DNA of 64,000 bases from an uncultured Alphaproteobacteria bacterium (lineage in GTDB: Bacteria > Pseudomonadota > Alphaproteobacteria > RF32 > CAG-239): contig CALXUP010000003.1 of the NCBI GenBank assembly GCA_944391715.1, positions 1-64,000 on the forward strand, given 5' to 3'. Under the pieces are notes generated by a model. The model was not told the origin of the DNA and did not search any database. It worked only from the letters and a program-made list of their open reading frames with translations. Of this stretch, positions 1 to 64,000 are shown piece after piece (the stretch's first letter is position 1; each line of letters begins with the position of its first letter). The position numbers and the translations under genes were made by a program.

Positions 1-1067
1 ATCCCGTTGTTAACGGCATTTAAGGTCAAACTTCCGGCGTTATAAATTGCTTCATTATCTTCAATCTTGTTGTCATTCTCATCATAATAAATAACCTTGT
101 TGCCGGAGAATTCCGATACCCCGTTATCCGCCGTGATTGTCAGGCTGCCTTCATTATAAATAGCCCCGCCAAAAGCATCGGCATAATCTGCTTGAGCGTA
201 GTTGTCATAAAAATTGCTGTTGGTTATGCTCATTATGCCTTCATTATAAATAGCTCCGCCAAAAGCATCGCTAGTATTTGATTGAGTATAATTACCGGTA
301 AAATCGCCGGTGATATTGCCGATACTTCCAATAGCATAATTATAAATAGCCCCGCCCAAAGCCGCGCCATTATTAGCTTGAGCATGGTTACCGGTAAAAT
401 CACCGGTGATATTGCTGATGTCTTCATTATTAAAAATAGCTCCGCCTCGGCCCCCGTTGTTAGCATAGTTACCGGTAAAATCACCGATGATATTGCTGAT
501 GCTTCCGATATTATAAATGGCTCCACCAAGGGCGCCATCCCCCGAAAGTTCATCGGCGTGGTTACCGGTAAAATTTCCCTCAATTTTTTTTATGGTGCCG
601 AAGTTAGATATTGCCCCGCCGTTAGCGCCAAAAGATGTTACATAGTTATTTATAAAATCCGCGTTGATGTAATCCAACGTACCGCCGTTCCTTATAGGAA
701 AAGCATATGCATAGCGGCCAACCGTATTTTCAAAAACCACGTTTTTGATTTGCAAATCCGTTTGGATAGAGGAGGAAAAATCAAGAAAGCCTACAGAGTT
801 AAGTTCAGAGGAAAAAATAGAGTTTCCCTGACCGTCAATAACAATACCGGAAACAGCGGTGGTAATTGTCTCAGCAGAACCCCTTGGAACAACAATGTTT
901 TTGTCTAAATAGACTGTTCCGCCGGCGCCGGCACCGTCTACGCCGTTCTCTACCGCACTCTTCAATTCCGCCCAGGTCGAGACATGAATCTCTGCTGCCC
1001 AAACCGGCCTCAAAGCCAGCAAAACCGCCGGGATCAACACACTATAATACAACTTCTTTCTAAACAT
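1..1067 (-). CDS. Surface protein with GGAIYN / FTGN repeats (PMP-like), 5' part only
   Basis: Open from an ATG at 1067 to the window edge (355 codons; the 3' end lies outside). GGAGAGG sits just upstream of the ATG. The product starts with a Sec signal (MFRKKLYYSVLIPAVLLA..., likely cut after WA around residue 24). A short unique part follows, then imperfect repeats of about 25-30 residues pairing GGAIYN (or GGAIFN, GGAISN) with FTGN or FYDN. The GGA(I/L/V) plus FxxN pairing is the hallmark of chlamydial-type polymorphic membrane protein repeats, which fold as a right-handed beta-helix. An autotransporter or other surface anchor would be expected at the missing C-terminus. Surface adhesin is inferred from the repeats alone; partner and substrate are unknown. 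Confidence 0.75.
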   Translation of the reverse strand, partial: MFRKKLYYSVLIPAVLLALRPVWAAEIHVSTWAELKSAVENGVDGAGAGGTVYLDKNIVVPRGSAETITTAVSGIVIDGQGNSIFSSELNSVGFLDFSSSIQTDLQIKNVVFENTVGRYAYAFPIRNGGTLDYINADFINNYVTSFGANGGAISNFGTIKKIEGNFTGNHADELSGDGALGGAIYNIGSISNIIGDFTGNYANNGGRGGAIFNNEDISNITGDFTGNHAQANNGAALGGAIYNYAIGSIGNITGDFTGNYTQSNTSDAFGGAIYNEGIMSITNSNFYDNYAQADYADAFGGAIYNEGSLTITADNGVSEFSGNKVIYYDENDNKIEDNEAIYNAGSLTLNAVNNG

Positions 1068-1262
1068 CGTCCCTCTCCAAATTCTATTGGACAAACTCAT
1101 TAACATATTATACCACATTTTTCACCCCAAATCAATGAATATTTGAAAGTGCTAAATTTATTTTGTCTTCCTTATCTCATCCTCCCCACCTCCTGCCTGC
1201 CGTGCAGGTCATCCCCGCACTTTATTTCTCTCTAGTCATCCCCGGGCACTTTATTTTTTTAT

Positions 1263-1348
1263 GTCATCCCCGGGCTTGACCCGGGGATCCAAGTCAATCA
1301 TAAGGCCTTTTTATTTATCTGGATTCTCGGGTCAAGCCCGAGAATGAC
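1263..1348. repeat. Paired palindromic repeat (REP-like), copy 1
   Basis: Two 28-bp palindrome-rich units face each other: GTCATCCCCGGGCTTGACCC... at 1263-1290 and the inverted variant ending GGGTCAAGCCCGAGAATGAC at 1321-1348. The same pair with nearly the same spacing occurs at 43589-43675, and single units occur at 52489-52516. These are non-coding intergenic repeats of a kind common in alphaproteobacteria. Confidence 0.85.
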
Positions 1349-1473
1349 TAGAAAAAAAGAATCCGGCAATGACAGTACCTTTATGCCCTTCACAATTCCC
1401 GCCGGAGCAACGCGGGGCTCAGGGCACAATTCTGACAACTGACCGCTCAGGCCGTCGCCTGTGGATTCTCGGG

Positions 1474-1651
1474 TGTAAATTCCCGCAAGCGGGCCCCTTG
1501 GCACTTCGCCAGCTCAGCGATTTTATCCGGCAGTCCCAGTGCCTGCGGCACGCGACGCCGAATGCAATTGCGTCCCGTAGGGTTCGAACTTCGTACAAAT
1601 CTAAGCTGAAGCTAGAGATTTGCACTCGTTCTCACCAACTATCGACTTCAA
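1474..1651. repeat. Element of about 178 bp nested in a palindromic repeat, copy A
   Basis: This stretch runs from TGTAAATTCCCGCAAGC to ATCGACTTCAA. It is the near-perfect reverse complement of 52678-52854. On the left it is bounded by the half-palindrome GGATTCTCGGG (1463-1473), on the right by ACCCGAGAATGAC (1652-1664), so it sits in the centre of a REP-like unit. No convincing protein is encoded in either strand. It could be a small non-autonomous mobile element or a structured RNA. Confidence 0.7.
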
Positions 1652-2185
1652 ACCCGAGAATGACGGTGCTTAAAAACAATTCCCCCTCTTTGCTAAGAGG
1701 GGGATAGGGGGCGTTAGAAATGCCCTTTAACGAGTACTTCTTAGTCTTTGTGAAAAAGAGGAAATTAAACGCACCTTTATCCCCCTCTCTTGAAAGAGGG
1801 CGCTAAGTAAAAACAACCACTGCTCCGGTTGTTTTTATCTGCAAGCCCTTTGTAACATCTTAGCAAGCAAGGGAAGCTTTAGCAACCGCAGCGAGCTTAG
1901 ATGCCTAAGCTGGGGAGAGTTGACCAGCCCGATTACCGAATGATTTCTTAGCTTTTGGCCCAAAGAGGTAATAGTGAAGCACTAAGCCTTGGAACGTAGT
2001 GACCTTAACTTTGGGCTGAAAGCTTAGAAAATGAGGTTGGGCTTGACTTTTGCTTACTTTTGGTCAAGCAAAAGTAAGAAAAAGCTTTTTTGGCACCCAA
2101 AAAGTAACAATAAAAAATAACCAACTCTATGAAGAAAACAAAACAAGAAGTAAGAAAAGAGTAAAAATCCCCTTGGGGGAAAATT
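1652..2185. repeat. Mosaic of intergenic repeats shared with 52855-53444
   Basis: Several blocks here recur downstream of trpS in a different order: the CCCCCTCTTTGCTAAGAGGGG block (around 1680), the hairpin AAAAACAACC...GGTTGTTTTT (around 1806-1836), a block with TTTAACGAGTACTTCTTAGTC, and an AT-rich block with AAGAAAACAAAACAAGAA (2133-2150). I see no gene in it. Both copies lie directly downstream of a minus-strand gene for a secreted protein. Confidence 0.7.
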
Positions 2186-2214
2186 AAAAAAGGGGGAAAC
2201 AAGTTCCCCCTTTT
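2186..2214 (-). terminator. Rho-independent terminator after the outer-membrane protein gene
   Basis: The arms GGGGGAA and TTCCCCC flank a short loop, with a T-run on the minus strand. The same hairpin occurs at 53445-53472. Confidence 0.7.
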
Positions 2215-2235
2215 CTCTTTCACACATACAATAAC

Positions 2236-2868
2236 TTAGAATGTATAACGGATACCGCCATAAATTTCGTGAGCGTTAATATTGGCATGTTCAATTTCGC
2301 CCATATCAATATAACGGTAACCACCATCAATATTAATACACTTGTTAATTCTGATAGTCAAACCGGCACCCAGGCTCCAAGTAAAGTTCGTCTCTTCAAA
2401 GCTCGGCTGCGGAACAACATTACCGAAAGTATAAGTAGTATCTTCCATTTCCAAATACGTCCAACCGATACCGGCATTAACATACGGACTGATAACATAA
2501 TTCGGCATAAAGTCAAAATAAGCATTAAACATAACAGACTTTGATTTCAAAACCATATGGCTGTATAGCTCATTGGCCATTGCGCCGGATGCGGTTGAAT
2601 AAGTATCATCAAAATCATCACGATAGGTATATTCAATTTCAGCCCGCAGATAATTCCAGCGATAACCAATTGCACCGCTGACAAACCAAACATAATCAAA
2701 GTCCAGACGATTTTCATCAAACGAACTGTCATCGTCTCTGTTCATATTTTCATTAACGGCACCACCGCGGATTGCAAGATAAGCTCCATCACGGGCGTCG
2801 GCTGTCGCGCTCATTACGCTGCAGAATAAAGCGGCTGACAAAGCCATGAAAAAAAACTTTTTCATCAA
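2236..2868 (-). CDS. Outer-membrane beta-barrel protein (opacity / P44-Msp2-like porin family)
   Basis: 210 residues. A Sec signal (MMKKFFFMALSAALFCSVMS...TADA) is followed by alternating aromatic strands typical of an 8-strand barrel: YLAIRGG, YVWFVSGAIGYRW, AEIEYTYRD, FNAYFDFM, PYVNAGIGWTYLEM, TWSLGAGLTIRIN, INIDGGYRYIDM. It ends GGIRYTF, and a C-terminal Phe is the usual BAM recognition signal. The length fits the OMP_b-brl (PF13505-like) group. It is single, with a terminator directly downstream and an AT-rich 200-bp region upstream. The role (porin or surface antigen) cannot be told from sequence. Confidence 0.85.
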   Translation of the reverse strand: MMKKFFFMALSAALFCSVMSATADARDGAYLAIRGGAVNENMNRDDDSSFDENRLDFDYVWFVSGAIGYRWNYLRAEIEYTYRDDFDDTYSTASGAMANELYSHMVLKSKSVMFNAYFDFMPNYVISPYVNAGIGWTYLEMEDTTYTFGNVVPQPSFEETNFTWSLGAGLTIRINKCINIDGGYRYIDMGEIEHANINAHEIYGGIRYTF

Positions 2869-3073
2869 ATTAAGTCTCCAAGTTATTTTTATGCAAAATT
2901 TCTAATTTTGTCCATTTTATACTATATTTCTAAAAATTAATCAAGAATAAAATGCATAAAAATAATTATTTTTGCTCTTTTGAGGCAAAATAACACTAAT
3001 TTTCTTATTATTTTATTAATTAGAAGAAAAAAAATGCATTTTTTTTGGCAAAAATAAAAACGAATCGAGAAAA

Positions 3074-3559
3074 TCAAATCGTTTTTTTCGACTTACGATA
3101 ATTATTATGACAAATTGCAATCGCCAAAGCATCAGAAGCATCGTTATTTTTAGGCTTACATCCGGGCAAAAGCACTTTTACCATCATCTCCACCTGTTTT
3201 TTCTCGGCATGCCCAACACCGACAACGGCCTTTTTGACCTTGTTCGGCTCATATTCGCTGACCGGGATGCGGTACCGGGCCGGAGCCAACAGGACAACGC
3301 CGCGAGCCTGCCCCAGTTTTATGGAAGAAAAGGGATTATTATTGACAAAAGTTTCTTCTATCGCCGCCTCATCAGGTTTATACAAATCAATAACATCGCA
3401 AATTCCCTGATGCAAAACAGCCAGTCTTTCCGGCAAAGGCATCTGAGCCGTTGTCGTAACAATACCGTCGGCCACATAACGCAAACGGTTGTTTTCAACC
3501 TCAATAATTCCCCAGCCGGTAGAAGACAAACTCGGGTCAAGCCCCAATATCCGTATCAT
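3074..3559 (-). CDS. ruvC: Crossover junction endodeoxyribonuclease RuvC
   Basis: 161 residues, the usual length. RuvC resolves Holliday junctions with RuvAB during recombinational repair. The catalytic carboxylates are visible: D7 in ILGLDPSLSSTGWG, the E-E in the AAIEETFVN segment (around residues 67-68), and the C-terminal D-x-x-D in NNDASDALAIAICH. The gene follows yebC on the same strand, as in many bacteria, but a hairpin terminator separates the two. ruvA and ruvB are not in the window next to it. Confidence 0.95.
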   Translation of the reverse strand: MIRILGLDPSLSSTGWGIIEVENNRLRYVADGIVTTTAQMPLPERLAVLHQGICDVIDLYKPDEAAIEETFVNNNPFSSIKLGQARGVVLLAPARYRIPVSEYEPNKVKKAVVGVGHAEKKQVEMMVKVLLPGCKPKNNDASDALAIAICHNNYRKSKKTI

Positions 3560-3576
3560 AATTTTTTCCTAAAAAA

Positions 3577-3612
3577 CAAAAAGGCAGAAACTTTTTGCGC
3601 CCTGCCTTTTTT
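3577..3612 (-). terminator. Terminator between yebC and ruvC
   Basis: AAAAAGGCAG and CTGCCTTTTTT form a stem of about 9 bp with T-runs on both strands, so it could work in either direction. Confidence 0.65.
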
Positions 3613-3632
3613 CTTTTGTATCAACCGCAATC

Positions 3633-4388
3633 TTATTCCTCAGTCAAAGCTGCCAGAATATCCTCGGCAATTTCGGCATTGTGATAAACTTGCTGAACAT
3701 CATCGTCATCTTCCAAAGCCTCAACAAAAGCCAGGAATTTCTCGGCCGTTTCTTTATCGGTAATATCGGTTTTGACCATCGGTTTCCAATCCAGACGGGA
3801 AGCGGAAGGTGTACCGAATTGTTTTTCCAAAGCCTCGGTTACGGCGCCCAAATCATCCGGAAGAGTTTCAATCTCATGATGCTCGTCATCTGAAACCACA
3901 TCATTGGCACCGGCTTCCAGCGCAGCTTCAAAAATTTTGTCTGCATCGGCAACTGAGGCCGGATATTGCACAAAACCGATACGTTCAAAATTAAAAGTAA
4001 CCGAACCGGTCTCCCCCATAACGCCGCCGCGTTTTCCGAAAATGGTACGAACATTTCCCGCCGTACGGTTCTTATTATCGGTCAGACCTTCTACGATAAT
4101 AGCGGCTTTTCCCGGTCCAAAACCTTCATAACGAACGGAAACATAATCATCGCCGCCTGCCACCTGGTTGGCTTTTGAAATAGCTCTTTCAATATTATCC
4201 TTCGGCATACTTTCTGCCCGGGCAGCCTGAATAGCCAGACGCAGCCGGGGATTTTTATCCGGATCCGGCAAACCGCTCTTGGCAGCAACCGTAATTTCAC
4301 GGGCCAGTTTGGCAAAAACTTTTGCTTTTTTGGCATCCTGAGCCCCTTTGCGATACATAATATTTTTAAATTGGGAGTGTCCCGACAT
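3633..4388 (-). CDS. yebC: YebC/PmpR-family translation or transcription factor
   Basis: 251 residues from the ATG at 4388 (MSGHSQFKNIMYRKGAQD), the almost invariant start of the family (M-A/S-GHSxFxNIxxRK). GGAGG sits 7 nt upstream. An in-frame ATG 12 nt further up lies on the SD side and is unlikely. YebC proteins have been described as DNA-binding regulators and, more recently, as ribosome-associated factors that help at stalling motifs. The three-domain length is complete, and the acidic patch near the C-terminus (ALEDDDDVQQVYHN) is typical. Confidence 0.95.
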   Translation of the reverse strand: MSGHSQFKNIMYRKGAQDAKKAKVFAKLAREITVAAKSGLPDPDKNPRLRLAIQAARAESMPKDNIERAISKANQVAGGDDYVSVRYEGFGPGKAAIIVEGLTDNKNRTAGNVRTIFGKRGGVMGETGSVTFNFERIGFVQYPASVADADKIFEAALEAGANDVVSDDEHHEIETLPDDLGAVTEALEKQFGTPSASRLDWKPMVKTDITDKETAEKFLAFVEALEDDDDVQQVYHNAEIAEDILAALTEE

Positions 4389-4491
4389 TGTTTCCTCCAA
4401 AAAATAACTCTAATTCTCTGCGTTTTTACTCCAAAAAAAACGCCGAATCAAGAAAAAATCTCATCACAATACGACAAAAAGCAAACGAACC

Positions 4492-5265
4492 CTATTCCAG
4501 CACCATATATTCAATCTTTTGTTCATCCGCACTCAAAACTTTTATTTTATTACCGGCCACATTAATGACGGCACCGTCGCGTTTCGGAAAACCGACATTT
4601 TGAAAACTTCCGCCGTTCTCTCCGCTCTGGCTGTAATCCAAAACCATAAACCACATTTTACCGTCCCGGATACCATCATATTTAATGTCAAATCCGTTTA
4701 CCGGCTTGGTTTGTTCAGTCTTTGACGTTTTAACGGGAAACATTCTGAGCTCGTCCGGCGTCGGAACAAACGTAGCGTCAAGAATGGCCAGGCGTCCGTT
4801 GCGGATTTGCCCAATCTCATTATATAACTGTCCATCCGGTTTAACCATAAACACAAACTTATCAGAAAGGCTCGGAAAAAGTCGATATTCTACCCCGTCA
4901 ATTACAACCGTCCCGATAACCCGGTACGTTTTGTTGGCCAGAATAAGATCCGGTACGGAAGCACTGTTCATAACTCCGTCCATATTGGAACGAAGCAAAT
5001 TTTCGCGATACTTATTAATCTGATAAACCTTGCTGCTCAAAACCGTATTACCAACATAAGTGCTCTGCGGTTCATTATATTTTACACTTTTTTCATCAAC
5101 ATACTCGCTGCTGACAAGCTCGGGTTCCGACCCGGTAAAATTAACCGGATAAGTGCTGAAAGATTCCACCCAGACATTTCGTTCCGGCCACAAGTTCAAA
5201 TCGGAATACTGAAAAGAACATCCGGCTACAACCCCCGCAGCCAAAACCATTGCTATTTTTTTCAT
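4492..5265 (-). CDS. Hypothetical lipoprotein
   Basis: 257 residues from ATG 5265 (MKKIAMVLAAGVVAGCSFQYS). GGA precedes this ATG by 7 nt; an ATG four codons earlier has no SD. The lipobox VVAGC predicts acylation at Cys around residue 16, so the protein should be membrane-anchored, probably facing the periplasm. The rest is a soluble mixed alpha/beta protein with WPERNVWVESF near the mature N-terminus. I do not recognise a family. It lies between yebC and prmA, both translated away from it or on the other strand, so it is probably a single-gene unit. Confidence 0.7.
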   Translation of the reverse strand: MKKIAMVLAAGVVAGCSFQYSDLNLWPERNVWVESFSTYPVNFTGSEPELVSSEYVDEKSVKYNEPQSTYVGNTVLSSKVYQINKYRENLLRSNMDGVMNSASVPDLILANKTYRVIGTVVIDGVEYRLFPSLSDKFVFMVKPDGQLYNEIGQIRNGRLAILDATFVPTPDELRMFPVKTSKTEQTKPVNGFDIKYDGIRDGKMWFMVLDYSQSGENGGSFQNVGFPKRDGAVINVAGNKIKVLSADEQKIEYMVLE

Positions 5266-5368
5266 CGCTTTATCCATTATATTTAAGCAGTTTGTTAATG
5301 AAATAATAATTTAATTACTATACCATATTTGCAAGATAGTAAACAACAAATTGAGAGTGTGGAATAAG

Positions 5369-6244
5369 ATGAACAATGCCGGAAGCTGCTGGCAGATAAT
5401 ATTTGCCCCGCAGGAAAATACTTCTCCGCTTTTGGAAGAATTTTTGGAAGAATATTTTGAAGTCGTTGCCTGCGACTATAACGATAACGGCCAGGAAGTT
5501 CCGATCGGATACACCAGCCGCAACTTCGACGCCGGAGATTTAAAAGAACAGGCCGCCGCCCGCGGCATTGAACTTCCGCACTTCACAGTCAGCCTGCTGT
5601 CCAGCGAAAACTGGCTGAAAGACAACGTCATCGAATTTGCACCGGTTGAAGTTGAAGACTTTCTGATTTACGGCATTCATGAAAAACAAGCCCCCAAAAC
5701 GGCCAAACTGCCGATTAGGATTTATGCCGCCACGGCTTTCGGCTCCGAACACCAGACCACCAAATCCTGCTTAAAAGCCATTTGCGAGCTCAACCGGATG
5801 AATGCACCGCACGCCAATATTTTGGATGTCGGCTGCGGCTCGGGCATTTTGTCTTTGGGTGCAGCCAAACTCTGGCAGCCGGACACCCGCATCACGGCCG
5901 TCGACATTGATCAGGAGGCCGTTTGGGTAACCCGTCAAAACGCTGCCGACAATAATCTGGCCGAATTTATCACCGCTGAAGTCAGCAACGGTTACGAGGC
6001 CGAAATTGTGCAAAAAAATGCGCCTTATGACATTATATTTGCCAATATCCTCGCCCGCCCGCTGATTGAAATGGCGCCGGATTTGGCCGCGCATTTAAAA
6101 CCGGGCGGATATGCCGTTCTCTCCGGCTTTATCGCCGATCAGGAAGAATGGGTAATCAATGCCCACACCAATCAGGGGCTGAACCTTATTAAAATATATG
6201 AGCTTGACAACTGGCGCGCTGCTTTAATGGAGAAACCGGAATGA
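5369..6244 (+). CDS. prmA: Ribosomal protein L11 methyltransferase PrmA
   Basis: 291 residues from ATG 5369; an in-frame TTG at 5351 would add six residues. PrmA trimethylates L11 with SAM in the cytosol. The catalytic domain is clear: motif I ILDVGCGSGILSLGAA (around residues 151-166), acidic motif II VDIDQEAV, the FANILARPLIEMAP segment (N-I-L-A instead of N-P-P-Y, as in PrmA), and HLKPGGYAVLSGF. The gene overlaps pepP by 4 nt (ATGA), so the two are probably co-translated. Confidence 0.93.
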   Translation: MNNAGSCWQIIFAPQENTSPLLEEFLEEYFEVVACDYNDNGQEVPIGYTSRNFDAGDLKEQAAARGIELPHFTVSLLSSENWLKDNVIEFAPVEVEDFLIYGIHEKQAPKTAKLPIRIYAATAFGSEHQTTKSCLKAICELNRMNAPHANILDVGCGSGILSLGAAKLWQPDTRITAVDIDQEAVWVTRQNAADNNLAEFITAEVSNGYEAEIVQKNAPYDIIFANILARPLIEMAPDLAAHLKPGGYAVLSGFIADQEEWVINAHTNQGLNLIKIYELDNWRAALMEKPE

Positions 6245-7914
6245 CGCTTTCAGAATTTCAGAATTTAATCAAAGAAAAAGGCTATGATGCCTATATCGTA
6301 ACCCGCAACAATATGTTTCTCGGCCAAGACATTCTGCCGGAAGAAAACCGCTTGCGCGAGCTCACCGGCTTTAGCGGTTCCGCCGGCAATTTGCTTGTTT
6401 TCCCCGACCGGGCCGTCTTATTTGTTGACGGCCGTTACGAGCTCCAGGCCGCCCGCGAAGTTGATGCGGAAAAAATACAAATCGTCGTCACCCGGGAAAC
6501 CATTGCCACCTGGCTGCAAAACAATATTTTTGATAATCTGAAAATCGGATACAACGCCTGGTGCCATTCCGTCAGCGAAACCGATTATTGGAACCGGGTA
6601 TTAAAACGCTTTAACTTTATTGAAGATAAAGAAAACCTGCTCAGCATCCGCCCGGCCGATAAAAAATGCGAAATTTTTGAACACGACATCAAATACGCCG
6701 GCGTTTCAATGGACGAGAAAATATCAATGCTCGTTCCGTATATTCAAAAAAACAAATGCGACGCCTATTTTCTGGCGGCCTGCGACAGCGTCTCCTGGCT
6801 GTTAAACCTGCGGTCCGACTGCCTGCCCGATACGCCGATTCTCCGTGCCTTCGCCTTAATCTCCGCAGACGGCGAAGTCAGCCTGTTTGCCAATGACTTC
6901 TCCAAACTCGGCGAAGAACTGGCCAAATACAACGGAAAAAACATCGGTATGGCTTATAACAATACGCCGCGGGCGGTTTTCAGTCTGATGAAAGAACAAA
7001 ATATCTGGATAGAAAACATTGCCAACCCGATTCTTCTGTGGAAAGCGGTTAAAAATCCGGTCGAGCTGGACAACCTCCGAAAAGCCCATCGCCGCGATGC
7101 CGTTGCATTATGCCGTTTCTTACACTGGCTTGATCACAACTGGCAAAACAAAACCGAACTGGATGTTGTTGAAAAACTGCACGACTTCCGCCGTCGCGAC
7201 GAGAATTTCTTCTCCAACAGTTTTGAGACTATTGCCGGCTTTGCTCAAAACGGCGCCGTAGTCCATTACCAGCCGTCTCAGGCCACAAACCTGCCCTTAA
7301 ACGAAGGCTCGCTGCTCTTGCTCGACAGCGGCGCCCAGTATTATGACGGCACTACGGACATCACCCGCACCATCGCCATCGGCACGCCGACACAAGATAT
7401 GATTGACGACTTCACATTCGTCTTAAAAGCCCATATTGCTTTGGCTTCCGCCGTTTTTCCGGAGGGCACGTCCGGGCAGGCGCTTGATATTCTGGCTCGC
7501 AGCCAACTCTGGCAGCGGGGAAAAGACTACAATCACGGCACCGGCCACGGAGTCGGATTTTTCCTGAATGTTCACGAAGGCCCGCAGAATATTTCAAGCC
7601 GCAGTTCTCAAACACCGTTTCAGCCGGGAATGGTTACCTCCGTTGAACCGGGATACTATAAAGAAAACTGCTACGGCATCCGGATTGAAAACCTCGTTGA
7701 AACTATTGACGCCGGTTTTGAAACCCCGATGTTTTGTTTCCGGCCTTTGACGCTCGTCCCCCTTGATAAACGCCTGATGAATAAATATCTCCTTACCGAA
7801 CAGGAAATCGAGTGGGTCAACGGCTATCACCGCCGGGTCTGGGCGGAGATTTCGCCGCTGCTGGAAAATGCAGAACTGCAGTCCTGGCTGAAGAAAGCTT
7901 GCGCCCCGCTCTGA
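6241..7914 (+). CDS. pepP: Xaa-Pro aminopeptidase (M24B family)
   Basis: 557 residues, the long three-domain form: two creatinase-like N-terminal domains and a C-terminal pita-bread domain. It removes N-terminal residues before proline. Metal ligands and active-site residues can be picked out: LLLDSGAQYYDGTTDITRT (two Asp), HGTGHGVG (His), SVEPGYY (Glu) and RIENLVE (Glu). The start overlaps the prmA stop by 4 nt. A 19-nt gap separates it from the next gene, so prmA, pepP and the thioredoxin-like gene may be one operon. The symbol follows family use. Confidence 0.93.
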   Translation: MTLSEFQNLIKEKGYDAYIVTRNNMFLGQDILPEENRLRELTGFSGSAGNLLVFPDRAVLFVDGRYELQAAREVDAEKIQIVVTRETIATWLQNNIFDNLKIGYNAWCHSVSETDYWNRVLKRFNFIEDKENLLSIRPADKKCEIFEHDIKYAGVSMDEKISMLVPYIQKNKCDAYFLAACDSVSWLLNLRSDCLPDTPILRAFALISADGEVSLFANDFSKLGEELAKYNGKNIGMAYNNTPRAVFSLMKEQNIWIENIANPILLWKAVKNPVELDNLRKAHRRDAVALCRFLHWLDHNWQNKTELDVVEKLHDFRRRDENFFSNSFETIAGFAQNGAVVHYQPSQATNLPLNEGSLLLLDSGAQYYDGTTDITRTIAIGTPTQDMIDDFTFVLKAHIALASAVFPEGTSGQALDILARSQLWQRGKDYNHGTGHGVGFFLNVHEGPQNISSRSSQTPFQPGMVTSVEPGYYKENCYGIRIENLVETIDAGFETPMFCFRPLTLVPLDKRLMNKYLLTEQEIEWVNGYHRRVWAEISPLLENAELQSWLKKACAPL

Positions 7915-7933
7915 CAACAGGGGAGAAACACGC

Positions 7934-8395
7934 ATGAAAAAAATCTTACCGGCCCTTTGTGCCGGAATAGCCGCTTTGTCCGTTGCTCCGGTTCGGGCGG
8001 CTTTGGTCTATGAAGGAGAATACAATCCGGATCAGACGATGCAGGAATACTTTGATGCGGCTTATTATAATTACAGCAAGCCGATAATCTTTGTCTTCTT
8101 CAACAACGAACCTTGTTATGATTGCGCTGAAACGGTCGCACTGATAGAACAGATTTATAATCGGAATTATAAAAACCTCTACAGTTTTTTCATCATAAAT
8201 TATCAAAACGACCAAGAATACAATTTCATCGGCAATTATAACCTTTCCCGTCCGCTGGAAGTTGTTTTGCAAAACGTTGAAGACGGACAAGCGCTCGGTT
8301 ATCGCAAACTTGAAAATCTGCAAAATATGATATCGGATCCCTTAAGCTTTTCCGACTATCTGACTGAAGAAATAAACGGCTTTTTTGGCAACTAG
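7934..8395 (+). CDS. Periplasmic thioredoxin-fold protein with CYDC motif
   Basis: 153 residues. A Sec signal (MKKILPALCAGIAALSVAPVRAA) is followed by a thioredoxin-like core: KPIIFVFFNNEPCYDCAE gives the beta-strand and CxxC (C-Y-D-C), then an aspartate-rich helix and SRPLEVVLQNV around the position of the cis-Pro strand. An acidic residue inside CxxC is unusual for thioredoxins and oxidoreductases. A role in periplasmic thiol exchange is inferred. The last 4 nt overlap the convergent gene on the other strand. Confidence 0.7.
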   Translation: MKKILPALCAGIAALSVAPVRAALVYEGEYNPDQTMQEYFDAAYYNYSKPIIFVFFNNEPCYDCAETVALIEQIYNRNYKNLYSFFIINYQNDQEYNFIGNYNLSRPLEVVLQNVEDGQALGYRKLENLQNMISDPLSFSDYLTEEINGFFGN

Positions 8396-9411
8396 GCTTT
8401 ATCCCGGAGATGAACGAGCTTTTGCTTTTTCTCTTTCATATACTCAAGCAGCCGCCGGCTTTTAATATAACGCAAATATCCTTCATAAGTCAGCAAAAGC
8501 ACGCCGGAAATAACCAGCGGGAAAAGATAATAAATAACCCGATAAGCCACCAGTGCGCCAAACAACAGCACCTGGTTATGCTCACCGGGGATAATATACA
8601 TAAACAAACCTTCAAACACGCCCAGCCCGCCGGGAACCTGGCTGAACACCCCCAAAACCTGTGCAATGATAAACACGCCGATAAAAACGTCAAACGGAAT
8701 CTGCACAAACGGAATCAGAGAAAAATATAGCACCAGCGAGGCCATCAGAATATCGGCCCCGCCGATAAAAACCTGCGCCAAAGCCATTTTTAAAGACGGT
8801 ATTTCAAAAGCCACGTCTTTAATCATAATCGACTTTTTATAGAACAGGCTCATCCCAAAATACAGTGCCAATCCGGCTGCTGAAACGATTGTAATAATCA
8901 GCGTCGTCATATGAGAAATGGAACCTTCGCCGAAAGCATGGTCAGGCGTCAGAAAATAGCCGAGAATAATCAAAAAGAAGCAGGCAACCAGATAGGTAAA
9001 ACCGGAAAAAGTCACCATTTTGACAATATCCGAGGCATGAAAACGCCAGCGCGTATACAAACGATACCGGATAGCCCCGCCGGAAACGACGGCATGTCCG
9101 GCATTATTGCTGACCGAAAAACCGATAAACCCGGCAAAAATCCATTTAAGCGGAGAAAGTTTGCGCCCGATATACCTGATTGCCAGAAAATCATAAGATG
9201 ACAAAGCAACATAGCCCAAAAAAGACGCTGCGGCCGCCATCAGCAGATTCTTTCCCGGAATACTGAGAACGGCATTTTGAATATCGGCAAAATCATACTT
9301 TGACAACTGATGATACAGCATATATGCCGCCAGCCCGAAAAAAAACAAACCGGACCAAGATACAATTTTTTTTATCAGTCTTTTGGCTTTTACCGACATC
9401 AGCATTCTCAT
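8392..9411 (-). CDS. Lysylphosphatidylglycerol synthase-type flippase domain protein (UPF0104/MprF-N-like)
   Basis: 339 residues with about eight hydrophobic segments, matching the polytopic lysylphosphatidylglycerol synthase transmembrane-like family. Recognisable points are SNNAGHAVVSGGAIRYRLYTRW (around residues 107-128) and QVPGGLGVFEGLF (around 255-267), which match the conserved SNxxG..sGgaiRyrly and vPGGlGvfE motifs. The C-terminal catalytic domain of MprF is absent, so this is the membrane part alone. Members are thought to move lipids or glycolipids; the substrate is unknown. ATGs at 9411, 9405 and 9399 compete for the start. Confidence 0.8.
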   Translation of the reverse strand: MRMLMSVKAKRLIKKIVSWSGLFFFGLAAYMLYHQLSKYDFADIQNAVLSIPGKNLLMAAAASFLGYVALSSYDFLAIRYIGRKLSPLKWIFAGFIGFSVSNNAGHAVVSGGAIRYRLYTRWRFHASDIVKMVTFSGFTYLVACFFLIILGYFLTPDHAFGEGSISHMTTLIITIVSAAGLALYFGMSLFYKKSIMIKDVAFEIPSLKMALAQVFIGGADILMASLVLYFSLIPFVQIPFDVFIGVFIIAQVLGVFSQVPGGLGVFEGLFMYIIPGEHNQVLLFGALVAYRVIYYLFPLVISGVLLLTYEGYLRYIKSRRLLEYMKEKKQKLVHLRDKA

Positions 9412-9573
9412 CTTTCAAAAAAAAATCCGTTATTTTGCATTATAATATATGAATAAATAAATTAAATTACAATTAAATTCGCAAATTCTGGGATATTATT
9501 AAATGTAAACTGAGCAAAAACAATTTTCTGTTGACAACAACGGAAAGGACGTATATAAACACAAACAGTCAAA

Positions 9574-9649
9574 GCCGACATAGCTCAGTTGGTAGAGCTA
9601 CTGATTTGTAATCAGTGGGTCCGCGGTTCGAGTCCGTGTGTCGGCACCA
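9574..9649 (+). tRNA. tRNA-Thr (anticodon TGT)
   Basis: 76 nt with encoded CCA. The acceptor GCCGACA pairs with TGTCGGC; the D-arm is GCTCAGTTGGTAGAGC; the anticodon stem-loop ACTGA-TTTGTAA-TCAGT puts TGT in the anticodon; the T-arm is GCGGTTCGAGTCCGT. A degraded copy of the 3' half lies at 10376-10417, which suggests past integration here. Confidence 0.97.
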
Positions 9650-9655
9650 GTTTCC

Positions 9656-9685
9656 AAGCCCTTGAAATTCAAGGGCTTTTTCTTT
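9656..9685 (+). terminator. Terminator after tRNA-Thr
   Basis: AAGCCCTTG and CAAGGGCTT around a 4-5 nt loop, followed by TTTTTC. Confidence 0.85.
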
Positions 9686-9844
9686 TATTTAGCCTATTAA
9701 ATTCAACTCAAAAATAGCGTTTTTATCCCCTTTTTATGGCTCAAGCTACCACCGAGCTACCACCAACCCAAAATTATCATTAAAATTCAATATATTAGAC
9801 ACTGAATATTTTACGCAATTTTTATTTGCGCTGGGATTTTTTTA
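9686..9844. other. AT-rich non-coding start of the island
   Basis: No open frame, tRNA or clear hairpin is visible here. The text GCTACCACCGAGCTACCACC (around 9748-9767) is a short direct repeat of GCTACCACC. No integrase remnant can be recognised. Confidence 0.4.
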
Positions 9845-9872
9845 TTGACAATTTAGATAAAATAGATAATGT
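9845..9872 (+). promoter_or_regulatory. Sigma70-type promoter, island family member 1
   Basis: TTGACA (9845-9850), 16-bp spacer ATTTAGATAAAATAGA, TAATGT (9867-9872). The first 15 bases match the promoter at 11468 exactly. Confidence 0.6.
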
Positions 9873-9949
9873 GAAAGCGAATAACTATAATTTTGTTTAA
9901 TCACGAGGATCCGGTCAAATAAGCCTCATTAAATATTCCGGCATAATTT

Positions 9950-10327
9950 ATGAAAAAATTTATTATTATCTCACAGATTTTTATCTTGTTTTTCTGCGGC
10001 AACAGTATAGCTCAGTCTAACAACCAAGTAAAAAAAGTAACCATTATCCGTTTGATTTTTGATGATGAGGAGACAACTACAGCTGCTCGAGGATCTTTAT
10101 CGCCACAATTTAAAAATAATGGCGGTAGTGTTGCCGGAGCTCATAGTGGTTCTTATACCGGTTCAGAAACCAAAAAGAATAAAGTTGCTTATGTAACTTT
10201 TTCTGACAATGTTACAAAGCGTTATGATGTGCGACAATACCCTGAATGGCGCACAGTAGAAAAAGGTGATTTGGTTGAAAAAAATTATGGAAGCTATGTC
10301 CCTCTACACAGAAAAGCAACAAAATAA
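9950..10327 (+). CDS. Small secreted protein of unknown function
   Basis: 125 residues. A hydrophobic Sec signal (MKKFIIISQIFILFFCGNSIAQ) is followed by a basic, Ser/Gly/Asn-rich mature part with KVTIIRLIFDDEETTTAARG and KVAYVTFSDNVTKRYDV. No known domain is recognised. No SD precedes the ATG. The leader from the promoter at 9845 is about 70 nt. The gene lies between the real tRNA-Thr and its broken 3' copy, so it may have arrived with that integration event. Confidence 0.6.
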   Translation: MKKFIIISQIFILFFCGNSIAQSNNQVKKVTIIRLIFDDEETTTAARGSLSPQFKNNGGSVAGAHSGSYTGSETKKNKVAYVTFSDNVTKRYDVRQYPEWRTVEKGDLVEKNYGSYVPLHRKATK

Positions 10328-10372
10328 TATTTATCACATTGATTTATAAGGAGAATATTTTAACGGTATAGC

Positions 10373-10417
10373 CGTTTTGTAATCTGTGTCCGCGGTTCGC
10401 CCCGTGTGTCGGCACCA
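10373..10417 (+). pseudogene. Degraded 3' half of tRNA-Thr (possible attachment-site copy)
   Basis: TTTGTAATC, then GTCCGCGGTTCG and CCGTGTGTCGGCACCA repeat the anticodon loop, T-arm and acceptor 3' side of the tRNA-Thr at 9574-9649. The 5' half is missing, several bases between the blocks are lost, and the anticodon stem cannot form. A 3' tRNA half at a distance is what tRNA-targeting integrases leave behind. Confidence 0.75.
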
Positions 10418-10421
10418 TCAT

Positions 10422-10454
10422 AAAAAAAGCCTCCAATCGCGGAGGCTTTTTTTT
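10422..10454. terminator. Bidirectional terminator
   Basis: AAAAAAGCCTC and GGAGGCTTTTTTTT around CAATCGC. It serves the plus-strand unit and the converging minus-strand gene at 10470. Confidence 0.8.
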
Positions 10455-10469
10455 ATAATTGAATACATC

Positions 10470-11357
10470 CTAGTTTTTAGATAGCTTTTTCCAATAAATA
10501 CTCGTATTTGTTTTCATATTATCAAAAACAAGAGCATTGTCTTGCTGCATAGATAGCATAATTTTTTTAATAAAATCATCACATTCGGGCGAATTCACCA
10601 TTAGGCTTTGAGACGGCAAATTGATAAAATCTTCACTTTGCAACACTTTGTCCATAACAAGCAACACATCTTGATTGCAACCAAAATCATGTCCCCAATA
10701 GTGAGCACTACATAAAATGCGTTCAAACAAACCGGAAGACAAAGTCAAAAAAGGACAAAAACCTAATACTGAAAAAGCTCTTTTGTTTCTCCAAAACTCT
10801 ATCGACCAATTTTCTGTTTTTTGCAACAATGCCTTTACAGATAAATCAAAATCATTTTTAATTTCGGCAATTTCATCTTGAGAAAACATAAGCTCAATCA
10901 ATTCATCTTTATTCCAATCACAATTTTGAGGGAGTCCAAAACTTAAGCGAATAGATAAATCGTCATCAGCCGTTAAAGGTTTTATTCTGCGACACCAACC
11001 ATCATTTGTACGAACAAAAGATAAAAGCGGAGCATGAGCCAAATCCAAAGACAAAAGCCAACGTGCATAATAATTTAATCCAGTCTTTACGTCTATAAAC
11101 CATTGCGGAAAATAAGTTAATATGCTTCGAGAGCATTCTTTATTTATTTCAAAATGGTTCATTAAAACAACATACATAAATAAGTGGAATGACGAAATAG
11201 ACGATAAGCAAAATAACTGCCCTGTCATTTGCATTTTATTATTTTTCTCAATTTGACTAAATAGGCTTTTAAGAAAATATTCAAACAAAATAGCCTGTCT
11301 TGGATATCTGTGTGTTTTACAGTAACCTAAAAACTTTTCTTTTTCTTTCTGTTTCAT
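10470..11357 (-). CDS. Hypothetical protein of the AT-rich island
   Basis: 295 residues, no signal peptide, soluble by composition apart from one hydrophobic stretch (CLSSISSFHLFMYVVLM, around residues 50-66). Notable parts are the WFIDVKTGLNYYARWLLSLDLAHAPLLSF segment and a late ENWSIEFWRNKRAFSVLGFCPFL segment. No motif is recognised. The start has an AT-rich leader without SD, like its neighbours. It is divergent from the gene at 11539. Confidence 0.6.
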   Translation of the reverse strand: MKQKEKEKFLGYCKTHRYPRQAILFEYFLKSLFSQIEKNNKMQMTGQLFCLSSISSFHLFMYVVLMNHFEINKECSRSILTYFPQWFIDVKTGLNYYARWLLSLDLAHAPLLSFVRTNDGWCRRIKPLTADDDLSIRLSFGLPQNCDWNKDELIELMFSQDEIAEIKNDFDLSVKALLQKTENWSIEFWRNKRAFSVLGFCPFLTLSSGLFERILCSAHYWGHDFGCNQDVLLVMDKVLQSEDFINLPSQSLMVNSPECDDFIKKIMLSMQQDNALVFDNMKTNTSIYWKKLSKN

Positions 11358-11467
11358 AATTTACAATAATTTAGTTAATAAGAATAAATATCAAAGTGAT
11401 AATAGCAAACGCCCACACATTTTCAAGCAAAAAAAACTCTTTAAGTATAACTAATTTGCAATTCACA

Positions 11468-11495
11468 TTGACAATTTAGATAAAAGAACTAGTAT
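11468..11495 (+). promoter_or_regulatory. Sigma70-type promoter, island family member 2
   Basis: TTGACA (11468-11473), 16-bp spacer, TAGTAT (11490-11495). The possible ATG at 11494 lies inside this -10 box, which rules it out as the translation start and supports ATG 11539. Confidence 0.65.
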
Positions 11496-11538
11496 GGAAG
11501 TAATTAATTATCATTATGTCAAATTAAAAAATTTTATT

Positions 11539-12291
11539 ATGGATTTAAAATTTATTACGTGTTCTGGTGCTAATGAATACACTAATGCAGATGCTTTATT
11601 CGCTTTATATGCGCAGTTTTCTTGTGTCGAATTTGGAATTCAGGTTTCTGGTAAAAAATGTAGTGAAAATTCACCTCGTTTGGCATGGTTGAGAAATTTG
11701 CATAAAAAAATTTTGGAACATCGTGTCAATCTACCTTTGGCTTTGCATCTCAATCAGGATTGGGTGTGCGGTTTTTATCAGGATGATATTTCTCCGGAAT
11801 TGCATGAACTGTTATCTTATAGTAATTCTTCCGGCGAACCTCTGTTTCAACGAGTGCAACTCAATTTCAAAATTGGGCGAGAAATTGCGCCTCAGATTGA
11901 TATGCTTGAAAAACAAATGATGAAATTCCCACAAGTACGCTTTATTCTTTCTTACAACGCGTCTAATGCCGAGGTGATTACGGAATTGTATCAGCGTCAC
12001 AATGTTGTGTTTGATTGTTTGTTTGATGAGTCTTTTGGGGAAGGCATTTTACCTGAAAAACGCCATGCTCCGGTTTTTCCCGATGTTATTCAAGGATATG
12101 CCGGAGGTCTTTCTCCTGAAAATGTATCTCAGGAGTTGAGCAAAATTGCTCTTGTCCAACCCATGTCAGCTTCTGTATTTATTGATGCGGAAGGAAAGTT
12201 GAAAGGTGAAGACAGGCATTTTTCATATTTAAAAGCGCATGATTTTGTTGCCAATGCATTATTATGGCAAAAAAACAATTTGAGAGTTTAA
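11539..12291 (+). CDS. TIM-barrel protein, phosphoribosylanthranilate isomerase-like
   Basis: 250 residues from ATG 11539 (MDLKFITCSGANEYTN). Alternating strands and helices end in GYAGGLSPENVSQELSKI and SVFIDAEGKLKGEDRHFSYLKAHDFVANAL. These resemble the last strands of a TIM barrel of the TrpF type, where GGL.PeNV binds phosphate. No other trp gene is nearby, so tryptophan synthesis is unlikely; a sugar-phosphate role is a guess. The leader is AT-rich, lacks an SD and belongs to the cassette repeated at 12384 and 13213. A three-codon frame ATG-TCA-AAT-TAA (11517-11528) stands where the paralogous leaders have an open frame. Confidence 0.5.
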   Translation: MDLKFITCSGANEYTNADALFALYAQFSCVEFGIQVSGKKCSENSPRLAWLRNLHKKILEHRVNLPLALHLNQDWVCGFYQDDISPELHELLSYSNSSGEPLFQRVQLNFKIGREIAPQIDMLEKQMMKFPQVRFILSYNASNAEVITELYQRHNVVFDCLFDESFGEGILPEKRHAPVFPDVIQGYAGGLSPENVSQELSKIALVQPMSASVFIDAEGKLKGEDRHFSYLKAHDFVANALLWQKNNLRV

Positions 12292-12323
12292 TTAAAAAAT
12301 TTCCTATTATTTTTAACATTGTT

Positions 12324-12360
12324 AAAAATCCGGTTGGCTTGTTGCCTCCGGATTTTTTTT
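12324..12360 (+). terminator. Terminator after the TIM-barrel gene
   Basis: AAATCCGG ... CCGGATTT followed by a T-run; duplicated at 13155-13189. Confidence 0.8.
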
Positions 12361-12361
12361 A

Positions 12362-12389
12362 TTGATATTTTTGAAAAAAGAATTAGTAT
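12362..12389 (+). promoter_or_regulatory. Sigma70-type promoter, island family member 3
   Basis: TTGATA (12362-12367), 16-bp spacer, TAGTAT (12384-12389), identical to the promoter at 13191. Confidence 0.65.
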
Positions 12390-12433
12390 AAGTGTAATTA
12401 ATTATTTTTATGTCAAATTTAAAAATTTTTATT

Positions 12434-13141
12434 ATGGAAAGAATAGATTTTATAAAAGAGGCTATCTTTTTGTCTGGAATGTCATCAGAAGACGTTATTC
12501 GCGAACTCGCACAGGATGTGTCCAAAGAGTTTTTACAAAACTTAGCAGAATCTCACCAGAACGAAAATCCTATGGAATTACTTACAACAGAAACTAGAGA
12601 AGTTGAAGTCGGTATGTTCTATTACAACAAAGACAAGACTTTTTCTAAAGAACTAATTAAAGGGAAACACCCCTCTGGCGTAGTCTGTTATGTCGATAAA
12701 ACGGGACACCATGGACTGATTCTTGCATTACGCGAAAAACGATTGCCTTGGTCAAGTGAAAAATTGTGGATTGATAATATGCCAGAAGGATTGAGCGGTA
12801 AGGAAAATACCAGCTTGATAATTAAGGCATCTCAAACACAGCGCAAAAAAGCCGAAGCCGCCGAGTATTGTGCTAATTATGCCTATGATGGCATTAAGGC
12901 TGGAGAGGCATTTTTACCAAGTAAAGAAGAGCTAGAAAAGAGCTGCCCAAATAAATTTGCTATTAAAAATTCTTTAAAACAAATTAAAAAAGCTCAACAA
13001 CTTGGAGAAGGTTTTTATTGGTCTTCTTCCCCAAACACAACAGCTGACAATCACGTTTGGCAACAGAGCTTTGATGATGGTAGAATTTTCTACTTTACTA
13101 ATTTTACTTGCGATTTTGTTCGTCCGATGTTGGCTTTTTAA
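12434..13141 (+). CDS. DUF1566/Lcl-like domain protein
   Basis: 235 residues from ATG 12434 (MERIDFIKEAIFLSGMS). An upstream in-frame ATG at 12410 is not preserved as a frame in the related leader at 11517. A helical N-terminal part of about 50 residues leads into VGMFYYNKDKTFSKEL and SGVVCYVDKTGHHGLILAL. The C-terminal domain shows FLPSKEEL, FYWSSS, VWQQSFDDGRIFY and FVRPMLAF. This WSSS ... F..G ... VRpv.aF pattern is the DUF1566 (Lcl C-terminal) signature found in many gut bacteria and phages, often in surface or carbohydrate-binding contexts. No signal peptide is seen. The molecular role is unknown. Confidence 0.7.
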   Translation: MERIDFIKEAIFLSGMSSEDVIRELAQDVSKEFLQNLAESHQNENPMELLTTETREVEVGMFYYNKDKTFSKELIKGKHPSGVVCYVDKTGHHGLILALREKRLPWSSEKLWIDNMPEGLSGKENTSLIIKASQTQRKKAEAAEYCANYAYDGIKAGEAFLPSKEELEKSCPNKFAIKNSLKQIKKAQQLGEGFYWSSSPNTTADNHVWQQSFDDGRIFYFTNFTCDFVRPMLAF

Positions 13142-13154
13142 TTTTAGTATTGTT

Positions 13155-13189
13155 AAAAATCCGGTTGGCTTATTGCCTCCGGATTTTTT
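13155..13189 (+). terminator. Terminator after the DUF1566-like gene
   Basis: AAATCCGG ... CCGGATTT then TTTT. Confidence 0.8.
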
Positions 13190-13190
13190 A

Positions 13191-13218
13191 TTGATATTTT
13201 TGAAAAAAGAATTAGTAT
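13191..13218 (+). promoter_or_regulatory. Sigma70-type promoter, island family member 4
   Basis: TTGATA (13191-13196), 16-bp spacer, TAGTAT (13213-13218). Confidence 0.65.
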
Positions 13219-13262
13219 AAGTGTAATTAATTATTTTTATGTCAAATTTAAAAATTTTTATT

Positions 13263-13652
13263 ATGGAAAGAATAGATTTTATAAAAGAGGCTGTCTTTTT
13301 ATCCGGATTGTCTATTGAAGAAGTCATACAGGCTTTTGCATCAGATGTTTCAATCGAATTTTTGCAGGAGCTGGTTCAATCTCAAAAAGAGAAATTAGCA
13401 ACATATCAACAAACAACTGCTCTATCAGAATCAGAAAGACTTGTCGAAAGCCCTCAAGTTTTAGATGATAAAACAGAAAAACAATATGAACTGTTTACTG
13501 CAGAGAGCGGAAAAGTTCAAATTGGAATGTTTTATTACAATGAAGACAAGACTTTTTCCAGAGAATTAATTGATGGCAAACAAGTTTCCGGTGTGGTTGG
13601 TTATGTTGATGAAAGCAAAAAGCATGGATTAATTATAACCCTATGCTCTTAA
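13263..13652 (+). pseudogene. Truncated paralogue of the DUF1566-like gene
   Basis: 129 residues from ATG 13263. It shares MERIDFIKEA(V)FLSG and the middle part (IGMFYYNEDKTFSREL, SGVVGYVD, KHGLIITL) with the preceding gene, then stops at LCS. The whole WSSS/FVRP domain is missing, and I find no continuation of it in other frames downstream. It carries an extra 25-residue insert rich in Gln and Glu. It may still be translated as a short protein, but it looks like a decaying duplicate. Confidence 0.65.
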
Positions 13653-13841
13653 TCCAGCTTATGGGAGTTACAGATAGATTGACTTTTTATTTATTAAATA
13701 AATTTGAGGAGAAGTATGGATAATGAAGATATAACAAGATGAAAAAAGTAATAATTTTATCAAAAATTACTAGACTTAAATTAATTTTGTGGTAGAATGA
13801 AGCGAAAATTTTTATTATTAACCATTAAACAATTTACAATT

Positions 13842-14504
13842 ATGAACGAGGATAGATTTTCTCCAAGCAATGAATTGCTTGACCGTCAAGACATTGATTT
13901 ACTATGGGCAAACTTTGAAAGCGGAAAAAATGTTGAAGATAGCATTCGTCAGTATTTTTTTGCAATCTGTCAGGCCAATGACTTGATAGAAAAGTATTTG
14001 GATTTTTATTCAAACAAACCTGAATATCCGCTACGCTTGCGTTTTTGGAAGGATATGAGTGCTCGTATTAATACACTTAAGAGTCCTTCTCTAATCGAAA
14101 AATTCCAACAGGAATACGCTAATAAAAATAACTATCGTACCCGTGCTATCATGGTCAAATTGTGTGATAGTCTTAGTTTGCGTAGCGAATTGCCAAAAGA
14201 CTTCTTTTATATCTTAAATCATAAGGAAGACCAATTTATCAGTGAAATTAAAGTTTTCCTGAGAATGATAAAAGATAAGAAGAATCACGCAGATGCTTTT
14301 AATAATATTGTACCGCAAGAACATCGTGATTTTATGTTTCGATACAATTTTTACAAAGAGCAAAATGGAGAATACAAACTTACCGAACAAGGAGTTAAAG
14401 CTCTTTGCGCCCCTTATACCAATGAAGCCCTTGAAGAATATAATTTAGTGGCGTTTATGGAAGCCCTAAATACACCAGCCAAAGGTCCTAAAATGGTAAT
14501 ATAA
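13842..14504 (+). CDS. Hypothetical protein of the AT-rich island
   Basis: 220 residues from ATG 13842 (MNEDRFSPSNELLDRQDID). An ATG at 13797 lies next to a probable extended -10 (TGGTAGAAT, around 13790-13798) and is too close to the transcription start. The protein is mostly helical and charged, without signal or membrane segments; landmarks are IRQYFFAICQANDLIEKYLDFYSNKPEYPLRL (residues 40-75) and YKLTEQGVKALCAPYTNEALEEYNL near the end. The family is not recognised. No SD is present. A terminator follows at once. Confidence 0.6.
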   Translation: MNEDRFSPSNELLDRQDIDLLWANFESGKNVEDSIRQYFFAICQANDLIEKYLDFYSNKPEYPLRLRFWKDMSARINTLKSPSLIEKFQQEYANKNNYRTRAIMVKLCDSLSLRSELPKDFFYILNHKEDQFISEIKVFLRMIKDKKNHADAFNNIVPQEHRDFMFRYNFYKEQNGEYKLTEQGVKALCAPYTNEALEEYNLVAFMEALNTPAKGPKMVI

Positions 14505-14520
14505 ATCAATCTCTTTTATG

Positions 14521-14546
14521 AAAAGGTGTCTTTTTGACACCTTTTT
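14521..14546 (+). terminator. Terminator
   Basis: AAAAGGTGTC and GACACCTTTTT around a TTTTT loop. Confidence 0.85.
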
Positions 14547-14627
14547 GTATTTTAAAAGCTTAAAAATAAAGTAAAATACATAACCAATAATATCACAACA
14601 TCAAAATATTTATTACACAGACAAATT

Positions 14628-14654
14628 AAAGAGCCTTTGAAAGGCTCTTTTTTT
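14628..14654 (+). terminator. Second terminator in the same gap
   Basis: AAAGAGCCT and AGGCTCTTT, then a T-run. It stands just before the gene remnant at 14686, so an upstream transcription unit has probably been lost. Confidence 0.75.
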
Positions 14655-14685
14655 ATGGAGGAAATATGACAATAAATTTTCCTAA

Positions 14686-15060
14686 AACATTACCATATCC
14701 AACAGTTCAAGGTTATCTATTTATTGGGCAACAGAACTTGACGGAGATTGGAAAAAGCATCCATTATCTCCTGTTTATACAAAACAAAAGTCTCATTCTC
14801 GACCAGGTGGTAGAATTTTTGATTATCAAGGTGAACTTTTTAGATTCTTTCAAAACTGTGAGAATATATATGGAGAATATCTTGGAGTTGCAAAAATCAT
14901 TAAATTATCTCCCACAGAATTTGAAGAAAACATTATTACTGAACATTTGCTCGGACCTACTGGGTGTAACTGGAATAAAGAACGAATGCATCATGCTGAT
15001 TGTCATAAAGTTTCAGAAAATATGATTGTTGCTTGTGTGGATGGTTTTTCTAGAAAGTAG
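14686..15060 (+). pseudogene. Remnant of a GINT1-like N-terminal-domain (glycosyltransferase-associated) gene
   Basis: In the frame ending at TAG 15058-15060 the text reads sensibly for about 110 residues: IYWATELDGDWKKHPLSPVY, SRPGGRIFDYQGELFRF, YGEYLGVAKIIKLSPTEFEE and HHADCHKVSENMIVACVDGF. The pattern L.G.W..HP.SPV ... RPgGr.f...g.l.R..Q.....YG matches, as I remember it, the beta-propeller-like domain of glucosamine inositolphosphorylceramide transferase 1-like proteins. No start codon or N-terminal half exists in this frame; TAA stops it at 14683. The ATG with a good SD at 14666 is in another frame and gives an implausible protein. The most likely story is a 5'-truncated, frameshifted gene. 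Confidence 0.55.
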
Positions 15061-15065
15061 TGGCG

Positions 15066-15635
15066 ATGGAACAGTATATTAAGTTAGTACGAGAGAAATT
15101 AGAAAAAATATTAAAACACTGTAATGTTCACCATGAAAAATTAGTTCTGGTGGGCTCTGTTGCGGTCGGCATTCATATTGATACTAGCGATATAGATTTT
15201 GTAACAGCGATAGATGACGATTCAAGAGTTCAGGTTAAAGAAAAGCTCGAGAAGTATTTAGAGTTTAGAGGGGAGAGAATCGCTCGTAAAACATCTACCA
15301 GATACTTGTTTTGTATGAAGTATAATGGTTATCATATTGATTTAAATGTAATGACTAAAACTGATTATGATGCAATTATACAGGGGATGTATACAATGAA
15401 AAAAAAATTATCTCCTCAAAAAAAGAAAGAAATTATCTCTCATAAGAAAGAATTAAAAGAAATGAATAAAATTAATGAATACGAATTATATAAAAATAGT
15501 TTTTATCAAATATATTGTCCCGATTTCATATGGATTGCTGATGATGAAATCATAAAAAATATAGCAAAGCAATTTATTGAAGCCCATAAAGAGTTGCCTA
15601 TGTGGTTACAAAATAAATTATCCGCAGAAATATAA
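15066..15635 (+). CDS. Nucleotidyltransferase-fold protein (pol-beta superfamily)
   Basis: 189 residues from ATG 15066; a GTG at 15060 is an alternative start. The nucleotidyltransferase signature is clear near the N-terminus: LVLVGSVAVGIHIDTSDIDFV (residues 26-46; G-S followed by D-x-D) and a third acidic position in YHIDLNVM (around 94-101). The C-terminal half is helical and Lys-rich. Such minimal domains occur in MNT-type antitoxins, in antibiotic or sugar nucleotidylation and in phage genomes. No HEPN partner is seen beside it. It sits between a broken gene and tRNA-Asp. Confidence 0.65.
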   Translation: MEQYIKLVREKLEKILKHCNVHHEKLVLVGSVAVGIHIDTSDIDFVTAIDDDSRVQVKEKLEKYLEFRGERIARKTSTRYLFCMKYNGYHIDLNVMTKTDYDAIIQGMYTMKKKLSPQKKKEIISHKKELKEMNKINEYELYKNSFYQIYCPDFIWIADDEIIKNIAKQFIEAHKELPMWLQNKLSAEI

Positions 15636-15683
15636 TTTTTCTTGCATTGTAGAAAAATAGATAATATCATTAATTTAATTGCT

Positions 15684-15760
15684 GGGGGTGTAGTTCAGTT
15701 GGTTAGAACGCTGCCCTGTCACGGCAGAGGTCGCGAGTTCGAGCCTCGTCGCTCCCGCCA
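15684..15760 (+). tRNA. tRNA-Asp (anticodon GTC), island copy
   Basis: 77 nt with encoded CCA. The acceptor GGGGGTG pairs with CGCTCCC (two G-U pairs); the D-arm is GTTCAGTTGGTTAGAAC; the anticodon arm CTGCC-CTGTCAC-GGCAG gives GTC; the T-arm is GCGAGTTCGAGCCTCGT. The discriminator base is G73. It stands about 220 bp upstream of a T-box leader and a second AspRS gene, in the AT-rich island. Confidence 0.95.
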
Positions 15761-15763
15761 ATA

Positions 15764-15902
15764 GATATCCCCCAGTAAACTGGGGGTGCTAATCGGCTAC
15801 AAACCTTACGGTTTGACCACGCTCGTTGGCGTGGAACGGTGTCTAACGACACCTTTACATTCAGCCCCCGATAAATCGGGGGTTTTCTGTAAGGAATGTA
15901 AT
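15764..15902 (+). ncRNA. Array of five small hairpins after tRNA-Asp (unassigned structured RNA or insertion-sequence end)
   Basis: Hairpins follow each other closely: ATCCCCCAGT/ACTGGGGG; AAACC/GGTTT around TTAC; CCACG/CGTGG around CTCGTTGG; GGTGTC/GACACC around TAAC; CCCCCGAT/ATCGGGGG. The last sits inside a wider inverted repeat TTACATTC/GAATGTAA. This stretch is GC-richer than its surroundings. The first hairpin could end the tRNA transcript. The rest resembles the hairpin-rich right end of IS200/IS605-type elements (with their guide-RNA scaffold), but no transposase or tnpB remnant is present. The identity is uncertain. Confidence 0.4.
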
Positions 15903-15931
15903 AAAATAAGCCGCTGTTAGCGGCTTATTTT
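15903..15931 (+). terminator. Strong terminator before the T-box unit
   Basis: AAAATAAGCCGC and GCGGCTTATTTT around TGTTA. Confidence 0.85.
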
Positions 15932-15979
15932 ATAAAAAAATATTGATTATGAAAAATGTATACTATATACATCATTTTA

Positions 15980-16139
15980 AATGCTATGATACTGCGACAC
16001 AGTGGAGCTAAAGGAAGAACGAAATTTTATTATTTCTATTAGAACCTTTCGGGTAAGCCCGTAACAGCAGCAAAAAGAACAAAGTAAGGTGGCACCGCGT
16101 CAAAAACGCCCTTACACTAAATTTTTTATTAGAAAAGGT
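15980..16139 (+). promoter_or_regulatory. T-box riboswitch leader (short form) of the second AspRS gene
   Basis: The antiterminator is complete: GTAAGG (16084-16089), the bulge TGGCACC (16090-16096), GCGT, loop CAAAA, ACGC, CCTTAC (to 16115). This is the T-box consensus AGGGUGGNACCGCG. The variable base is C, which pairs with discriminator G73, as in tRNA-Asp and tRNA-Asn. Upstream lie a small hairpin CGGG/CCCG (around 16051-16062), a long stem AAAGG/CCTTT, and a tight hairpin ACTG-CGACA-CAGT (15991-16003) whose loop carries GAC, an Asp codon. The usual long Stem I is absent. No terminator hairpin is obvious. ACCTTT in the leader could pair with the SD region AAAGGT, so translational control is possible. 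Confidence 0.8.
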
Positions 16140-16145
16140 GTTAAT

Positions 16146-17444
16146 ATGATTACTAGAATATATATCAATCAGGTAAAAGAACATATAGGAGAAACAGTCC
16201 TTATTAAAGGTTTTGTTCATAATTTACGCATACAGGGAAGTGTATCATTCTTAATTCTTCGTGATATTACCGGTACAATACAGAATGTTATTGTTAAATC
16301 AAATGCCGATGCTTTTGGTTTTGTAAAAAAACTGTCTCTTGAATCTTCTGTTGAAATTATTGGAAAAGCTAAGAAAGATCCTACTCGGGAAAACCGGTAT
16401 GAAATTGAAGTCGAAACAATAAAGTTGTTGGCTTTAAGTGAAGCAGAATTACCCCTAGCTGTTTTTGACAAAAATGAAACTGAAACCTCTGCAAATATTC
16501 GACATCAAAATCGGTTTCTTGATTTACGTAAACCTAAAAATTCGTTAATTATGAAATTATCTAGTGCATTTGATAGATATTATAGAGAATTTTTATTTAA
16601 TGAAGGATTTATCGAAATACATACTCCTAAAACAATGCCAACACCATCGGAAAGTTCTTCTGATTTATTTGAGGTAAAATATTTTGATCGTTGCGCTTAT
16701 TTAGCTCAATCACCTCAACTTTATAAACAGATGGCAATTGCTTCAGGATTAGAAAAGGTGTTGGAAGTTGGACCAATCTTTCGGGCAGAAAAGTCCTTTA
16801 CCAGCCGTCATGCTACTGAATGTACGTCATACGATATTGAGATGGCTTTTATTAAGGATCATAATGATATTATGGAGTTAGAAGAGAGATTAATTGTTTA
16901 TATTTTAACTCAAATAAAGAAAAATTATGGAGATGAAATTAAAGAAATTTATGGCATTGACGTTAAAATTCCATCTCTACCATTTCCTAGAATTACTATG
17001 AAAGAAGCTAAATCAATAGTTCAATCAAATGATTTAGAATCCGATTTATCCTCTGAAGAAGAAAAAGCTTTAGGAGATTATTATGAAAAACAAGGATATG
17101 ATTTCGTATTTTTGACTGATTTCCCTATTTCTGTTCGTCCGTTTTATCATAAATATTATGAGGATAAACCGTGCACTAAGTCAGCGGATTTAATTTATAG
17201 AGGATTAGAAATTACTACACTTGCCCAGCGAGAAGAGCGATACGATGTATTGCTTAATCAGTTAAAATCTAAGGGGTTGGGACAGAAAGATATTCAATGG
17301 TATTTAGATTTCTTCCGGTATGGAATGCCTCCTCATGGAGGATGGGGACTTGGTGGTGCTCGTTTTATAATGAAACTACTTGGAATAGAACATATTCGTG
17401 ATGCAATGTTTATATATAGAGGCGTCAATCATTTAAATCCATAA
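16146..17444 (+). CDS. aspS2: Archaeal-type aspartyl-tRNA synthetase (second copy; possibly non-discriminating)
   Basis: 432 residues from ATG 16146 with AAAAGG upstream. Class II synthetase of the AspRS/AsnRS group: an OB-fold anticodon-binding domain (residues 1-105), motif 1 around FIEIHTPKTMP, motif 2 FRAEKSFTSRHATECTSYD (around 213-231), and motif 3 GWGLGGARFIMKLLGI (around 401-416). The length of about 430 and absence of the GAD insertion place it with archaeal/eukaryotic-type enzymes, which also occur as AspRS2 in Firmicutes. Such enzymes may charge tRNA-Asp only, or also tRNA-Asn. The normal bacterial aspS is at 33523-35295. The T-box leader and adjacent tRNA-Asp suggest acquisition as a unit. 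Confidence 0.85.
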   Translation: MITRIYINQVKEHIGETVLIKGFVHNLRIQGSVSFLILRDITGTIQNVIVKSNADAFGFVKKLSLESSVEIIGKAKKDPTRENRYEIEVETIKLLALSEAELPLAVFDKNETETSANIRHQNRFLDLRKPKNSLIMKLSSAFDRYYREFLFNEGFIEIHTPKTMPTPSESSSDLFEVKYFDRCAYLAQSPQLYKQMAIASGLEKVLEVGPIFRAEKSFTSRHATECTSYDIEMAFIKDHNDIMELEERLIVYILTQIKKNYGDEIKEIYGIDVKIPSLPFPRITMKEAKSIVQSNDLESDLSSEEEKALGDYYEKQGYDFVFLTDFPISVRPFYHKYYEDKPCTKSADLIYRGLEITTLAQREERYDVLLNQLKSKGLGQKDIQWYLDFFRYGMPPHGGWGLGGARFIMKLLGIEHIRDAMFIYRGVNHLNP

Positions 17445-17474
17445 ATATTAAAGATCATGGGGAAAGATAAACAA

Positions 17475-18212
17475 ATGAAAACAATTGGGATTGTCGGGTT
17501 TGGAATCATCGGGCAAGCATTAGTTAATTGGTTAAAGACTAATACTTCACATAAGTTGTTAATTTCAGACCCGTTAAAAGGGTATGTTTGTGATCTTTCC
17601 CTATGTGATATTGTATTTATTAATATTCATATTCCAACAGAAAAAAAAGGAATACAGAATCTTGAAGTATTGGAACATATTATTTCAGAACTGCCTAATG
17701 TCCCTATTTATATAAGAACAACCATTTTACCTGGAACGGCAGATTATTTAAGCATAAAATTTCATAAGAAAATATATTTCATGCCCGAGTTTTTAACGGA
17801 GAGAACAGCTCAAGATGATTTTGATAAGCAAACATTAGTTTATACTGGTAACATTAGACTTTTAAAAAGTGTTTTTATTAATAAAAAATATATTACTATG
17901 TCTAATACTGAAGCTGAAATCGCCAAATATGCTCATAATGTTTTCGGAGCACTTAAAGTAACGTATTTTAATGCAATTTATGATTTATGCTTAAAAAAGA
18001 AAATAAATTACAAAAATGTTTTGAGTGGAATATTACTTAGCGGCTATATTGATAAAAATCACACAACAGTCCCCGGTCCTGATGGTAAATTGGGTTTTTG
18101 GGGAAAATGCTTTCCTAAGGATGTGGATGCATTTTCAAACTATATAAAATCCGAACCATTATATGAGTTGGTTAAAAGCATAAAGAAATTAAATAATATT
18201 TTTAGAAAATAA
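17475..18212 (+). CDS. Short UDP-glucose/GDP-mannose dehydrogenase-like protein
   Basis: 245 residues from ATG 17475 (MKTIGIVGFGIIGQALVNWL); GGGGAAAG precedes it, and an ATG at 17457 is an alternative. A Rossmann NAD site (GFGIIG) is followed by the central dehydrogenase domain: TTILPGTADYL, MPEFLTERTAQDDF, NVFGALKVTYFNAIYDLC and PGPDGKLGFWGKCFPKD, where the Cys is the catalytic one of the family. The C-terminal UDP-binding domain is missing; normal enzymes have about 390-450 residues. Short forms like this are known from phages and accessory islands. The gene follows the AspRS by 30 nt and converges on neuC with a 2-nt gap. Confidence 0.75.
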   Translation: MKTIGIVGFGIIGQALVNWLKTNTSHKLLISDPLKGYVCDLSLCDIVFINIHIPTEKKGIQNLEVLEHIISELPNVPIYIRTTILPGTADYLSIKFHKKIYFMPEFLTERTAQDDFDKQTLVYTGNIRLLKSVFINKKYITMSNTEAEIAKYAHNVFGALKVTYFNAIYDLCLKKKINYKNVLSGILLSGYIDKNHTTVPGPDGKLGFWGKCFPKDVDAFSNYIKSEPLYELVKSIKKLNNIFRK

Positions 18213-18214
18213 TT

Positions 18215-19378
18215 CTATTTTATTTTGTATGTTAATCGCTTTTCGTAGCTCAAATCAATATTTGCTAATGTGTCGGCGATCTTTTTTCCTGCAGTTCCTG
18301 TCCCATATATAAATGATTGTGATGGACGCCCTCTTTTCTTCCAAACCTTTATTGCTTCAAATATATCTTTTGTGTTATAGTCTACATCAATAACATTTGT
18401 TCCACGTTCTCTCTCAAATTGTCTATTGCCAATATTAACTACAGGGATACCTAAATATGAACATTCCCTAATTCCAACACTAGAATTACCTATTAAACAT
18501 TTTGAATGATATAAAAATTTTATAAAATCAAGAGGATTCATATTAAAAAAACATTGAACTTTTAATTCTTTGTATCTATTACAGAACTGTTTAATTGATT
18601 GTAAGATGTCTTTTGTCGATGCATCTGCATTTGGTAAAAGTATAAAGAATGGTTTATTTACCAAAGGAATTACTTTTAATGTTTTTTCAAAATTTTTTTT
18701 AGTATTAGCTATATCGGTCGTCGTTGGATGTTGCATAATAACATAATATTCGTCAGGCATTTCTGTTATGTTGCCAAAACTCTTATATTTTCTCAAAGGG
18801 TTGAAATCTAACTGTAAAGATCCATATATATCTTTTATTAAATCAATTGAAGGACATCCAAACATAAATACTTTATCAGGATTTTCACCTAATAAAAGCA
18901 ATCTTTTATAAGAAGTGATAGAAGTGGCAAAGTGTATATCTGCCATTTTTGTTATCGCGTGCCGTACTTTTTCATCAATATTACCAGTAACATCACCCCC
19001 TTGAATGTGGGCTAATGGTATATTAAGATAGGCAGCGGCTATTGCATTTGCAATTGTTTCATATCTATCACCATTAGTAATAACTATATCCGGTTTTAAT
19101 TTTTCCAACACAGAAGACAATTTTATAAGTGTCAACCCAGTCGTTTTTACAGAAGTTGCTAAGGTTTCTCCTTTAATATGTGAAAAAATCTTTTCCGTAA
19201 TTGTAAAGCCATCTTCCTCAATAATGCCTGCAACATTACCAAACTCTTCAGAATTAGCAGAACATGTTGTTACAATTTGTAGTTCTAAATTTCTATTCTT
19301 TTTTATAGCTGTTAATATACTTTTTATACGGGCATAACTTGCTCGTGCCGAAATTATAACACAGATTTTTCTTTTCAT
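18215..19378 (-). CDS. neuC: UDP-N-acetylglucosamine 2-epimerase, hydrolysing type (NeuC-like)
   Basis: 387 residues, a complete GT-B-like epimerase. It would convert UDP-GlcNAc (or a UDP-bacillosamine-type sugar) into ManNAc-type sugar and UDP, the first step to nonulosonic acids. Seen in the sequence: VIISARASYARIKSIL at the N-terminus, the D-x-x-x-x-x-x-D pattern in IVTNGDRYETIANAIAAAYLNIPLAHIQGGDVTG, and the C-terminal UDP-binding part with GNSSVGIRE and NIGNRQFERERGTNV. It overlaps the neuB stop by 4 nt, so the two are co-translated. Whether the product is sialic, legionaminic or another nonulosonic acid cannot be told. Confidence 0.88.
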   Translation of the reverse strand: MKRKICVIISARASYARIKSILTAIKKNRNLELQIVTTCSANSEEFGNVAGIIEEDGFTITEKIFSHIKGETLATSVKTTGLTLIKLSSVLEKLKPDIVITNGDRYETIANAIAAAYLNIPLAHIQGGDVTGNIDEKVRHAITKMADIHFATSITSYKRLLLLGENPDKVFMFGCPSIDLIKDIYGSLQLDFNPLRKYKSFGNITEMPDEYYVIMQHPTTTDIANTKKNFEKTLKVIPLVNKPFFILLPNADASTKDILQSIKQFCNRYKELKVQCFFNMNPLDFIKFLYHSKCLIGNSSVGIRECSYLGIPVVNIGNRQFERERGTNVIDVDYNTKDIFEAIKVWKKRGRPSQSFIYGTGTAGKKIADTLANIDLSYEKRLTYKIK

Positions 19379-20445
19379 TGTATAGCCTTTTTTACATAAA
19401 AATTATGTTTTTTCTCAACTTTTTTCATTATTTGATTATATGTTTTTTTATCAAAATAATCTGCAGTTAGTACATTTCCCGCTTTAATATTTTTTATTAT
19501 TTTTTCTCCTATAGCTTCTCTTAGAAATAATTCTGATATTCCACATTCCTTGGCTTTTTTAAATTCGAAATCTATTAAAGAGATAGGAGATAGTGCATCA
19601 ATATTTTTTTTCGCTATGGCTTTCTTACTAAATATATTTTTAATATCTATTAATTTCTGACTTACTAAATTTTTATTTGTTTTGCACTCAGATAAAATTT
19701 CAAAATTTTGAAGCATCTTTACTAATTGAGTTAATTCATCTATATCAAGAGATGAAGATACGTCCGGACCAAACATATACCTACTAAGAGTAACGTGTAT
19801 TTCAATAGCCTCGGCTTCTAAAAAATATGCATATAGAGCAGGGTATATAGTTCCTGAGTGATCAGATAACCCTACCGGTGTATTATAACGTTTTTTCATC
19901 TCCGTAATATTATTAATTCCAACATTTTCTAAGGGGGTTGGATATTGGGTTGTACAATGCATAACAGTAAAATTAGCATGCTTATTTTTTAGATATCCAA
20001 TAAATTCATCTATTTCATTCCAGTCACTCATACCACTTGAAATATAAATTGGTTTATTGGTTTTTATTATTTTGTCGATCATATTGTATGAGATAACTTC
20101 ACCAGATCCTACTTTCCATGCATCTACATTAAGTAATGAAAGATAGTCAACAGCCTTTTCAGAAAACGGAGAACATATAAAATCTAACTTTTTTTCTTTT
20201 GCATAATTTCGAATAGTTTGCCATTGTTGTAATGAGAATTCCATTCTCTTCCAGTAATCATAACGAGTGGCATCTTGGAATGAAAATTTTGTACGCCATT
20301 CTTCATTTGGAGAACTTTCTTCATCGGCTATATGCATTTGAAATTTTACGGCATTTGCCCCTGCCTTTTTTATAGCATCAATAAATGCAATACATTGATT
20401 TACACTTCCTTCGTGTGTTTGCCCAATTTCTGCGATAATATACAT
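19375..20445 (-). CDS. neuB: N-acetylneuraminate synthase family protein (NeuB/LegI-like)
   Basis: 356 residues with a strong SD (GAGGAG) before ATG 20445. It condenses a ManNAc-type sugar with phosphoenolpyruvate to a nonulosonic acid. The TIM-barrel part shows IIAEIGQTHEGS, NAVKFQMH, KVGSGEVI, TVMHCTTQYPTPLENV, GLSDHSG and EAIEIHVTLSR. The last ~60 residues (AIAKKNIDAL ... GEKIIKNIKAGNVLTADYF) are the antifreeze-like SAF domain, so the enzyme is complete. No CMP-sugar synthetase (neuA) or transferase is in the window. Confidence 0.9.
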   Translation of the reverse strand: MYIIAEIGQTHEGSVNQCIAFIDAIKKAGANAVKFQMHIADEESSPNEEWRTKFSFQDATRYDYWKRMEFSLQQWQTIRNYAKEKKLDFICSPFSEKAVDYLSLLNVDAWKVGSGEVISYNMIDKIIKTNKPIYISSGMSDWNEIDEFIGYLKNKHANFTVMHCTTQYPTPLENVGINNITEMKKRYNTPVGLSDHSGTIYPALYAYFLEAEAIEIHVTLSRYMFGPDVSSSLDIDELTQLVKMLQNFEILSECKTNKNLVSQKLIDIKNIFSKKAIAKKNIDALSPISLIDFEFKKAKECGISELFLREAIGEKIIKNIKAGNVLTADYFDKKTYNQIMKKVEKKHNFYVKKAIQ

Positions 20446-20723
20446 TAATATTCTCCTCTATTTAGGGAAGTATTATAGAAATTGAACTGTAAATATCTGG
20501 TAAAAATCACAGAAAAGTTTTTTATGAGCAAATAAAACACAATATCAGCAAATATATAAAATAGGTTACAAATATAAGCCAAATATTAAATTAGGTAATT
20601 CATCTTTTTAAGCAATTTTCTATAAATCGTCAGCAGAAATAAAATGTTACCCAAAATACATCCTAAAACATTGAAAAACAATAATATTTCTCTAAAAAGT
20701 ATTTGCGTCCGGTTGTGGATATG
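20446..20723. other. AT-rich non-coding right edge of the island
   Basis: No open frame above about 30 codons, no tRNA and no clear hairpin. Base composition changes back to the core level at about 20.94 kb, so this is the probable right edge of the acquired segment. No attachment repeat is visible here. Confidence 0.4.
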
Positions 20724-20771
20724 TCAGTCCGGAGTAATTTCTTTGGTAAAATATACAACAGGTTTAGTCAT
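20724..20771 (-). pseudogene. 15-codon stub resembling the start of a DUF362 ferredoxin-type protein
   Basis: ATG 20771 has a strong SD (GGAGAG, 20778-20783) and reads MTKPVVYFTKEITPD before TGA. The opening VYFTKEITP is how many DUF362 iron-sulfur proteins begin, as I remember them. Nothing of the remaining gene follows. A promoter with a 19-bp spacer (20804-20834) points at it. It could also be a leader peptide. Confidence 0.4.
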
Positions 20772-20803
20772 TTTTATCTCTCCTGAAAAAACATTTCACG
20801 ATT

Positions 20804-20834
20804 AATGTAGGTTTTAGAGTGTGCTCTAAGTCAA
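20804..20834 (-). promoter_or_regulatory. MerR-type promoter pointing left
   Basis: On the minus strand: TTGACT (20834-20829), 19-bp spacer, TACATT (20809-20804). The spacer contains the perfect dyad TTAGAG-TGTG-CTCTAA. A long spacer with a central dyad is typical for activators of the MerR family. Confidence 0.6.
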
Positions 20835-20867
20835 TAGGAAATTTATTTTAAAAAGCAAAAAAAGTGC

Positions 20868-20898
20868 TTGACTTCAAGTACACTCTAGAAATTAAACT
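20868..20898 (+). promoter_or_regulatory. MerR-type promoter of the aldo/keto reductase gene
   Basis: TTGACT (20868-20873), 19-bp spacer TCAAGTACACTCTAGAAAT with an imperfect dyad, TAAACT (20893-20898). It closely resembles the divergent promoter at 20804-20834, so one regulator probably binds both. No MerR-type gene is in the window. Confidence 0.65.
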
Positions 20899-20943
20899 GC
20901 AGATAAACAAGTTGTTATCAAACCACTATAGGAGATTTAACCG

Positions 20944-22182
20944 ATGAACAGACGTGAATTTTTAATGAGCAGTTTGGCAGTTTTTGCGTTATCCGCACTG
21001 CCGAAACTGACGCTGGCCGACCCCATCGCCGTATCTGATGCCGTCAAGGCACAGATTAATCCGAAAAACAAACTCGGTTTCGGTTTTATGCGCCTGCCGT
21101 TAAAAAATCCGGAAGACCAGACCTCCATTGACTACGATGTCTTAAACAAAATGGTTGATACCTTTATTGAACGCGGGTTCAGCTATTTTGACACGGCTTG
21201 GATGTATATGGGCTATGAAAGCGAAATTGCCCTGAGAAAATCTTTGGTAGAACGCCATCCGCGCAACAAATTCACCGTTGCCAGCAAACTGCCGGTCGGC
21301 TATCTGAAAAGCAAAGAAGAGCAGGAAGAAATCTTCAACAAACAGCTGGAAAAAACCGGTCTGGACTATTTTGACTACTATATGGTTCACAACATCAACG
21401 CCAACACCATCGGCAATGTCCGCAAATATGACAGCTTTAAATTTATTGCCGACAAGAAGAAAGCAGGCAAAGTTAAGAAAATGGGATTTTCTTTCCATGA
21501 CAAACCGGAGCTGTTGGAAGAAGTTTTGAAAGAGCATCCGGAAGTCGACTTTGTTCAGCTGCAAATCAACTATATTGACTGGGACAATGCCAGCATTCAG
21601 TCGCGCAAATGCTATGAAATCGCTCAGAAATACAACAAACCCGTCATCGTTATGGAACCGGTCAAAGGCGGAAGCCTGGCCGTTGTACCGGATTCGGTAG
21701 AAAAAATCTTCAAAGACGCCGAACCGAATATGTCGGTTGCCTCCTGGGCTGTTCGTTATGCCGCCAGCCTCGACGGCGTGATGATGGTCTTGAGCGGTAT
21801 GTCCAATATGGAACAACTGGAAGACAATACGTCTTATATGCAAAACTTCAAACCTCTGGACAAGAAAGAGCTGCAAGTGGTCGAAAATGCGGTCAAAACA
21901 CTGCACGCCGCGGTTTCCATCCCCTGCACGGCCTGCAAATATTGTGTTGAATTCTGCCCGATAAAAATTGCCATTCCGGAATATTTCGCCCTTTATAATG
22001 CCGAAAAACAGGAGCGCTCGGACAAACCGTTTAACGCCCAGAGGGTTTATTATGCCAACCTGATTAAGAGCCACGGCAAAGCCTCGTCCTGCATCGGCTG
22101 CAAATTGTGCGAAAAACATTGCCCGCAGCATATTGAAATCAGCAAATGGATGAAAGAAGTTGCCAAAACCTTTGAAGCATAG
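20944..22182 (+). CDS. Aldo/keto reductase with twin-arginine-type leader and C-terminal 4Fe-4S clusters
   Basis: 412 residues; AGGAG precedes ATG 20944. The N-terminus [20 protein letters not shown] has R-R-x-F-L, a Tat-type signal, so a folded cofactor-loaded protein may be exported. The barrel carries GFGFMRLP, the Asp/Tyr catalytic region [20 protein letters not shown] and [10 protein letters not shown]. After residue 315 two ferredoxin motifs follow: [12 protein letters not shown] and [12 protein letters not shown]. Physiological substrate unknown. Larger AKRs of this build are common in anaerobes. It is preceded by a MerR-type promoter and followed after 19 nt by larB, so the lar genes may be co-transcribed with it. 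Confidence 0.85.
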
Positions 22183-22201
22183 AGATTTTTAAGGGACAAA
22201 G

Positions 22202-22882
22202 ATGTCAGATACTTTTGCCGATATCGGTTTTGCCAAACTTGACCTGAGCCGGGAGGAACGTACGGGCCTCCCGGAAACGGTTTTTTGCGCGGGCAAAACC
22301 AAAGAACAGCTTCTTCTGATTTTGCAAAAATTTGAAGAAAAGCACATTGCCGTCCTCGGCACAAGATGCTCGCAGGAACAATTTGAATTTGTACAAAACG
22401 CCGGCCTGAAAACCAGCTATGATCCCATATCGCGGATTATTGCACTGCCCGGCGGCAAAATACCGGAACTCCCCGGCAAAATAGCCGTCTGCGCAGCCGG
22501 AACGGCCGATTTACCGGTAGCGGAAGAAGCCGCACGGACGGCTGAATTTTTCGGCGCGAAAGTCGAACGTTTTTATGACGTCGGAATTGCCGGCCTGCAC
22601 CGTCTGCTGGCCAAAATCGAAAACATTCGCCAATCTCAGGTGGTCATCACGGTTGCCGGCATGGAAGGCGCTTTGTCCGGTGTTGTGGCCGGATTGGTAA
22701 AAGCCCCGGTCATTGCTGTACCGACCTCCGTCGGATACGGCGCTTCGTTCAACGGCCTGGCACCGCTTCTGACAATGTTAAACTCTTGCGCCGAAGGCAT
22801 TTCGGTTGTAAATATAGACAACGGTTTCGGTGCGGCGGTTCAAGCCTGCCGGATTCTAAAAATTATGGAAAAGCAACAATGA
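22202..22882 (+). CDS. larB: LarB, pyridinium-3,5-biscarboxylic acid mononucleotide synthase
   Basis: 226 residues. LarB is related to PurE: it carboxylates and hydrolyses nicotinic acid adenine dinucleotide in the first step of nickel-pincer nucleotide synthesis. Visible are the N-terminal FAKLDLSREERTGLPETVFCAGKT segment and the PurE-like end AGMEGALSGVVAGLVKAPVIAVPTSVGYG with a following GLAPLLTMLNSCAEGISVVNIDNGFGAA. The stop overlaps the larC start by 4 nt (ATGA). Confidence 0.92.
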   Translation: MSDTFADIGFAKLDLSREERTGLPETVFCAGKTKEQLLLILQKFEEKHIAVLGTRCSQEQFEFVQNAGLKTSYDPISRIIALPGGKIPELPGKIAVCAAGTADLPVAEEAARTAEFFGAKVERFYDVGIAGLHRLLAKIENIRQSQVVITVAGMEGALSGVVAGLVKAPVIAVPTSVGYGASFNGLAPLLTMLNSCAEGISVVNIDNGFGAAVQACRILKIMEKQQ

Positions 22883-24129
22883 CAAAATTTCTTTACTTGG
22901 AAGGCGCCTGCGGTATCAGCGGAGATATGACCGTTGCCGCATTGCTCGATTTGGGCGCGAACAGACAAAAACTCGACAAGGTCTTAAAAAGTCTGCATCT
23001 GGACGGTTTTGACTATCATGTTTCTCAAAAATCATCCTACAGCATTTGCGGCTGTGATTTTGACGTTCATCTTCATCATCCGGAACACCACCACGAAGAA
23101 CATTATCATGAACATGAACACGAACACGACCATGACCATCATCACCACCATCATGAACACCGCCATCTTTCCGATGTCTACGCCATAATTGACCGCGGAG
23201 AAATGACGGAAAATGCCCGGACGCTGGCCAAGAAAATTTTTAAAATCGTTGCGGAAGCCGAGGCCAAAGCACACGGCTGCCCGGTGGAAGAAGTCCATTT
23301 TCACGAAGTCGGCGCAATCGATTCGATTGTTGATATCGTAGCCGCCGCCGTCCTGCTGGATGACCTGCAAATCTCAAACTGCATCGTCTGCGGCTTAAAC
23401 GAAGGACAAGGCTTTGTAACCTGCCAGCACGGTCAGCTGCCCGTACCGGTACCTGCCGTTCTGAACATTGCCGAAAAGCACGGAATAACGCTGCGCCCGA
23501 CGGCAGCTAACGGAGAAATGGTAACGCCGACCGGCATAGCCATCGCCGCCGCAATCCGGACGACCGACAAGCTTCCGGTTTCATACAAAATCTTAAAATC
23601 AGGCATCGGTTTGGGAAAACGCGACTTCGGGCATGCAAATTTCCTGCGGGCAATGATTATTGAAGACTGTACCGATGACGAACAAATTTATGTTGTAGAA
23701 AGCAACATTGACGATTCCACACCGGAAGAGCTCGGCTATGCCATGGAAAAACTGCTGGCTGCCGGCGCCGCGGATGTCCATTTTGAAACCTGTTTTATGA
23801 AGAAAAACCGTCCGGCTTGGATTTTGCGCGTAATCACCGCTGCCCGGCTGCTGCCGCAAATTGAAGACATTATCTTCCGCCATACTTCCACAATCGGACT
23901 CAGAAAATATCCGGTGGAAAGAAGCTGCATGGACAGAGAAGTCGTCAAAGTCAGTTTGCCGTACGGAGAAGTTGACGTAAAAAAATGCCAAATAGCCGAC
24001 ATCATCCGTTTTAATCCGGAATATGAAAGCGTCAAAGCCGTTGCAGAAAAAAACGGCCTGCACCTGCGCAAAGTTTTTGAAGATGCCCGCCGAAGCGCTG
24101 AGGACAAATATGCCTCTTCAAAAGCTTAA
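22879..24129 (+). CDS. larC: LarC, nickel insertion protein of the pincer cofactor, with His-rich loop
   Basis: 416 residues in one unbroken frame; in some bacteria larC is split by a programmed frameshift, which is not the case here. LarC inserts nickel with CTP. The start FLYLEGACGISGDMTVAALLDLG and the EVHFHEVGAIDSIVDIV segment are family hallmarks. A loop of about 30 residues (around 57-87) is extremely rich in His and Glu, fitting metal binding or storage. The C-terminal part with SNIDDSTPEELGYAMEKLLAAGAADV is also typical. It overlaps larE by 20 nt. Confidence 0.93.
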   Translation: MTKFLYLEGACGISGDMTVAALLDLGANRQKLDKVLKSLHLDGFDYHVSQKSSYSICGCDFDVHLHHPEHHHEEHYHEHEHEHDHDHHHHHHEHRHLSDVYAIIDRGEMTENARTLAKKIFKIVAEAEAKAHGCPVEEVHFHEVGAIDSIVDIVAAAVLLDDLQISNCIVCGLNEGQGFVTCQHGQLPVPVPAVLNIAEKHGITLRPTAANGEMVTPTGIAIAAAIRTTDKLPVSYKILKSGIGLGKRDFGHANFLRAMIIEDCTDDEQIYVVESNIDDSTPEELGYAMEKLLAAGAADVHFETCFMKKNRPAWILRVITAARLLPQIEDIIFRHTSTIGLRKYPVERSCMDREVVKVSLPYGEVDVKKCQIADIIRFNPEYESVKAVAEKNGLHLRKVFEDARRSAEDKYASSKA

Positions 24130-24919
24130 AGAATATCTGCAAAAACTGTCAGACGGCGGAATTGCACTGGCCTTTTCCGGCGGAGTTGACAGTACGCTGC
24201 TGCTGGCGGTTCTCGGGGAAATGAACAAAGAAAAACCGTTTCCGCTGGCCGCTCTGACAATGCATACGGTCTTACAAAACGATTCGGAAATTGCCGCCGC
24301 CCGGGATATGTGCCAAAAGTTCGGCGTCAGGCAGGAGATTTTTTCTTTTAACCCGTTTTCGCTGCCGGAAGTCAAAAACAACCGGACAGACCGCTGCTAC
24401 CACTGCAAAAAAGCAATATTCACCCGCTTTTGCGAATTTGCCGCCCAAGAAAAGCTACAATACCTGCTTGACGGCACAAACGCAGATGATTTAAGCGTAT
24501 ATCGCCCGGGCAGAAAAGCCCTGCAGGAATTAGGCGTTCTCTCACCGCTGGCCGAACTGCACATCGACAAGCGGCAAATTCGGGAGATGTCCGCCGCGCT
24601 CGGCCTGCCGACTGCCTCAAAACCGGCCGTTCCCTGCCTGGCAACCAGATTCGAATACAACACGCTGTTAGATGATGACAAGATAAAAAACGTCGCCGCC
24701 GCCGAGGCCTGGCTTCATCAGACTTTTCCGCAGATTAGAGACATTCGTCTGCGGATACATGGCAATCTGGCCCGGCTGGAAGTATCCCGGCAGGCCATTC
24801 CGGACATTGCGGCACAGGCAGAACGGATTGCCGAGGAATTAAAACGCTTGGGATTTCAATACATCACACTCGATCTGGAGGGCTTTCGCTCCGGAAGTTT
24901 TGATACGGGATTAAAATAA
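24110..24919 (+). CDS. larE: LarE, ATP-dependent sulfur-transfer enzyme of the nickel-pincer cofactor
   Basis: 269 residues from ATG 24110. A PP-loop ATP pyrophosphatase: SGGVDSTLLLAVL (residues 19-31). LarE adds sulfur to the pyridinium ring carboxylates. The conserved RCYHCKK is at about 88-94. SKPAVPCLATRFEYN (around 167-181) holds one Cys at the position of the sacrificial cysteine; a three-Cys cluster as in iron-sulfur LarE proteins is not evident. The larBCE set is complete for cofactor synthesis, yet no LarA-type racemase is in the window. Confidence 0.92.
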   Translation: MPLQKLKEYLQKLSDGGIALAFSGGVDSTLLLAVLGEMNKEKPFPLAALTMHTVLQNDSEIAAARDMCQKFGVRQEIFSFNPFSLPEVKNNRTDRCYHCKKAIFTRFCEFAAQEKLQYLLDGTNADDLSVYRPGRKALQELGVLSPLAELHIDKRQIREMSAALGLPTASKPAVPCLATRFEYNTLLDDDKIKNVAAAEAWLHQTFPQIRDIRLRIHGNLARLEVSRQAIPDIAAQAERIAEELKRLGFQYITLDLEGFRSGSFDTGLK

Positions 24920-24958
24920 AGTTCAAAAAATTATTATGTAAAATTTAAAAATTATTGT

Positions 24959-25549
24959 ATGAAAAAAGAAAGTATTATTGCATTTTTTGACCGTATGGCC
25001 AAAGATTGGGATGACAGACAACCCAGAGATGAAAAAAAGCTCAACTTCATTCTGGATTGCGGAAAAGTGGTCAAAAACGCCGCTATACTGGATGTTGCCT
25101 GCGGTACCGGAATTTTAGTTCCGTACTACCTGCAGCGTAATGTAAAAAAGGTTACCGCCGTTGATATTTCTTCGGAAATGATAAAAATCGCCCGAAGCAA
25201 ATATCCGAACGCCAAAGTGGAATTCATCAATGCCGACATTGAGGCAATGCCGGTACCGCCGGAAAAATACGATGCTTGTATCATTTATAATGCTTTGCCG
25301 CATTTTATAAATTACGCGTTTCTGATTTCCCGGCTGAGTTTATTTTTAAAACCCGGCGGATGCCTGACGGTTGCTCATGGCTTGAGCCGCAGAGAACTGA
25401 ACAGCCACCATGCCGGCAAAGCACCGGACATTTCTCAGGAGCTGATTTCGGAAAACGAACTGTCCCGGCTGTTTGAACCTTATTTTAAGGTTACAAAAAT
25501 GGTCTCTGATGATGAGAAATACGTTGTCTCAGGACAAAGATACAAATAA
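24959..25549 (+). CDS. Class I SAM-dependent methyltransferase
   Basis: 196 residues. Motif I ILDVACGTGILVPYYL (around residues 42-57), the acidic end of strand 2 in TAVDISSEMI, and NADIEAMPVPPEKYD followed by FLKPGGCLTVAHG make a typical small methyltransferase of the UbiE/Methyltransf_11 type. HGLSRRELNSHHAG near residues 139-152 is common in this subgroup. The substrate is unknown. It lies between larE and a NicO-like permease with small gaps on both sides, so a link to nickel-cofactor use is possible but only by position. Confidence 0.8.
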   Translation: MKKESIIAFFDRMAKDWDDRQPRDEKKLNFILDCGKVVKNAAILDVACGTGILVPYYLQRNVKKVTAVDISSEMIKIARSKYPNAKVEFINADIEAMPVPPEKYDACIIYNALPHFINYAFLISRLSLFLKPGGCLTVAHGLSRRELNSHHAGKAPDISQELISENELSRLFEPYFKVTKMVSDDEKYVVSGQRYK

Positions 25550-25575
25550 TGTTAAACTCTTAAAAAGGTAAAACA

Positions 25576-26310
25576 ATGAAAAAACTTATGATTTTTACAT
25601 TTGCAATGTGTCTGGCTATGCCTGTTTGGGCTGCAGAAAGTATTAACGGCAACACGGCGGCAACGCTGTCCGCATTATGGACGGCCGCTTTTTTAACGGC
25701 TGTTATCCACACGATTGCCGGCCCGGATCACTACCTGCCGTTCATCGCCATCGCCAAAAGCCGCGGCTATAGTTTGAAAAAAACTCTGCTCTGGACGTTT
25801 ATCTGCGGCATCGGACATATCGGCAGCGCTCTGCTGATTGCCTTGGCATTTATCTATTTTTCTCATTGGCTGAGCAAAGAAAACTTTGCCTGGATTGAGG
25901 ATAACAGAGGAGACATTGCCGCTTATGCCCTGATAGGGCTCGGCGCCGCATATCTGCTTTGGGCTTTGCGCCGGAGGCTGGCTCACAAACACGGGCACAC
26001 GCACAATCTGATGCCGGAAACAACCGGACGGAAGAACATTACCGTCTGGGTGCTTTTCATCATTTTTGTCCTTGGCCCCTGCGAAGCACTGCTGCCGATT
26101 CTGACGGCTTCCAGCGTTTTGGGAACCACAGCGGTCATCACCAGCACTGTGATTTTCTCTTTGGCCACCATTGCAACGATGATGCTGGCGGTAACGCTCG
26201 GCTTGCTCGGAATTAACGCGCTGCGCTTCAACGCATTGGAACGCTATGCGCATGAACTTGCCGGCGCCACGATTATGGCTTGCGGTGTTGCAATCATCTG
26301 CGGTCTGTAA
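25576..26310 (+). CDS. NicO/HupE-like membrane permease (probable nickel or cobalt)
   Basis: 244 residues; Sec-type start (MKKLMIFTFAMCLAMPVWA) and about six hydrophobic segments. HTIAGPDHYLPFIAIAKSRGYS (around residues 49-70) recalls the H-x4-D type metal site of nickel/cobalt transporters. A His-rich loop, HKHGHTHN, lies around residue 137. The segment FVLGPCEALLPIL carries a second conserved GPC-E motif. The position right after larBCE supports nickel as substrate. Direction of transport is not known; a TauE-like exporter is the alternative. Confidence 0.65.
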   Translation: MKKLMIFTFAMCLAMPVWAAESINGNTAATLSALWTAAFLTAVIHTIAGPDHYLPFIAIAKSRGYSLKKTLLWTFICGIGHIGSALLIALAFIYFSHWLSKENFAWIEDNRGDIAAYALIGLGAAYLLWALRRRLAHKHGHTHNLMPETTGRKNITVWVLFIIFVLGPCEALLPILTASSVLGTTAVITSTVIFSLATIATMMLAVTLGLLGINALRFNALERYAHELAGATIMACGVAIICGL

Positions 26311-26311
26311 C

Positions 26312-26344
26312 AAAAAGCTCTTCGTTCTGTACGAAGGGCTTTTT
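26312..26344 (+). terminator. Terminator of the AKR-lar-NicO region
   Basis: AAAAAGCTCTTCGT and ACGAAGGGCTTTTT around TCTGT. Confidence 0.8.
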
Positions 26345-26412
26345 ATATCATCTTATCAACCGTTTTTTTGATAAAAAAATTTTCACAATAAATCAAGCTT
26401 AAAAAAATACCG

Positions 26413-26640
26413 CTATTCAACCTTCTTGACAGTATCTATAATCTTTGCAATCCCGTCTCCCTTGCTGCTTTGCTCTTCTGCTTCAATCTGGGCATGAACA
26501 TGGTCGGCAATCCGTTTGATTTTATGCCAAAACCCGTTTTCCCAAGCCACAACCGTTCCCCAGATGGCCATCACCGATACAATAATCGTACAGATAGCTT
26601 CCATAATTTCCATCTTGTCTTTAAAACTGAGTTTGTCCAT
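26413..26640 (-). CDS. Small membrane protein of unknown function
   Basis: 75 residues. Charged N-terminus, one membrane segment (CTIIVSVMAIWGTVVAW, around residues 17-33), then a helical charged tail (HKIKRIADHVHAQIEAEEQSS). GGGGAGG lies upstream of the ATG. The family is not recognised. It is divergent from the ArsR-type gene that follows. Confidence 0.55.
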   Translation of the reverse strand: MDKLSFKDKMEIMEAICTIIVSVMAIWGTVVAWENGFWHKIKRIADHVHAQIEAEEQSSKGDGIAKIIDTVKKVE

Positions 26641-26769
26641 ATCTGCCTCCCCTGCAGATATACACCGCCCGGATTATACTTCAATCAGATTTATACCAAT
26701 TATCTAAAATCATTATGGATTTTTTCACCTTTTCAAACTATCTTAAAGACATGTAACAAAGGATGCCAA

Positions 26770-27147
26770 ATGACTGATAAACAAAAAATGCCGATTGCCG
26801 GCCTGCACTGCCATCAATGCGGAAAAATTGAAGAAATCCTGCCTGATATGCCGGATTCCCTGACGTTTGAAAAAGCTTCCGAAACTTTTCAGCTCATCAG
26901 CGACCCTGCCCGCCTGCGCATTCTCTGGCTGCTGTGCCACCGTGAAGTCTGCGTCAATAACATTGCCCTCTGCGTTAATATGAGCGCGCCCGCCGTTTCT
27001 CATCACCTGCGGCTGCTCAAACAGGCCGGTTTGCTGACCAGCCGGCGCGAAGGCAAAGAAATGTATTACAAACTGGCGCAAACGCCGGAAGCTTCCCTTG
27101 TTCACAAAGCCGTAGATGACATTCTCGACATCAAATGCCCCGCTTAA
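26770..27147 (+). CDS. ArsR/SmtB-family metal-responsive repressor (CadC/CzrA-like)
   Basis: 125 residues from ATG 26770. The winged helix is clear: LISDPARLRILWLLCHREVCVNNIALCVNMSAPAVSHHLRLLKQAGLLTSRREGKEMYYKL. Cysteines in the N-terminal arm (GLHCHQCGK) and in the helix-3 region (CHREVCV) match the alpha3N soft-metal site of CadC-type sensors for Cd, Pb or Zn. It stands directly before the HMA-ATPase operon and probably represses it. Confidence 0.85.
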   Translation: MTDKQKMPIAGLHCHQCGKIEEILPDMPDSLTFEKASETFQLISDPARLRILWLLCHREVCVNNIALCVNMSAPAVSHHLRLLKQAGLLTSRREGKEMYYKLAQTPEASLVHKAVDDILDIKCPA

Positions 27148-27160
27148 ATAAAAAATCTTC

Positions 27161-27189
27161 TTGACATCTGTTAAAATCGATTATACAAT
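27161..27189 (+). promoter_or_regulatory. Promoter of the metal-efflux genes with a dyad operator
   Basis: TTGACA (27161-27166), 17-bp spacer, TACAAT (27184-27189), near consensus. A dyad ATTAAA-CATATA-TTTAAT (27188-27205) begins at the -10 box and is a good ArsR-family operator candidate. Confidence 0.7.
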
Positions 27190-27223
27190 TAAACATATAT
27201 TTAATCGTTTAAGCGAGGGTGCT

Positions 27224-27439
27224 ATGAAAAAAACTTACAAATTGGAAAATCTGGACTGCGCCAACTGCGCTGCCAAAATTGAAAATGCCGTTAAGGAAAT
27301 TGAGGGTGTTGTCAACGCTTCCGTCAGCTTTATGACCCAAAAACTGACAATCGAAACCGAAGCCGATCTTGATGAAATTATGGCAAAAGTAAAAAAGATT
27401 ATCCGCACGATTGAACCGGATTGTGAAATTATTTTTTAA
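27224..27439 (+). CDS. Small heavy-metal-associated (HMA) domain protein
   Basis: 71 residues from ATG 27224. One ferredoxin-like HMA domain with the metal site LDCANCAAKIE (C-x-x-C). It ends 12 nt before the P-type ATPase. In many ATPases this domain is fused to the N-terminus; here it is a separate protein, so it may act as a metal chaperone to the pump. Confidence 0.9.
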   Translation: MKKTYKLENLDCANCAAKIENAVKEIEGVVNASVSFMTQKLTIETEADLDEIMAKVKKIIRTIEPDCEIIF

Positions 27440-27451
27440 GAAGAGGTCAAT

Positions 27452-29305
27452 ATGAATAAAAGCCTGAAAAAATTGCTCAAAAAGATCATCATCGCTGCCG
27501 TTCTGTTCCTTGCCGGCTTTTTACCGTTGCCGCAAATATGGCAGCTGCTTTTATTCATCGCCTCATACCTGCTGGTCGGCAGCGGTATTATCCTCAAAGC
27601 TTTTCGTAATTTTTTCAAAGGCCAGATTTTTGATGAAAACTTCCTGATGACACTGGCCACTTTCGGCGCCTTTGCCCTTGGGGAATATTCCGAGGCCGTC
27701 GCCGTTATGCTGTTTTTCCAAATCGGAGAATTTTTCCAAAGCTATGCCGTCAACCAATCACGCAAGTCCATTGCGGCTTTGATGGACATCCGCCCGGATT
27801 ACGCCAATGTCCGCCGCGGTAAAAAAGTTGTTACGGTCAGCCCGGAAGAAGTCAAAATCGGAGAAACCATCGTCATCCGCCCGGGAGAACGGATTCCGCT
27901 GGACGGCACAGTCATCAAAGGCTCATCAACGCTTGACACAGCAGCATTAACCGGAGAATCCCTGCCCCGGGACGTTGCCGTCAATGACGAGGTCTTGAGC
28001 GGCTGCATCAACTTGACCGGCGTTCTGGAAGTACAAACCGCCAAAGAATTTGCCGCCTCAACCGTTTCGCAAATTCTTGACCTGGTCGAGAACGCCTCCT
28101 CGCAAAAAGCCGGCATCGAAAATTTCATCACTCGTTTTGCCCGTTACTACACGCCGGCCGTTGTAATCATCGCAGCATTGCTGGCACTCATTCCGCCCCT
28201 TGCCCTCGGAACTTTTGACTTTCGCGATTGGGGCTACCGCGCCATCACTTTTCTGGTCATCTCCTGCCCCTGCGCTTTGGTTATCTCAATTCCGCTCAGC
28301 TTTTTCGGTGGTCTGGGAGCAGCCTCGCGCTGCGGAATCCTGATAAAAGGAAGCAACTATCTTGAAGCGCTCGCCAACGCACATACCGTCGTGTTTGACA
28401 AGACCGGAACCTTGACCAAAGGCTTGTTCAAAGTTTCAAAGATCTGTCCGGAAAACATTTCAAAGGCAGAACTTTTGCGCCTGGCCGCTCATGTTGAAGC
28501 CCTCTCCAAACACCCGATTGCCCTATCCATCCGCGAGGCATACGGACAAGAACCGGATATGGCCGTTATATCATCGGTCAAAGAACTCCCGGGCAAAGGC
28601 ATAACCGCTGTCATCGGCACTGATACCGTCGCCGCCGGCAACCTGAAATTCATTCAAAACCTGGGCATTGACACCAAAGAAAATCACACCCCCGGCACAG
28701 CCGTTTATTTTGCCGTCAATCAAAAATACGCCGGCTGCATCATAATCGAAGATGAGATTCGAGAAGATGCTGCCGCCGCCGTTGCCGCCCTGAAAGCCGA
28801 AGGGGTCTCACAAACCGTCATGCTGACCGGAGACCGCAGCGACATCGGCAAAAAAATTGCTTCTGCTGCCGGAATTGATAAATATTTTGCCAATCTCCTT
28901 CCGGCCGGAAAAGTTCAAAAGATTGAAGAACTGCTAAAACAAAACGCCGATTCAGGAAAGGTCATTTTTGTCGGCGACGGCATAAATGACGCCCCTGTTC
29001 TTGCCCGCTCCGATATTGGTATTGCCATGGGCGGCATCGGCTCGGACGCCGCCATTGAAGCCGCGGACATTGTTATTATGACCGATGAACCGTCCAAAAT
29101 TCCGTCGGCCATCCGCATCTCCCGCAAAACCCTGAGGATAGCCAAAGAAAACATTATCTTTGCCTTAGGCGTCAAATTTTTGGTCCTGGGATTGGGCGCT
29201 GCCGGCTATGCCTCGATCTGGGCCGCGGTTTTTGCCGATGTCGGCGTCTCGGTCATTGCAATTCTGAATGCTGCCCGGGCACTCCGCCTGAACAAAAGCT
29301 GCTGA
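27452..29305 (+). CDS. zntA: Heavy-metal P1B-type ATPase (Zn/Cd/Pb exporter, ZntA/CadA-like)
   Basis: 617 residues. The ATPase couples ATP hydrolysis to export of soft divalent metals across the inner membrane. Key sites: the membrane metal site SCPCALV (around 270-276), phosphorylation site DKTGTLT (around 316), the HP motif SKHPIA, TGE in LTGESLPRD and the hinge GDGINDAPVLA (around 508). Its own N-terminal HMA domain is absent, being supplied as the separate 71-residue protein upstream. CPC plus an ArsR/CadC-type regulator favours Zn, Cd or Pb over copper. Confidence 0.92.
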   Translation: MNKSLKKLLKKIIIAAVLFLAGFLPLPQIWQLLLFIASYLLVGSGIILKAFRNFFKGQIFDENFLMTLATFGAFALGEYSEAVAVMLFFQIGEFFQSYAVNQSRKSIAALMDIRPDYANVRRGKKVVTVSPEEVKIGETIVIRPGERIPLDGTVIKGSSTLDTAALTGESLPRDVAVNDEVLSGCINLTGVLEVQTAKEFAASTVSQILDLVENASSQKAGIENFITRFARYYTPAVVIIAALLALIPPLALGTFDFRDWGYRAITFLVISCPCALVISIPLSFFGGLGAASRCGILIKGSNYLEALANAHTVVFDKTGTLTKGLFKVSKICPENISKAELLRLAAHVEALSKHPIALSIREAYGQEPDMAVISSVKELPGKGITAVIGTDTVAAGNLKFIQNLGIDTKENHTPGTAVYFAVNQKYAGCIIIEDEIREDAAAAVAALKAEGVSQTVMLTGDRSDIGKKIASAAGIDKYFANLLPAGKVQKIEELLKQNADSGKVIFVGDGINDAPVLARSDIGIAMGGIGSDAAIEAADIVIMTDEPSKIPSAIRISRKTLRIAKENIIFALGVKFLVLGLGAAGYASIWAAVFADVGVSVIAILNAARALRLNKSC

Positions 29306-29326
29306 AAGAATCATTCCGAAATATCC

Positions 29327-29393
29327 CCTTTTGCAACAGCCTGCTTGCATTTCCGGAAAAAATACATAAAATGAACCCGACTGTTGCAAAAGG
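29327..29393 (+). promoter_or_regulatory. Long inverted repeat that covers the SD of the metallophosphoesterase gene
   Basis: CCTTTTGCAACAG (29327-29339) and CTGTTGCAAAAGG (29381-29393) are perfect 13-bp arms, 41 bp apart. The right arm contains the SD AAAAGG, 6 nt before ATG 29400. Folded RNA would hide the ribosome site; without a T-run it is not a terminator. Confidence 0.65.
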
Positions 29394-29399
29394 AAATCA

Positions 29400-30398
29400 A
29401 TGAAAGTAAATTACCGTTCAATTTTACCCAAGCTGGGATTCTGGCTTATCGCCGTTTCCTTGGTATCGTCAACTATTCGTTATTATGCTCTTGAAACTTT
29501 TCGTGCAGAAAGCAACCGCAGCCTGATTGCTCCGGCCGGACAAATGCTGGAACCCGACGAACACAAATTTACATTTTCAGCCGTCAGCGACACCGGAGGC
29601 CGCAACGCGCCGATTGAACGGATATTACGGCAAATTCGCCGTTCAAAATCAGAATTTGTATTATATTTGGGCGATCTGGTTCGTTATCGCAACGAAAGCC
29701 ATTTTCGCTGGATAACTTCAGAACTTTCCGAAAAATTAAAACGACTTAATTTTTATGCTGTTCCGGGCAATCACGAAATCACCCGCAAAGACGGAAAAAT
29801 AGACTACTCTCTCTACAGTGCCATCTTCGGACCGACTTATTATTGGTTCAGCTACGGCAACACGCTTTTCATCGGTTTGGATTCGTCTGAAAGCAAAATC
29901 GACAATAAACAATTTGAATGGCTGGCCGGCACGTTGAAACACATCCGCCCGCTTTACAAACACTGCATTGTCTTCACCCACGTTCCGCCAATCAATCCGG
30001 GACGCCCGGGATACAAAGTCTTGGATGATTATTCCCGCACTCGCCTGGCCGAGATTCTGCCGCAGGGAAACGTCAACCTTTTGCTGACCGGACACGTTCA
30101 TAATTTTCAAAAAAGCACCTTTTCTGGCATACCTTTTTACACCCTGCCGGCTTCCGGACAGGAAATCCGTTCCGAAATCAAAAAATTCGGTTATGTCGAT
30201 ATCAAAATAAATGATGATAAAATTGAAAAAGTAAAACCCCGCTATGTTAACGGGGATGACGACGTCGAATTTCTTGAAAATTTCGCCAGCAGTGTTTTAG
30301 TCAAAGAAAGCATCCACACTTTTGCCGTTTGGACGCTTAGTGCCGGACTGCTGTTCCTGCTCGCAGCCGCCGTGTTAAAACTGAAGAAAAAAGGCTAA
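29400..30398 (+). CDS. Membrane-anchored metallophosphoesterase
   Basis: 332 residues. A hydrophobic N-terminal segment (FWLIAVSLVSSTIRYYAL) and a C-terminal one (FAVWTLSAGLLFLLAAAVL) flank a calcineurin-like phosphoesterase domain: SDTGG (around 61-65), LYLGDLVRY, AVPGNHEI (GNHE), FTHVPP and LLTGHVHNF (GHxH). The first motif has D-T-G instead of the usual D-x-H, so one metal ligand is changed. The active site should face the periplasm. The substrate is unknown. The last 4 nt overlap the convergent immunity-like gene. Confidence 0.85.
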   Translation: MKVNYRSILPKLGFWLIAVSLVSSTIRYYALETFRAESNRSLIAPAGQMLEPDEHKFTFSAVSDTGGRNAPIERILRQIRRSKSEFVLYLGDLVRYRNESHFRWITSELSEKLKRLNFYAVPGNHEITRKDGKIDYSLYSAIFGPTYYWFSYGNTLFIGLDSSESKIDNKQFEWLAGTLKHIRPLYKHCIVFTHVPPINPGRPGYKVLDDYSRTRLAEILPQGNVNLLLTGHVHNFQKSTFSGIPFYTLPASGQEIRSEIKKFGYVDIKINDDKIEKVKPRYVNGDDDVEFLENFASSVLVKESIHTFAVWTLSAGLLFLLAAAVLKLKKKG

Positions 30399-30799
30399 AG
30401 CGGCAAAAGCGCAGCTGCCGCACTATCCCAGTCCGCATAAGTTGCACCGGTTTCCATATCGTCCTTATCGCATATTTGATAAGCACCGGTTTCGGCATCA
30501 TAAATAAGATAGTCAAAATCATTGTACCCGAGAACAAGCCCGCCGGTACCGGCCATATTCTGCCGCAGATTCTCTTGGATAATATCAGAAAACGGTCCTT
30601 CCGGATTGACGGCAAAAATCTCGCAGCCGCTGCCGCGCACCCCGTTGCAGTCTTTGAGAAAATCAGCAAAATCATCCGGCAGCTCCACCAGCCCTTTGCG
30701 CTTCATCTCAATTTTATAAATCAAAACTTTTCGCGCATCCACACCTTCGCCGCACCACAGTTCATCGCTGTCCGCAATTATTTCCGCCAGTTCCGACAT
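30395..30799 (-). CDS. SMI1/KNR4 (SUKH)-like immunity protein
   Basis: 134 residues, acidic, cytosolic. GLVELPDDFADFLKDCNGV (around residues 35-53), followed by CEIFAVN and a late GGLVLGYNDFDYLIYD, fits the SUKH fold, where L-P-x-x-(F/Y)-x-x-(F/L)-x-x-x-N-G is the core motif. SUKH proteins are frequent immunity proteins of polymorphic nuclease toxins. The gene begins 2 nt after the stop of the large gene upstream on the same strand, the usual toxin-then-immunity order. Confidence 0.7.
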   Translation of the reverse strand: MSELAEIIADSDELWCGEGVDARKVLIYKIEMKRKGLVELPDDFADFLKDCNGVRGSGCEIFAVNPEGPFSDIIQENLRQNMAGTGGLVLGYNDFDYLIYDAETGAYQICDKDDMETGATYADWDSAAAALLPL

Positions 30800-30801
30800 A
30801 G

Positions 30802-32235
30802 TTAATACCTCTGCCTTTCTCTTTTAACAAAATTATTCTGCTCTTTCATCAGTCCGATTTTATTTTCATAATCCTGAGCATCTTTCTCATTCAGACTAAA
30901 ACTCATCCCCTTACTCAAGCCGGCAACGCAGCAAACGTCTTTTTTAAAGCGCAGCCGTCTGATTGTTTCCTCACGCATAACGGTTTCTCTGATTTTACGG
31001 GGTTTCCATTCTTCCGAGGCATTGCGTTTTTCCGCATCTTTCCTGCGGCAAAAAGCCTTGCCGAGCGGCTCATCCAGCCGGTGCAGCAAATCATGAATGC
31101 GGGGGATTCTCCGTGGCAGACACTCGTCTTCGCCCTCGTATGTTTCCTTCGTCCAGGAAGCAATTTTCTGCCTGGACTTTTTATCATCAACACGGTCAAA
31201 AATCGTTACAAAATTATCAATGGCATTGGCAGCAGCATAATCATTGGCATCTTTAATATTTTCTTTATGATGAATACTTGCCTCAATCCAGCTGCCGTCA
31301 GCCGCTTTAATCAGCGGCGGAAACTGGCTTTTTTCCCGCATAAACTTTGCCACATTTTCAAATTCGGCATCATCTACCCCCATTTTGCCGAGCAGTTCTT
31401 TCAAATCTTTTTCATGATTATTGATAAGAATTTCACAAAACACATTTTTTGCCCCGTTAAATACATGTGCCTTACGCTTAAATTGATTGCCGCGGCTAAA
31501 ATCGTCAAACACAATCTGTTCAATATCCGATACCGGCATTTTAACTGCCAGTTCCGGCGGAACATTCATCTTGACAAAGGCCTTTTTCATCGCCTTGTCA
31601 AAATTTCTGAACGCCGGTTGTTTTTTCATGAGCTGCCACGTTTCGGATTTCTCCAGATCATAATCTTCCAGACGATAATGCTTATTAACGTCGCGCGTAT
31701 TCAGATATTCGGCATAAACCTCGGAGATTCGGCTGCCGTTCTGCCGTTCGACAAAACCGTTAAAAGCCATCCGCATTGTTCTCCGGGCTTCCGGCGTCGG
31801 CGGAACTATCGTCTTTTCTTCCCGTTCAATAATGCCTGACATTGCTTTGTCCAAAGCTTTTTGGGCATCTGCCGGGCTCTTAATGCGAAAGATTGTCTGC
31901 CTCAAATCAGCTGTCAGATTATCATGCAGACAAAAACCGCCAAGCTCCTCGTTCAGTGCATTATAAAAATTTTTCTGCTCCCACCCGGGTTTATAATCCC
32001 CGTTTAACAATGCCAAAATATCTTGCGAAGTTTTAACATCTTCAGGCACTTCTTCCATTGCCTGAACCACTGTAACCAGAATATCCAGTTCATTATAAAT
32101 CTTTGCTTCATCACGCAGCAGCTTTTCATAAGGAGGAATGTCGGGAACGGCCTGTCTTTGACCGAAAGGCGCTTTGCCGGTACGCGGAATGGTCTTACCG
32201 GGCAGAGGATTCATATTTTGCCTGAGCAGTTTCAT
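30802..32235 (-). CDS. Putative nuclease toxin paired with the SUKH protein
   Basis: 477 residues with a good SD (AGAGGAAC). No signal peptide or membrane segment, so it would need a dedicated secretion route or act in the cytosol. The N-terminal 300 residues are helical and charged, without recognised domain. Around 308-345 lies FPPLIKAADGSWIEASIHHKENIKDAND, then AANAIDNFVTIFD: the pattern H-H-x-x ... N ... N-F recalls HNH/GHH-type nuclease toxins. The call rests on this motif and on the SUKH-like partner directly downstream; other options are a phage structural protein or an unrelated cytosolic protein. Confidence 0.45.
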   Translation of the reverse strand: MKLLRQNMNPLPGKTIPRTGKAPFGQRQAVPDIPPYEKLLRDEAKIYNELDILVTVVQAMEEVPEDVKTSQDILALLNGDYKPGWEQKNFYNALNEELGGFCLHDNLTADLRQTIFRIKSPADAQKALDKAMSGIIEREEKTIVPPTPEARRTMRMAFNGFVERQNGSRISEVYAEYLNTRDVNKHYRLEDYDLEKSETWQLMKKQPAFRNFDKAMKKAFVKMNVPPELAVKMPVSDIEQIVFDDFSRGNQFKRKAHVFNGAKNVFCEILINNHEKDLKELLGKMGVDDAEFENVAKFMREKSQFPPLIKAADGSWIEASIHHKENIKDANDYAAANAIDNFVTIFDRVDDKKSRQKIASWTKETYEGEDECLPRRIPRIHDLLHRLDEPLGKAFCRRKDAEKRNASEEWKPRKIRETVMREETIRRLRFKKDVCCVAGLSKGMSFSLNEKDAQDYENKIGLMKEQNNFVKRERQRY

Positions 32236-32370
32236 TTTTTTGTTCCTCTTTGGCCTTTTTGTCTATATTAACACAAAAAAAGCGCTTACACAATAGGATA
32301 CGGAAAAATAATTAAGAAAAGCTTGCCAAAATAAAAACAAAAATGAAAATCAGACAACAAAAAAGCCCAT

Positions 32371-32405
32371 ATTGCTACGGGCTTTCTTTAATGGCTCCCC
32401 CATGG
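32371..32405 (-). pseudogene. Partial copy of the tRNA-Gln 3' end with its own terminator
   Basis: TTTCTTTAATGGCTCCCCCATGGATT repeats, with a 2-base loss, the text at the 3' end of the tRNA-Gln (32570-32594). On the minus strand it reads as the acceptor end followed by a hairpin GGGCTTT/AAAGCCC. The rest of the tRNA is missing. Confidence 0.6.
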
Positions 32406-32529
32406 ATTGTGCGCGCGCTCCGCACTGCGCATTCCTCATGCTTCGGAACCGCCTCTCTCTGTTCGGCGTCGAACTGCGCCGCACTATGTCCGGCTTGTTA
32501 CCCGAACCACAATCGCACTTCTCATCTCA
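32406..32529. other. GC-rich spacer between the tRNA-Gln copies, no gene seen
   Basis: GC-rich text with several GCGC and CGG runs. No convincing open frame, tRNA or terminator is seen. It may be part of a decayed tRNA or a small repeat. Confidence 0.3.
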
Positions 32530-32577
32530 TAAAAAAAAAGCCATTAAAGAAACCCGCTTTTCAGCGGGTTTCTTTAA
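32530..32577 (-). terminator. Terminator of tRNA-Gln
   Basis: AGCCATTAAAGAAACCCGC and GCGGGTTTCTTTAATGGCT form a 19-bp stem whose distal base includes the tRNA CCA end; a run of nine T follows on the minus strand. Confidence 0.8.
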
Positions 32578-32651
32578 TGGCTCCCCCTCATGGATTCGAA
32601 CCACGATACCAACAACCAGAATGTCGTGTCCTACCGTTAGACGAAGGGGGA
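32578..32651 (-). tRNA. tRNA-Gln (anticodon CTG)
   Basis: 74 nt with encoded CCA. On the minus strand the acceptor TCCCCCT pairs with AGGGGGA, discriminator G. The D-arm includes GTCTAACGGTAGGAC; the anticodon arm CGACA-TTCTGGT-TGTTG gives CTG; the T-arm is CGTGGTTCGAATCCATG. Confidence 0.95.
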
Positions 32652-32826
32652 ATAAACCGTTTATCGCTATATCTTCTACGCCGCTTTCTTTTCAGAGTCA
32701 ACATTTTTTCGCATTTATTAAAAAAATTTTTTCTTCCCCTCTTGTCAAAACGGCTAAAAAATGCAAAACTAAAGGAAGAGGCAGACAGAATCTGTCCTCG
32801 CTAATTATAGGAACAGGAATTTTACC

Positions 32827-32994
32827 ATGAATAACCGAACTTCCAAAGCTAGTTTAATTAGCGGCGAAGCTCATTCGGCTCGCAATGAGCCTCCGCTTTT
32901 TAAGACCATCAACTTTTTTTCTTCAATTCACCCGAAGGCATGGGTTGGAAAATTATGCAATGATGAGGGCTGTACGGTTCTGAAAGGAGTGTAA
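32827..32994 (+). CDS. Small hypothetical protein, coupled to the GNAT gene
   Basis: 55 residues (MNNRTSKASLISGEAHSARN...). AGGAA and AGGAATTTT lie upstream of ATG 32827. The stop is 2 nt before the GNAT start (TAACGATG), and the GNAT SD GAAAGGAG lies inside this frame, so translation of the two may be coupled. A hairpin AGCTCATT/AATGAGC falls inside. No family recognised; it may be a leader frame rather than a working protein. Confidence 0.4.
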   Translation: MNNRTSKASLISGEAHSARNEPPLFKTINFFSSIHPKAWVGKLCNDEGCTVLKGV

Positions 32995-32996
32995 CG

Positions 32997-33491
32997 ATGC
33001 TTACTTTCAGAGATTACATTACCCCCGGCGATATTGAAACCGTCCGCAATATTTCAGCCTCCACCGGCGTTTTTGACAGCGACGATACGGAAATCACCGT
33101 CGAACTGGCGCGTGATGCTTTAACACAGCAACAAAAGGGCGATGATGAAATTGCCCATGATATTCGTTTTTTGTTCGCCGAACAAGACGGACAGACTTGT
33201 GCCTACGCCTGCTACGGACATATTGCCGATTCCGATTCGACTTATGAACTATACTGGCTGTCGACTCACAACGATTACCGCGGACAAGGCATCGGCAAAA
33301 AACTGATAACCCGGTTAATTGAAAAAATCCAGGAACTCGGCGGCTCAAAACTTTATATAAAAACAGACGGCAAAGACTTATACAAACCGACCCGCTGTTT
33401 CTACGACTCCTGCGGTTTTACGGTTGAGGCCCGTCTCAAACAATATTACGACAAAAACGACGATTGTTATATCTATTCGATGTGTTTGTAA
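32997..33491 (+). CDS. GNAT-family N-acetyltransferase
   Basis: 164 residues; GAAAGGAG upstream. The acetyl-CoA site is clear: YWLSTHNDYRGQGIGKKLITRLIEKI (around residues 85-110; R-x-x-G-x-G/A). The late CGFTVEARLKQYYDKNDDCYIYSMCL is typical of the last strands. The substrate is unknown. Confidence 0.88.
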   Translation: MLTFRDYITPGDIETVRNISASTGVFDSDDTEITVELARDALTQQQKGDDEIAHDIRFLFAEQDGQTCAYACYGHIADSDSTYELYWLSTHNDYRGQGIGKKLITRLIEKIQELGGSKLYIKTDGKDLYKPTRCFYDSCGFTVEARLKQYYDKNDDCYIYSMCL

Positions 33492-33492
33492 T

Positions 33493-33520
33493 AAAAAGCC
33501 GGGAATTTTCCCGGCTTTTT
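33493..33520. terminator. Bidirectional terminator between GNAT and aspS
   Basis: AAAAAGCCGGGAA and TTCCCGGCTTTTT, T-runs on both strands. Confidence 0.85.
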
Positions 33521-33522
33521 AT

Positions 33523-35295
33523 TTATTTCTTATCCTCTGTCGGAACCACTTTAATATGCAGTTCGTCAAGCTGTTGCTGCGTCACATAGTTCGGCGCCTG
33601 CATCATCAAATCTTGTGCTTTGCCGTTCAGCGGGAACAATATCACATCGCGGATAATCGGCTCGTCCAAAAGCAGCATAACCGTACGGTCAATTCCCGGA
33701 GCGCAGCCGGCGTGAGGCGGAGCGCCATACTTAAAGGCATTAATCATACCGCCGAACTTGTTGTCAACAACACTGTGATCATAACCGGCGATTTCAAACG
33801 CCTTATACATAATCTCAGGCTTATGGTTTCGAACCGCACCGGAAGCCAGCTCCACGCCGTTGCAAACCATATCATACTGATAAGCATAAATATCCAGCGG
33901 ATTTTTCGTCATCAAAGCTTCCATTCCGCCCTGCGGCATTGAAAACGGATTATGCGAGAACTCAATAGCGCCGGTCTCTTCATTTTCCTCATAAAACGGA
34001 AAGTCAACCACCCAGCAGATACGAAAGACGTTTTCTTCATTAATGCCGAGCTCTTCGCCGAGTCGCAAACGAACTCTGCCGGCAAACTTGGCAAATTTCA
34101 TCCCTTTGCCGACCATAAAGATAACGGCATCCCCGTCTTTAACGCCCAGCACCGATTTAATCTCCTCCAGTTTTTCTGCACTCAGCAATTTGGCAATCCC
34201 TTTGGCTCCGGCCGGTGCAAAGGCAATATAGGCAATACCGCCCATTCCCTCTTCTTTGGCATAAGCGTCCAGCTTATCAAAGAAAGAACGCGGCTTTTCG
34301 GCCTGTCCCGGCAGCACAATCGCCCGCACGCTGTCTCCCTCGGCGACACGACTGTCATAAACGCCGAAACCTGAATTTCCGAACAAAGCCGTTGCCTCCT
34401 GAATAATCAGCGGATTACGCAAATCCGGCTTGTCAGAACCGTATTTCAACATCGCCTCCCGAAAAGGAATACGCATAAACGGGGCCTGATCTACTTTTTT
34501 GCCGTTGGCAAACTTATTAAACACACCGCCCATAACGTATTCGATTGCCTTAAAAACGTCTTCCTGAGTCACAAAAGACATCTCCATATCAAGCTGATAA
34601 AATTCCCCCGGAGACCGGTCTGCCCGCGGGTCTTCATCACGAAAACACGGAGCAATCTGAAAATAACGGTCAAAGCCCGCTACCATTAACAGCTGCTTAA
34701 ACTGCTGCGGTGCCTGCGGCAAAGCATAAAACTTTCCCGGATTAATACGGGAAGGCACCAAAAAGTCGCGTGCACCTTCCGGGGAAGACGCCGTCAAAAT
34801 CGGGGTTTGATATTCCGTAAACCCCTGTTCCGTCATCAAACGGCGCATTTCCGCAATCACCTGAGAACGCAGAATGATATTTTTATGAATCCTGTCTTTG
34901 CGCAAATCCAAAAAACGATATTTCAAACGCAGCTCTTCCGGCGCATCATCTTCAACAGCCACCTGAATAGGCAAAACCTCGGCTTCGGAATAAACCTCCA
35001 GCCCGGAAACTTTAATCTCAACTTCGCCGGTCGGCATATTTTTATTAATATTTTCCCGAATAACAACCGTCCCGTCAATTCCGATAACCGATTCGGGACG
35101 CAAAGCCTGGATTTTTGCAAACAAATCTGAATCGCTGTCGAAAACACATTGGGTAATGCCATAATGATCTCGCAAATCCACAAAACAAAGACTGCCCAAA
35201 TTTCTCTTCCGATGAATCCATCCGGCAAGTTTAACCTGTTTTCCGGCATCTTCTCGACGAAGCTGGCCGCAGGTATGTGTACGATAGCTGTTCAT
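33523..35295 (-). CDS. aspS: Aspartyl-tRNA synthetase, bacterial type
   Basis: 590 residues, the full bacterial length with the GAD insertion between motifs 2 and 3. The OB-fold start [39 protein letters not shown], the [22 protein letters not shown] segment, motif 2 [22 protein letters not shown], and motif 3 [19 protein letters not shown] are all present. This enzyme should serve the core tRNA-Asp pool (and perhaps tRNA-Asn, if asparaginylation is indirect), which makes the second synthetase at 16146 redundant at first sight. Confidence 0.97.
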
Positions 35296-35399
35296 AAAAA
35301 CCTCTTTAAATTTTTTAGTTATTGTTCTGTTTTTTATTAGTAGAACCGATTTCAGACAAAATCAAGCTCATTCTATACCGATACTCAGAAAATAAGCAC

Positions 35400-35426
35400 A
35401 AAAAAGGGGAAACCCGCAGGCTCCCC
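35400..35426 (-). terminator. Terminator of the 35435-36582 gene pair
   Basis: GGGGA and TCCCC around a 11-nt loop, T-run on the minus strand. Confidence 0.5.
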
Positions 35427-35434
35427 TCTCAATT

Positions 35435-35971
35435 TTAATAAATGCAAATACGGTTATAGATACATGGCAACCGGGTCACAATACCCAGACAATAAGCAAG
35501 CACGGCATTTTCCCACGCTTCTGAGCTCACCCCGTCCGGTTCATCCGCACCGCAAATCCGACAGCCTTTGCCCGGCATATCAAACATAAAAGCCGGAACC
35601 TCAACCGCTTCGTTAACAGATGCACGATTAGCAAATGCCAGCCAATCGTCGGCAGTCTCGTCAAAAGACCTGTCATCTGCCGTAAAAGTGTCAAACACAC
35701 GCCGCGAAATCGGATACCCGATGGTCTGACAGCCTCTGACCAAATTTCTTCTGAAGAGTCTGTACAGCAGCAAAGCCTCCATTCCTTCCGTATCCGAAAG
35801 ACCGATTACCGCACCGGCAATTTTACCGGCACACACTTTTTTATTAACTGCCACAGCCGGATAGACCAGAGCTTCAAAACCGGCGTCAATAATCCGTTCG
35901 GCCGTTTCTTCAGCAATATCTTCCGGTGTCCGGACACCATCTCCCCGGACAAAAATCAAAACATCAGTCAT
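35435..35971 (-). CDS. Hypothetical protein
   Basis: 178 residues, acidic, no signal peptide. The beginning TDVLIFVRGDGVRTPEDIAEETAERIIDAGFEALVYPAVAV could be a beta-alpha-beta unit. A C-terminal CRICGADEPDG segment holds a C-x-x-C. No family recognised. It begins 11 nt after the end of the next gene upstream on the same strand, so the two form a pair. Confidence 0.55.
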   Translation of the reverse strand: MTDVLIFVRGDGVRTPEDIAEETAERIIDAGFEALVYPAVAVNKKVCAGKIAGAVIGLSDTEGMEALLLYRLFRRNLVRGCQTIGYPISRRVFDTFTADDRSFDETADDWLAFANRASVNEAVEVPAFMFDMPGKGCRICGADEPDGVSSEAWENAVLAYCLGIVTRLPCIYNRICIY

Positions 35972-35982
35972 ACCGCTAAGTA

Positions 35983-36582
35983 TTAAAAATTATTTTTTAA
36001 CAAAGCAACCCGAAAGAACATCGGCATTCCGACTGATAACTCCTGCCTGATTTTCACATAAAGATCATGACAAACGTCAAACCAATCGGCATATTCGGGA
36101 AAAGCATCCTTATTCCAAATTGACCAAAGCATCAGGCTGTTTTTTCTTTTAAGCAGAAAAGCCCGCATATCAATATTGCGTTCTTTATAAAAATTATAAA
36201 GCAGATTATTGCATAAACTGACGGCCTTAGCCTCAATATCCGGTTCCAAAAGAAACGGGAGTCCAACCGTACAGCAGGAACGCCGCCAGCCGCAGTTTGT
36301 TGTTACCCAAAGCTCACTGTCCGGAAAACGTTTCTTAATCTTAGTCGCCAGCTCCTCAATCTGCTTCAGACATTCTTCTGACAAAACCGCCATAACTCCG
36401 TATGTAGGCAATTCAGAACCGTTAAGACAGGCGCCGTAAAAAATATCCTGCAGCCAATTCGGATTTTCTTCCTCAATAATCTTATAAAGAAGATTCTTTT
36501 TGCCTTTCGGTAACTCTTCCTGGCATGAAAAAGTCCCCAAAGAAAAACTCTTGTACCCTAAAAATAACTTTACTGTATTCAT
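35983..36582 (-). CDS. Hypothetical protein
   Basis: 199 residues from ATG 36582 (MNTVKLFLGYKSFSLGTF); an ATG four codons earlier is possible. Soluble, with SELWVTTNCGWRRSCCTVGLPFLLEPD (around 90-116) and SLMLWSIWNKDAFPEYADWFDVCHDLY near the end. No domain recognised. Pairs with the gene at 35435. A toxin or immunity role cannot be excluded but nothing in the sequence demands it. Confidence 0.55.
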   Translation of the reverse strand: MNTVKLFLGYKSFSLGTFSCQEELPKGKKNLLYKIIEEENPNWLQDIFYGACLNGSELPTYGVMAVLSEECLKQIEELATKIKKRFPDSELWVTTNCGWRRSCCTVGLPFLLEPDIEAKAVSLCNNLLYNFYKERNIDMRAFLLKRKNSLMLWSIWNKDAFPEYADWFDVCHDLYVKIRQELSVGMPMFFRVALLKNNF

Positions 36583-36738
36583 AGCTGTTTGCATTTAAGA
36601 ATTAATAATTGTAAAAATAATCTCTGACTAAAAAACATAATTAACACAAGATAAAACAAAAAGCAAGTTACAGCGGTTAAAAAAATATTAAACATATACG
36701 GCTACAATAACACAAAAACAGAAAAATAAGGCTAAAAA

Positions 36739-37893
36739 ATGATAAAATTAATTGAAGACACCGCCTCGCTGGAGGCTTTCTGTGCCCAATTACAAAACCA
36801 AAAATTCATAACCATTGACTTGGAATTCATCCGTGAAAAGACCTACTATGCCGAACTGGCGTTGATTCAGGTCGGCTCGGAAGCGGAATGCGCCATCATC
36901 GATCCGCTGGCGCCCGGCCTGAATATGCATAGTTTTTTTATGCTGTTGGAAAATCCCGCAATCGAAAAAGTATTTCATGCCGGCCATCAGGATATAGAAA
37001 TCCTGTATATGCTGACGCACAAAATCCCCTATCCGTTTTTTGACACTCAGATTGTCGCCCAGGTTTGCGGTTTCGGAGAAAACGTCAGTTACGAAAATCT
37101 GGTCAAATCAATCTGCGGCGTTGAACTCGACAAATCATACCGGGTCAGCAACTGGCTGCAACGCCCGCTATCGGAACGCCAGCTGGAATATGCCCTTGCC
37201 GATGTAACCCACCTGATAAAAATTTACCGGCACCTGAAATCAGAGGCCGAAAAAAACAACCGGATGGAATGGCTGAAAGAAGAAATGGACGAGGTTTACA
37301 ATCCCGACACTTATATCATCAAGCCGGAAGACGCCTGGATGCGTCTGCGCGCCCGTTCACATCATCCCTTCTTTCTGACCGTATTGAGAGAACTCTGCGC
37401 CTGGCGGGAAAGACGGGCTCAGGCCCGCAATATCACGCGGCAGGTCATCATCAAAGACGATTGCCTGGTCAACATAGCCTCCCTCTGTCCGCACAATCAC
37501 GATGAACTCGCCCAAATCCGGGGAATGAGGAAAGACATTGCCGACGGAAAACTGGCTCCGGAAATCATCGACATCATTTGCAAATGCGATAAAATTCCGC
37601 CCGAAAATTATGTGGTTCCGCCCAAAGAAAAGAAAATCTCAAGCTATTCCACGGCATTATACGAGCTCTTAAAACTGCTGTTAAAACTCAAAGCGCAGGA
37701 ACATCAGGTTGTTGCCCGGCTCATCGCCCATGACGACGACTTAAAAGAGTTCGCCTCGGCCAAAAACGATGCCCGCAACCCCATCCTGAAAGGCTGGAGA
37801 AAAGAAATTTTCGGCAATGCCGCCCTGGCGCTTCGCAACGGAAAAATAAGCATCAGCTACAATCCGAAATCACACAAAATAGAAATCAAATAA
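36739..37893 (+). CDS. rnd: Ribonuclease D
   Basis: 384 residues. A DEDD 3'-5' exoribonuclease for tRNA and stable RNA maturation. Exo I ITIDLEFIREKTYYAELALIQ (D-x-E), Exo II FHAGHQDIEILY, and Exo III QLEYALADVTHLIKIY (Y-x-x-x-D) are complete. The HRDC domain follows (FLTVLRELCAWRERRAQARNI, IRGMRKDIADG). A terminator follows. Confidence 0.95.
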   Translation: MIKLIEDTASLEAFCAQLQNQKFITIDLEFIREKTYYAELALIQVGSEAECAIIDPLAPGLNMHSFFMLLENPAIEKVFHAGHQDIEILYMLTHKIPYPFFDTQIVAQVCGFGENVSYENLVKSICGVELDKSYRVSNWLQRPLSERQLEYALADVTHLIKIYRHLKSEAEKNNRMEWLKEEMDEVYNPDTYIIKPEDAWMRLRARSHHPFFLTVLRELCAWRERRAQARNITRQVIIKDDCLVNIASLCPHNHDELAQIRGMRKDIADGKLAPEIIDIICKCDKIPPENYVVPPKEKKISSYSTALYELLKLLLKLKAQEHQVVARLIAHDDDLKEFASAKNDARNPILKGWRKEIFGNAALALRNGKISISYNPKSHKIEIK

Positions 37894-37901
37894 ATGCCTG
37901 T

Positions 37902-37929
37902 CAAAAAACCCCACTCCCGGGGTTTTTTG
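37902..37929 (+). terminator. Terminator after rnd
   Basis: CAAAAAACCCC and GGGGTTTTTTG around ACTCCC. Confidence 0.85.
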
Positions 37930-37994
37930 ATATCCGTTTCACAAAATTTCTGCCTTCTCAGACAAGAAGGCAGAAAACCAGCAAAATTTTTCAA

Positions 37995-39059
37995 TCATTT
38001 CAAATTGGTTTTGAAAAATTTCTCAATTTTATCAAACGGGATTTTGTCTTTTTGATCATACAAATCCACATGATTCGCACCCGGAATAATCATCAGCTCT
38101 TTATTGTCTCCCTTCAGTTTTTTATAGGCATCTTCGCTAAAATAACGGCTGTGCGCCTTTTCACCATGCAGCATAAGCACAGCGCTTCTGATTTCACCGC
38201 TGTAAGCCAAAATCGGCATATTCATAAAAGATAAGACAGAAGTCATATTCCAGTTGCCGTTTGAATTGATGGAACGTTTATGAAAACCGCGCGGCGTCTT
38301 ATAATAGCCGTAATAATCCTGCACAAATTGCGGCTCTTCGCCCGTCAGTTTTTCCGGCAGCCCCGGCGCTTTGGCAAAAGTACCGTTTTTAAAATCTTCC
38401 GTTCTCTGTTCATTAAGTTTCTGCCGCAGCTCATAACGCTCTTTCTCACCCATCGCGTCAAAATAACCATTGGCATTTACCCGGCTCATATCATACATCG
38501 TCGATGTAACGGTTGCCTTAATGCGTGGATCATTTGCCGCCGCATTCAAAGCAAACCCACCAAACCCGCAAATACCGATGATTCCGATTTTATCGGCGTC
38601 AATTTCCGGCTGAACACTCAAAAAATCAACTGCCGCGCTAAAATCCTCAGTATTAATATCCGGAGAGGCCACATTACGGGGCTCTCCGCCGCTCTCGCCG
38701 GTATAAGACGGATCAAAAGCCAATGCGGCAAAACCACGCTCAGCCATTGTTTGTGCATACAAACCCGAGGCCTGCTCTTTTACCGCCCCGAACGGACCGC
38801 TGACGGCAATCGCCGGCAACTTGCCTGTCTTCCTGTCTTTTGGCAGATACAAATCTCCGGTCAGCTCAATACCGTATCTGTTCTTAAACTTAACCTTTTT
38901 CACGTCAACAGCTTCACTCCGGGCAAAAACCTTATCCCCCCCGTTGTTTTTCTCTCCATTCATAATTTCTGCTCCTCTTGCATTTGATATTAAAACAAAT
39001 ACCAGGGTCAAACCCCATAAAACTGAATTAAAAATTCTTTTGTTAAAAACAATATTCAT
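37995..39059 (-). CDS. Secreted alpha/beta hydrolase with Cys-type nucleophile elbow
   Basis: 354 residues. Signal-like start (FNSVLWGLTLVFVLISNARGA). The hydrolase core shows LPAIAVSGPFGAVKEQ, FDPSYTGESGG, the nucleophile elbow GIIGICGFGGFAL (around 161-173; G-x-C-x-G, Cys where most members have Ser, as in dienelactone hydrolase), and the late His in PGANHVDLYD. The family includes export-directed hydrolases of the YcjY/Atu1826 type. The substrate is unknown. It is divergent from a LysR gene, which probably controls it. Confidence 0.8.
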   Translation of the reverse strand: MNIVFNKRIFNSVLWGLTLVFVLISNARGAEIMNGEKNNGGDKVFARSEAVDVKKVKFKNRYGIELTGDLYLPKDRKTGKLPAIAVSGPFGAVKEQASGLYAQTMAERGFAALAFDPSYTGESGGEPRNVASPDINTEDFSAAVDFLSVQPEIDADKIGIIGICGFGGFALNAAANDPRIKATVTSTMYDMSRVNANGYFDAMGEKERYELRQKLNEQRTEDFKNGTFAKAPGLPEKLTGEEPQFVQDYYGYYKTPRGFHKRSINSNGNWNMTSVLSFMNMPILAYSGEIRSAVLMLHGEKAHSRYFSEDAYKKLKGDNKELMIIPGANHVDLYDQKDKIPFDKIEKFFKTNLK

Positions 39060-39187
39060 CTTTTGCTCCCGATTTATTGCAAAACTCTTTATACCTAATC
39101 ATAAATTCTTCTTTACAAAATAGCAAATACTCATATCCTATATCATATTATGCCTTTAAAGCATATCACTCAAAAAGGAGACAAAAT

Positions 39188-40096
39188 ATGGAACTCAGGG
39201 TATTGCGCTATTTTCTGGCCGTCGCTGACCAGGGCAGCATAACCAAAGCAGCCGATTTTTTGCATATCACCCAACCCACCCTTTCCAGACAGTTAAAAGA
39301 TCTGGAAGAAGAACTCGGCCTGCCGCTTTTCGTCCGCAGCAGTCATAATGTCATCCTCACCCCCGAAGGAGCCATCCTGCGCCAACGTGCCGAAGAAATA
39401 CTGGATATGGTTCAAAAAACCAAAAACGAATTTAACACCACTCCCTCAGACATCTCCGGAGACATTTACATCGGCGGCGGCGAAACCGGCAGCATGCGTC
39501 TGATTGCCGGAATAATAAAAGAACTGCAGCAAAAATATCCAAACATTTGTTACCATTTATATAGCGGCAATGCCGAAAATGTTACCGAGCGTTTAGACAA
39601 GGGGCTGCTTGATTTCGGCGTATTGATTCAGCCGACGGATCTGTCAAAATACTGCAGCATATCCCTGCCGGAAAAAGACGTCTGGGGCGTTATTATGCCC
39701 AAAGACTGCAGCCTCGCAAAAAAAGCAAGCATTACCAAAGCAGACTTGACTAACCTTCCTTTGATATGCTCCCAACAGGCAATCCGGCAAACACCTGCCC
39801 GCAATGATTTCAAAAACTGGTTTGGCAAAGATTTTAATAAACTAAACATCGTCGCCACCTACAATCTGGTCTTCAACGCCGCCTTACTGGCCGAGCAGAA
39901 AATCGGTTATGTCCTGAGCCTTGACCGGCTTATTGATTCTATGGACAGTAACGTTTGTTTCCGCCCTTTCAGCCCGAGACTGGAATCCGGTTTGGATATT
40001 GTTTGGAAAAAGAACCGGATATTTTCTCCCGCCGCTCAAATATTCCTCGAGACACTCCGGCAAAAATTCGGCCCCGGATCATCACCGGAGCCGTAA
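39188..40096 (+). CDS. LysR-family transcriptional regulator
   Basis: 302 residues from ATG 39188 with AAAGGAG. The winged HTH is classic: MELRVLRYFLAVADQGSITKAADFLHITQPTLSRQLKDLEEELGLPLFVR. The effector domain begins at GDIYIGGGETGSMRLIAGII. Divergent from the hydrolase at 37995 with a 128-bp gap that should hold the operator, so the hydrolase is the likely target. Confidence 0.92.
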   Translation: MELRVLRYFLAVADQGSITKAADFLHITQPTLSRQLKDLEEELGLPLFVRSSHNVILTPEGAILRQRAEEILDMVQKTKNEFNTTPSDISGDIYIGGGETGSMRLIAGIIKELQQKYPNICYHLYSGNAENVTERLDKGLLDFGVLIQPTDLSKYCSISLPEKDVWGVIMPKDCSLAKKASITKADLTNLPLICSQQAIRQTPARNDFKNWFGKDFNKLNIVATYNLVFNAALLAEQKIGYVLSLDRLIDSMDSNVCFRPFSPRLESGLDIVWKKNRIFSPAAQIFLETLRQKFGPGSSPEP

Positions 40097-40117
40097 AAAT
40101 AGTTTTGAAAATTATTT

Positions 40118-41017
40118 TTATTTATCGCGCTCGACAATATATTGTGCCAAATCCTTCAGCACCTGAGCTTTATCGCCAAAAATCTCCAATGCGGATTTTG
40201 CATCTTCCACCAGCTTGGCGGCAATACCGCGCGCCTCGTCCAAACCGCACAGACCGACAAAAGTAAGCTTGTCCTGCTCGGCATCTTTATGTAGTTTCTT
40301 ACCGACGAGCTCCTGATTTCCGACCACATCAAGAATATCGTCGGCAATTTGAAAAGCCATGCCGATATTCCGGGCATAAATCATCAGGGCATTATGTTCT
40401 TCGGTAGAAGCGTTCCCCAATACCGAGCCCGCCTCACAGGCAAAACGCAGCAAGCGGCCGGTCTTCATCGCCTCAATGTTTTTAATCAAATCATATTGGT
40501 CATTTTGCGGTTTCTCACGTTCGGCATACAAATCCAGCATCTGCCCGGCGACCATACCGTTAAAAGCGCCGGCAGCCTGAGCCAAAAGCTGAATCAGCTG
40601 GCAGCGGATTCGGGCATCGTCGGATGTTTTTTTATGGCTGAGGATATCAAAAGCATAAGTCAGCAACCCGTCACCGGCCAAAATCGCCGTTGCCTCGTCA
40701 AATTGTTTATGACAGGTCGGTTTGCCGCGCCGCAAATCATCATTATCCATTGCCGGCAAATCATCATGAATCAACGAATAAGAATGCAAACATTCCAAGG
40801 CCGCACCAACCCGCATATATTGCTCCGGCTTAACGTCAAAAAGCTTGGAAGTCTCCGCAACCAAAAACGGACGCAGCCTTTTGCCGCCGTTCATAACCGA
40901 ATAAGCCATTGCCTCCGCCACTCTCTTTTCCGGGCCTTCCGGCAAAACAAAATAATCGGCAATATAGGTATTAAACTCCTCGGCAAATCTTTTGATTCTC
41001 TGCTTAATTCCTAACAT
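40118..41017 (-). CDS. ispA: Farnesyl diphosphate synthase / short-chain polyprenyl synthase
   Basis: 299 residues. Condenses isopentenyl diphosphate to geranyl and farnesyl diphosphate. First Asp-rich motif IHDDLPAMDNDDLRRGKPTCH (D-D-x4-D) around 80-100; second motif QIADDILDVVGN (D-D-x-x-D) around 219-230. The start abuts the xseB stop, and dxs would normally be near but is not in the window on this side. Confidence 0.95.
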   Translation of the reverse strand: MLGIKQRIKRFAEEFNTYIADYFVLPEGPEKRVAEAMAYSVMNGGKRLRPFLVAETSKLFDVKPEQYMRVGAALECLHSYSLIHDDLPAMDNDDLRRGKPTCHKQFDEATAILAGDGLLTYAFDILSHKKTSDDARIRCQLIQLLAQAAGAFNGMVAGQMLDLYAEREKPQNDQYDLIKNIEAMKTGRLLRFACEAGSVLGNASTEEHNALMIYARNIGMAFQIADDILDVVGNQELVGKKLHKDAEQDKLTFVGLCGLDEARGIAAKLVEDAKSALEIFGDKAQVLKDLAQYIVERDK

Positions 41018-41266
41018 TTATTCCTCCCCTGCCGGATCCAGCGGAGCAGTTTTAAGCTCTCCATCCGGCCCAAGTTCAATTTTTTCAATCTTAAGCTGAG
41101 CGGCCTTCAATTTGTTTTCACACAACTGTTTCAACGCAACGGCCTTTTCATAAGCGGCTATCGCATCGTCAAGTTTTATCCGTCCGCTTTCCAACTCCCG
41201 GACAATATTCTCCAGCTGAACCAATGCTTCTTCAAAACTCAAATTTTGCAATTCTTCATCATTCAT
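41018..41266 (-). CDS. xseB: Exodeoxyribonuclease VII small subunit
   Basis: 82 residues. The three-helix small subunit: LSFEEALVQLENIVRELESGRIKLDDAIAAYEKAVALKQLCENKL covers the family core. It works with XseA in degrading single-stranded DNA. The xseB-ispA order is conserved in proteobacteria. Confidence 0.95.
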   Translation of the reverse strand: MNDEELQNLSFEEALVQLENIVRELESGRIKLDDAIAAYEKAVALKQLCENKLKAAQLKIEKIELGPDGELKTAPLDPAGEE

Positions 41267-41449
41267 CCAATTTACTCCTGAAAATTTTAAGCCATAATAT
41301 TACAATATATTTTTAATATCAAGACGATGGATACAGATTACCCCATACTTTCGGGCGAAGGCAATAAGCTATATAATAATTGGCTTTATTAGACCTGTTT
41401 TGCCGCCGCAAAATATGATATGTTAGTAATATATTGTAGGAGAAAGAAC

Positions 41450-41758
41450 ATGGATAATCTGGCAATTGGTTTCGGCGCAAAACTGTTAAAAGCTTTGGGA
41501 AACGCCCGGCGGCTGGAGATATTATACCATCTGCTCGGCAAAGAACTAAAGGTTGGCGAACTGGAGCGTTTGGTCGGTTTATCACAATCCGCCCTTTCGC
41601 AGCATTTGGCCGTTTTACGAACCGAAAATCTGGTAAAAACCCGTCGCAAGGCACAAACCATTTTTTATTCGATAAAAAGCGAAAAAGTCATAAAAATCTT
41701 AAAACTGCTTGATACATTATACAACAAACCATACAAAACACCAACTGTTGACGAATAA
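41450..41758 (+). CDS. ArsR-family regulator, BigR-like
   Basis: 102 residues from ATG 41450 with AGGAGAAAG. KALGNARRLEILYHLLGKELKVGELERLVGLSQSALSQHLAVLRTENLVKTRRKAQTIFYSI matches the BigR/YgaV group, which senses polysulfide and represses sulfur-detoxifying genes. The two redox Cys of that group are not seen (no Cys at all), so the sensing mode must differ. No sulfur gene is adjacent. Confidence 0.85.
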   Translation: MDNLAIGFGAKLLKALGNARRLEILYHLLGKELKVGELERLVGLSQSALSQHLAVLRTENLVKTRRKAQTIFYSIKSEKVIKILKLLDTLYNKPYKTPTVDE

Positions 41759-41772
41759 AAACAAAAAATCAA

Positions 41773-41820
41773 GCTGTCTCCTCTGAAAATTGCAATATTT
41801 CCAAGGGAGACAGCATTTTT
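41773..41820. terminator. Terminator between two converging genes
   Basis: GCTGTCTCC and GGAGACAGC (perfect 9-bp arms) around a 23-nt loop; ATTTTTATT follows on the plus strand. Confidence 0.6.
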
Positions 41821-41826
41821 ATTATG

Positions 41827-43416
41827 CTAATCATATGTACAACATGAAGGCTGAAAACCACCAAATGACGGACAACATGTACATGTAAAAGTAGGACACG
41901 TATTTTCTGCGCAATCCTGACCATCATAACTAACACAGTCGCGACAGCTTCCATTACTACAAATTTGCCAACTAGAACATTTCGATGATCCGCAAGAAGA
42001 ATAATAGGTAGTACCATTTCTTGTACAGGATTGCGAACCGACATTTTTACACTGTGAAGAACAACTTGAAGCCGTTACTGTATAATTACAACTAGATTTA
42101 CAATTATAGTAACAAGTTTTTCCACAAACGGTAGTTGTTGAACATGTCTGCCCACTGGGCTGTGAAGACTTATACCCCTTACTGGAGCAGGTATCAGTGC
42201 AACTGTCCTTGCAATTATAATAACAAGTTTTTCCGCAGACTGTTGTTGTCGAACAGGTTTGACCACTGGGTTTGGAAGAAGAATACCCCTTGCTTGCACA
42301 AGTATCGGTACAAGTTCCTCCGCCGGAACCGCCGGTATCATCGTCATCATTATTTACCGGAGCAGATTTACAGCTTTTACAAGCGGAACAACACGGGCAA
42401 TAAGACGCGCATCCGTAAGTGCAGCTGACGTGAGACGAGTGTGTACAAACCGGAGCAGATTCGCAAGAGGTACACTTACCGCAGGAGTTGTAAGAAGCAC
42501 AACCGTAAGAACAAGATTTTGAACTTACGGAACAATCCGTATTATATTGGCATTCATAACAACTGGAGCCGCATTCGGTAGAAGAAACCCGAACCTTGTC
42601 TTCGGTCGAAGAACAGGATACGGATTTAGAACCTGTCCGACAGGTATCGGAACAAGCATAACAAGACCCGCATTCGGAAGATCCGACATAAGAACCGGAA
42701 TAATAAGTTTCTCCGGAAGTACAGTCTTTACATCTGTAACAAGGCGTACCGCATTCGGTATATCCGGCCAGAGAGCCGGAATAGTTTTTAGAACCGGAAG
42801 AACAGGTATCGGAACAACAGCGGTAACAGGTATATCCGCAGGCATCGGTACCGGAGGCAGAACCGGTACAGTCAACGCCGTAGTTAGACGGACATCCGGA
42901 AGAGGGAGATGCGGTACAGCATTTACCATAAGAAGAATCCCACGGACAGCGGTTTGAAGTTGCATATAATCGTCCCGGAGAACAGGAGTTGACATAGCCT
43001 TGCTCACGACAAGCTCTCGGCCTGTCTTCCTTACATCCTTTATAATAAGGCTGTCCGTTCGGACATTGTTCATTCACAAAGGAGGGGAGAGAACAGGTTT
43101 GGGTGTTATATCCATTGTTCTTACACCAGGTCGCAGCGTCGCATTTCAGATAATGGTCGTCGCGGGAACAGGTTCCGACTTTGGCATAATATTGCGGACA
43201 TTCGCCGGAAGAATAATAGGTATATCCCTCTTTCTCGCAATACTCCGTGTCTTCATTGACGTTCATATTAAAATCGCCCTGCACGACGTCTTCATCCATA
43301 CAATCGGGCAGAAAGCAAATACCAGCAAAAGCGGAGGATGGGAGAAAGGCCAACAACGCGGTCAGACAAACCGCAGAATTAAGTTTCATGTGTAGCATAG
43401 TATTATAATTTCTCAT
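41827..43416 (-). CDS. Very cysteine-rich secreted repeat protein
   Basis: 529 residues from ATG 43416, which has GGGAGA 6 nt upstream; other in-frame ATGs lie up- and downstream. The signal ends in LLAFLPSSAFA. The mature part is built of Cys-, Ser- and Thr-rich modules (about one residue in six is Cys) with recurring SGSKNYSG, ECGSSCYEC and CASY..C units. Near the C-terminus one unit is tandemly doubled: TDTCASKGYSSSKPSGQTC then STTTVCGKTCYYNCK, repeated with few changes. An acidic NNDDDDTGGSGGG linker precedes it. No known fold is recognised; a disulfide-rich surface or matrix protein is inferred. Confidence 0.7.
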   Translation of the reverse strand: MRNYNTMLHMKLNSAVCLTALLAFLPSSAFAGICFLPDCMDEDVVQGDFNMNVNEDTEYCEKEGYTYYSSGECPQYYAKVGTCSRDDHYLKCDAATWCKNNGYNTQTCSLPSFVNEQCPNGQPYYKGCKEDRPRACREQGYVNSCSPGRLYATSNRCPWDSSYGKCCTASPSSGCPSNYGVDCTGSASGTDACGYTCYRCCSDTCSSGSKNYSGSLAGYTECGTPCYRCKDCTSGETYYSGSYVGSSECGSCYACSDTCRTGSKSVSCSSTEDKVRVSSTECGSSCYECQYNTDCSVSSKSCSYGCASYNSCGKCTSCESAPVCTHSSHVSCTYGCASYCPCCSACKSCKSAPVNNDDDDTGGSGGGTCTDTCASKGYSSSKPSGQTCSTTTVCGKTCYYNCKDSCTDTCSSKGYKSSQPSGQTCSTTTVCGKTCYYNCKSSCNYTVTASSCSSQCKNVGSQSCTRNGTTYYSSCGSSKCSSWQICSNGSCRDCVSYDGQDCAENTCPTFTCTCCPSFGGFQPSCCTYD

Positions 43417-43588
43417 CGGCTTTCTCCCAAGCAAACGTGCTTGACCCGATCGGTTGTCAACATCGTACTCAAGCTTTCGCGTTGCTCTTTTCTTTTTTCC
43501 GAGCAGCATTGTGTTCAGAATGGTTAATAAAAATTCTTTTCTTTTTTGTTGTTCCTTGTACCGTCATCCCCGGTCTTTCTTTTCTTAT

Positions 43589-43675
43589 GTCATCCCCGGG
43601 CTTGACCCGGGGATCCAAGTCAAATAAATCAGCTTTATTGTCATTCTGGATTCTCGGGTCAAGCCCGAGAATGAC
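43589..43675. repeat. Paired palindromic repeat (REP-like), copy 2
   Basis: GTCATCCCCGGGCTTGACCC... at 43589-43616 and the inverted mate ending GGGTCAAGCCCGAGAATGAC at 43648-43675. It is almost the same as 1263-1348 including the spacer start AAGTCAA. The surrounding 43417-43830 holds no gene that I can support. Confidence 0.85.
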
Positions 43676-43827
43676 ACAGAATAAACAAGCCATTCGGAGA
43701 TGGCAGGAGACGTGGACGCCGCTCCGAAACAACTCTTCGGAATAACATCAAGACTATTATAACACAGTAAAGCTTGCCTGTCAAGTATTATTGAAAAACA
43801 GGGGGAGGATTTTGGCTAGAGAATAAT

Positions 43828-43861
43828 AAAAAAAAACTCCATAATCAAATTTTATGGAGTT
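43828..43861 (-). terminator. Terminator after the small lipoprotein gene
   Basis: AACTCCATAA and TTATGGAGTT, with a run of T on the minus strand. Confidence 0.75.
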
Positions 43862-43880
43862 CAAAATAAAAAATACTACT

Positions 43881-44042
43881 CTACCACGGCACGCCGTTTA
43901 CGCAGCGGTCAGGATGTTCCTGACAAAAACCTTCCTGATTCTCGCCCATATTATATAATTTCTGCCGCTCCTCCGGAAAATCTCCCACAGTTAAGGTACA
44001 GGCATTAAGAAACAATATCACAAATAAAATAAACTTTTTCAT
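43881..44042 (-). CDS. Small lipoprotein
   Basis: 53 residues (MKKFILFVILFLNACTLTVGDF...). The lipobox FLNAC predicts a lipidated Cys at residue 15. The mature part is about 39 residues, with NMGENQEGFCQEHPDRCVNGVPW at the end; the two other Cys may form a disulfide. GGCGGA lies before ATG 44042. It follows a small membrane protein gene by 9 nt on the same strand, and its own terminator follows. Function unknown. Confidence 0.7.
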   Translation of the reverse strand: MKKFILFVILFLNACTLTVGDFPEERQKLYNMGENQEGFCQEHPDRCVNGVPW

Positions 44043-44051
44043 ATTTTCCGC

Positions 44052-44420
44052 CTAAAACACTGTCATTACGGCATAAATCGCCAGAACAATCGTCAGTAAC
44101 CGGGCAATTCCGCTCAACCAGCGGCTGCGTTCATAAGCTGCTGCAGCCCGCCAGATGCCCACAATCACGTTCAGCAAATAAAAAATCCAGACCAGAATAA
44201 TCGTAATATAACACAACGTCCATAAAATCGCCATCGTATCCGGAGTCAGCAGGCTGAAATTTTTGGTATAATAAGTCAGCAAATCCGTTGTATGGGTCTG
44301 CCGTACCAAAAGTTTCTCAAAAATTTTAACGGCAAAAGTAAGCAACGCTCCGTATAAAACGCCGAACTTCCATAACGTTACGCCGAGAGACAATTCGCCG
44401 GCACGCATTTTTTTAAACAT
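44052..44420 (-). CDS. Small polytopic membrane protein of unknown function
   Basis: 122 residues from ATG 44420 (MFKKMRAGELSLGVTLWKFG); AAGGA lies 8 nt upstream, which favours it over earlier ATGs. Three hydrophobic segments: VTLWKFGVLYGALLTFAVKI, MAILWTLCYITIILVWIFYLL and IARLLTIVLAIYAVMTVF. No family recognised with certainty. It forms a pair with the lipoprotein gene downstream. Confidence 0.65.
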   Translation of the reverse strand: MFKKMRAGELSLGVTLWKFGVLYGALLTFAVKIFEKLLVRQTHTTDLLTYYTKNFSLLTPDTMAILWTLCYITIILVWIFYLLNVIVGIWRAAAAYERSRWLSGIARLLTIVLAIYAVMTVF

Positions 44421-44521
44421 TTTTTCCATCCTTTTCAGTTCAAGATACATTATTGTTACCGCGCCGGCAACAGTTGACAAGTTTTTTGTTGCACTTATAC
44501 GCAAATCTGCATTGAACACGC

Positions 44522-44549
44522 AAAAAAACGGGAGAATTTCTCCCGTTTC
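44522..44549 (-). terminator. Terminator after sdaA
   Basis: AAACGGGAGAA and TTCTCCCGTTT, T-run on the minus strand. Confidence 0.8.
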
Positions 44550-45932
44550 TTAACAATTAGCATGGTTCACGGCCAACCCGCCCAAAGACGTTTCTTTATA
44601 TTTATTGTTCATATCCCGACCGGTATCAAACATTGTCTTAATCACACTGTCCAGTGATACAATATGGTGCCCGTCGCCTTTCATTGCCAGGCGGGCGGCA
44701 TTAACCGCTTTAACCGCACCCATAGCATTGCGCTCGATACACGGCACCTGAACCAGACCGCCGATCGGGTCACAGGTCAGTCCCAGATTATGCTCCATAG
44801 CAATTTCGGCGGCGTTTTCAATCTGCTTGTTGGTTCCACCCATGGCCGCCGCCAGACCGGCCGCCGCCATTGAACAGGCAACACCGACCTCACCCTGGCA
44901 GCCGACTTCCGCCCCGGAAATCGAGGCATTTGTCCGATACAGACTGCAAATAGCCGATGCCGTCAGCAAAAATTTGATAGTTCCCTCTTCCACGCTGTTT
45001 TCCGACTTTTTGCAGGCAATGCGCTCAAAATAACGCATCACGGCAGGAATAATCCCGGCCGAACCCATTGTCGGCGCCGTCACAATCTGCCCGCCGGAAG
45101 CATTTTCCTCCGCCACGGCAAAACCCCAAAGATTAAGCCAATCTATAATCATCAACGGGTCATAATCATTATTCAAAAACTTTTCCTGCAATCGTTTGGC
45201 AATTTCCGGAGCCTTCCTTGGCAGGTTCAGTCCGCCCGGCAAAATTCCTTCCGTCCGCATACCGCGCTCCAGCGATGCCTGCATCACCCTGTCGATTTTT
45301 TCAATCTGCGTCAAAACCTTTTCTCTGCCGAACAAAGCCGTTTCATTGGCCATCACCAGCTCGGCAATACTCAGATTATGCTTGTCGCACAAGGCTATCA
45401 GCTCCGCACAGGTATCAAAATTATAAGGCACGTTATACGGCTCCCGTTCGATTCGACGTTTGACTTCGTCTTTTCGGGCAACCGTACCGCCGCCGACTGA
45501 AAAATACGTTTCTTCCAAAAGCAGACGCCCGTCTTTGTCAAAAGCCCTAAACGTCATACCGTTGGAATGTTCCGGCAAGAAGGTTTGCTTATCAAAAATC
45601 ACATCCCTGTCCAACTCAAAATCTATCGCTTTTTCCTGCGCCAGGTGCAAGATTTTATCCCTTTGCACCGCCACGACATAAGGCTTTTCCGGATCAATCG
45701 CTTCGGCCTCCAGCGCCATCAGACCATAAATAATGGCCTTAACCGTTCCGTGCCCTTCCCCGGTCAGCGCCAAAGAACCGTACAGTGTTGTCTCCACCCG
45801 GCTGACCTTGCCGAAAACCTCATTGGCTTTCAGATTCTCAACATATCTTTTGGCGGCGCGCATCGGGCCGACGGTATGTGAACTCGACGGGCCGACCCCA
45901 ATCGAGAAAATCTCAAAAAAGCTGTAATACAT
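44550..45932 (-). CDS. sdaA: L-serine ammonia-lyase, iron-sulfur type
   Basis: 460 residues, the single-chain proteobacterial form with beta and alpha domains. Deaminates L-serine to pyruvate. [22 protein letters not shown] opens the beta domain; in the alpha domain the cluster cysteines are in [17 protein letters not shown] and [19 protein letters not shown]. It precedes a terminator. Upstream lie a peptidase and a MEMO-like gene on the same strand with short gaps, so a longer transcript is possible. Confidence 0.95.
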
Positions 45933-45940
45933 TCAGTCCT

Positions 45941-47656
45941 CTAAAAAAACATCTTGATATCTTTATACGGTTTTACCCCGAGTTCGGCATGAACCGCGGC
46001 AATTTTCTGCGAAACCTCGCTCCAGTTGCTGTAACGGTCAATAAATTCCTTCGCCTTTTGCGGAGACATGGAAAGCTGAACCGCTACCGTATCCTCAAGC
46101 AATTGATTCATCACCACGGGAAAACGTTCAAAATCTATATGCAGTTTCATATCTTCGTCAAATGAAATCGCTTTATTTTCCAACAGATAATTCAGCTCAA
46201 TCAGCTCCGCCACCCGGTGCGGCAGGGAAAGCTGCGGTTTAGCCTTGCCAAACAGGCGATAGACCACATGCGTTACATAAATCTTCTTCAGCGTTTCGGC
46301 ATCAATCACGCCGGATTTGACATATTCCGGCATAAAAGCAATGGAAACCACATCGGCTTTATGCTCCTCAATAATATGCTTATACTGCCCCAAAGCGGTT
46401 TGATACCTGCTGTCCGGCCCCAAAGAATGTCCGTTTTCGTGCCCGATGACAAACAGATGATCCGTTTCGGGGTCAAAATACTTATGCAGCTCCGGAGCAA
46501 CCAACCTTTCCAGCAGTTTCTTATTTTTTTCCTTATCCACACTCATCCTGACCTGACGGTGATATACGTTCCGCCGCCCGCCTCCGGTTTTAATCGCCAG
46601 CTTGTCATTATTCGGCAGATTTTGTGCCGTCGTAATCCCGCCGCGGCATTGGGCATAATCCCCGGTCAGCGCGGCCAAATCCACGTCTACCATTGTCTGC
46701 TTAATATCGTCGCTTTTGTTGATATTTTGCTCATAACGATCGGCAAACGGCATCTTTTTCGCCAGTTCCTTCATCTGGTCTTTGAACTTCAGCAAAAGTT
46801 CCGTCCCCGCTTTATTAACGATTCCGACGCGGATTCCGAGCATATCTTTGGAATTGACTTCAATATTATGTTTGTTGATAAGCGCCATCAGCTCTTCATT
46901 TTCAAATACGCTCGGCGTAATGGCATCATCATAGCACTCCCGCCCGAGGGTAAACTCCAGAGCACTGCCCTGCAAAACCGCCCAATGCTTGTCGGCCAGC
47001 ATATCCATATCCTCGTTATTCTGAATCAGAGCCTGAGCCTGCCAGCCGAGGAAATCCTTAAAAGCCTCGTCTGTTGTATAATGTGCCGCCACTTCCAGCT
47101 CATTGGCAATGGCCGAAAAGGCTTTGGCAAAATATTCCGTATAATCTATCGCTTTCAGCTCGGAACCGTTCCGACGCACCATCGTCCGCGCGCTCAAAAT
47201 CTTTCGGACCTCGTCAGCCTTTCCGTCTTCCAGCATTTTTTTGATAATTGTATGAAATTCCGCCACCGTCAAATCTGTCGGATAAAAATTACGCCCGGGC
47301 AGTCCGGAAATCCCTTTAAATATCTCCACCGGTTTGGCATCAATGCCGTTCAGCCCTTCCACACCGTTTAATGAACGAAACAGCCGCAGAGCCTTTGCGG
47401 CATAAGAGCTGGTTGTAGCCGCCTCTTCCAAAGCCTTCCGCTGAGCAATATTCATATGGTGATCTTGTTCCTGAGAAACCTCATTCATAATCTTTGCCGC
47501 CGCAACCAGGTGTCTCAAAGCCTTCTGGTCGCCTTCCGGCAAAGCTTTGTAGCCTTCAAAATTTTCATCAATCAAAACAACCGGCAGCATCTGCTCGTTC
47601 AGCATCTTGTCCAATTCGGCTTCGCTGTAAGCAATTTCGTAACCGTTAATTTCCAT
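45941..47656 (-). CDS. Zinc metallopeptidase, M49 (dipeptidyl-peptidase III)-like
   Basis: 571 residues, no signal peptide. The zinc site reads VIGHENGHSLG (around residue 402-412; H-E-x-x-H) with the third ligand in IIEEHKADVVSI about 25-30 residues later (E-E-x-x-A-D), the layout of M49 enzymes. Most M49 members have six residues (HExxGH); a five-residue version is known from bacterial relatives. Expected activity: removal of dipeptides from short peptides in the cytosol. The start overlaps the stop of the MEMO-AMMECR1 gene by 11 nt, so the two are translated together. Confidence 0.75.
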   Translation of the reverse strand: MEINGYEIAYSEAELDKMLNEQMLPVVLIDENFEGYKALPEGDQKALRHLVAAAKIMNEVSQEQDHHMNIAQRKALEEAATTSSYAAKALRLFRSLNGVEGLNGIDAKPVEIFKGISGLPGRNFYPTDLTVAEFHTIIKKMLEDGKADEVRKILSARTMVRRNGSELKAIDYTEYFAKAFSAIANELEVAAHYTTDEAFKDFLGWQAQALIQNNEDMDMLADKHWAVLQGSALEFTLGRECYDDAITPSVFENEELMALINKHNIEVNSKDMLGIRVGIVNKAGTELLLKFKDQMKELAKKMPFADRYEQNINKSDDIKQTMVDVDLAALTGDYAQCRGGITTAQNLPNNDKLAIKTGGGRRNVYHRQVRMSVDKEKNKKLLERLVAPELHKYFDPETDHLFVIGHENGHSLGPDSRYQTALGQYKHIIEEHKADVVSIAFMPEYVKSGVIDAETLKKIYVTHVVYRLFGKAKPQLSLPHRVAELIELNYLLENKAISFDEDMKLHIDFERFPVVMNQLLEDTVAVQLSMSPQKAKEFIDRYSNWSEVSQKIAAVHAELGVKPYKDIKMFF

Positions 47657-49205
47657 TTTTCTTAATCTCCACTGTTCTAAAACGATAAGCTTTCAATTTA
47701 TCAGACCAATAAGTCGGGCTCATGCCGGCCTTTAGTTTCAACTGGGTCAAAAACTCTCTTTTATCGGAAAACTCCTGCCACATGGAAGGCAAAAACAGCC
47801 CCTGCCGATTGCCGTCGCGCAGAACGATTCCGTCAATACCGGGTTTCATAACCGCCAACAATCCTTCTTCATCTTTAAAATCCAAACGTTCATAATCCGT
47901 CAAAAATGTAATCCTGATTTCCAAATCCGCCAGTTCTTCCGGTTTTACGCTGTCAAAACGCACATCTTCCGAAGCCGCCGCCCGAACATGCTGCGCCACC
48001 TCAAGAGCAGCAGCCTGTTTGGCGCGCAAACTCCCGGATTCGCCCCTCATCGTTCCATGATTATACAGGCTGACAAACACCGCCGCCTTGTCAAACAATC
48101 TTTCCGGATATTCCCCGCGAGACGGTTTGTATTTTTTATGCCCGTTCAGCCATTCCGCCAAACTTTTATCGGCAATTTCAGTCAGAGCCGCACCATACTG
48201 CTGAACATAAAGACCAATGCTTTTTGCTTCCCGTTCAATCAGTGTCGGAAGCTCGTCTTTTTCCTCCTCTTTCTTTTCGCTCAGCCAAAGATCATATTTC
48301 CAGCTGGCTCTGATTTCTTCTTCCTGCCCGTCATTGGCATAACCGTCAATCAGCTGGGAAGACATCCGCATCTGCTTGGCATAATGCAGAGCCGTCTCAA
48401 TCCCGGCATCACCGCACGGCCGGCCGTCAGATACCGGAAGCGCTTCAAATCTTTTCTCTCCGTCTGCTTTTTTCTGCCGGTCATAATAGGTTGACAAATC
48501 AGCAAAGAAAATCAACAGCGTCGCATCGTCATACAAATATTGCTCTAAACCCGCCGACAGTTCCTGAGACGTGGCAGAACCATAAATAACCGGCACCACC
48601 GAAAAATGCGGATTAATCTTTTGCAAAAAGAATAAATGTTTTTTCCAATATTCCCGTCCGGCAAACGCCTGATTTCCCGCTTTCCAGCCGTTCGAGAACA
48701 TTCCCTGCACAATCTTTTCGTTAACGGCAATATTGCTGCCGGCAGAAAGCTTTATATTATCAAAAAGCGGCAGCCAGATCCCGGCCGTTTTTTCATCGCA
48801 AGCCGGAATCAGCATAATCACATTTCTAAACTTCTTTCCGGACTGAGCAAGTTCCCAATAAGCCTTTGCCGTAACCGTCGCTGAATATTTATAACCTTCC
48901 TGCGGCACAATCAAAATTTTCGGAAATTTGTTCTGCCTCTTATATCCGGAGCCGAAATAATAACCGGTATCCAATCCGGCATCCTGCGCTTTTTCCAGAT
49001 AAAACCAGCTGGCGACTGCAGGAAGTTCATATTTCTCAAGCTCATCATACTGCGGCACATAATTATTCACCTTCTCGGCATTAGACGACAAATGGGCATA
49101 TAAAAAATCATAATTCAGCCACAAAAGCGCCGCCGCGGCAACACTCCAGAAAATATAATAAAATGCCCCGTGTTTTTTTACGTCTTCGTCCTTGTCAATA
49201 TTCAT
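47646..49205 (-). CDS. Membrane-anchored MEMO-like / AMMECR1 fusion protein with altered metal site
   Basis: 519 residues from ATG 49205 (SD GGGAAAG); a GTG at 49211 is an alternative. One N-terminal membrane segment (YYIFWSVAAAALLWLNYDFL). Residues ~95-300 resemble MEMO1: IVPQEGYKYSATVTAKAYWEL, IMLIPACDEKTAGIW, LIFFADLSTYY, PCGDAGIETAL. In usual MEMO these read PHAGY, GPxH and SDLSHY; here the three His are Q, C and T, while the Cys is kept. Residues ~330-515 are AMMECR1-like: GLYVQQYG, FVSLYNHGTMRGESGSL, DLEIRITFLTDYERLDF, GLFLPSMWQEF and YRFRTVEI. MEMO-AMMECR1-radical-SAM sets are known in bacteria and archaea; no radical SAM gene is seen here. Confidence 0.75.
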   Translation of the reverse strand: MNIDKDEDVKKHGAFYYIFWSVAAAALLWLNYDFLYAHLSSNAEKVNNYVPQYDELEKYELPAVASWFYLEKAQDAGLDTGYYFGSGYKRQNKFPKILIVPQEGYKYSATVTAKAYWELAQSGKKFRNVIMLIPACDEKTAGIWLPLFDNIKLSAGSNIAVNEKIVQGMFSNGWKAGNQAFAGREYWKKHLFFLQKINPHFSVVPVIYGSATSQELSAGLEQYLYDDATLLIFFADLSTYYDRQKKADGEKRFEALPVSDGRPCGDAGIETALHYAKQMRMSSQLIDGYANDGQEEEIRASWKYDLWLSEKKEEEKDELPTLIEREAKSIGLYVQQYGAALTEIADKSLAEWLNGHKKYKPSRGEYPERLFDKAAVFVSLYNHGTMRGESGSLRAKQAAALEVAQHVRAAASEDVRFDSVKPEELADLEIRITFLTDYERLDFKDEEGLLAVMKPGIDGIVLRDGNRQGLFLPSMWQEFSDKREFLTQLKLKAGMSPTYWSDKLKAYRFRTVEIKKNGN

Positions 49206-49271
49206 CTGCACAACTTTCCCGCCAAAAATCCGTCTTGCCGGATATTAAAGCATACCGGACTTAAAATTTTG

Positions 49272-49964
49272 CTAATTTTTACCGGTCAAAGCCGCATAAA
49301 AGTGCACAAAATCATCAAAATACCTGATCTCGTCCGGAAGCAGGGTTTCCGTCTGCCAGATATCTTCGCCGATTCTGACCGGCAGGGCATGAGCCGACCG
49401 GGCACAATCGCTGTCTTGCGGACTATCGCCGACCATCCAGACCAGCTCCGGCGAAATCTCCTGCGGAGCAAGATATCCGTCAAGAGCATAATAAAGATGT
49501 TCGGGATAAGGCTTGTCGCGTTTTGCCTCATGTCCGCAAACAACTTTCTCAAACATCTCCGGCTCAAACAAAAGCGGCAGTTCATAATCCAGCAACCGGC
49601 GGTCTTTATTGCTCATAATCATAATTTTAACCTGCCGGGACAACAAATAATCCAACACCTCCCGCACCCCGTCAAAGGTCGAAATCATCCCGGCAACGTT
49701 TTGCAAATAAACTTCGGCATAACGGGCATAAATTTCTTCTGCCCGGCTGCCGAAAAGATTGGGAAAATTGTCCCGGAAAGAAAGGCTGTTATCCCTCTTT
49801 TTACAAACTTCTTCCCAGCAGGGCAGCCCTTTTTCCGCCAGCACCTGTTGAATGGCATAAAGCAGCACGGGACGGCTTTTAGCCAGCGTATTGTCCCAGT
49901 CAAAAACCACAAAACGAACATTCCCGAGCGGCAGCGGTTTATTTCTCATCTCAAAATTTTCCAT
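49272..49964 (-). CDS. HAD-family phosphatase (phosphoglycolate phosphatase-like)
   Basis: 230 residues from ATG 49964 with GGGAGAG upstream; a start 15 codons earlier is less likely. Motif I VVFDWDNTLAKSRP (D-x-D), motif II IMIMSNKDR, the Lys in EAKRDKPYPEHL, and motif III VWMVGDSPQDSDCARSA make a complete HAD enzyme. Substrate unknown; phosphoglycolate or nucleotide monophosphate are typical in this group. Confidence 0.85.
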   Translation of the reverse strand: MENFEMRNKPLPLGNVRFVVFDWDNTLAKSRPVLLYAIQQVLAEKGLPCWEEVCKKRDNSLSFRDNFPNLFGSRAEEIYARYAEVYLQNVAGMISTFDGVREVLDYLLSRQVKIMIMSNKDRRLLDYELPLLFEPEMFEKVVCGHEAKRDKPYPEHLYYALDGYLAPQEISPELVWMVGDSPQDSDCARSAHALPVRIGEDIWQTETLLPDEIRYFDDFVHFYAALTGKN

Positions 49965-50016
49965 ATGTTGTTTCTCTCCCGGAAGTAATTGGTTTTTGCG
50001 TTTTTTCAAGATAACA

Positions 50017-50040
50017 ATAATGCCCGTTTCCGGGCATTAT
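50017..50040 (-). terminator. Hairpin downstream of serS (weak terminator)
   Basis: ATAATGCCCG and CGGGCATTAT around TTTC; only a poor T-run follows. Confidence 0.45.
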
Positions 50041-50065
50041 CTCGTCAAAAAAACGGCTCTGAAAC

Positions 50066-51346
50066 CTATCTCTTTTTCATCACTTTCATTCCGCCCATAT
50101 AAGGCTGCAGCTTTGCCGGAATATTGACCGAACCATCGGCATTCTGATGATTTTCCAGCAGCGGAACCAAAATGCGCGGCGTGGCGACACCGGTATTGTT
50201 CAGCGTATGCACAAACTTGACCTTGCCGTCAGCATTATCGCGATAACGCAAATTCGTCCGGCGGGCCTGCCAATCGGTAATGTTTGAACAGCTGTGCGTT
50301 TCGCGATAGCAGTTTTGCGTCGGAACCCAAGCCTCCAAATCATATTGGCGATACTTCGGCGCACCCATATCCCCGGTACAAACTTCCAAGACCTGATACG
50401 GCAGTTCCAAATCCTGCAAAACTTCTTCCGAAATGGCCAACAGTTTCTGGTGCCATTTTTCGCTCTCGTTAATATCGTTTTTGCAAATAACAAACTGCTC
50501 GGTCTTCATAAACTGGTGAACCCTGGTCAGTCCGCGGGTATCTTTTCCGGCAGCCCCGGCCTCGCGGCGAAAGCAGGGAGAAAAGCCGGCATACAAAATC
50601 GGCAGTTCGTTTTCAGTCAAAATCTCATCCGCCCGCAGCGAGTTCAAAATCAACTCGGCCGTTCCGGACAAATAAATATCATCTGCCGGCATATAATAAA
50701 TCTCATCGCGCGAAAAAGGCAGATACCCTTGCCCGTAAAGCGGACGCTCTTTGGAAATTGAAGGAACGGTAATAACGGTAAAACCGTTGGCCGAAAGCTT
50801 GTCAAGAACCATCATATGGATTGCCAGCTCCATCTTGGCCAAATCGTTCTTAATCGCATAAGTGCGCGCGCCGGAAACTTTTGCGATTCGCTCCATCTCG
50901 CTCCAGTCGTTAAGCTCCATCAGCTCAACATGGTCACGGGGCTTAAAGTCAAACTTTCTCGGCTCACCGACTTTACGGCGGACGACATTGCCGGAATCAT
51001 CCGGGCCGACCGGGCTTTGCGGGCTCGGCATATTCGGCATTCTGAGCATAATCTCGTCAAACTTGGCTTTAACGGCATCAAGCTCTTCCAACTCTTTTTT
51101 AAGTTCATCGCCAATCTCGCGGCTTTTGGCAATAATAGCCGGACGCTCTTCGGCTGATGCGGATTTAATGGCATTACTGAGTTTGTTTTTCTCTTCTGAT
51201 TTTGCCTGGGAAGAAGTCTTGAGCTTGTTCATCTCAAGATACAGCTTTTCCAGCTCGTCCAGGCTGATGGTCTTGCCATAGCCCTTTTTATCAAGCCCTT
51301 CCTGAATAAGCGGCTTGTTTTCAATAATGTATTTTATATCCAACAT
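50066..51346 (-). CDS. serS: Seryl-tRNA synthetase
   Basis: 426 residues, normal bacterial length. N-terminal coiled-coil arm (residues 25-105), then the class II core: FTVITVPSI, LILNSLRADEIL, motif 2 FSPCFRREAGAAGKDTRGLTRVHQF, EVCTGDMGAPKYRQYDLEAWVP and motif 3 LNNTGVATPRILVPLLENHQ. Confidence 0.97.
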   Translation of the reverse strand: MLDIKYIIENKPLIQEGLDKKGYGKTISLDELEKLYLEMNKLKTSSQAKSEEKNKLSNAIKSASAEERPAIIAKSREIGDELKKELEELDAVKAKFDEIMLRMPNMPSPQSPVGPDDSGNVVRRKVGEPRKFDFKPRDHVELMELNDWSEMERIAKVSGARTYAIKNDLAKMELAIHMMVLDKLSANGFTVITVPSISKERPLYGQGYLPFSRDEIYYMPADDIYLSGTAELILNSLRADEILTENELPILYAGFSPCFRREAGAAGKDTRGLTRVHQFMKTEQFVICKNDINESEKWHQKLLAISEEVLQDLELPYQVLEVCTGDMGAPKYRQYDLEAWVPTQNCYRETHSCSNITDWQARRTNLRYRDNADGKVKFVHTLNNTGVATPRILVPLLENHQNADGSVNIPAKLQPYMGGMKVMKKR

Positions 51347-51443
51347 CTTTAAAACGTCCTAATTTTTTAATTGATTTTATCCTTGTGGTAGAGTATCAAT
51401 TTTACAAATAAATACAACATAAAAATTCAGGATATATACGAAA

Positions 51444-52460
51444 ATGTTTGAAAACAAAACGATTCTCACCGGCGTCAAACCGACCGGAACCCCTCATCTC
51501 GGCAATTATGTCGGCGCCATCCGCCCGGCCATCCGCCTTGGGCACGAGGCTTTGGCACACGGCGGCCGGCATTATATGTTTATTGCCGACTACCACGCCA
51601 TCAATGCCGAAAAAGATCCGGAAGTCTTAAACCAGAAGATTAAAGAAATTGCATGCATTTACCTGGCCGGCGGCCTCGACCCGTCAAAATCGGTCTTTTA
51701 CCGCCAGTCCGACATTCCGGAAATCCACGAAATCACCACGATTTTATATGCTTACACGCCCAAAGGGCTGATGAACAAATCCCACGCCTACAAAGCCGGC
51801 GTTGACAAGAACCGCGAAGCCGGCAAGCCGGATGACGACGGAATCAATATGGGATTATATACCTATCCGACCCTTATGGCTGCTGATATTTTAACATTCA
51901 ATACCGATATTGTGCCGGTCGGACGCGATCAGGTTCAACACGTTGAAATCGCCCGCGACATTGCCGGCGCGTTCAACGCCCATTACCAAAAAGAGCTTCT
52001 GAAACTTCCGACCTATTATCTGGAAGAAAACGTTGCCGTTGTTCCGGGCATTGACGGACGCAAGATGAGCAAATCTTATGGCAATGTCATTCCGGTTTTT
52101 GCTGACGATTCGGTAATCAAAAAAGCCGTATTTTCGGTCAAAACGGATTCCCGCCCGATGGAAGAACCCAAAAACCCGGATGAAATCTTGGTTTATGAAA
52201 TTTACAAATCCGTCGTTTCTCCGGAAAAGGCCAAAGAAATGGCTGACGGGCTTTCTCAGGGCAAACTCGGCTACGGACATATCAAAAATATGTTGTTGGA
52301 TGCCATCCTGGCCGAAATCAAAGATGCCCGCGAAAAATACAACTACTATATGGTACATTACAATGAAGTCGAAGAAATGCTGGCCGCCGGCGCCGCCAAA
52401 GCCCGGCCGACCGCACAGGAAACCCTGAAACGCCTGAAAGATACGGTCTTCGGACGTTAA
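51444..52460 (+). CDS. trpS: Tryptophanyl-tRNA synthetase
   Basis: 338 residues, class I. The HIGH-type signature reads GTPHLGNYVGAI (residues 12-23), the KMSKS loop DGRKMSKSYGNVIPVF (around 201-216). YTYPTLMAADILTFNTDIVPVGRDQVQHVEIARDIA is the family core. Divergent from serS with a 97-bp gap. The mosaic repeat block begins right after the stop. Confidence 0.97.
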   Translation: MFENKTILTGVKPTGTPHLGNYVGAIRPAIRLGHEALAHGGRHYMFIADYHAINAEKDPEVLNQKIKEIACIYLAGGLDPSKSVFYRQSDIPEIHEITTILYAYTPKGLMNKSHAYKAGVDKNREAGKPDDDGINMGLYTYPTLMAADILTFNTDIVPVGRDQVQHVEIARDIAGAFNAHYQKELLKLPTYYLEENVAVVPGIDGRKMSKSYGNVIPVFADDSVIKKAVFSVKTDSRPMEEPKNPDEILVYEIYKSVVSPEKAKEMADGLSQGKLGYGHIKNMLLDAILAEIKDAREKYNYYMVHYNEVEEMLAAGAAKARPTAQETLKRLKDTVFGR

Positions 52461-52479
52461 AATTTCCTCCGCACTTATC

Positions 52480-52677
52480 TTCATCTTGTCATCCCCGGGC
52501 CACGACCCGGGGATCCACATTTCAAAGCACAATCTTGACCGTGGAAAACAATGGAGCAACGCGGCCTCTGTGGTACAATATTGTCAACCCGCCGCGCGCC
52601 TGCCGTGCAGGTCATCCCCGGGCACTTATTTTTTTATCGTCATCCCCGGGCACTTTATTTTTTTAGTCATCCCCGGC
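52480..52677. repeat. REP-like units and CATTTCAAAGCACAATC block, first part of mosaic copy B
   Basis: Contains GTCATCCCCGGGCCACGACC... (52489-52516), then a block with CATTTCAAAGCACAATCTTG and GGAGCAACGCGGCCTCTG that returns at 52864-52915, and the CGCGCCTGCCGTGCAGGTCA block that returns at 52943-52963 and near 1193-1211. No gene. Confidence 0.75.
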
Positions 52678-52854
52678 TTGAAGTCGATAGTTGGTGAGAA
52701 CGAGTGCAAATCTCTAGCTTCAGCTTAGATTTGTACGAAGTTCGAACCCTACGGGACGCAATTGCATTCGGCGTCGCGTGCCGCAGGCACTGGGACTGCC
52801 GGATAAAATCGCTGAGCTGACGAAGTGCCAAGGGCCCGCTTGCGGGAATTTACA
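52678..52854. repeat. Element of about 177 bp nested in a palindromic repeat, copy B (opposite orientation)
   Basis: Runs from TTGAAGTCGATAG to GGGAATTTACA and is the reverse complement of 1474-1651. On the left it is bordered by GTCATCCCCGG and on the right by CCCGGGGATCC, the two halves of the same palindromic unit. Confidence 0.7.
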
Positions 52855-53444
52855 CCCGGGGATCCACATTTCAAAGCACAATCTCGACCGTGGAAAACAA
52901 TGGAGCAACGCGGTCTCTGTAGCACTATGTCATCAACTGGCCGCGCGCCTGCCGTGCAGGTCAAGCCCGAGAATGACAGTGCTTAAAACAGTTCCCCCTC
53001 TTTGCTAAGAGGGGGATGGGGAAGCGCTAAGTAAAAACAACCGCTGCTCCGGTTGTTTTTATCTGCAAGCTCTTTGGAACATCTTGGCAAGCAAGGAAAG
53101 CGTTAGCAACCGCAGCGCGCCTAGATGCCTAAGTTAGCCCGCCCTTTAACGAGTACTTCTTAGTCTTTGTGAAAAAGAGGAATTTAAAATCACTATGTGT
53201 CTTCTTGCCGTCTTAGCCTTGCGCTTAGACGGCCTGAACTTTTTCACGAAGACTTAGAAAACGAGTTCAGGGCTAGTATTTTTGGTTACTTTTGTTACAT
53301 GACAAAAGTAACATAAGAAATATCTCTGAGAAAATTAAGAAAAAACTTTTTTGGTACTCAAAAAGTAACAATGAAAAAAATAATTTCAGATGAAGAAAAC
53401 AAAACAAGAAATAAGAAAAGAGTAAAAATCCCCCGGGGGATATG
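52855..53444. repeat. Second part of mosaic repeat copy B
   Basis: Shares with 1652-2185 the CCCCCTCTTTGCTAAGAGGGG block (52992-53018), the AAAACAACC/GGTTGTTTT hairpin, the GCAACCGCAGCG block, the TTTAACGAGTACTTCTTAGTC block and the AAGAAAACAAAACAAGAA block, but in another order. It adds TTACTTTTGTTACATGACAA with a palindromic core. No gene. Confidence 0.7.
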
Positions 53445-53472
53445 AAAAAGGGGGAAACAAGTTCCCCCTTTT
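53445..53472 (-). terminator. Terminator after the secreted-protein gene
   Basis: GGGGGAA and TTCCCCC, the same hairpin as at 2186-2214. Confidence 0.7.
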
Positions 53473-53473
53473 G

Positions 53474-54304
53474 TTATTTTCCAAAATTAAGATTAACTTT
53501 GTTCCAACCGCTGGACTTTTTCTCCTCCTTTTGCGTTTTTCCCTTTTCCCAACCGCGGATTGGCTCTTTCCGTTTATTAATCAATGCCTTTTGTTCTTCC
53601 GTTTGAGCCACACCGACCGGCAAAAGCTGGCTCAACAAAGCCGGAGAAACAAAATCCTGACTTTTTTTCAACATCGGATTAACAATACTATCCAATTTAT
53701 CAGCCGAAGGCTTCAGGTTAAACGTGTTAACCATTCCGGCATAAAAGACAGAAAAAGAATGACAGGGTGATGATAAAAGCACGTCGGTATTATCCACCCC
53801 GCGCACAAAACGCAGCATAATTTTCGGCTGAATAATACACTCCTCGGTTTTATTAAACTCTACATTTGCCGCCGTTTTAAAAAAGCTGTCAACAATATCT
53901 TTTTGTTGATTTTTGCTCAAAACACCGCAAAAGCCTTTCAGCGCCATACCGTCAAGATTGTATCCTGAATAAGTGTTACTCCGGGTTGCGACCTCATAAC
54001 AAAAAACCTGTTCGGCATCCGTAATATTTATCAGCGCCGGATGCCCTGTCCTATTGGCAATCTGTTCCAAAATCTCATCTTTTCCGGCAGATTGAACCGA
54101 AGCTGCAGGAGTCGCTTCCGTATTGTTTTTTTCGCCGCCTCGTCGCCATGCATCCTTATCCCCCTGAAAAGACTGAACGCCTTCCGGTTCCACGCCAAGC
54201 CCGGCCAGTTCATCAGCCACGCCGCCCGAGAAATCATCGGCTGCTTTTGCCTCTGGAAAAAAACACAACATCCCGACAATCGTCAGCATAAACAATCTGT
54301 TCAT
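53474..54304 (-). CDS. Secreted protein of unknown function
   Basis: 276 residues from ATG 54304 (MNRLFMLTIVGMLCFFPEAKAADDF); GAGGAG lies 7 nt upstream. After the signal comes a low-complexity part (to about residue 70), then a folded core with QVFCYEVATRSNTYSGYNLDGMALKGFCGVL, ECIIQPKIMLRFVRGVDNTDVLLSSPCHSFSVFY and a basic tail. Four Cys in the core could pair. No domain recognised. It is followed at once by the same terminator and repeat block as the outer-membrane gene at 2236, and preceded by pilin-like genes on the same strand. Confidence 0.65.
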   Translation of the reverse strand: MNRLFMLTIVGMLCFFPEAKAADDFSGGVADELAGLGVEPEGVQSFQGDKDAWRRGGEKNNTEATPAASVQSAGKDEILEQIANRTGHPALINITDAEQVFCYEVATRSNTYSGYNLDGMALKGFCGVLSKNQQKDIVDSFFKTAANVEFNKTEECIIQPKIMLRFVRGVDNTDVLLSSPCHSFSVFYAGMVNTFNLKPSADKLDSIVNPMLKKSQDFVSPALLSQLLPVGVAQTEEQKALINKRKEPIRGWEKGKTQKEEKKSSGWNKVNLNFGK

Positions 54305-54392
54305 TTCGCAACTCCTCACATTCCTGCCTCATATAACTTAATCAGTATAAAACAAAATTCCATCTAAAATCTTAACATACCTAAAAATACCC

Positions 54393-54430
54393 AAAAAAAA
54401 GCCTCTGCATTTCTGCAAAGGCTTTTTTTT
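54393..54430 (-). terminator. Terminator of the pilin-like pair
   Basis: AAAAGCCTCTGCA and TGCAAAGGCTTTT around TTTC. Confidence 0.8.
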
Positions 54431-54437
54431 GCTGCCG

Positions 54438-57272
54438 TTAGAACGGATCGTTGTATTTCAGGGTCGGATCGTTCAAACGGTTAACATATCCGCTTTCCTT
54501 GCTGTCATAACCGACTCTGACCTTGGTCAGCTGATCATAGCGGTCGACCAAATCGTCATTGGTAAAATCGCCTTTTTCCGCCCGCCGGTTAAAATAGCAA
54601 TAAACATTTGAAATACCTACAATCTGCCTGTTCCAGACTTCAAACAGATTCCAAATAACGTCATCATCCGCCCAGCTGGAACCCAACCCGATTTCATTGG
54701 CATAAGTCTGATAGTCCCTTGCCGGATACAGGAAACCGATTGCCGCATTCCAGCCGTAAGACGTACCGCCGCTGTCTTTGACCGAAACAAAAGACGTATT
54801 CAGCCAGGTACTCTTCTGGAAAGTCAAAGCCTTTTTATAGCCCTCATAAGTATCCCAGGAATCCGATTCCGGCCACAACAGCGAATTCGGGTCACGGTTA
54901 ATCTGCAATTCAACTTCATTATTGGCGCCGTTGGTTTTCTCAACCGGGTGTCCGGCCTGAGCCATGGCCCAGCTAATCGGGCTCAGCGTTGCCACTTTCA
55001 AATATCCCGGCGGACAAGTCGGCGCCGGCACAAAACCGAGCCACGGACTGGTCTCGCACTTAAACGTTGAGGTCGGACAGCTCTTAACAAAGCTCTGCGT
55101 TGCAATCACGCCCGACCCAAACAACGAAGACGTATTGAGCGGGAAAGAAGAGGAATCCTCTGGTTGCCCATCTCCTTTCATCAGCCAGTTCAAACTATCA
55201 GCGCCGGCCGTACAATTCTTGGTTGCGCAGTAAGTACCGTCCAACACATAAATACCCTTATTGATAAAGTCAGGCAGAATATCGCTCAGACGGGCACCGC
55301 CGCGCGTTACCAGCTTAATATCGTGCATAACGGAAGTATAAGCCGGATTAACCTGATATTCGTCATACAACTCTTTTCCGGAACTTGCACGATAATTCTG
55401 CTGATAAGCCGACATATCCAACGCCACATTGCTCAGCATTCTGTCCACTTTGATGTAGCTGTTTGAGTCGCTGTGGTCCGAAGACGCATCCGTATTCCGG
55501 GCGATTTCAATGGCGCCTTTGCGAACATAAATGCTGGCATCCGGTTTGGTTCCGTCGGTATAATTGGTATCAATGGCAAAAATCTTGTCTCCTGCTGCCG
55601 AAGAAGCAATAAAGTTTGCATCGTTCATCACTTTGACTTCCTTGGCCTCAGGATCGACTTCAAAAATTGTCGAATCATTCTTGTCATTAACCTCAAACGT
55701 GGCATTATTAACCTCAACTACCGGGGTCGTGCCGCTCTCACTGTCCACAACCAAAGTGCCCGTTCCGTCACCGACGGCAAAATGCGGCGTATCGGCATAA
55801 ACCTCATCGGCCTTCATCTTAATCAATTCGTCCGTAACGTCAAAACCGCCTGTTCCGTCCGGATCGCCGACCGTAAAGTTGTTAACCAGAATAGACACGC
55901 TGTCCGGATCTGCCCAGAAGTTATACTGATTCTCGGCACAGGTATTATCCGGATTCCGTTGCGTACAACCGGCTCGCAACAAATTATTAACGTCCAGGTC
56001 TTCCATATCGACCGGTTTATCAAATTGAACCTCATCTCTAAAACGTGCCGGCCCGTTCACATCCAAAATAAAATAGGGATCATAATCGTCAGGCATTTTG
56101 CCAATAACAACCTGCTGCTGCAGATGAGAAGTTCCCTCAACCACCAAATCTTTCAGCTTGGTATCGCCTGTTACCGTCAGATTATTAAGGTTTGTATCTC
56201 CGGTAACCGTCAAATTGGCATTGATTGTCGTATTTCCGCCCGCATCAACTTCAAACTTGCCGCCGCCGGCTGTCAGGCTGCCGGTAATCTCCGCACTTCC
56301 GGCCTTCAGCCAGTCTTTAATTTCGGCCGTCAGTGCCTCCAAATGCCCGCCTATCGTCGCATCGCCGTCAATTGTCGCACTTCCGCCGACATCAATGTCT
56401 CCGCCGATATTGGCATTTCCTGTTTCAATCGTCAAACCGGCACCGTCCGTCAGCAAAATCGCCTGATCCTTGTCATTGGCGGCCTTACCGTTAACAATCA
56501 TCTGTCCGACGTCTTCAATACCGTTATCATCCATATAAAGCGTCGTTTCCATCGTATTCAGCCAGGGTTCTTCTTCCATTCTCACACGGTGCAAAACGTT
56601 TTCACCGCTGCTGCTGCCGCTGGCAATCGCCCGGATGGACGTGGCCACAATGGTATTTTCCTTCAGCTTGGAAGCGTCCAAATCAAAATCGCCCGGATTA
56701 TCAATGCTCCACACACCCTGAACACCCTGAATTTTCTTATTTCTGACAAAACCGGCGTTGGTACCGATCATTGAAGCAATACGCGACGCCCGCAAAATCG
56801 GCATTTCTTGCGTCTCAGCCGGCGTAGTAACCAAAAGCCCGGTCAAATCGGAACGATCACCGGTACCAAAATCACGTTTTTTAACTCTGACCTCAAGATT
56901 CTTAAACGTTTTTGAGCTGGCATTAAAACCGTACGGCAGATATTCGCAGAAATGTTCTATCGGAACGGTCTGAACTCCGCCGGGAAAGTTATAAGTAACA
57001 CTACTGCTTGAACCGGAACAGTTGGACGTAACGGTTCTGGAACCGTCTCCCAACCCGACAATGGTGTTATAATTATCGGCCAAATAGGTATCGATGGCAT
57101 CCATGGCAATACGAATTTGCCCGGCCGCGTTAATGTCTTGCAGCTCGGTTGTTCTTTCCGCCGATTTCTTATAAAGCATCGGGGTAACCATCGCAATCAG
57201 CCCCAGCATGGCCATTGCCTCAATCAACAGGCTTCCTGCCTGTGATTTTTTATCGTCAAAAACCCGAACCAT
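54438..57272 (-). CDS. PilV-like large minor pilin / shufflon-type adhesin
   Basis: 944 residues. The N-terminus MVRVFDDKKSQAG-SLLIEAMAMLGLIAMVTPMLY is a prepilin signal: charged leader, Gly at -1, Glu at +5, then a hydrophobic helix. A pilin-like head follows (AGQIRIAMDAIDTYLADNY). Residues ~250-400 contain beta-solenoid-like repeats (NINGDIDVGG, TIDGDATIGGH, NLTVTGDTNL, NLTVTGDTKL). The C-terminal ~250 residues hold several Cys (DGTYCATKNCTAG, KSCPTSTFKCETS) and resemble the shufflon PilV tail. It may be the tip adhesin of a type IVb pilus; no other pilus gene is near except the small one upstream. Good SD (AAGGAG). Confidence 0.7.
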   Translation of the reverse strand: MVRVFDDKKSQAGSLLIEAMAMLGLIAMVTPMLYKKSAERTTELQDINAAGQIRIAMDAIDTYLADNYNTIVGLGDGSRTVTSNCSGSSSSVTYNFPGGVQTVPIEHFCEYLPYGFNASSKTFKNLEVRVKKRDFGTGDRSDLTGLLVTTPAETQEMPILRASRIASMIGTNAGFVRNKKIQGVQGVWSIDNPGDFDLDASKLKENTIVATSIRAIASGSSSGENVLHRVRMEEEPWLNTMETTLYMDDNGIEDVGQMIVNGKAANDKDQAILLTDGAGLTIETGNANIGGDIDVGGSATIDGDATIGGHLEALTAEIKDWLKAGSAEITGSLTAGGGKFEVDAGGNTTINANLTVTGDTNLNNLTVTGDTKLKDLVVEGTSHLQQQVVIGKMPDDYDPYFILDVNGPARFRDEVQFDKPVDMEDLDVNNLLRAGCTQRNPDNTCAENQYNFWADPDSVSILVNNFTVGDPDGTGGFDVTDELIKMKADEVYADTPHFAVGDGTGTLVVDSESGTTPVVEVNNATFEVNDKNDSTIFEVDPEAKEVKVMNDANFIASSAAGDKIFAIDTNYTDGTKPDASIYVRKGAIEIARNTDASSDHSDSNSYIKVDRMLSNVALDMSAYQQNYRASSGKELYDEYQVNPAYTSVMHDIKLVTRGGARLSDILPDFINKGIYVLDGTYCATKNCTAGADSLNWLMKGDGQPEDSSSFPLNTSSLFGSGVIATQSFVKSCPTSTFKCETSPWLGFVPAPTCPPGYLKVATLSPISWAMAQAGHPVEKTNGANNEVELQINRDPNSLLWPESDSWDTYEGYKKALTFQKSTWLNTSFVSVKDSGGTSYGWNAAIGFLYPARDYQTYANEIGLGSSWADDDVIWNLFEVWNRQIVGISNVYCYFNRRAEKGDFTNDDLVDRYDQLTKVRVGYDSKESGYVNRLNDPTLKYNDPF

Positions 57273-57290
57273 TGCTTTTCTCCTTCATCT

Positions 57291-57959
57291 CTACTCAAAA
57301 GGCGTTACATAAACCAAACAGCGCTTGCAGCCGGAACATGCACAATCCTGACTGAAACCGCCGTTATTAACCACATAATTGGGAATATACACCATCGTAT
57401 CTTCCCGTCCTCTGACCGCCATCTGATAATTCTTATCTCCGCTGTGCCCGCCGGACGCCGGATCCGACGCATCCAGATGAACGGCATAACCAAAACTGGT
57501 GTCTGTTCCCAAAACATGCTGCGCCGCTTTCAGCAAATCGTTTGTCGGCGTATTGGAACTCAAATTCAGCCATTTTTGCGGAATATATCCGTAGGTAATC
57601 AGATACCGCATAGCATCTTGCGACGTACAGTCGTCAACGCCCTGGCTCCAATCATCTTTGTTCAGGCAGTAAATCTCGCTGGTAAAGCCGGTATCGCAAT
57701 TATACCCGTAAGGCAGATAATTTTCCAAATCTCCGCTGCACGACAGCTCTCCTTCGGTATAGGAAATAACATCACTGCCGTTTTCCGGCGGCGTTCTGCG
57801 GCGGATATACTCTTTGGCCGCCCGCTGCTGAACCACCAGCTGAGAGACAACAACCTCTGCCTGCGGCTCAATCTTAATCTCCCGCATATCATTGCGGACA
57901 GACAGATTGAACGAATACAAAAGCACCATAAAAGTCGCCAAAATCATCCAGATATACAT
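57291..57959 (-). CDS. Membrane-anchored pilin-associated protein
   Basis: 222 residues. An N-terminal membrane helix (MYIWMILATFMVLLYSFNLSV) without Gly-type prepilin site, then a soluble part with LSCSGDLENYLPYGYNCDTGFTSEIYC (the phrase LPYGYN/LPYGFN also occurs in the large pilin) and a C-terminal DCACSGCKRCLVYVTP. It lies 18 nt before the PilV-like gene and shares its build, so a joint role in pilus assembly is inferred. SD GAGGAA. Confidence 0.6.
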   Translation of the reverse strand: MYIWMILATFMVLLYSFNLSVRNDMREIKIEPQAEVVVSQLVVQQRAAKEYIRRRTPPENGSDVISYTEGELSCSGDLENYLPYGYNCDTGFTSEIYCLNKDDWSQGVDDCTSQDAMRYLITYGYIPQKWLNLSSNTPTNDLLKAAQHVLGTDTSFGYAVHLDASDPASGGHSGDKNYQMAVRGREDTMVYIPNYVVNNGGFSQDCACSGCKRCLVYVTPFE

Positions 57960-58234
57960 CGCCCGAATTCCTCAAAGCCTGTTTTTTTATTATCTATCAT
58001 AACATAAAATGCCATGAAATCATAACAAAAAACTTCCGGCCGCGCCAACAATTCACAAAACTGTAACACCAAATTATCGCCAAAGTTATCACAAAAAACA
58101 TAATTAAACGTTAAAATCGCCGTTTTCCGCCGTTTTTTTTGAAAATTAATCTGATAAGTCTGTTTTTTACATTTATTTCGCAAAAAAATGTTCTAAAATA
58201 GCCGTAACAAAGCGGAAGACAAACGGAGTGCATA

Positions 58235-58756
58235 ATGGCAAACTTTACCGATTTTGATGACGATATCAAAGACAATCCCTATACCCAGAAAGACAACAAA
58301 AAAATCCTGTTGTTTCTGGTTCCGGCGCTGATTGTCATCGGCGTCATCGTCGGGCTGTACTTTTTGTTCATTCCGCAATCCGGAGAAAATGAAAACGCAG
58401 CCTACAGCATTGTGGAAAGTGAAGAAAACGACGCAAAGAAAATTACGATTTTTTATGACCTTCCGGAAATGTCGGTTCAGCTCCAAAGCCCCGATTCTCA
58501 AAACGCCGTGGTTAAAATCAAAATTAATATTGAACTTTCCAAAATGGAGGATATAAAAACTATAGAAGGCCTGATGCCTCAGATTAACGACGCCGTCATC
58601 ACACATACTTCGGAACTCTCGCAGGACGAAATAAACGGCGCGGAAGGGTTGTATTGGCTCAAAGAAGAGCTGCTCTACCGGTTGTCGCTGATTGCCGCCC
58701 CGGTAAAAATCTCCAATCTTAACTTCAAAAGGTTTGAGATTCAAAAAACAAACTAA
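58235..58756 (+). CDS. fliL: Flagellar basal body-associated protein FliL
   Basis: 173 residues. Cytosolic N-terminus, one membrane helix (ILLFLVPALIVIGVIVGLYFLFI, around residues 29-51), and a periplasmic FliL domain (KKITIFYDLPEMSVQLQSPDSQNAVVKIKINIEL, then ITHTSELSQDEINGAEGLYWLKEELLYRLSLI). FliL rings support stator units of the flagellar motor. Direct neighbour of fliM, as usual. Confidence 0.9.
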   Translation: MANFTDFDDDIKDNPYTQKDNKKILLFLVPALIVIGVIVGLYFLFIPQSGENENAAYSIVESEENDAKKITIFYDLPEMSVQLQSPDSQNAVVKIKINIELSKMEDIKTIEGLMPQINDAVITHTSELSQDEINGAEGLYWLKEELLYRLSLIAAPVKISNLNFKRFEIQKTN

Positions 58757-58774
58757 AAGCTAAGGGGAAAGCTT

Positions 58775-59857
58775 GTGGCTGAAGAACAGGAAAACAAAGA
58801 AGAAAAAAAGCCCGACAACAAAAACTGGGCCGATATGATCGAGATAAAAGACAATATCTCGGCAAACCCTGACGACGCTGAAAACAGCGCCGATTCCCGC
58901 ATTCTCAATCAGGAAGAAATCGACAGCCTGCTCGGCTACTCGTCCGAGGAAGACGACACCAGACGCAACTACAAAACCGGCGTTCAGGCAATTTTAAACT
59001 CGTCAATGGTTTCTTACGAACGGTTGCCGATGCTCGAAATCGTATTCGACCGCTTAATCCGTTTAATGGCCACCTCGTTAAGAAACTTCACTCAGGACAA
59101 CGTCGAGGTTTCTTTGGAAAGCATCGAATCAATGCGTTTCGGCGAATATATCGATTCGCTCACCATTCCGACTCTGCTCGGCGTTTTCAAGGCGGAAGAA
59201 TGGGACAACTATGCATTGATTTCGTTGGACAGCGGCATTGTATATTCAATTGTCGACGTTCTGCTCGGCGGCCGCCGCGGCACCGCCGCCATGCGGATTG
59301 AAGGACGTCCGTACACCACAATCGAGTTGAATATCGTCAAAGATATGATCCAGCTGATTCTGGCCGATTTGTCCACCTCTTTCGACCCGATTACATCCGT
59401 CAACTTCACCTATGACCGTTTGGAAACCAATCCCCGCTTTGCCACAATTTCCCGCTTGTCAAACGCCGTCATTGTTGCCCGCCTGCGTATTGATATGGAA
59501 GACCGCGGCGGCAAGGTCGATTTAATGATTCCCTACGCCACGCTTGAACCGGTACGGGAACTGCTGCTGCAAATGTTTATGGGCGAACGTTTCGGCCGCG
59601 ATGCCATCTGGGAAAATCACCTGACGGAACAATTATGGGATACCGAAATCCAGATTGATGCCGTCTTAAAAGAATGCCAGATAAAACTCGGCGACATCGC
59701 CACCTGGGAAAAAGGCTCTTTTCTTGATCTGGATATGCAGCCGACGGACAATGTAACGCTCGTCTGCGGAGACGTTCCGCTTTTAACCGGGTCAATGGGA
59801 CGCAAAAATGAACATGTTGTCATAAAAGTAAACGGAAAGGCCGAAAAGAATGGATAA
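58775..59857 (+). CDS. fliM: Flagellar motor switch protein FliM
   Basis: 360 residues from GTG 58775 with AAGGGGA upstream. C-ring protein that binds CheY-P. The N-terminal ILNQEEIDSLLGY matches the conserved LSQDEIDALL element. The middle CheC-like domain (YERLPMLEIVFDRLIRLMATSLRNFT; FKAEEWDNYALISLDSGIVYSIVDVLLGGRRG) and the C-terminal SpoA domain (LGDIATWEKGSFLDLD) are complete. It overlaps the next gene by 8 nt. Confidence 0.95.
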   Translation: MAEEQENKEEKKPDNKNWADMIEIKDNISANPDDAENSADSRILNQEEIDSLLGYSSEEDDTRRNYKTGVQAILNSSMVSYERLPMLEIVFDRLIRLMATSLRNFTQDNVEVSLESIESMRFGEYIDSLTIPTLLGVFKAEEWDNYALISLDSGIVYSIVDVLLGGRRGTAAMRIEGRPYTTIELNIVKDMIQLILADLSTSFDPITSVNFTYDRLETNPRFATISRLSNAVIVARLRIDMEDRGGKVDLMIPYATLEPVRELLLQMFMGERFGRDAIWENHLTEQLWDTEIQIDAVLKECQIKLGDIATWEKGSFLDLDMQPTDNVTLVCGDVPLLTGSMGRKNEHVVIKVNGKAEKNG

Positions 59858-60341
59858 TTTTGAAATCATCATCAACATCGCAATCATCGCCCTGCTGATT
59901 CCGACAATTATCTTTGCTTACCGCCTGAACCGCAGCTTAACGGCGCTCCGCGAAAATCAGAACTCCCTGGCAAAGCTGATCGGCGCCTTAAACGACGCCA
60001 CCAATAAGGCCGAAAACAGCATTCCGAAACTAAAATCGGCAACCGAACACTCGTCGGAAGATTTGAAAGAAGTCGTTGACAGCGCCAAAACCCTGAAAGA
60101 CGATCTTCTGTTCATCAACCAGCGCGCCGACAGCCTGGCCGACCGCCTGGAACAGGTTATTCACGACGGACGCAATAACTTAAAAGAAGAAAAGAAAAAC
60201 AAGACTTCGGCACAAATTCTCGATATTGCGGCCGGCGCCGAAAAAACGGATAAAAACGCCGCCGAGAACGACTTTTCCGTTGACGAGTCACGTTCCGAAG
60301 CCGAATTGGAATTATTAAAAGCACTGAGAGCAATCAAATAA
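59850..60341 (+). CDS. DUF6468-like flagellar-locus membrane protein
   Basis: 163 residues. One N-terminal membrane helix (IIINIAIIALLIPTIIFAYRL), then a long coiled-coil (RSLTALRENQNSLAKLIGALNDATNKAENSIPKL... to about residue 110) and an acidic tail ending LELLKALRAIK. Proteins of this build stand between fliM and motE in Rhodospirillales-like genomes and are called DUF6468. Their job is not established; a part in motor assembly is inferred from position. Confidence 0.75.
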   Translation: MDNFEIIINIAIIALLIPTIIFAYRLNRSLTALRENQNSLAKLIGALNDATNKAENSIPKLKSATEHSSEDLKEVVDSAKTLKDDLLFINQRADSLADRLEQVIHDGRNNLKEEKKNKTSAQILDIAAGAEKTDKNAAENDFSVDESRSEAELELLKALRAIK

Positions 60342-60350
60342 GGTCAGACG

Positions 60351-60995
60351 ATGATAAGTAAAATAACCAGCCGCATTCGCATTTTGCCGATTTTTATCTT
60401 TTTTGCCGTATTAATGTTATCCGTCCGCGTCAATACGGTATTTGACCTTTTAAAACAAAAAGAAACCAAAACAATCAGCATCACCCAGCAGGCCGCCCAG
60501 GCTCAGGAAGATATGAAAAAAGAAAACAACGAGCTGAACAAAGTCTTAAACAGCAGCACTTCGGCCGCCGGTTCGGCCTCCGCCCCCAACAACAGTTTCT
60601 CTCAGTCAGAAATCCTGATTTTACAGGAACTGGCCGAACGGCGCGAGGCACTGGATATGCGCAGCAAAGAAATCGATAAAAAAGCCATCCAGCTCAAAGT
60701 TGCCGAAGAAGAAATTGATAAAAAAATCGCCCAGCTGAAAGAATATGAAGCCAAACTGCAGAAACTCGTCCGCGAATATAATGACAAGGAAAAAGAAAAA
60801 ATATCATCGCTGGCACGCTTGTATTCAACCATGAAACCCAAAGACGCTGCCCGGATTTTCAATACTTTGGAACTGCATATTCTGATTCCGTTGTTAAAAG
60901 AAATGAAACCGTCCGTTTCCTCCGCCATTATCTCGCAAATGGACTCAGGAAAAGCCAAAGCCGTTACCACGGAACTGATAGGAAACAACTTCTAA
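60351..60995 (+). CDS. motE: MotE-like flagellar chaperone (MgtE-N-type domain)
   Basis: 214 residues. N-terminal membrane segment (ILPIFIFFAVLMLSVRVNTVF), a Ser/Ala linker, a coiled-coil (LAERREALDMRSKEIDKKAIQLKVAEEEIDKKIAQL), and the C-terminal SLARLYSTMKPKDAARIFNTLELHILIPLLKEMKPSVSSAIISQM domain, which is the MotE/FliG-like helical module. In alphaproteobacteria MotE escorts the stator accessory protein MotC. Symbol given by similarity of build. Confidence 0.8.
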   Translation: MISKITSRIRILPIFIFFAVLMLSVRVNTVFDLLKQKETKTISITQQAAQAQEDMKKENNELNKVLNSSTSAAGSASAPNNSFSQSEILILQELAERREALDMRSKEIDKKAIQLKVAEEEIDKKIAQLKEYEAKLQKLVREYNDKEKEKISSLARLYSTMKPKDAARIFNTLELHILIPLLKEMKPSVSSAIISQMDSGKAKAVTTELIGNNF

Positions 60996-61010
60996 CCGAA
61001 GGCCGATTAA

Positions 61011-64000
61011 ATGAAAGCAGAAAAAAGCCTTATTTCCCGCCTCAAGCAATATGCCGCCGCATTATTGCTTTCTGCTTTTTTTGCCGGAACGGTCTTTGCC
61101 CAAAACAACACGGAAGAATTTCAGATAAATATGCAGATTGGCGCTGACAATGACTATGAACTTGTCAACCGTCCGGAAAGCATTTCTCTGACCTTTAACA
61201 AGCCGCTCCCGGAAAATCCGGAAGACTTCAGAAGCCTACTGCCCCGGCTGATTGAAAAGCAGGAATTATCCGCCGACAAAACCGGATTGACCCTGACGCT
61301 CCGCGAGCCGCTTATCGCCCAGGCTTCCAGAAAAGGCAGCGTTTTGAATATCAGTCTTAAAGCACAGGAAGACGGCACTTTGGCCGACAGCACGGATAAT
61401 ATCGAAATCAGCTACGGCGAGCATCCCGATTTTTACCGATTTGTCTTCAAATACGACCAGGCACCTTTGTATTCCGTAAAATCTCAGGATATGCAGACGT
61501 CAGTCTATTTTCTGAACAATGTCCGCCTTCTGACTGACGAATTAAAATCTTATCCGTTCTTTCCGGGGATTACAATAACGCCCAACACCATGGGCGGACA
61601 AACGATGACTATTCCGGCCGGGATGGTAAAATCCGCCGAATATGATAACAAAATCATTATTGATGTCTCCAAAGTATCTGACGGTAAAGTCTTTGATGAC
61701 AGCACCGCAGAAATAAAAGTTGCCGGCATTAATCTCCCCAAAGCGCCGGAAATTTCGCAGCCCGCTCCGGCACAAGAGGAATTTCTGTCTCCGGAGCGCA
61801 TCGTCAGCCTTGGTTTTTCTTGGAACACGGCCGCCAACATTGCCGTTTTCCGGAGAGAAGACTATCTCTGGATAATTTTTGACCAACGCAAAAAAATTGA
61901 TAAAGAACAACTGCTGGCCGATGCCGCACCTTTGGTCGAAGAAATTGTCGTTATACCGCATACCAAGGCAACCGTCCTGCGCTTAAAAATCAAACCGGAA
62001 ATCCGCGCTAATCTGCGTAAGGAAGGTTTGCTCTGGATTGTCGACCTGTCCGTTGCCGGATTGCAGGAAGATGTTAAAGATATGAACATTTTCACCCGTT
62101 ACGACAGTCTGAACCATCCTTACTTTTTCATTCCGACCTCTATGGCCGGCAACATTATCTCCGTTGTCGACCCGGAAATCGGCGACAACCTGATTGCTGC
62201 AACCATTTCCGATGTCAACACCGGTATCAATGCGCCCTATTCGTATCCGGATTTTGATTTTCTGGGCTCATTAAACGGTGTTGCAATCGTGCCCAAGAAC
62301 ACTGATTTAAGCATTGAACGGGGCAATACCGGCATCATCATCAAAGCTACCCGCGGCTTAAACATCTCACCGGATCTGGACTACAAAAAACGCCAGCAGG
62401 ATTTGCTGAACGCCGGACATGAACAGAAAGGCTTTGATCTGAGCGTCAGTCCGGGTCTGCTGAATATGCCCTATACCGAGGCCGTTGCCCAATTAAAACA
62501 AGATATCGAAACAGCGCCGATAGATAAAAAAATCGCCGCACGGTTAATGCTGGTGCGTTACTATATTTCCTATGGGCTGGGCGCGGAAGCTTTAAAAGAA
62601 CTCCGTCATTTGACCCGGCTTCCCGGTTATCGGCCGTCCGAAGAAACCGAAGGTCTGTTCGGCGTAGCCAACTTTTTGCTCCGCCGCTATGAAAACGCCA
62701 TGGAAAACCTCTCGTTCGGCTCACTGCCCTCCGATAACGAAGCCGTTTTCTGGCGAACTCTGGCTGCAACCGGCCAAGAGCAGAAAAAAGAAAACAATAT
62801 CATTTTAACGTCTTACATCTCGCTCATAAAAGACTATCCGATTCCGCTAAAAGCCAAAATAGCACTCGTTGCCGCAAAAAATGCCCTCGATTCCGGAGAC
62901 GACCTGGCTGCCCAGAACTTTATCGACGTCCTGAACAGCATTGAAAGCAAAAACCTGTACTATCAGGCACGCATTGCCTACTTAATGGCACAGCGGCGGG
63001 TTTTGCAGGGATACCCTCGCAACGGCATAAAATTGTATAATAACGTCGCCGTTTCACCGTCTCAAAAATATTCTGCCCTGGCACGATACGAGGCAACAAC
63101 TTTGAGCAAAAAACTCGGAACACTACCGGTGAAAAAAGCCATAAAAGAGCTGGAACAGCTTTATTATGCCTGGCCGGACAAACAATTCCGCCTGAAACTT
63201 CTGCGGACATTGGCCGACTATTACAGCCAGGATTCCGATTTCCTCAGCGCTTTGAGAAAACTCAATATGAGTATGCGGCTGGAAAGCGAAGAAGAAAAGC
63301 CTGAAACCCTGAAAAAAATGGTTGGCATTTTGGAAGACGTTTATATCAACAACCGTGCAGACAACCTGCCGCCTTTGAAATCTTTGGCCATTTACAAAGA
63401 ATTTGAATGGCTTGCGCCGCAAAGCTCCCGTTATAATGAAATCATCCGCCGGCTTGCCGACCGCCTGGTTGCCGTAGATTTGCTGCCGAGAGCTTTCACC
63501 CTTTTGCAAAATCAGCTAAAATTCGGCCGCCTGGACAATAAAGAGCGGGCTGCAGTCGGAACGCGCCTGGCCCTGATCAGCCTTTTTGAAGACAAAAACT
63601 CCGATGCCCTTTTCTTCCTTGACCAAACCGAAACCCCGGATATCAACCGGACATTATGGGCCCAGAGAAGAATTATCCGCGCCAAAACGCTCTCCAATCT
63701 GGGCAGGGATGATGAGGCGATAGAACTGTTAAGGGACGACTACAGCAAGAACGCCCTGCTGTTGAAAAGCGAAATCTATTGGAACGCCGGCCTGTGGAAC
63801 GAAGCTTCGGACAGTATCCGCTATCTGGTCGAAGCACCCAAACCGGGAACGCCTTTAAGTCAGGAACAAATCGGTTATATTCTGGACTGGGCCACCGCCC
63901 TGCAAAAATCCGGAAAGACGACCGTATTGGTTCGCTTGCGCAACAAGTTTTTACCTTATTTTGAAAATACAAAATATTATAGTCCATTTAGCGTATTAAC
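61011..64000 (+). CDS. Large periplasmic TPR-type protein of the flagellar locus (3' end outside)
   Basis: At least 996 residues; the frame is open from ATG 61011 to the window end. Sec signal with LLLSAFFAGTVFAQ. Residues ~30-480 form a beta-rich part (ISLTFNKPLPENPEDF, DYLWIIFDQRKKIDKEQLLAD, LLWIVDLSVAGLQED). From ~490 on helical repeats of TPR/Sel1 type take over (AARLMLVRYYISYGLGAEALKELRHL, FWRTLAATGQ, AKIALVAAKNALDSGDDLAAQNFIDVL). Proteins of this kind follow motE in related genomes; the function is unknown. The spacing to motE is 15 nt, so it is the last visible gene of the flagellar operon. Confidence 0.7.
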   Translation, partial: MKAEKSLISRLKQYAAALLLSAFFAGTVFAQNNTEEFQINMQIGADNDYELVNRPESISLTFNKPLPENPEDFRSLLPRLIEKQELSADKTGLTLTLREPLIAQASRKGSVLNISLKAQEDGTLADSTDNIEISYGEHPDFYRFVFKYDQAPLYSVKSQDMQTSVYFLNNVRLLTDELKSYPFFPGITITPNTMGGQTMTIPAGMVKSAEYDNKIIIDVSKVSDGKVFDDSTAEIKVAGINLPKAPEISQPAPAQEEFLSPERIVSLGFSWNTAANIAVFRREDYLWIIFDQRKKIDKEQLLADAAPLVEEIVVIPHTKATVLRLKIKPEIRANLRKEGLLWIVDLSVAGLQEDVKDMNIFTRYDSLNHPYFFIPTSMAGNIISVVDPEIGDNLIAATISDVNTGINAPYSYPDFDFLGSLNGVAIVPKNTDLSIERGNTGIIIKATRGLNISPDLDYKKRQQDLLNAGHEQKGFDLSVSPGLLNMPYTEAVAQLKQDIETAPIDKKIAARLMLVRYYISYGLGAEALKELRHLTRLPGYRPSEETEGLFGVANFLLRRYENAMENLSFGSLPSDNEAVFWRTLAATGQEQKKENNIILTSYISLIKDYPIPLKAKIALVAAKNALDSGDDLAAQNFIDVLNSIESKNLYYQARIAYLMAQRRVLQGYPRNGIKLYNNVAVSPSQKYSALARYEATTLSKKLGTLPVKKAIKELEQLYYAWPDKQFRLKLLRTLADYYSQDSDFLSALRKLNMSMRLESEEEKPETLKKMVGILEDVYINNRADNLPPLKSLAIYKEFEWLAPQSSRYNEIIRRLADRLVAVDLLPRAFTLLQNQLKFGRLDNKERAAVGTRLALISLFEDKNSDALFFLDQTETPDINRTLWAQRRIIRAKTLSNLGRDDEAIELLRDDYSKNALLLKSEIYWNAGLWNEASDSIRYLVEAPKPGTPLSQEQIGYILDWATALQKSGKTTVLVRLRNKFLPYFENTKYYSPFSVL

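Follow-up and report, generated by a model that had tools for sequence, protein, structure and literature searches.

Genes and domains at the locus

Bioinformatics analysis of the window (the whole stretch of 64,000 nucleotides under study) revealed two overlapping genes, P1 and P2, which encode a MEMO-AMMECR1 fusion protein and a homologue of zinc peptidases with the dipeptidyl peptidase III (DPP III)/M49 fold, respectively. The features of the locus are as follows (residue numbers of P1 are those of P0001, and equivalent positions are given in MEMO1 numbering):

44550..45932, minus strand: L-serine dehydratase (Pfam), downstream neighbour, often conserved in relatives
45941..47656, minus strand: P2, DPP III/M49-fold zinc-peptidase homologue, 571 aa
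46352..46369, minus strand: EEHKAD of P2, second M49 zinc-ligand motif
46427..46441, minus strand: HENGH zinc motif of P2, pentapeptide HExxH form of M49
47646..47656, minus strand: 11-nt overlap of the P1 stop and the P2 start, the Shine-Dalgarno-like GGAG of P2 lying inside P1
47646..49205, minus strand: P1, MEMO-AMMECR1 fusion, 519 aa; stop codon at 47646-47648, ATG start at 49205
47670..48179, minus strand: AMMECR1 domain of P1, residues 345–514 (Pfam and fold match)
48336..49022, minus strand: MEMO domain of P1, residues 64–292 (Pfam and fold match)
49101..49169, minus strand: single N-terminal transmembrane helix of P1, about residues 15–37 of P0001 (hydropathy)
49272..50009, minus strand: HAD hydrolase (Pfam), upstream neighbour, usually conserved
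50066..51346, minus strand: seryl-tRNA synthetase (Pfam), in most relatives found upstream of HAD

The closest homologues of P1 start at the position of its ATG; an alternative GTG start at 49211, at which the mechanically called ORF begins, would give a protein of 521 aa. The N-terminal transmembrane segment is covered by a helix (residues 9–41) in the structure model of P1, and no signal-peptidase-like site was seen near it. Residues 64–246 match Memo (PF01875) at 33.0 bits (cut-off, 27) and residues 345–514 match AMMECR1 (PF01871) at 116 bits (cut-off, 25), while the NCBIfam cut-offs are passed for both AmmeMemoSam_B (TIGR04336; 53.3 vs. 26 bits) and AmmeMemoSam_A (TIGR04335; 148.5 vs. 99 bits). 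The P1 model resembles the Fe-bound form of MEMO1 (7kq8; Z, 14.8 over 189 residues; rmsd, 3.2) as well as LigB-type dioxygenases (Z, 9–10), i.e., it has the MEMO/class III extradiol dioxygenase fold, and its other domain matches archaeal AMMECR1 (1vaj; Z, 20.8; 187 residues; rmsd, 1.9). Model confidence is low in the C-terminal region of MEMO (residues 250–263 and 291–321).

P2 has zinc motifs of the form HExx(G)H plus EExxA[DE], and HENGH is kept in 104 out of 107 aligned P2 sequences, the other three having HENAH. The phmmer search with P2 as a single sequence matched Caldithrix abyssi DPP III (6eom) with an E-value of 1.4e-28, and the P2 profile gave E-values of 2.3e-43 to 6eom and 2.4e-21 to 5zum. 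The structure model of P2 (pLDDT, 91.6) exhibits the two-lobed DPP III fold (Z, 36.4 to 6eom and 25.8 to human 3t6b). The Pfam M49 gathering score was missed (19 vs. 21 bits), the pentapeptide-type 6eom and 5zum being closer relatives. All of these profiles, folds and coordinates agree with the initial annotation, in which the locus was described as a membrane-anchored MEMO-AMMECR1 fusion overlapping an M49-like peptidase gene by 11 nt.

Sites lost and retained in P1

The MEMO and AMMECR1 signature positions of the window P1 read as follows:

48033..48050, minus strand: MRGESG, AMMECR1 signature LRGCIG; Glu in place of Cys
48411..48419, minus strand: PCG; the MEMO1 C244 ligand position kept as C266
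48486..48503, minus strand: ADLSTY (in FADLSTY), canonical ADLSHY; T241 for H192, D189 kept
48636..48656, minus strand: REYWKKH, canonical EHSLEVQ (EHS changed to REY); E in place of H131
48798..48809, minus strand: IPAC, canonical GPSH; C138 in place of MEMO1 H81
48891..48905, minus strand: PQEGY (in VPQEGY), canonical PHAGY; Q104 in place of MEMO1 H49

The iron ligands of MEMO1 are H49, H81 and C244, and a single H49A or C244S substitution is enough to abolish its iron binding (PMC11081632). In the window P1 these three positions are Q/C/C, and the canonical metal site is absent. Likewise missing is LRGCIG, the AMMECR1 signature said to have remained identical throughout evolution (PMC5502304). 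The loss of metal-site histidines with retention of the cysteine, which had been noticed from the sequence at the outset, was confirmed: H49, H81 and H192 are Q, C and T, and C266 occupies the C244 position. In an unambiguous alignment with 63 homologues that keep all sites, most of them ~34–42% identical to the window P1, the histidines are replaced, not shifted. The sole new histidine nearby, in REYWKKH, falls into a column where the canonical sequences G034 and G036 have His beside an intact EHS/EHG, and shifted histidines were thus rejected; so was chance or a frameshift artefact as the cause of the site changes, since the same changes are common to four species. The original view that decay is limited to MEMO proved too narrow, because the AMMECR1 signature, which had been missed, is also broken.

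Conservation of the gene pair and its genomic context

The named relatives are metagenome-derived Alphaproteobacteria, many of them of animal-gut origin (e.g., Azospirillum sp. CAG:239). P1 was detected by profile in 127 out of 152 genomes of the window's family, and P2 in 143 out of 153 genomes of the order (107 out of 109 when good-quality genomes only are counted). In all of the 108 family loci that were read, the two genes are adjacent, the P1 frame ending where P2 starts; the overlap is 11 nt at 93 loci, 4 nt at nine, and 13–20 nt at five, the last sizes hinging on the inferred P2 start. At one of the 108 loci (G014), P2 is split over two frames. Outside the order, P2 was found in one of ~380 further genomes of the class (G054), with no adjoining P1, and G033, from the same order as the window, also has P2 without an adjoining P1. 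Thus, the pair is fixed within the family, where no separation was seen, as the initial reading of the two genes as a coupled unit would have it, and each gene occurs alone outside. The recurrent gene order in relatives is seryl-tRNA synthetase, HAD, P1, P2 and serine dehydratase.

The MEMO-AMMECR1 fusion is old and ordinary in Alphaproteobacteria, and it normally adjoins or is fused with a radical SAM gene: in other members of the class the fusion gene and the radical SAM gene either lie head-to-head or are joined (G036, 875 aa). The radical SAM partner (TIGR04337), reported as missing beside the pair in the initial annotation, is absent from the window genome as a whole (97% complete), and none was found in the 62 intact-site genomes. 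It passes the cut-off in 13 out of 152 family genomes, all from genus g3, in which the membrane P1 is short and decayed, and some genomes add a separate LigB-AMMECR1 fusion. Radical SAM loss as the cause of site loss was rejected, since the 62 intact genomes are also without the gene and the 13 carriers have a decayed P1.

In 15 early-read relatives the MEMO site is intact and the anchor present, as is the peptidase neighbour where the contig extends; all of those with a complete frame have LRGCIG or LRGCVG. Two of these 15 (G002 and G004) are assigned to the window's own genus. Since intact relatives share the anchor, the peptidase and the lack of radical SAM, these traits define the family, and site loss came later and repeatedly. 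The fusion, the anchor and the missing radical SAM gene, first taken as traits of the decayed form, therefore precede the decay. The idea that the coupling to the peptidase is meaningful is supported by the conserved pairing; however, the coupling predates the decay and leaves the site loss unexplained, because intact-site relatives have it too.

Joint loss of the MEMO pocket and the AMMECR1 cysteine

Five MEMO residues (H49, H81, H131, H192 and C244) were scored against the AMMECR1 Cys in 106 members of a tree built on P2, and hence independent of the scored columns. Both sites are intact in 62 members and both are lost in 43; the one discordant member (G086) lacks MEMO residues and keeps the AMMECR1 Cys. 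When the three ligands H49, H81 and C244 are considered, they are intact together with the AMMECR1 Cys in 63 out of the 106. The P2 tree needs 8 changes of site label, a careful P2 tree without long rows needs 8 again (bootstrap, 8–9), and at least 7 are forced by well-supported branches. In an independent-pairs sign test, both traits went together in 7–8 of 8 pairs (p, 0.008–0.016). We read these changes as losses, because intact sites occur in deep branches and in every outside relative. Seven sequences (G013, G113, G115, G118, G119, G087 and G088) keep the three Fe ligands with H131, H192 and the AMMECR1 Cys gone, so H131 and H192 track the AMMECR1 Cys better than the Fe ligands do.

Joint loss on at least 7–8 occasions suggests that the MEMO pocket and the LRGCIG Cys serve one shared activity. 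General relaxation of the whole of P1 would also strip both sites, but full-length proteins that have lost the sites keep the residues near the membrane and the AMMECR1 scaffold at the C-terminus at or near 100%: N33 and N44 next to the membrane, as well as D460, G461, G467, R469, P475, W478, F487, L491, K492, G496, P499, W502, F511 and E515 of AMMECR1, are all at 100%. The AMMECR1 Cys and the D-x-R-F region are variable in the proteins that have lost the sites.

Selection on P1 and its reduced forms

Between pairs drawn from the window and the three relatives closest to it, dN/dS of P1 is 0.08–0.13, that of the MEMO part in the window clade is 0.10–0.22, compared with 0.03 for MEMO of an intact pair, and that of P2 is 0.04–0.06, all of these values being rough, as several dS are near or over 1 and close to saturation. 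The low dN/dS of P1 indicates that the protein is still selected, the MEMO part more loosely, and it rules out P1 as a pseudogene. The earlier suggestion that the MEMO part may be a binding domain now is upheld to the extent that purifying selection fits a binding or structural role, but it is too narrow, the AMMECR1 LRGCIG having decayed as well.

Short forms of P1 (350–430 aa) are missing most of MEMO, and their retained role may be little beyond the anchor or the coupling itself. P1 of G019 is a 184-aa remnant, in which MEMO is mostly and AMMECR1 also gone while the P2 overlap is still in place; this one lineage has thus kept scarcely more than the anchor and the coupling.

Membrane topology

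The net-charge difference across the flanks of the P1 helix points to an N-in/C-out orientation at 75 loci and N-out at 13, and is neutral at 18; the genus of the window itself gives a weak and ambiguous signal. Plain K/R counts gave no information on topology, whereas the net-charge difference gave a trend. Judged by charge, the P1 domains probably face the periplasm, the window genus being ambiguous in this respect. Signal peptides on P2 were absent at all of the 71 loci. A direct P1–P2 complex is doubtful, because by charge the P1 domains lie outside the membrane and P2 is without a signal peptide; if P1 is periplasmic, no such complex would form, and a shared pathway would then be the simplest link between the two proteins. 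The outside relative G035 (L059:6626-8095) has an intact fusion with a signal-peptide-like N-terminus, which offers a parallel for the export of a protein of the MEMO-AMMECR1 type.

Interpretation

On balance, we favour the view that the window P1 is a pseudoenzyme, derived from a membrane-bound, radical-SAM-independent MEMO-AMMECR1 protein and retaining a second, non-catalytic role. The ancestral enzyme would have had one activity shared by the MEMO pocket (H49, H81, H131, H192 and C244) and the Cys of LRGCIG, and it would already have been membrane-anchored and working without a radical SAM partner. The window clade would have given up the ancestral activity, and hence both sites, while selection may keep a second job, that of a binding or structural protein tethered to the inner membrane and probably facing the periplasm. 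Translational coupling would ensure that P1 is made in a fixed ratio with the cytosolic DPP III-like predicted peptidase. Given an operon that comprises DPP III and serine dehydratase, P1 and P2 probably serve the uptake and breakdown of peptides or amino acids; a shared pathway might comprise peptide capture outside, dipeptide release inside and serine deamination downstream.

A more specific form of this scheme can be put forward tentatively, although we hold it to be somewhat less likely than otherwise. According to it, the MEMO pocket and the LRGCIG Cys make up a composite active site (or perform two steps of one reaction) for which radical SAM is not needed, the family version being membrane-bound, probably periplasmic, and tied to dipeptide metabolism. 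The window clade would then be one of at least 7 natural loss-of-function lines, with a second, non-enzymatic function.

Several other explanations were weighed. It is unlikely, in our judgement, that P1 binds P2 and recruits the peptidase to the membrane on its inner face, using the decayed MEMO pocket as a docking or peptide-presenting surface. Universal adjacency and the 11-nt coupling would fit such recruitment, and MEMO1 reportedly binds a phosphopeptide in its vestigial pocket (Qiu et al. 2008); yet the charge bias sets the P1 domains outside the membrane (75 vs. 13 loci), P2 has no signal peptide, and P2 is no less conserved beside a decayed or a 184-aa P1 than beside an intact one. We regard it as quite unlikely that P1 proteins without the sites have no role at the protein level, their frame being kept solely for P2 translation. 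The overlap does persist even at the 184-aa remnant, and P1 degenerates while P2 is near-universal; against this stand the dN/dS near 0.1 in the window clade, the invariant C-terminal AMMECR1 residues, and the two P1 folds, both modelled confidently in part.

That the site was remodelled rather than lost, with a new activity or another metal bound through C138 and C266, seems improbable. Both cysteines, i.e., two thiols at ligand positions, are present in the window P1, G001, G005 and G006, and purifying selection goes on, but other proteins that have lost the sites have Y, N, P, A, S or Q there and hence no common new motif, and model confidence is low in the C-terminal region of MEMO. Finally, it is very improbable that P2 is a different enzyme on the M49 fold and the operon not peptide-related: PolE, which depends on Fe/pterin, shares the core fold (Z, about 15) and the Pfam M49 score is slightly below the cut-off, but the nearest proteins by far are the experimentally studied DPP III 6eom and 5zum (Z, 36; >500 residues), both of which carry pentapeptide zinc motifs like HENGH.

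Comparison with known systems

P1 scores over the cut-offs of the A (TIGR04335) and B (TIGR04336) components of AmmeMemoRadiSam, a system completed by a radical SAM protein (TIGR04337). In contrast to that system, the window genome and the intact-site relatives have no radical SAM component, P1 adds a transmembrane anchor and a fixed partner homologous to DPP III, and the window P1 is without the metal site and LRGCIG. The papers found to name AmmeMemoRadiSam apparently give no more than passing mentions, with one occurrence each. The study of Burroughs et al. 2019 (JBC) is reportedly the main comparative treatment of Memo families and may already mention inactive membrane forms. With human MEMO1 (3bcz, 7kq8), P1 shares the fold and the positions of C244 and D189, whereas H49, H81, H131 and H192 are replaced. 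With AMMECR1 (human; archaeal 1vaj, 1zq7 and 1wsc), P1 has the fold and the C-terminal half of the domain in common, but LRGCIG has become MRGESG. P2 has the same fold as the pentapeptide-motif bacterial DPP III of the M49 family (Caldithrix abyssi 6eom, Corallococcus 5zum) over ~510 residues, together with HExxH and EExxAD; it differs from them in its low identity (~21–25%), in that its activity is a predicted one, and in being coupled to a MEMO-AMMECR1 gene. Relative to the literature on divergent Memo families, which was covered in part, the P1–P2 locus is a new, family-specific arrangement of known parts.

Conservation of MEMO and AMMECR1 spans bacteria to humans, and until now they were linked by gene neighbourhood. 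The molecular function of both is described as unknown (PMC11081632, PMC5502304), as is the reaction of MEMO1, if there is any (PMC11081632), and a mutation of AMMECR1 in LRGCIG causes human disease (PMC5502304). The 7–8 independent joint losses link the MEMO and AMMECR1 sites at the level of residues, and both can be retained without the radical SAM partner. With two enigmatic sites lost together, the MEMO-AMMECR1 question can be put to the test: related species with an intact or a decayed P1 at the same locus are natural pairs for finding the MEMO-AMMECR1 reaction.

Glutamine Column of EHSLEVQ in the MEMO Domain

In the alignment, the glutamine of the EHSLEVQ segment, which in canonical MEMO contains H131, falls in P1 (the membrane-anchored MEMO-AMMECR1 fusion) at 48636-48638, and this column is occupied by His in the window clade (the window and its closest relatives), in the relatives G160 and G027, and in most of genus g3. 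A shifted metal ligand at this position was rejected, since the canonical MEMO sequences of G034 and G036 align with the same His, which is thus regarded as an accepted alternative residue.

Fold of P2

Structure comparison revealed that P2, the DPP III (M49-fold) homologue (45941-47656), has its core fold in common with Fe/pterin-dependent PolE enzymes (Z about 15). This likeness is a caution that the M49 fold may not always mean a peptidase.

Other Window Proteins

Two further proteins gave no match in the Pfam search:
54438-57272, minus strand: 944-aa protein that starts like a pilin (GSLLIEAMAMLGLIAMVTPML) and continues as a long, repetitive body, which looks like a candidate PilV-type minor pilin or adhesin
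41827-43509, minus strand: 560-aa repetitive, cysteine-rich protein with a signal-like hydrophobic stretch

MEMO and AMMECR1 in Relatives

G036 encodes the whole AmmeMemoRadiSam system as a triple fusion, with radical SAM (TIGR04337), MEMO and AMMECR1 in one 875-aa frame (L057:4242-6869) and every site intact. In G035, an outside relative, an intact fusion of MEMO and AMMECR1 (L059:6626-8095) has an N-terminus that resembles a signal peptide (FIGNAEAV), and this genome also encodes another MEMO and AMMECR1 pair, of cytosolic type, at a separate locus (L060). Unlinked LigB (PF02900)-AMMECR1 fusions, with LRGCIG intact, are found in G008 and G019 (L061:4129-5514, L062:4727-6130; genera g3 and g14).

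In the profile search of 152 family genomes, radical SAM genes above the TIGR04337 cut-off were found in g3 only, and the membrane P1 of this genus is short and decayed. Together, these features look as if, in g3, a cytosolic system took the place of membrane P1.
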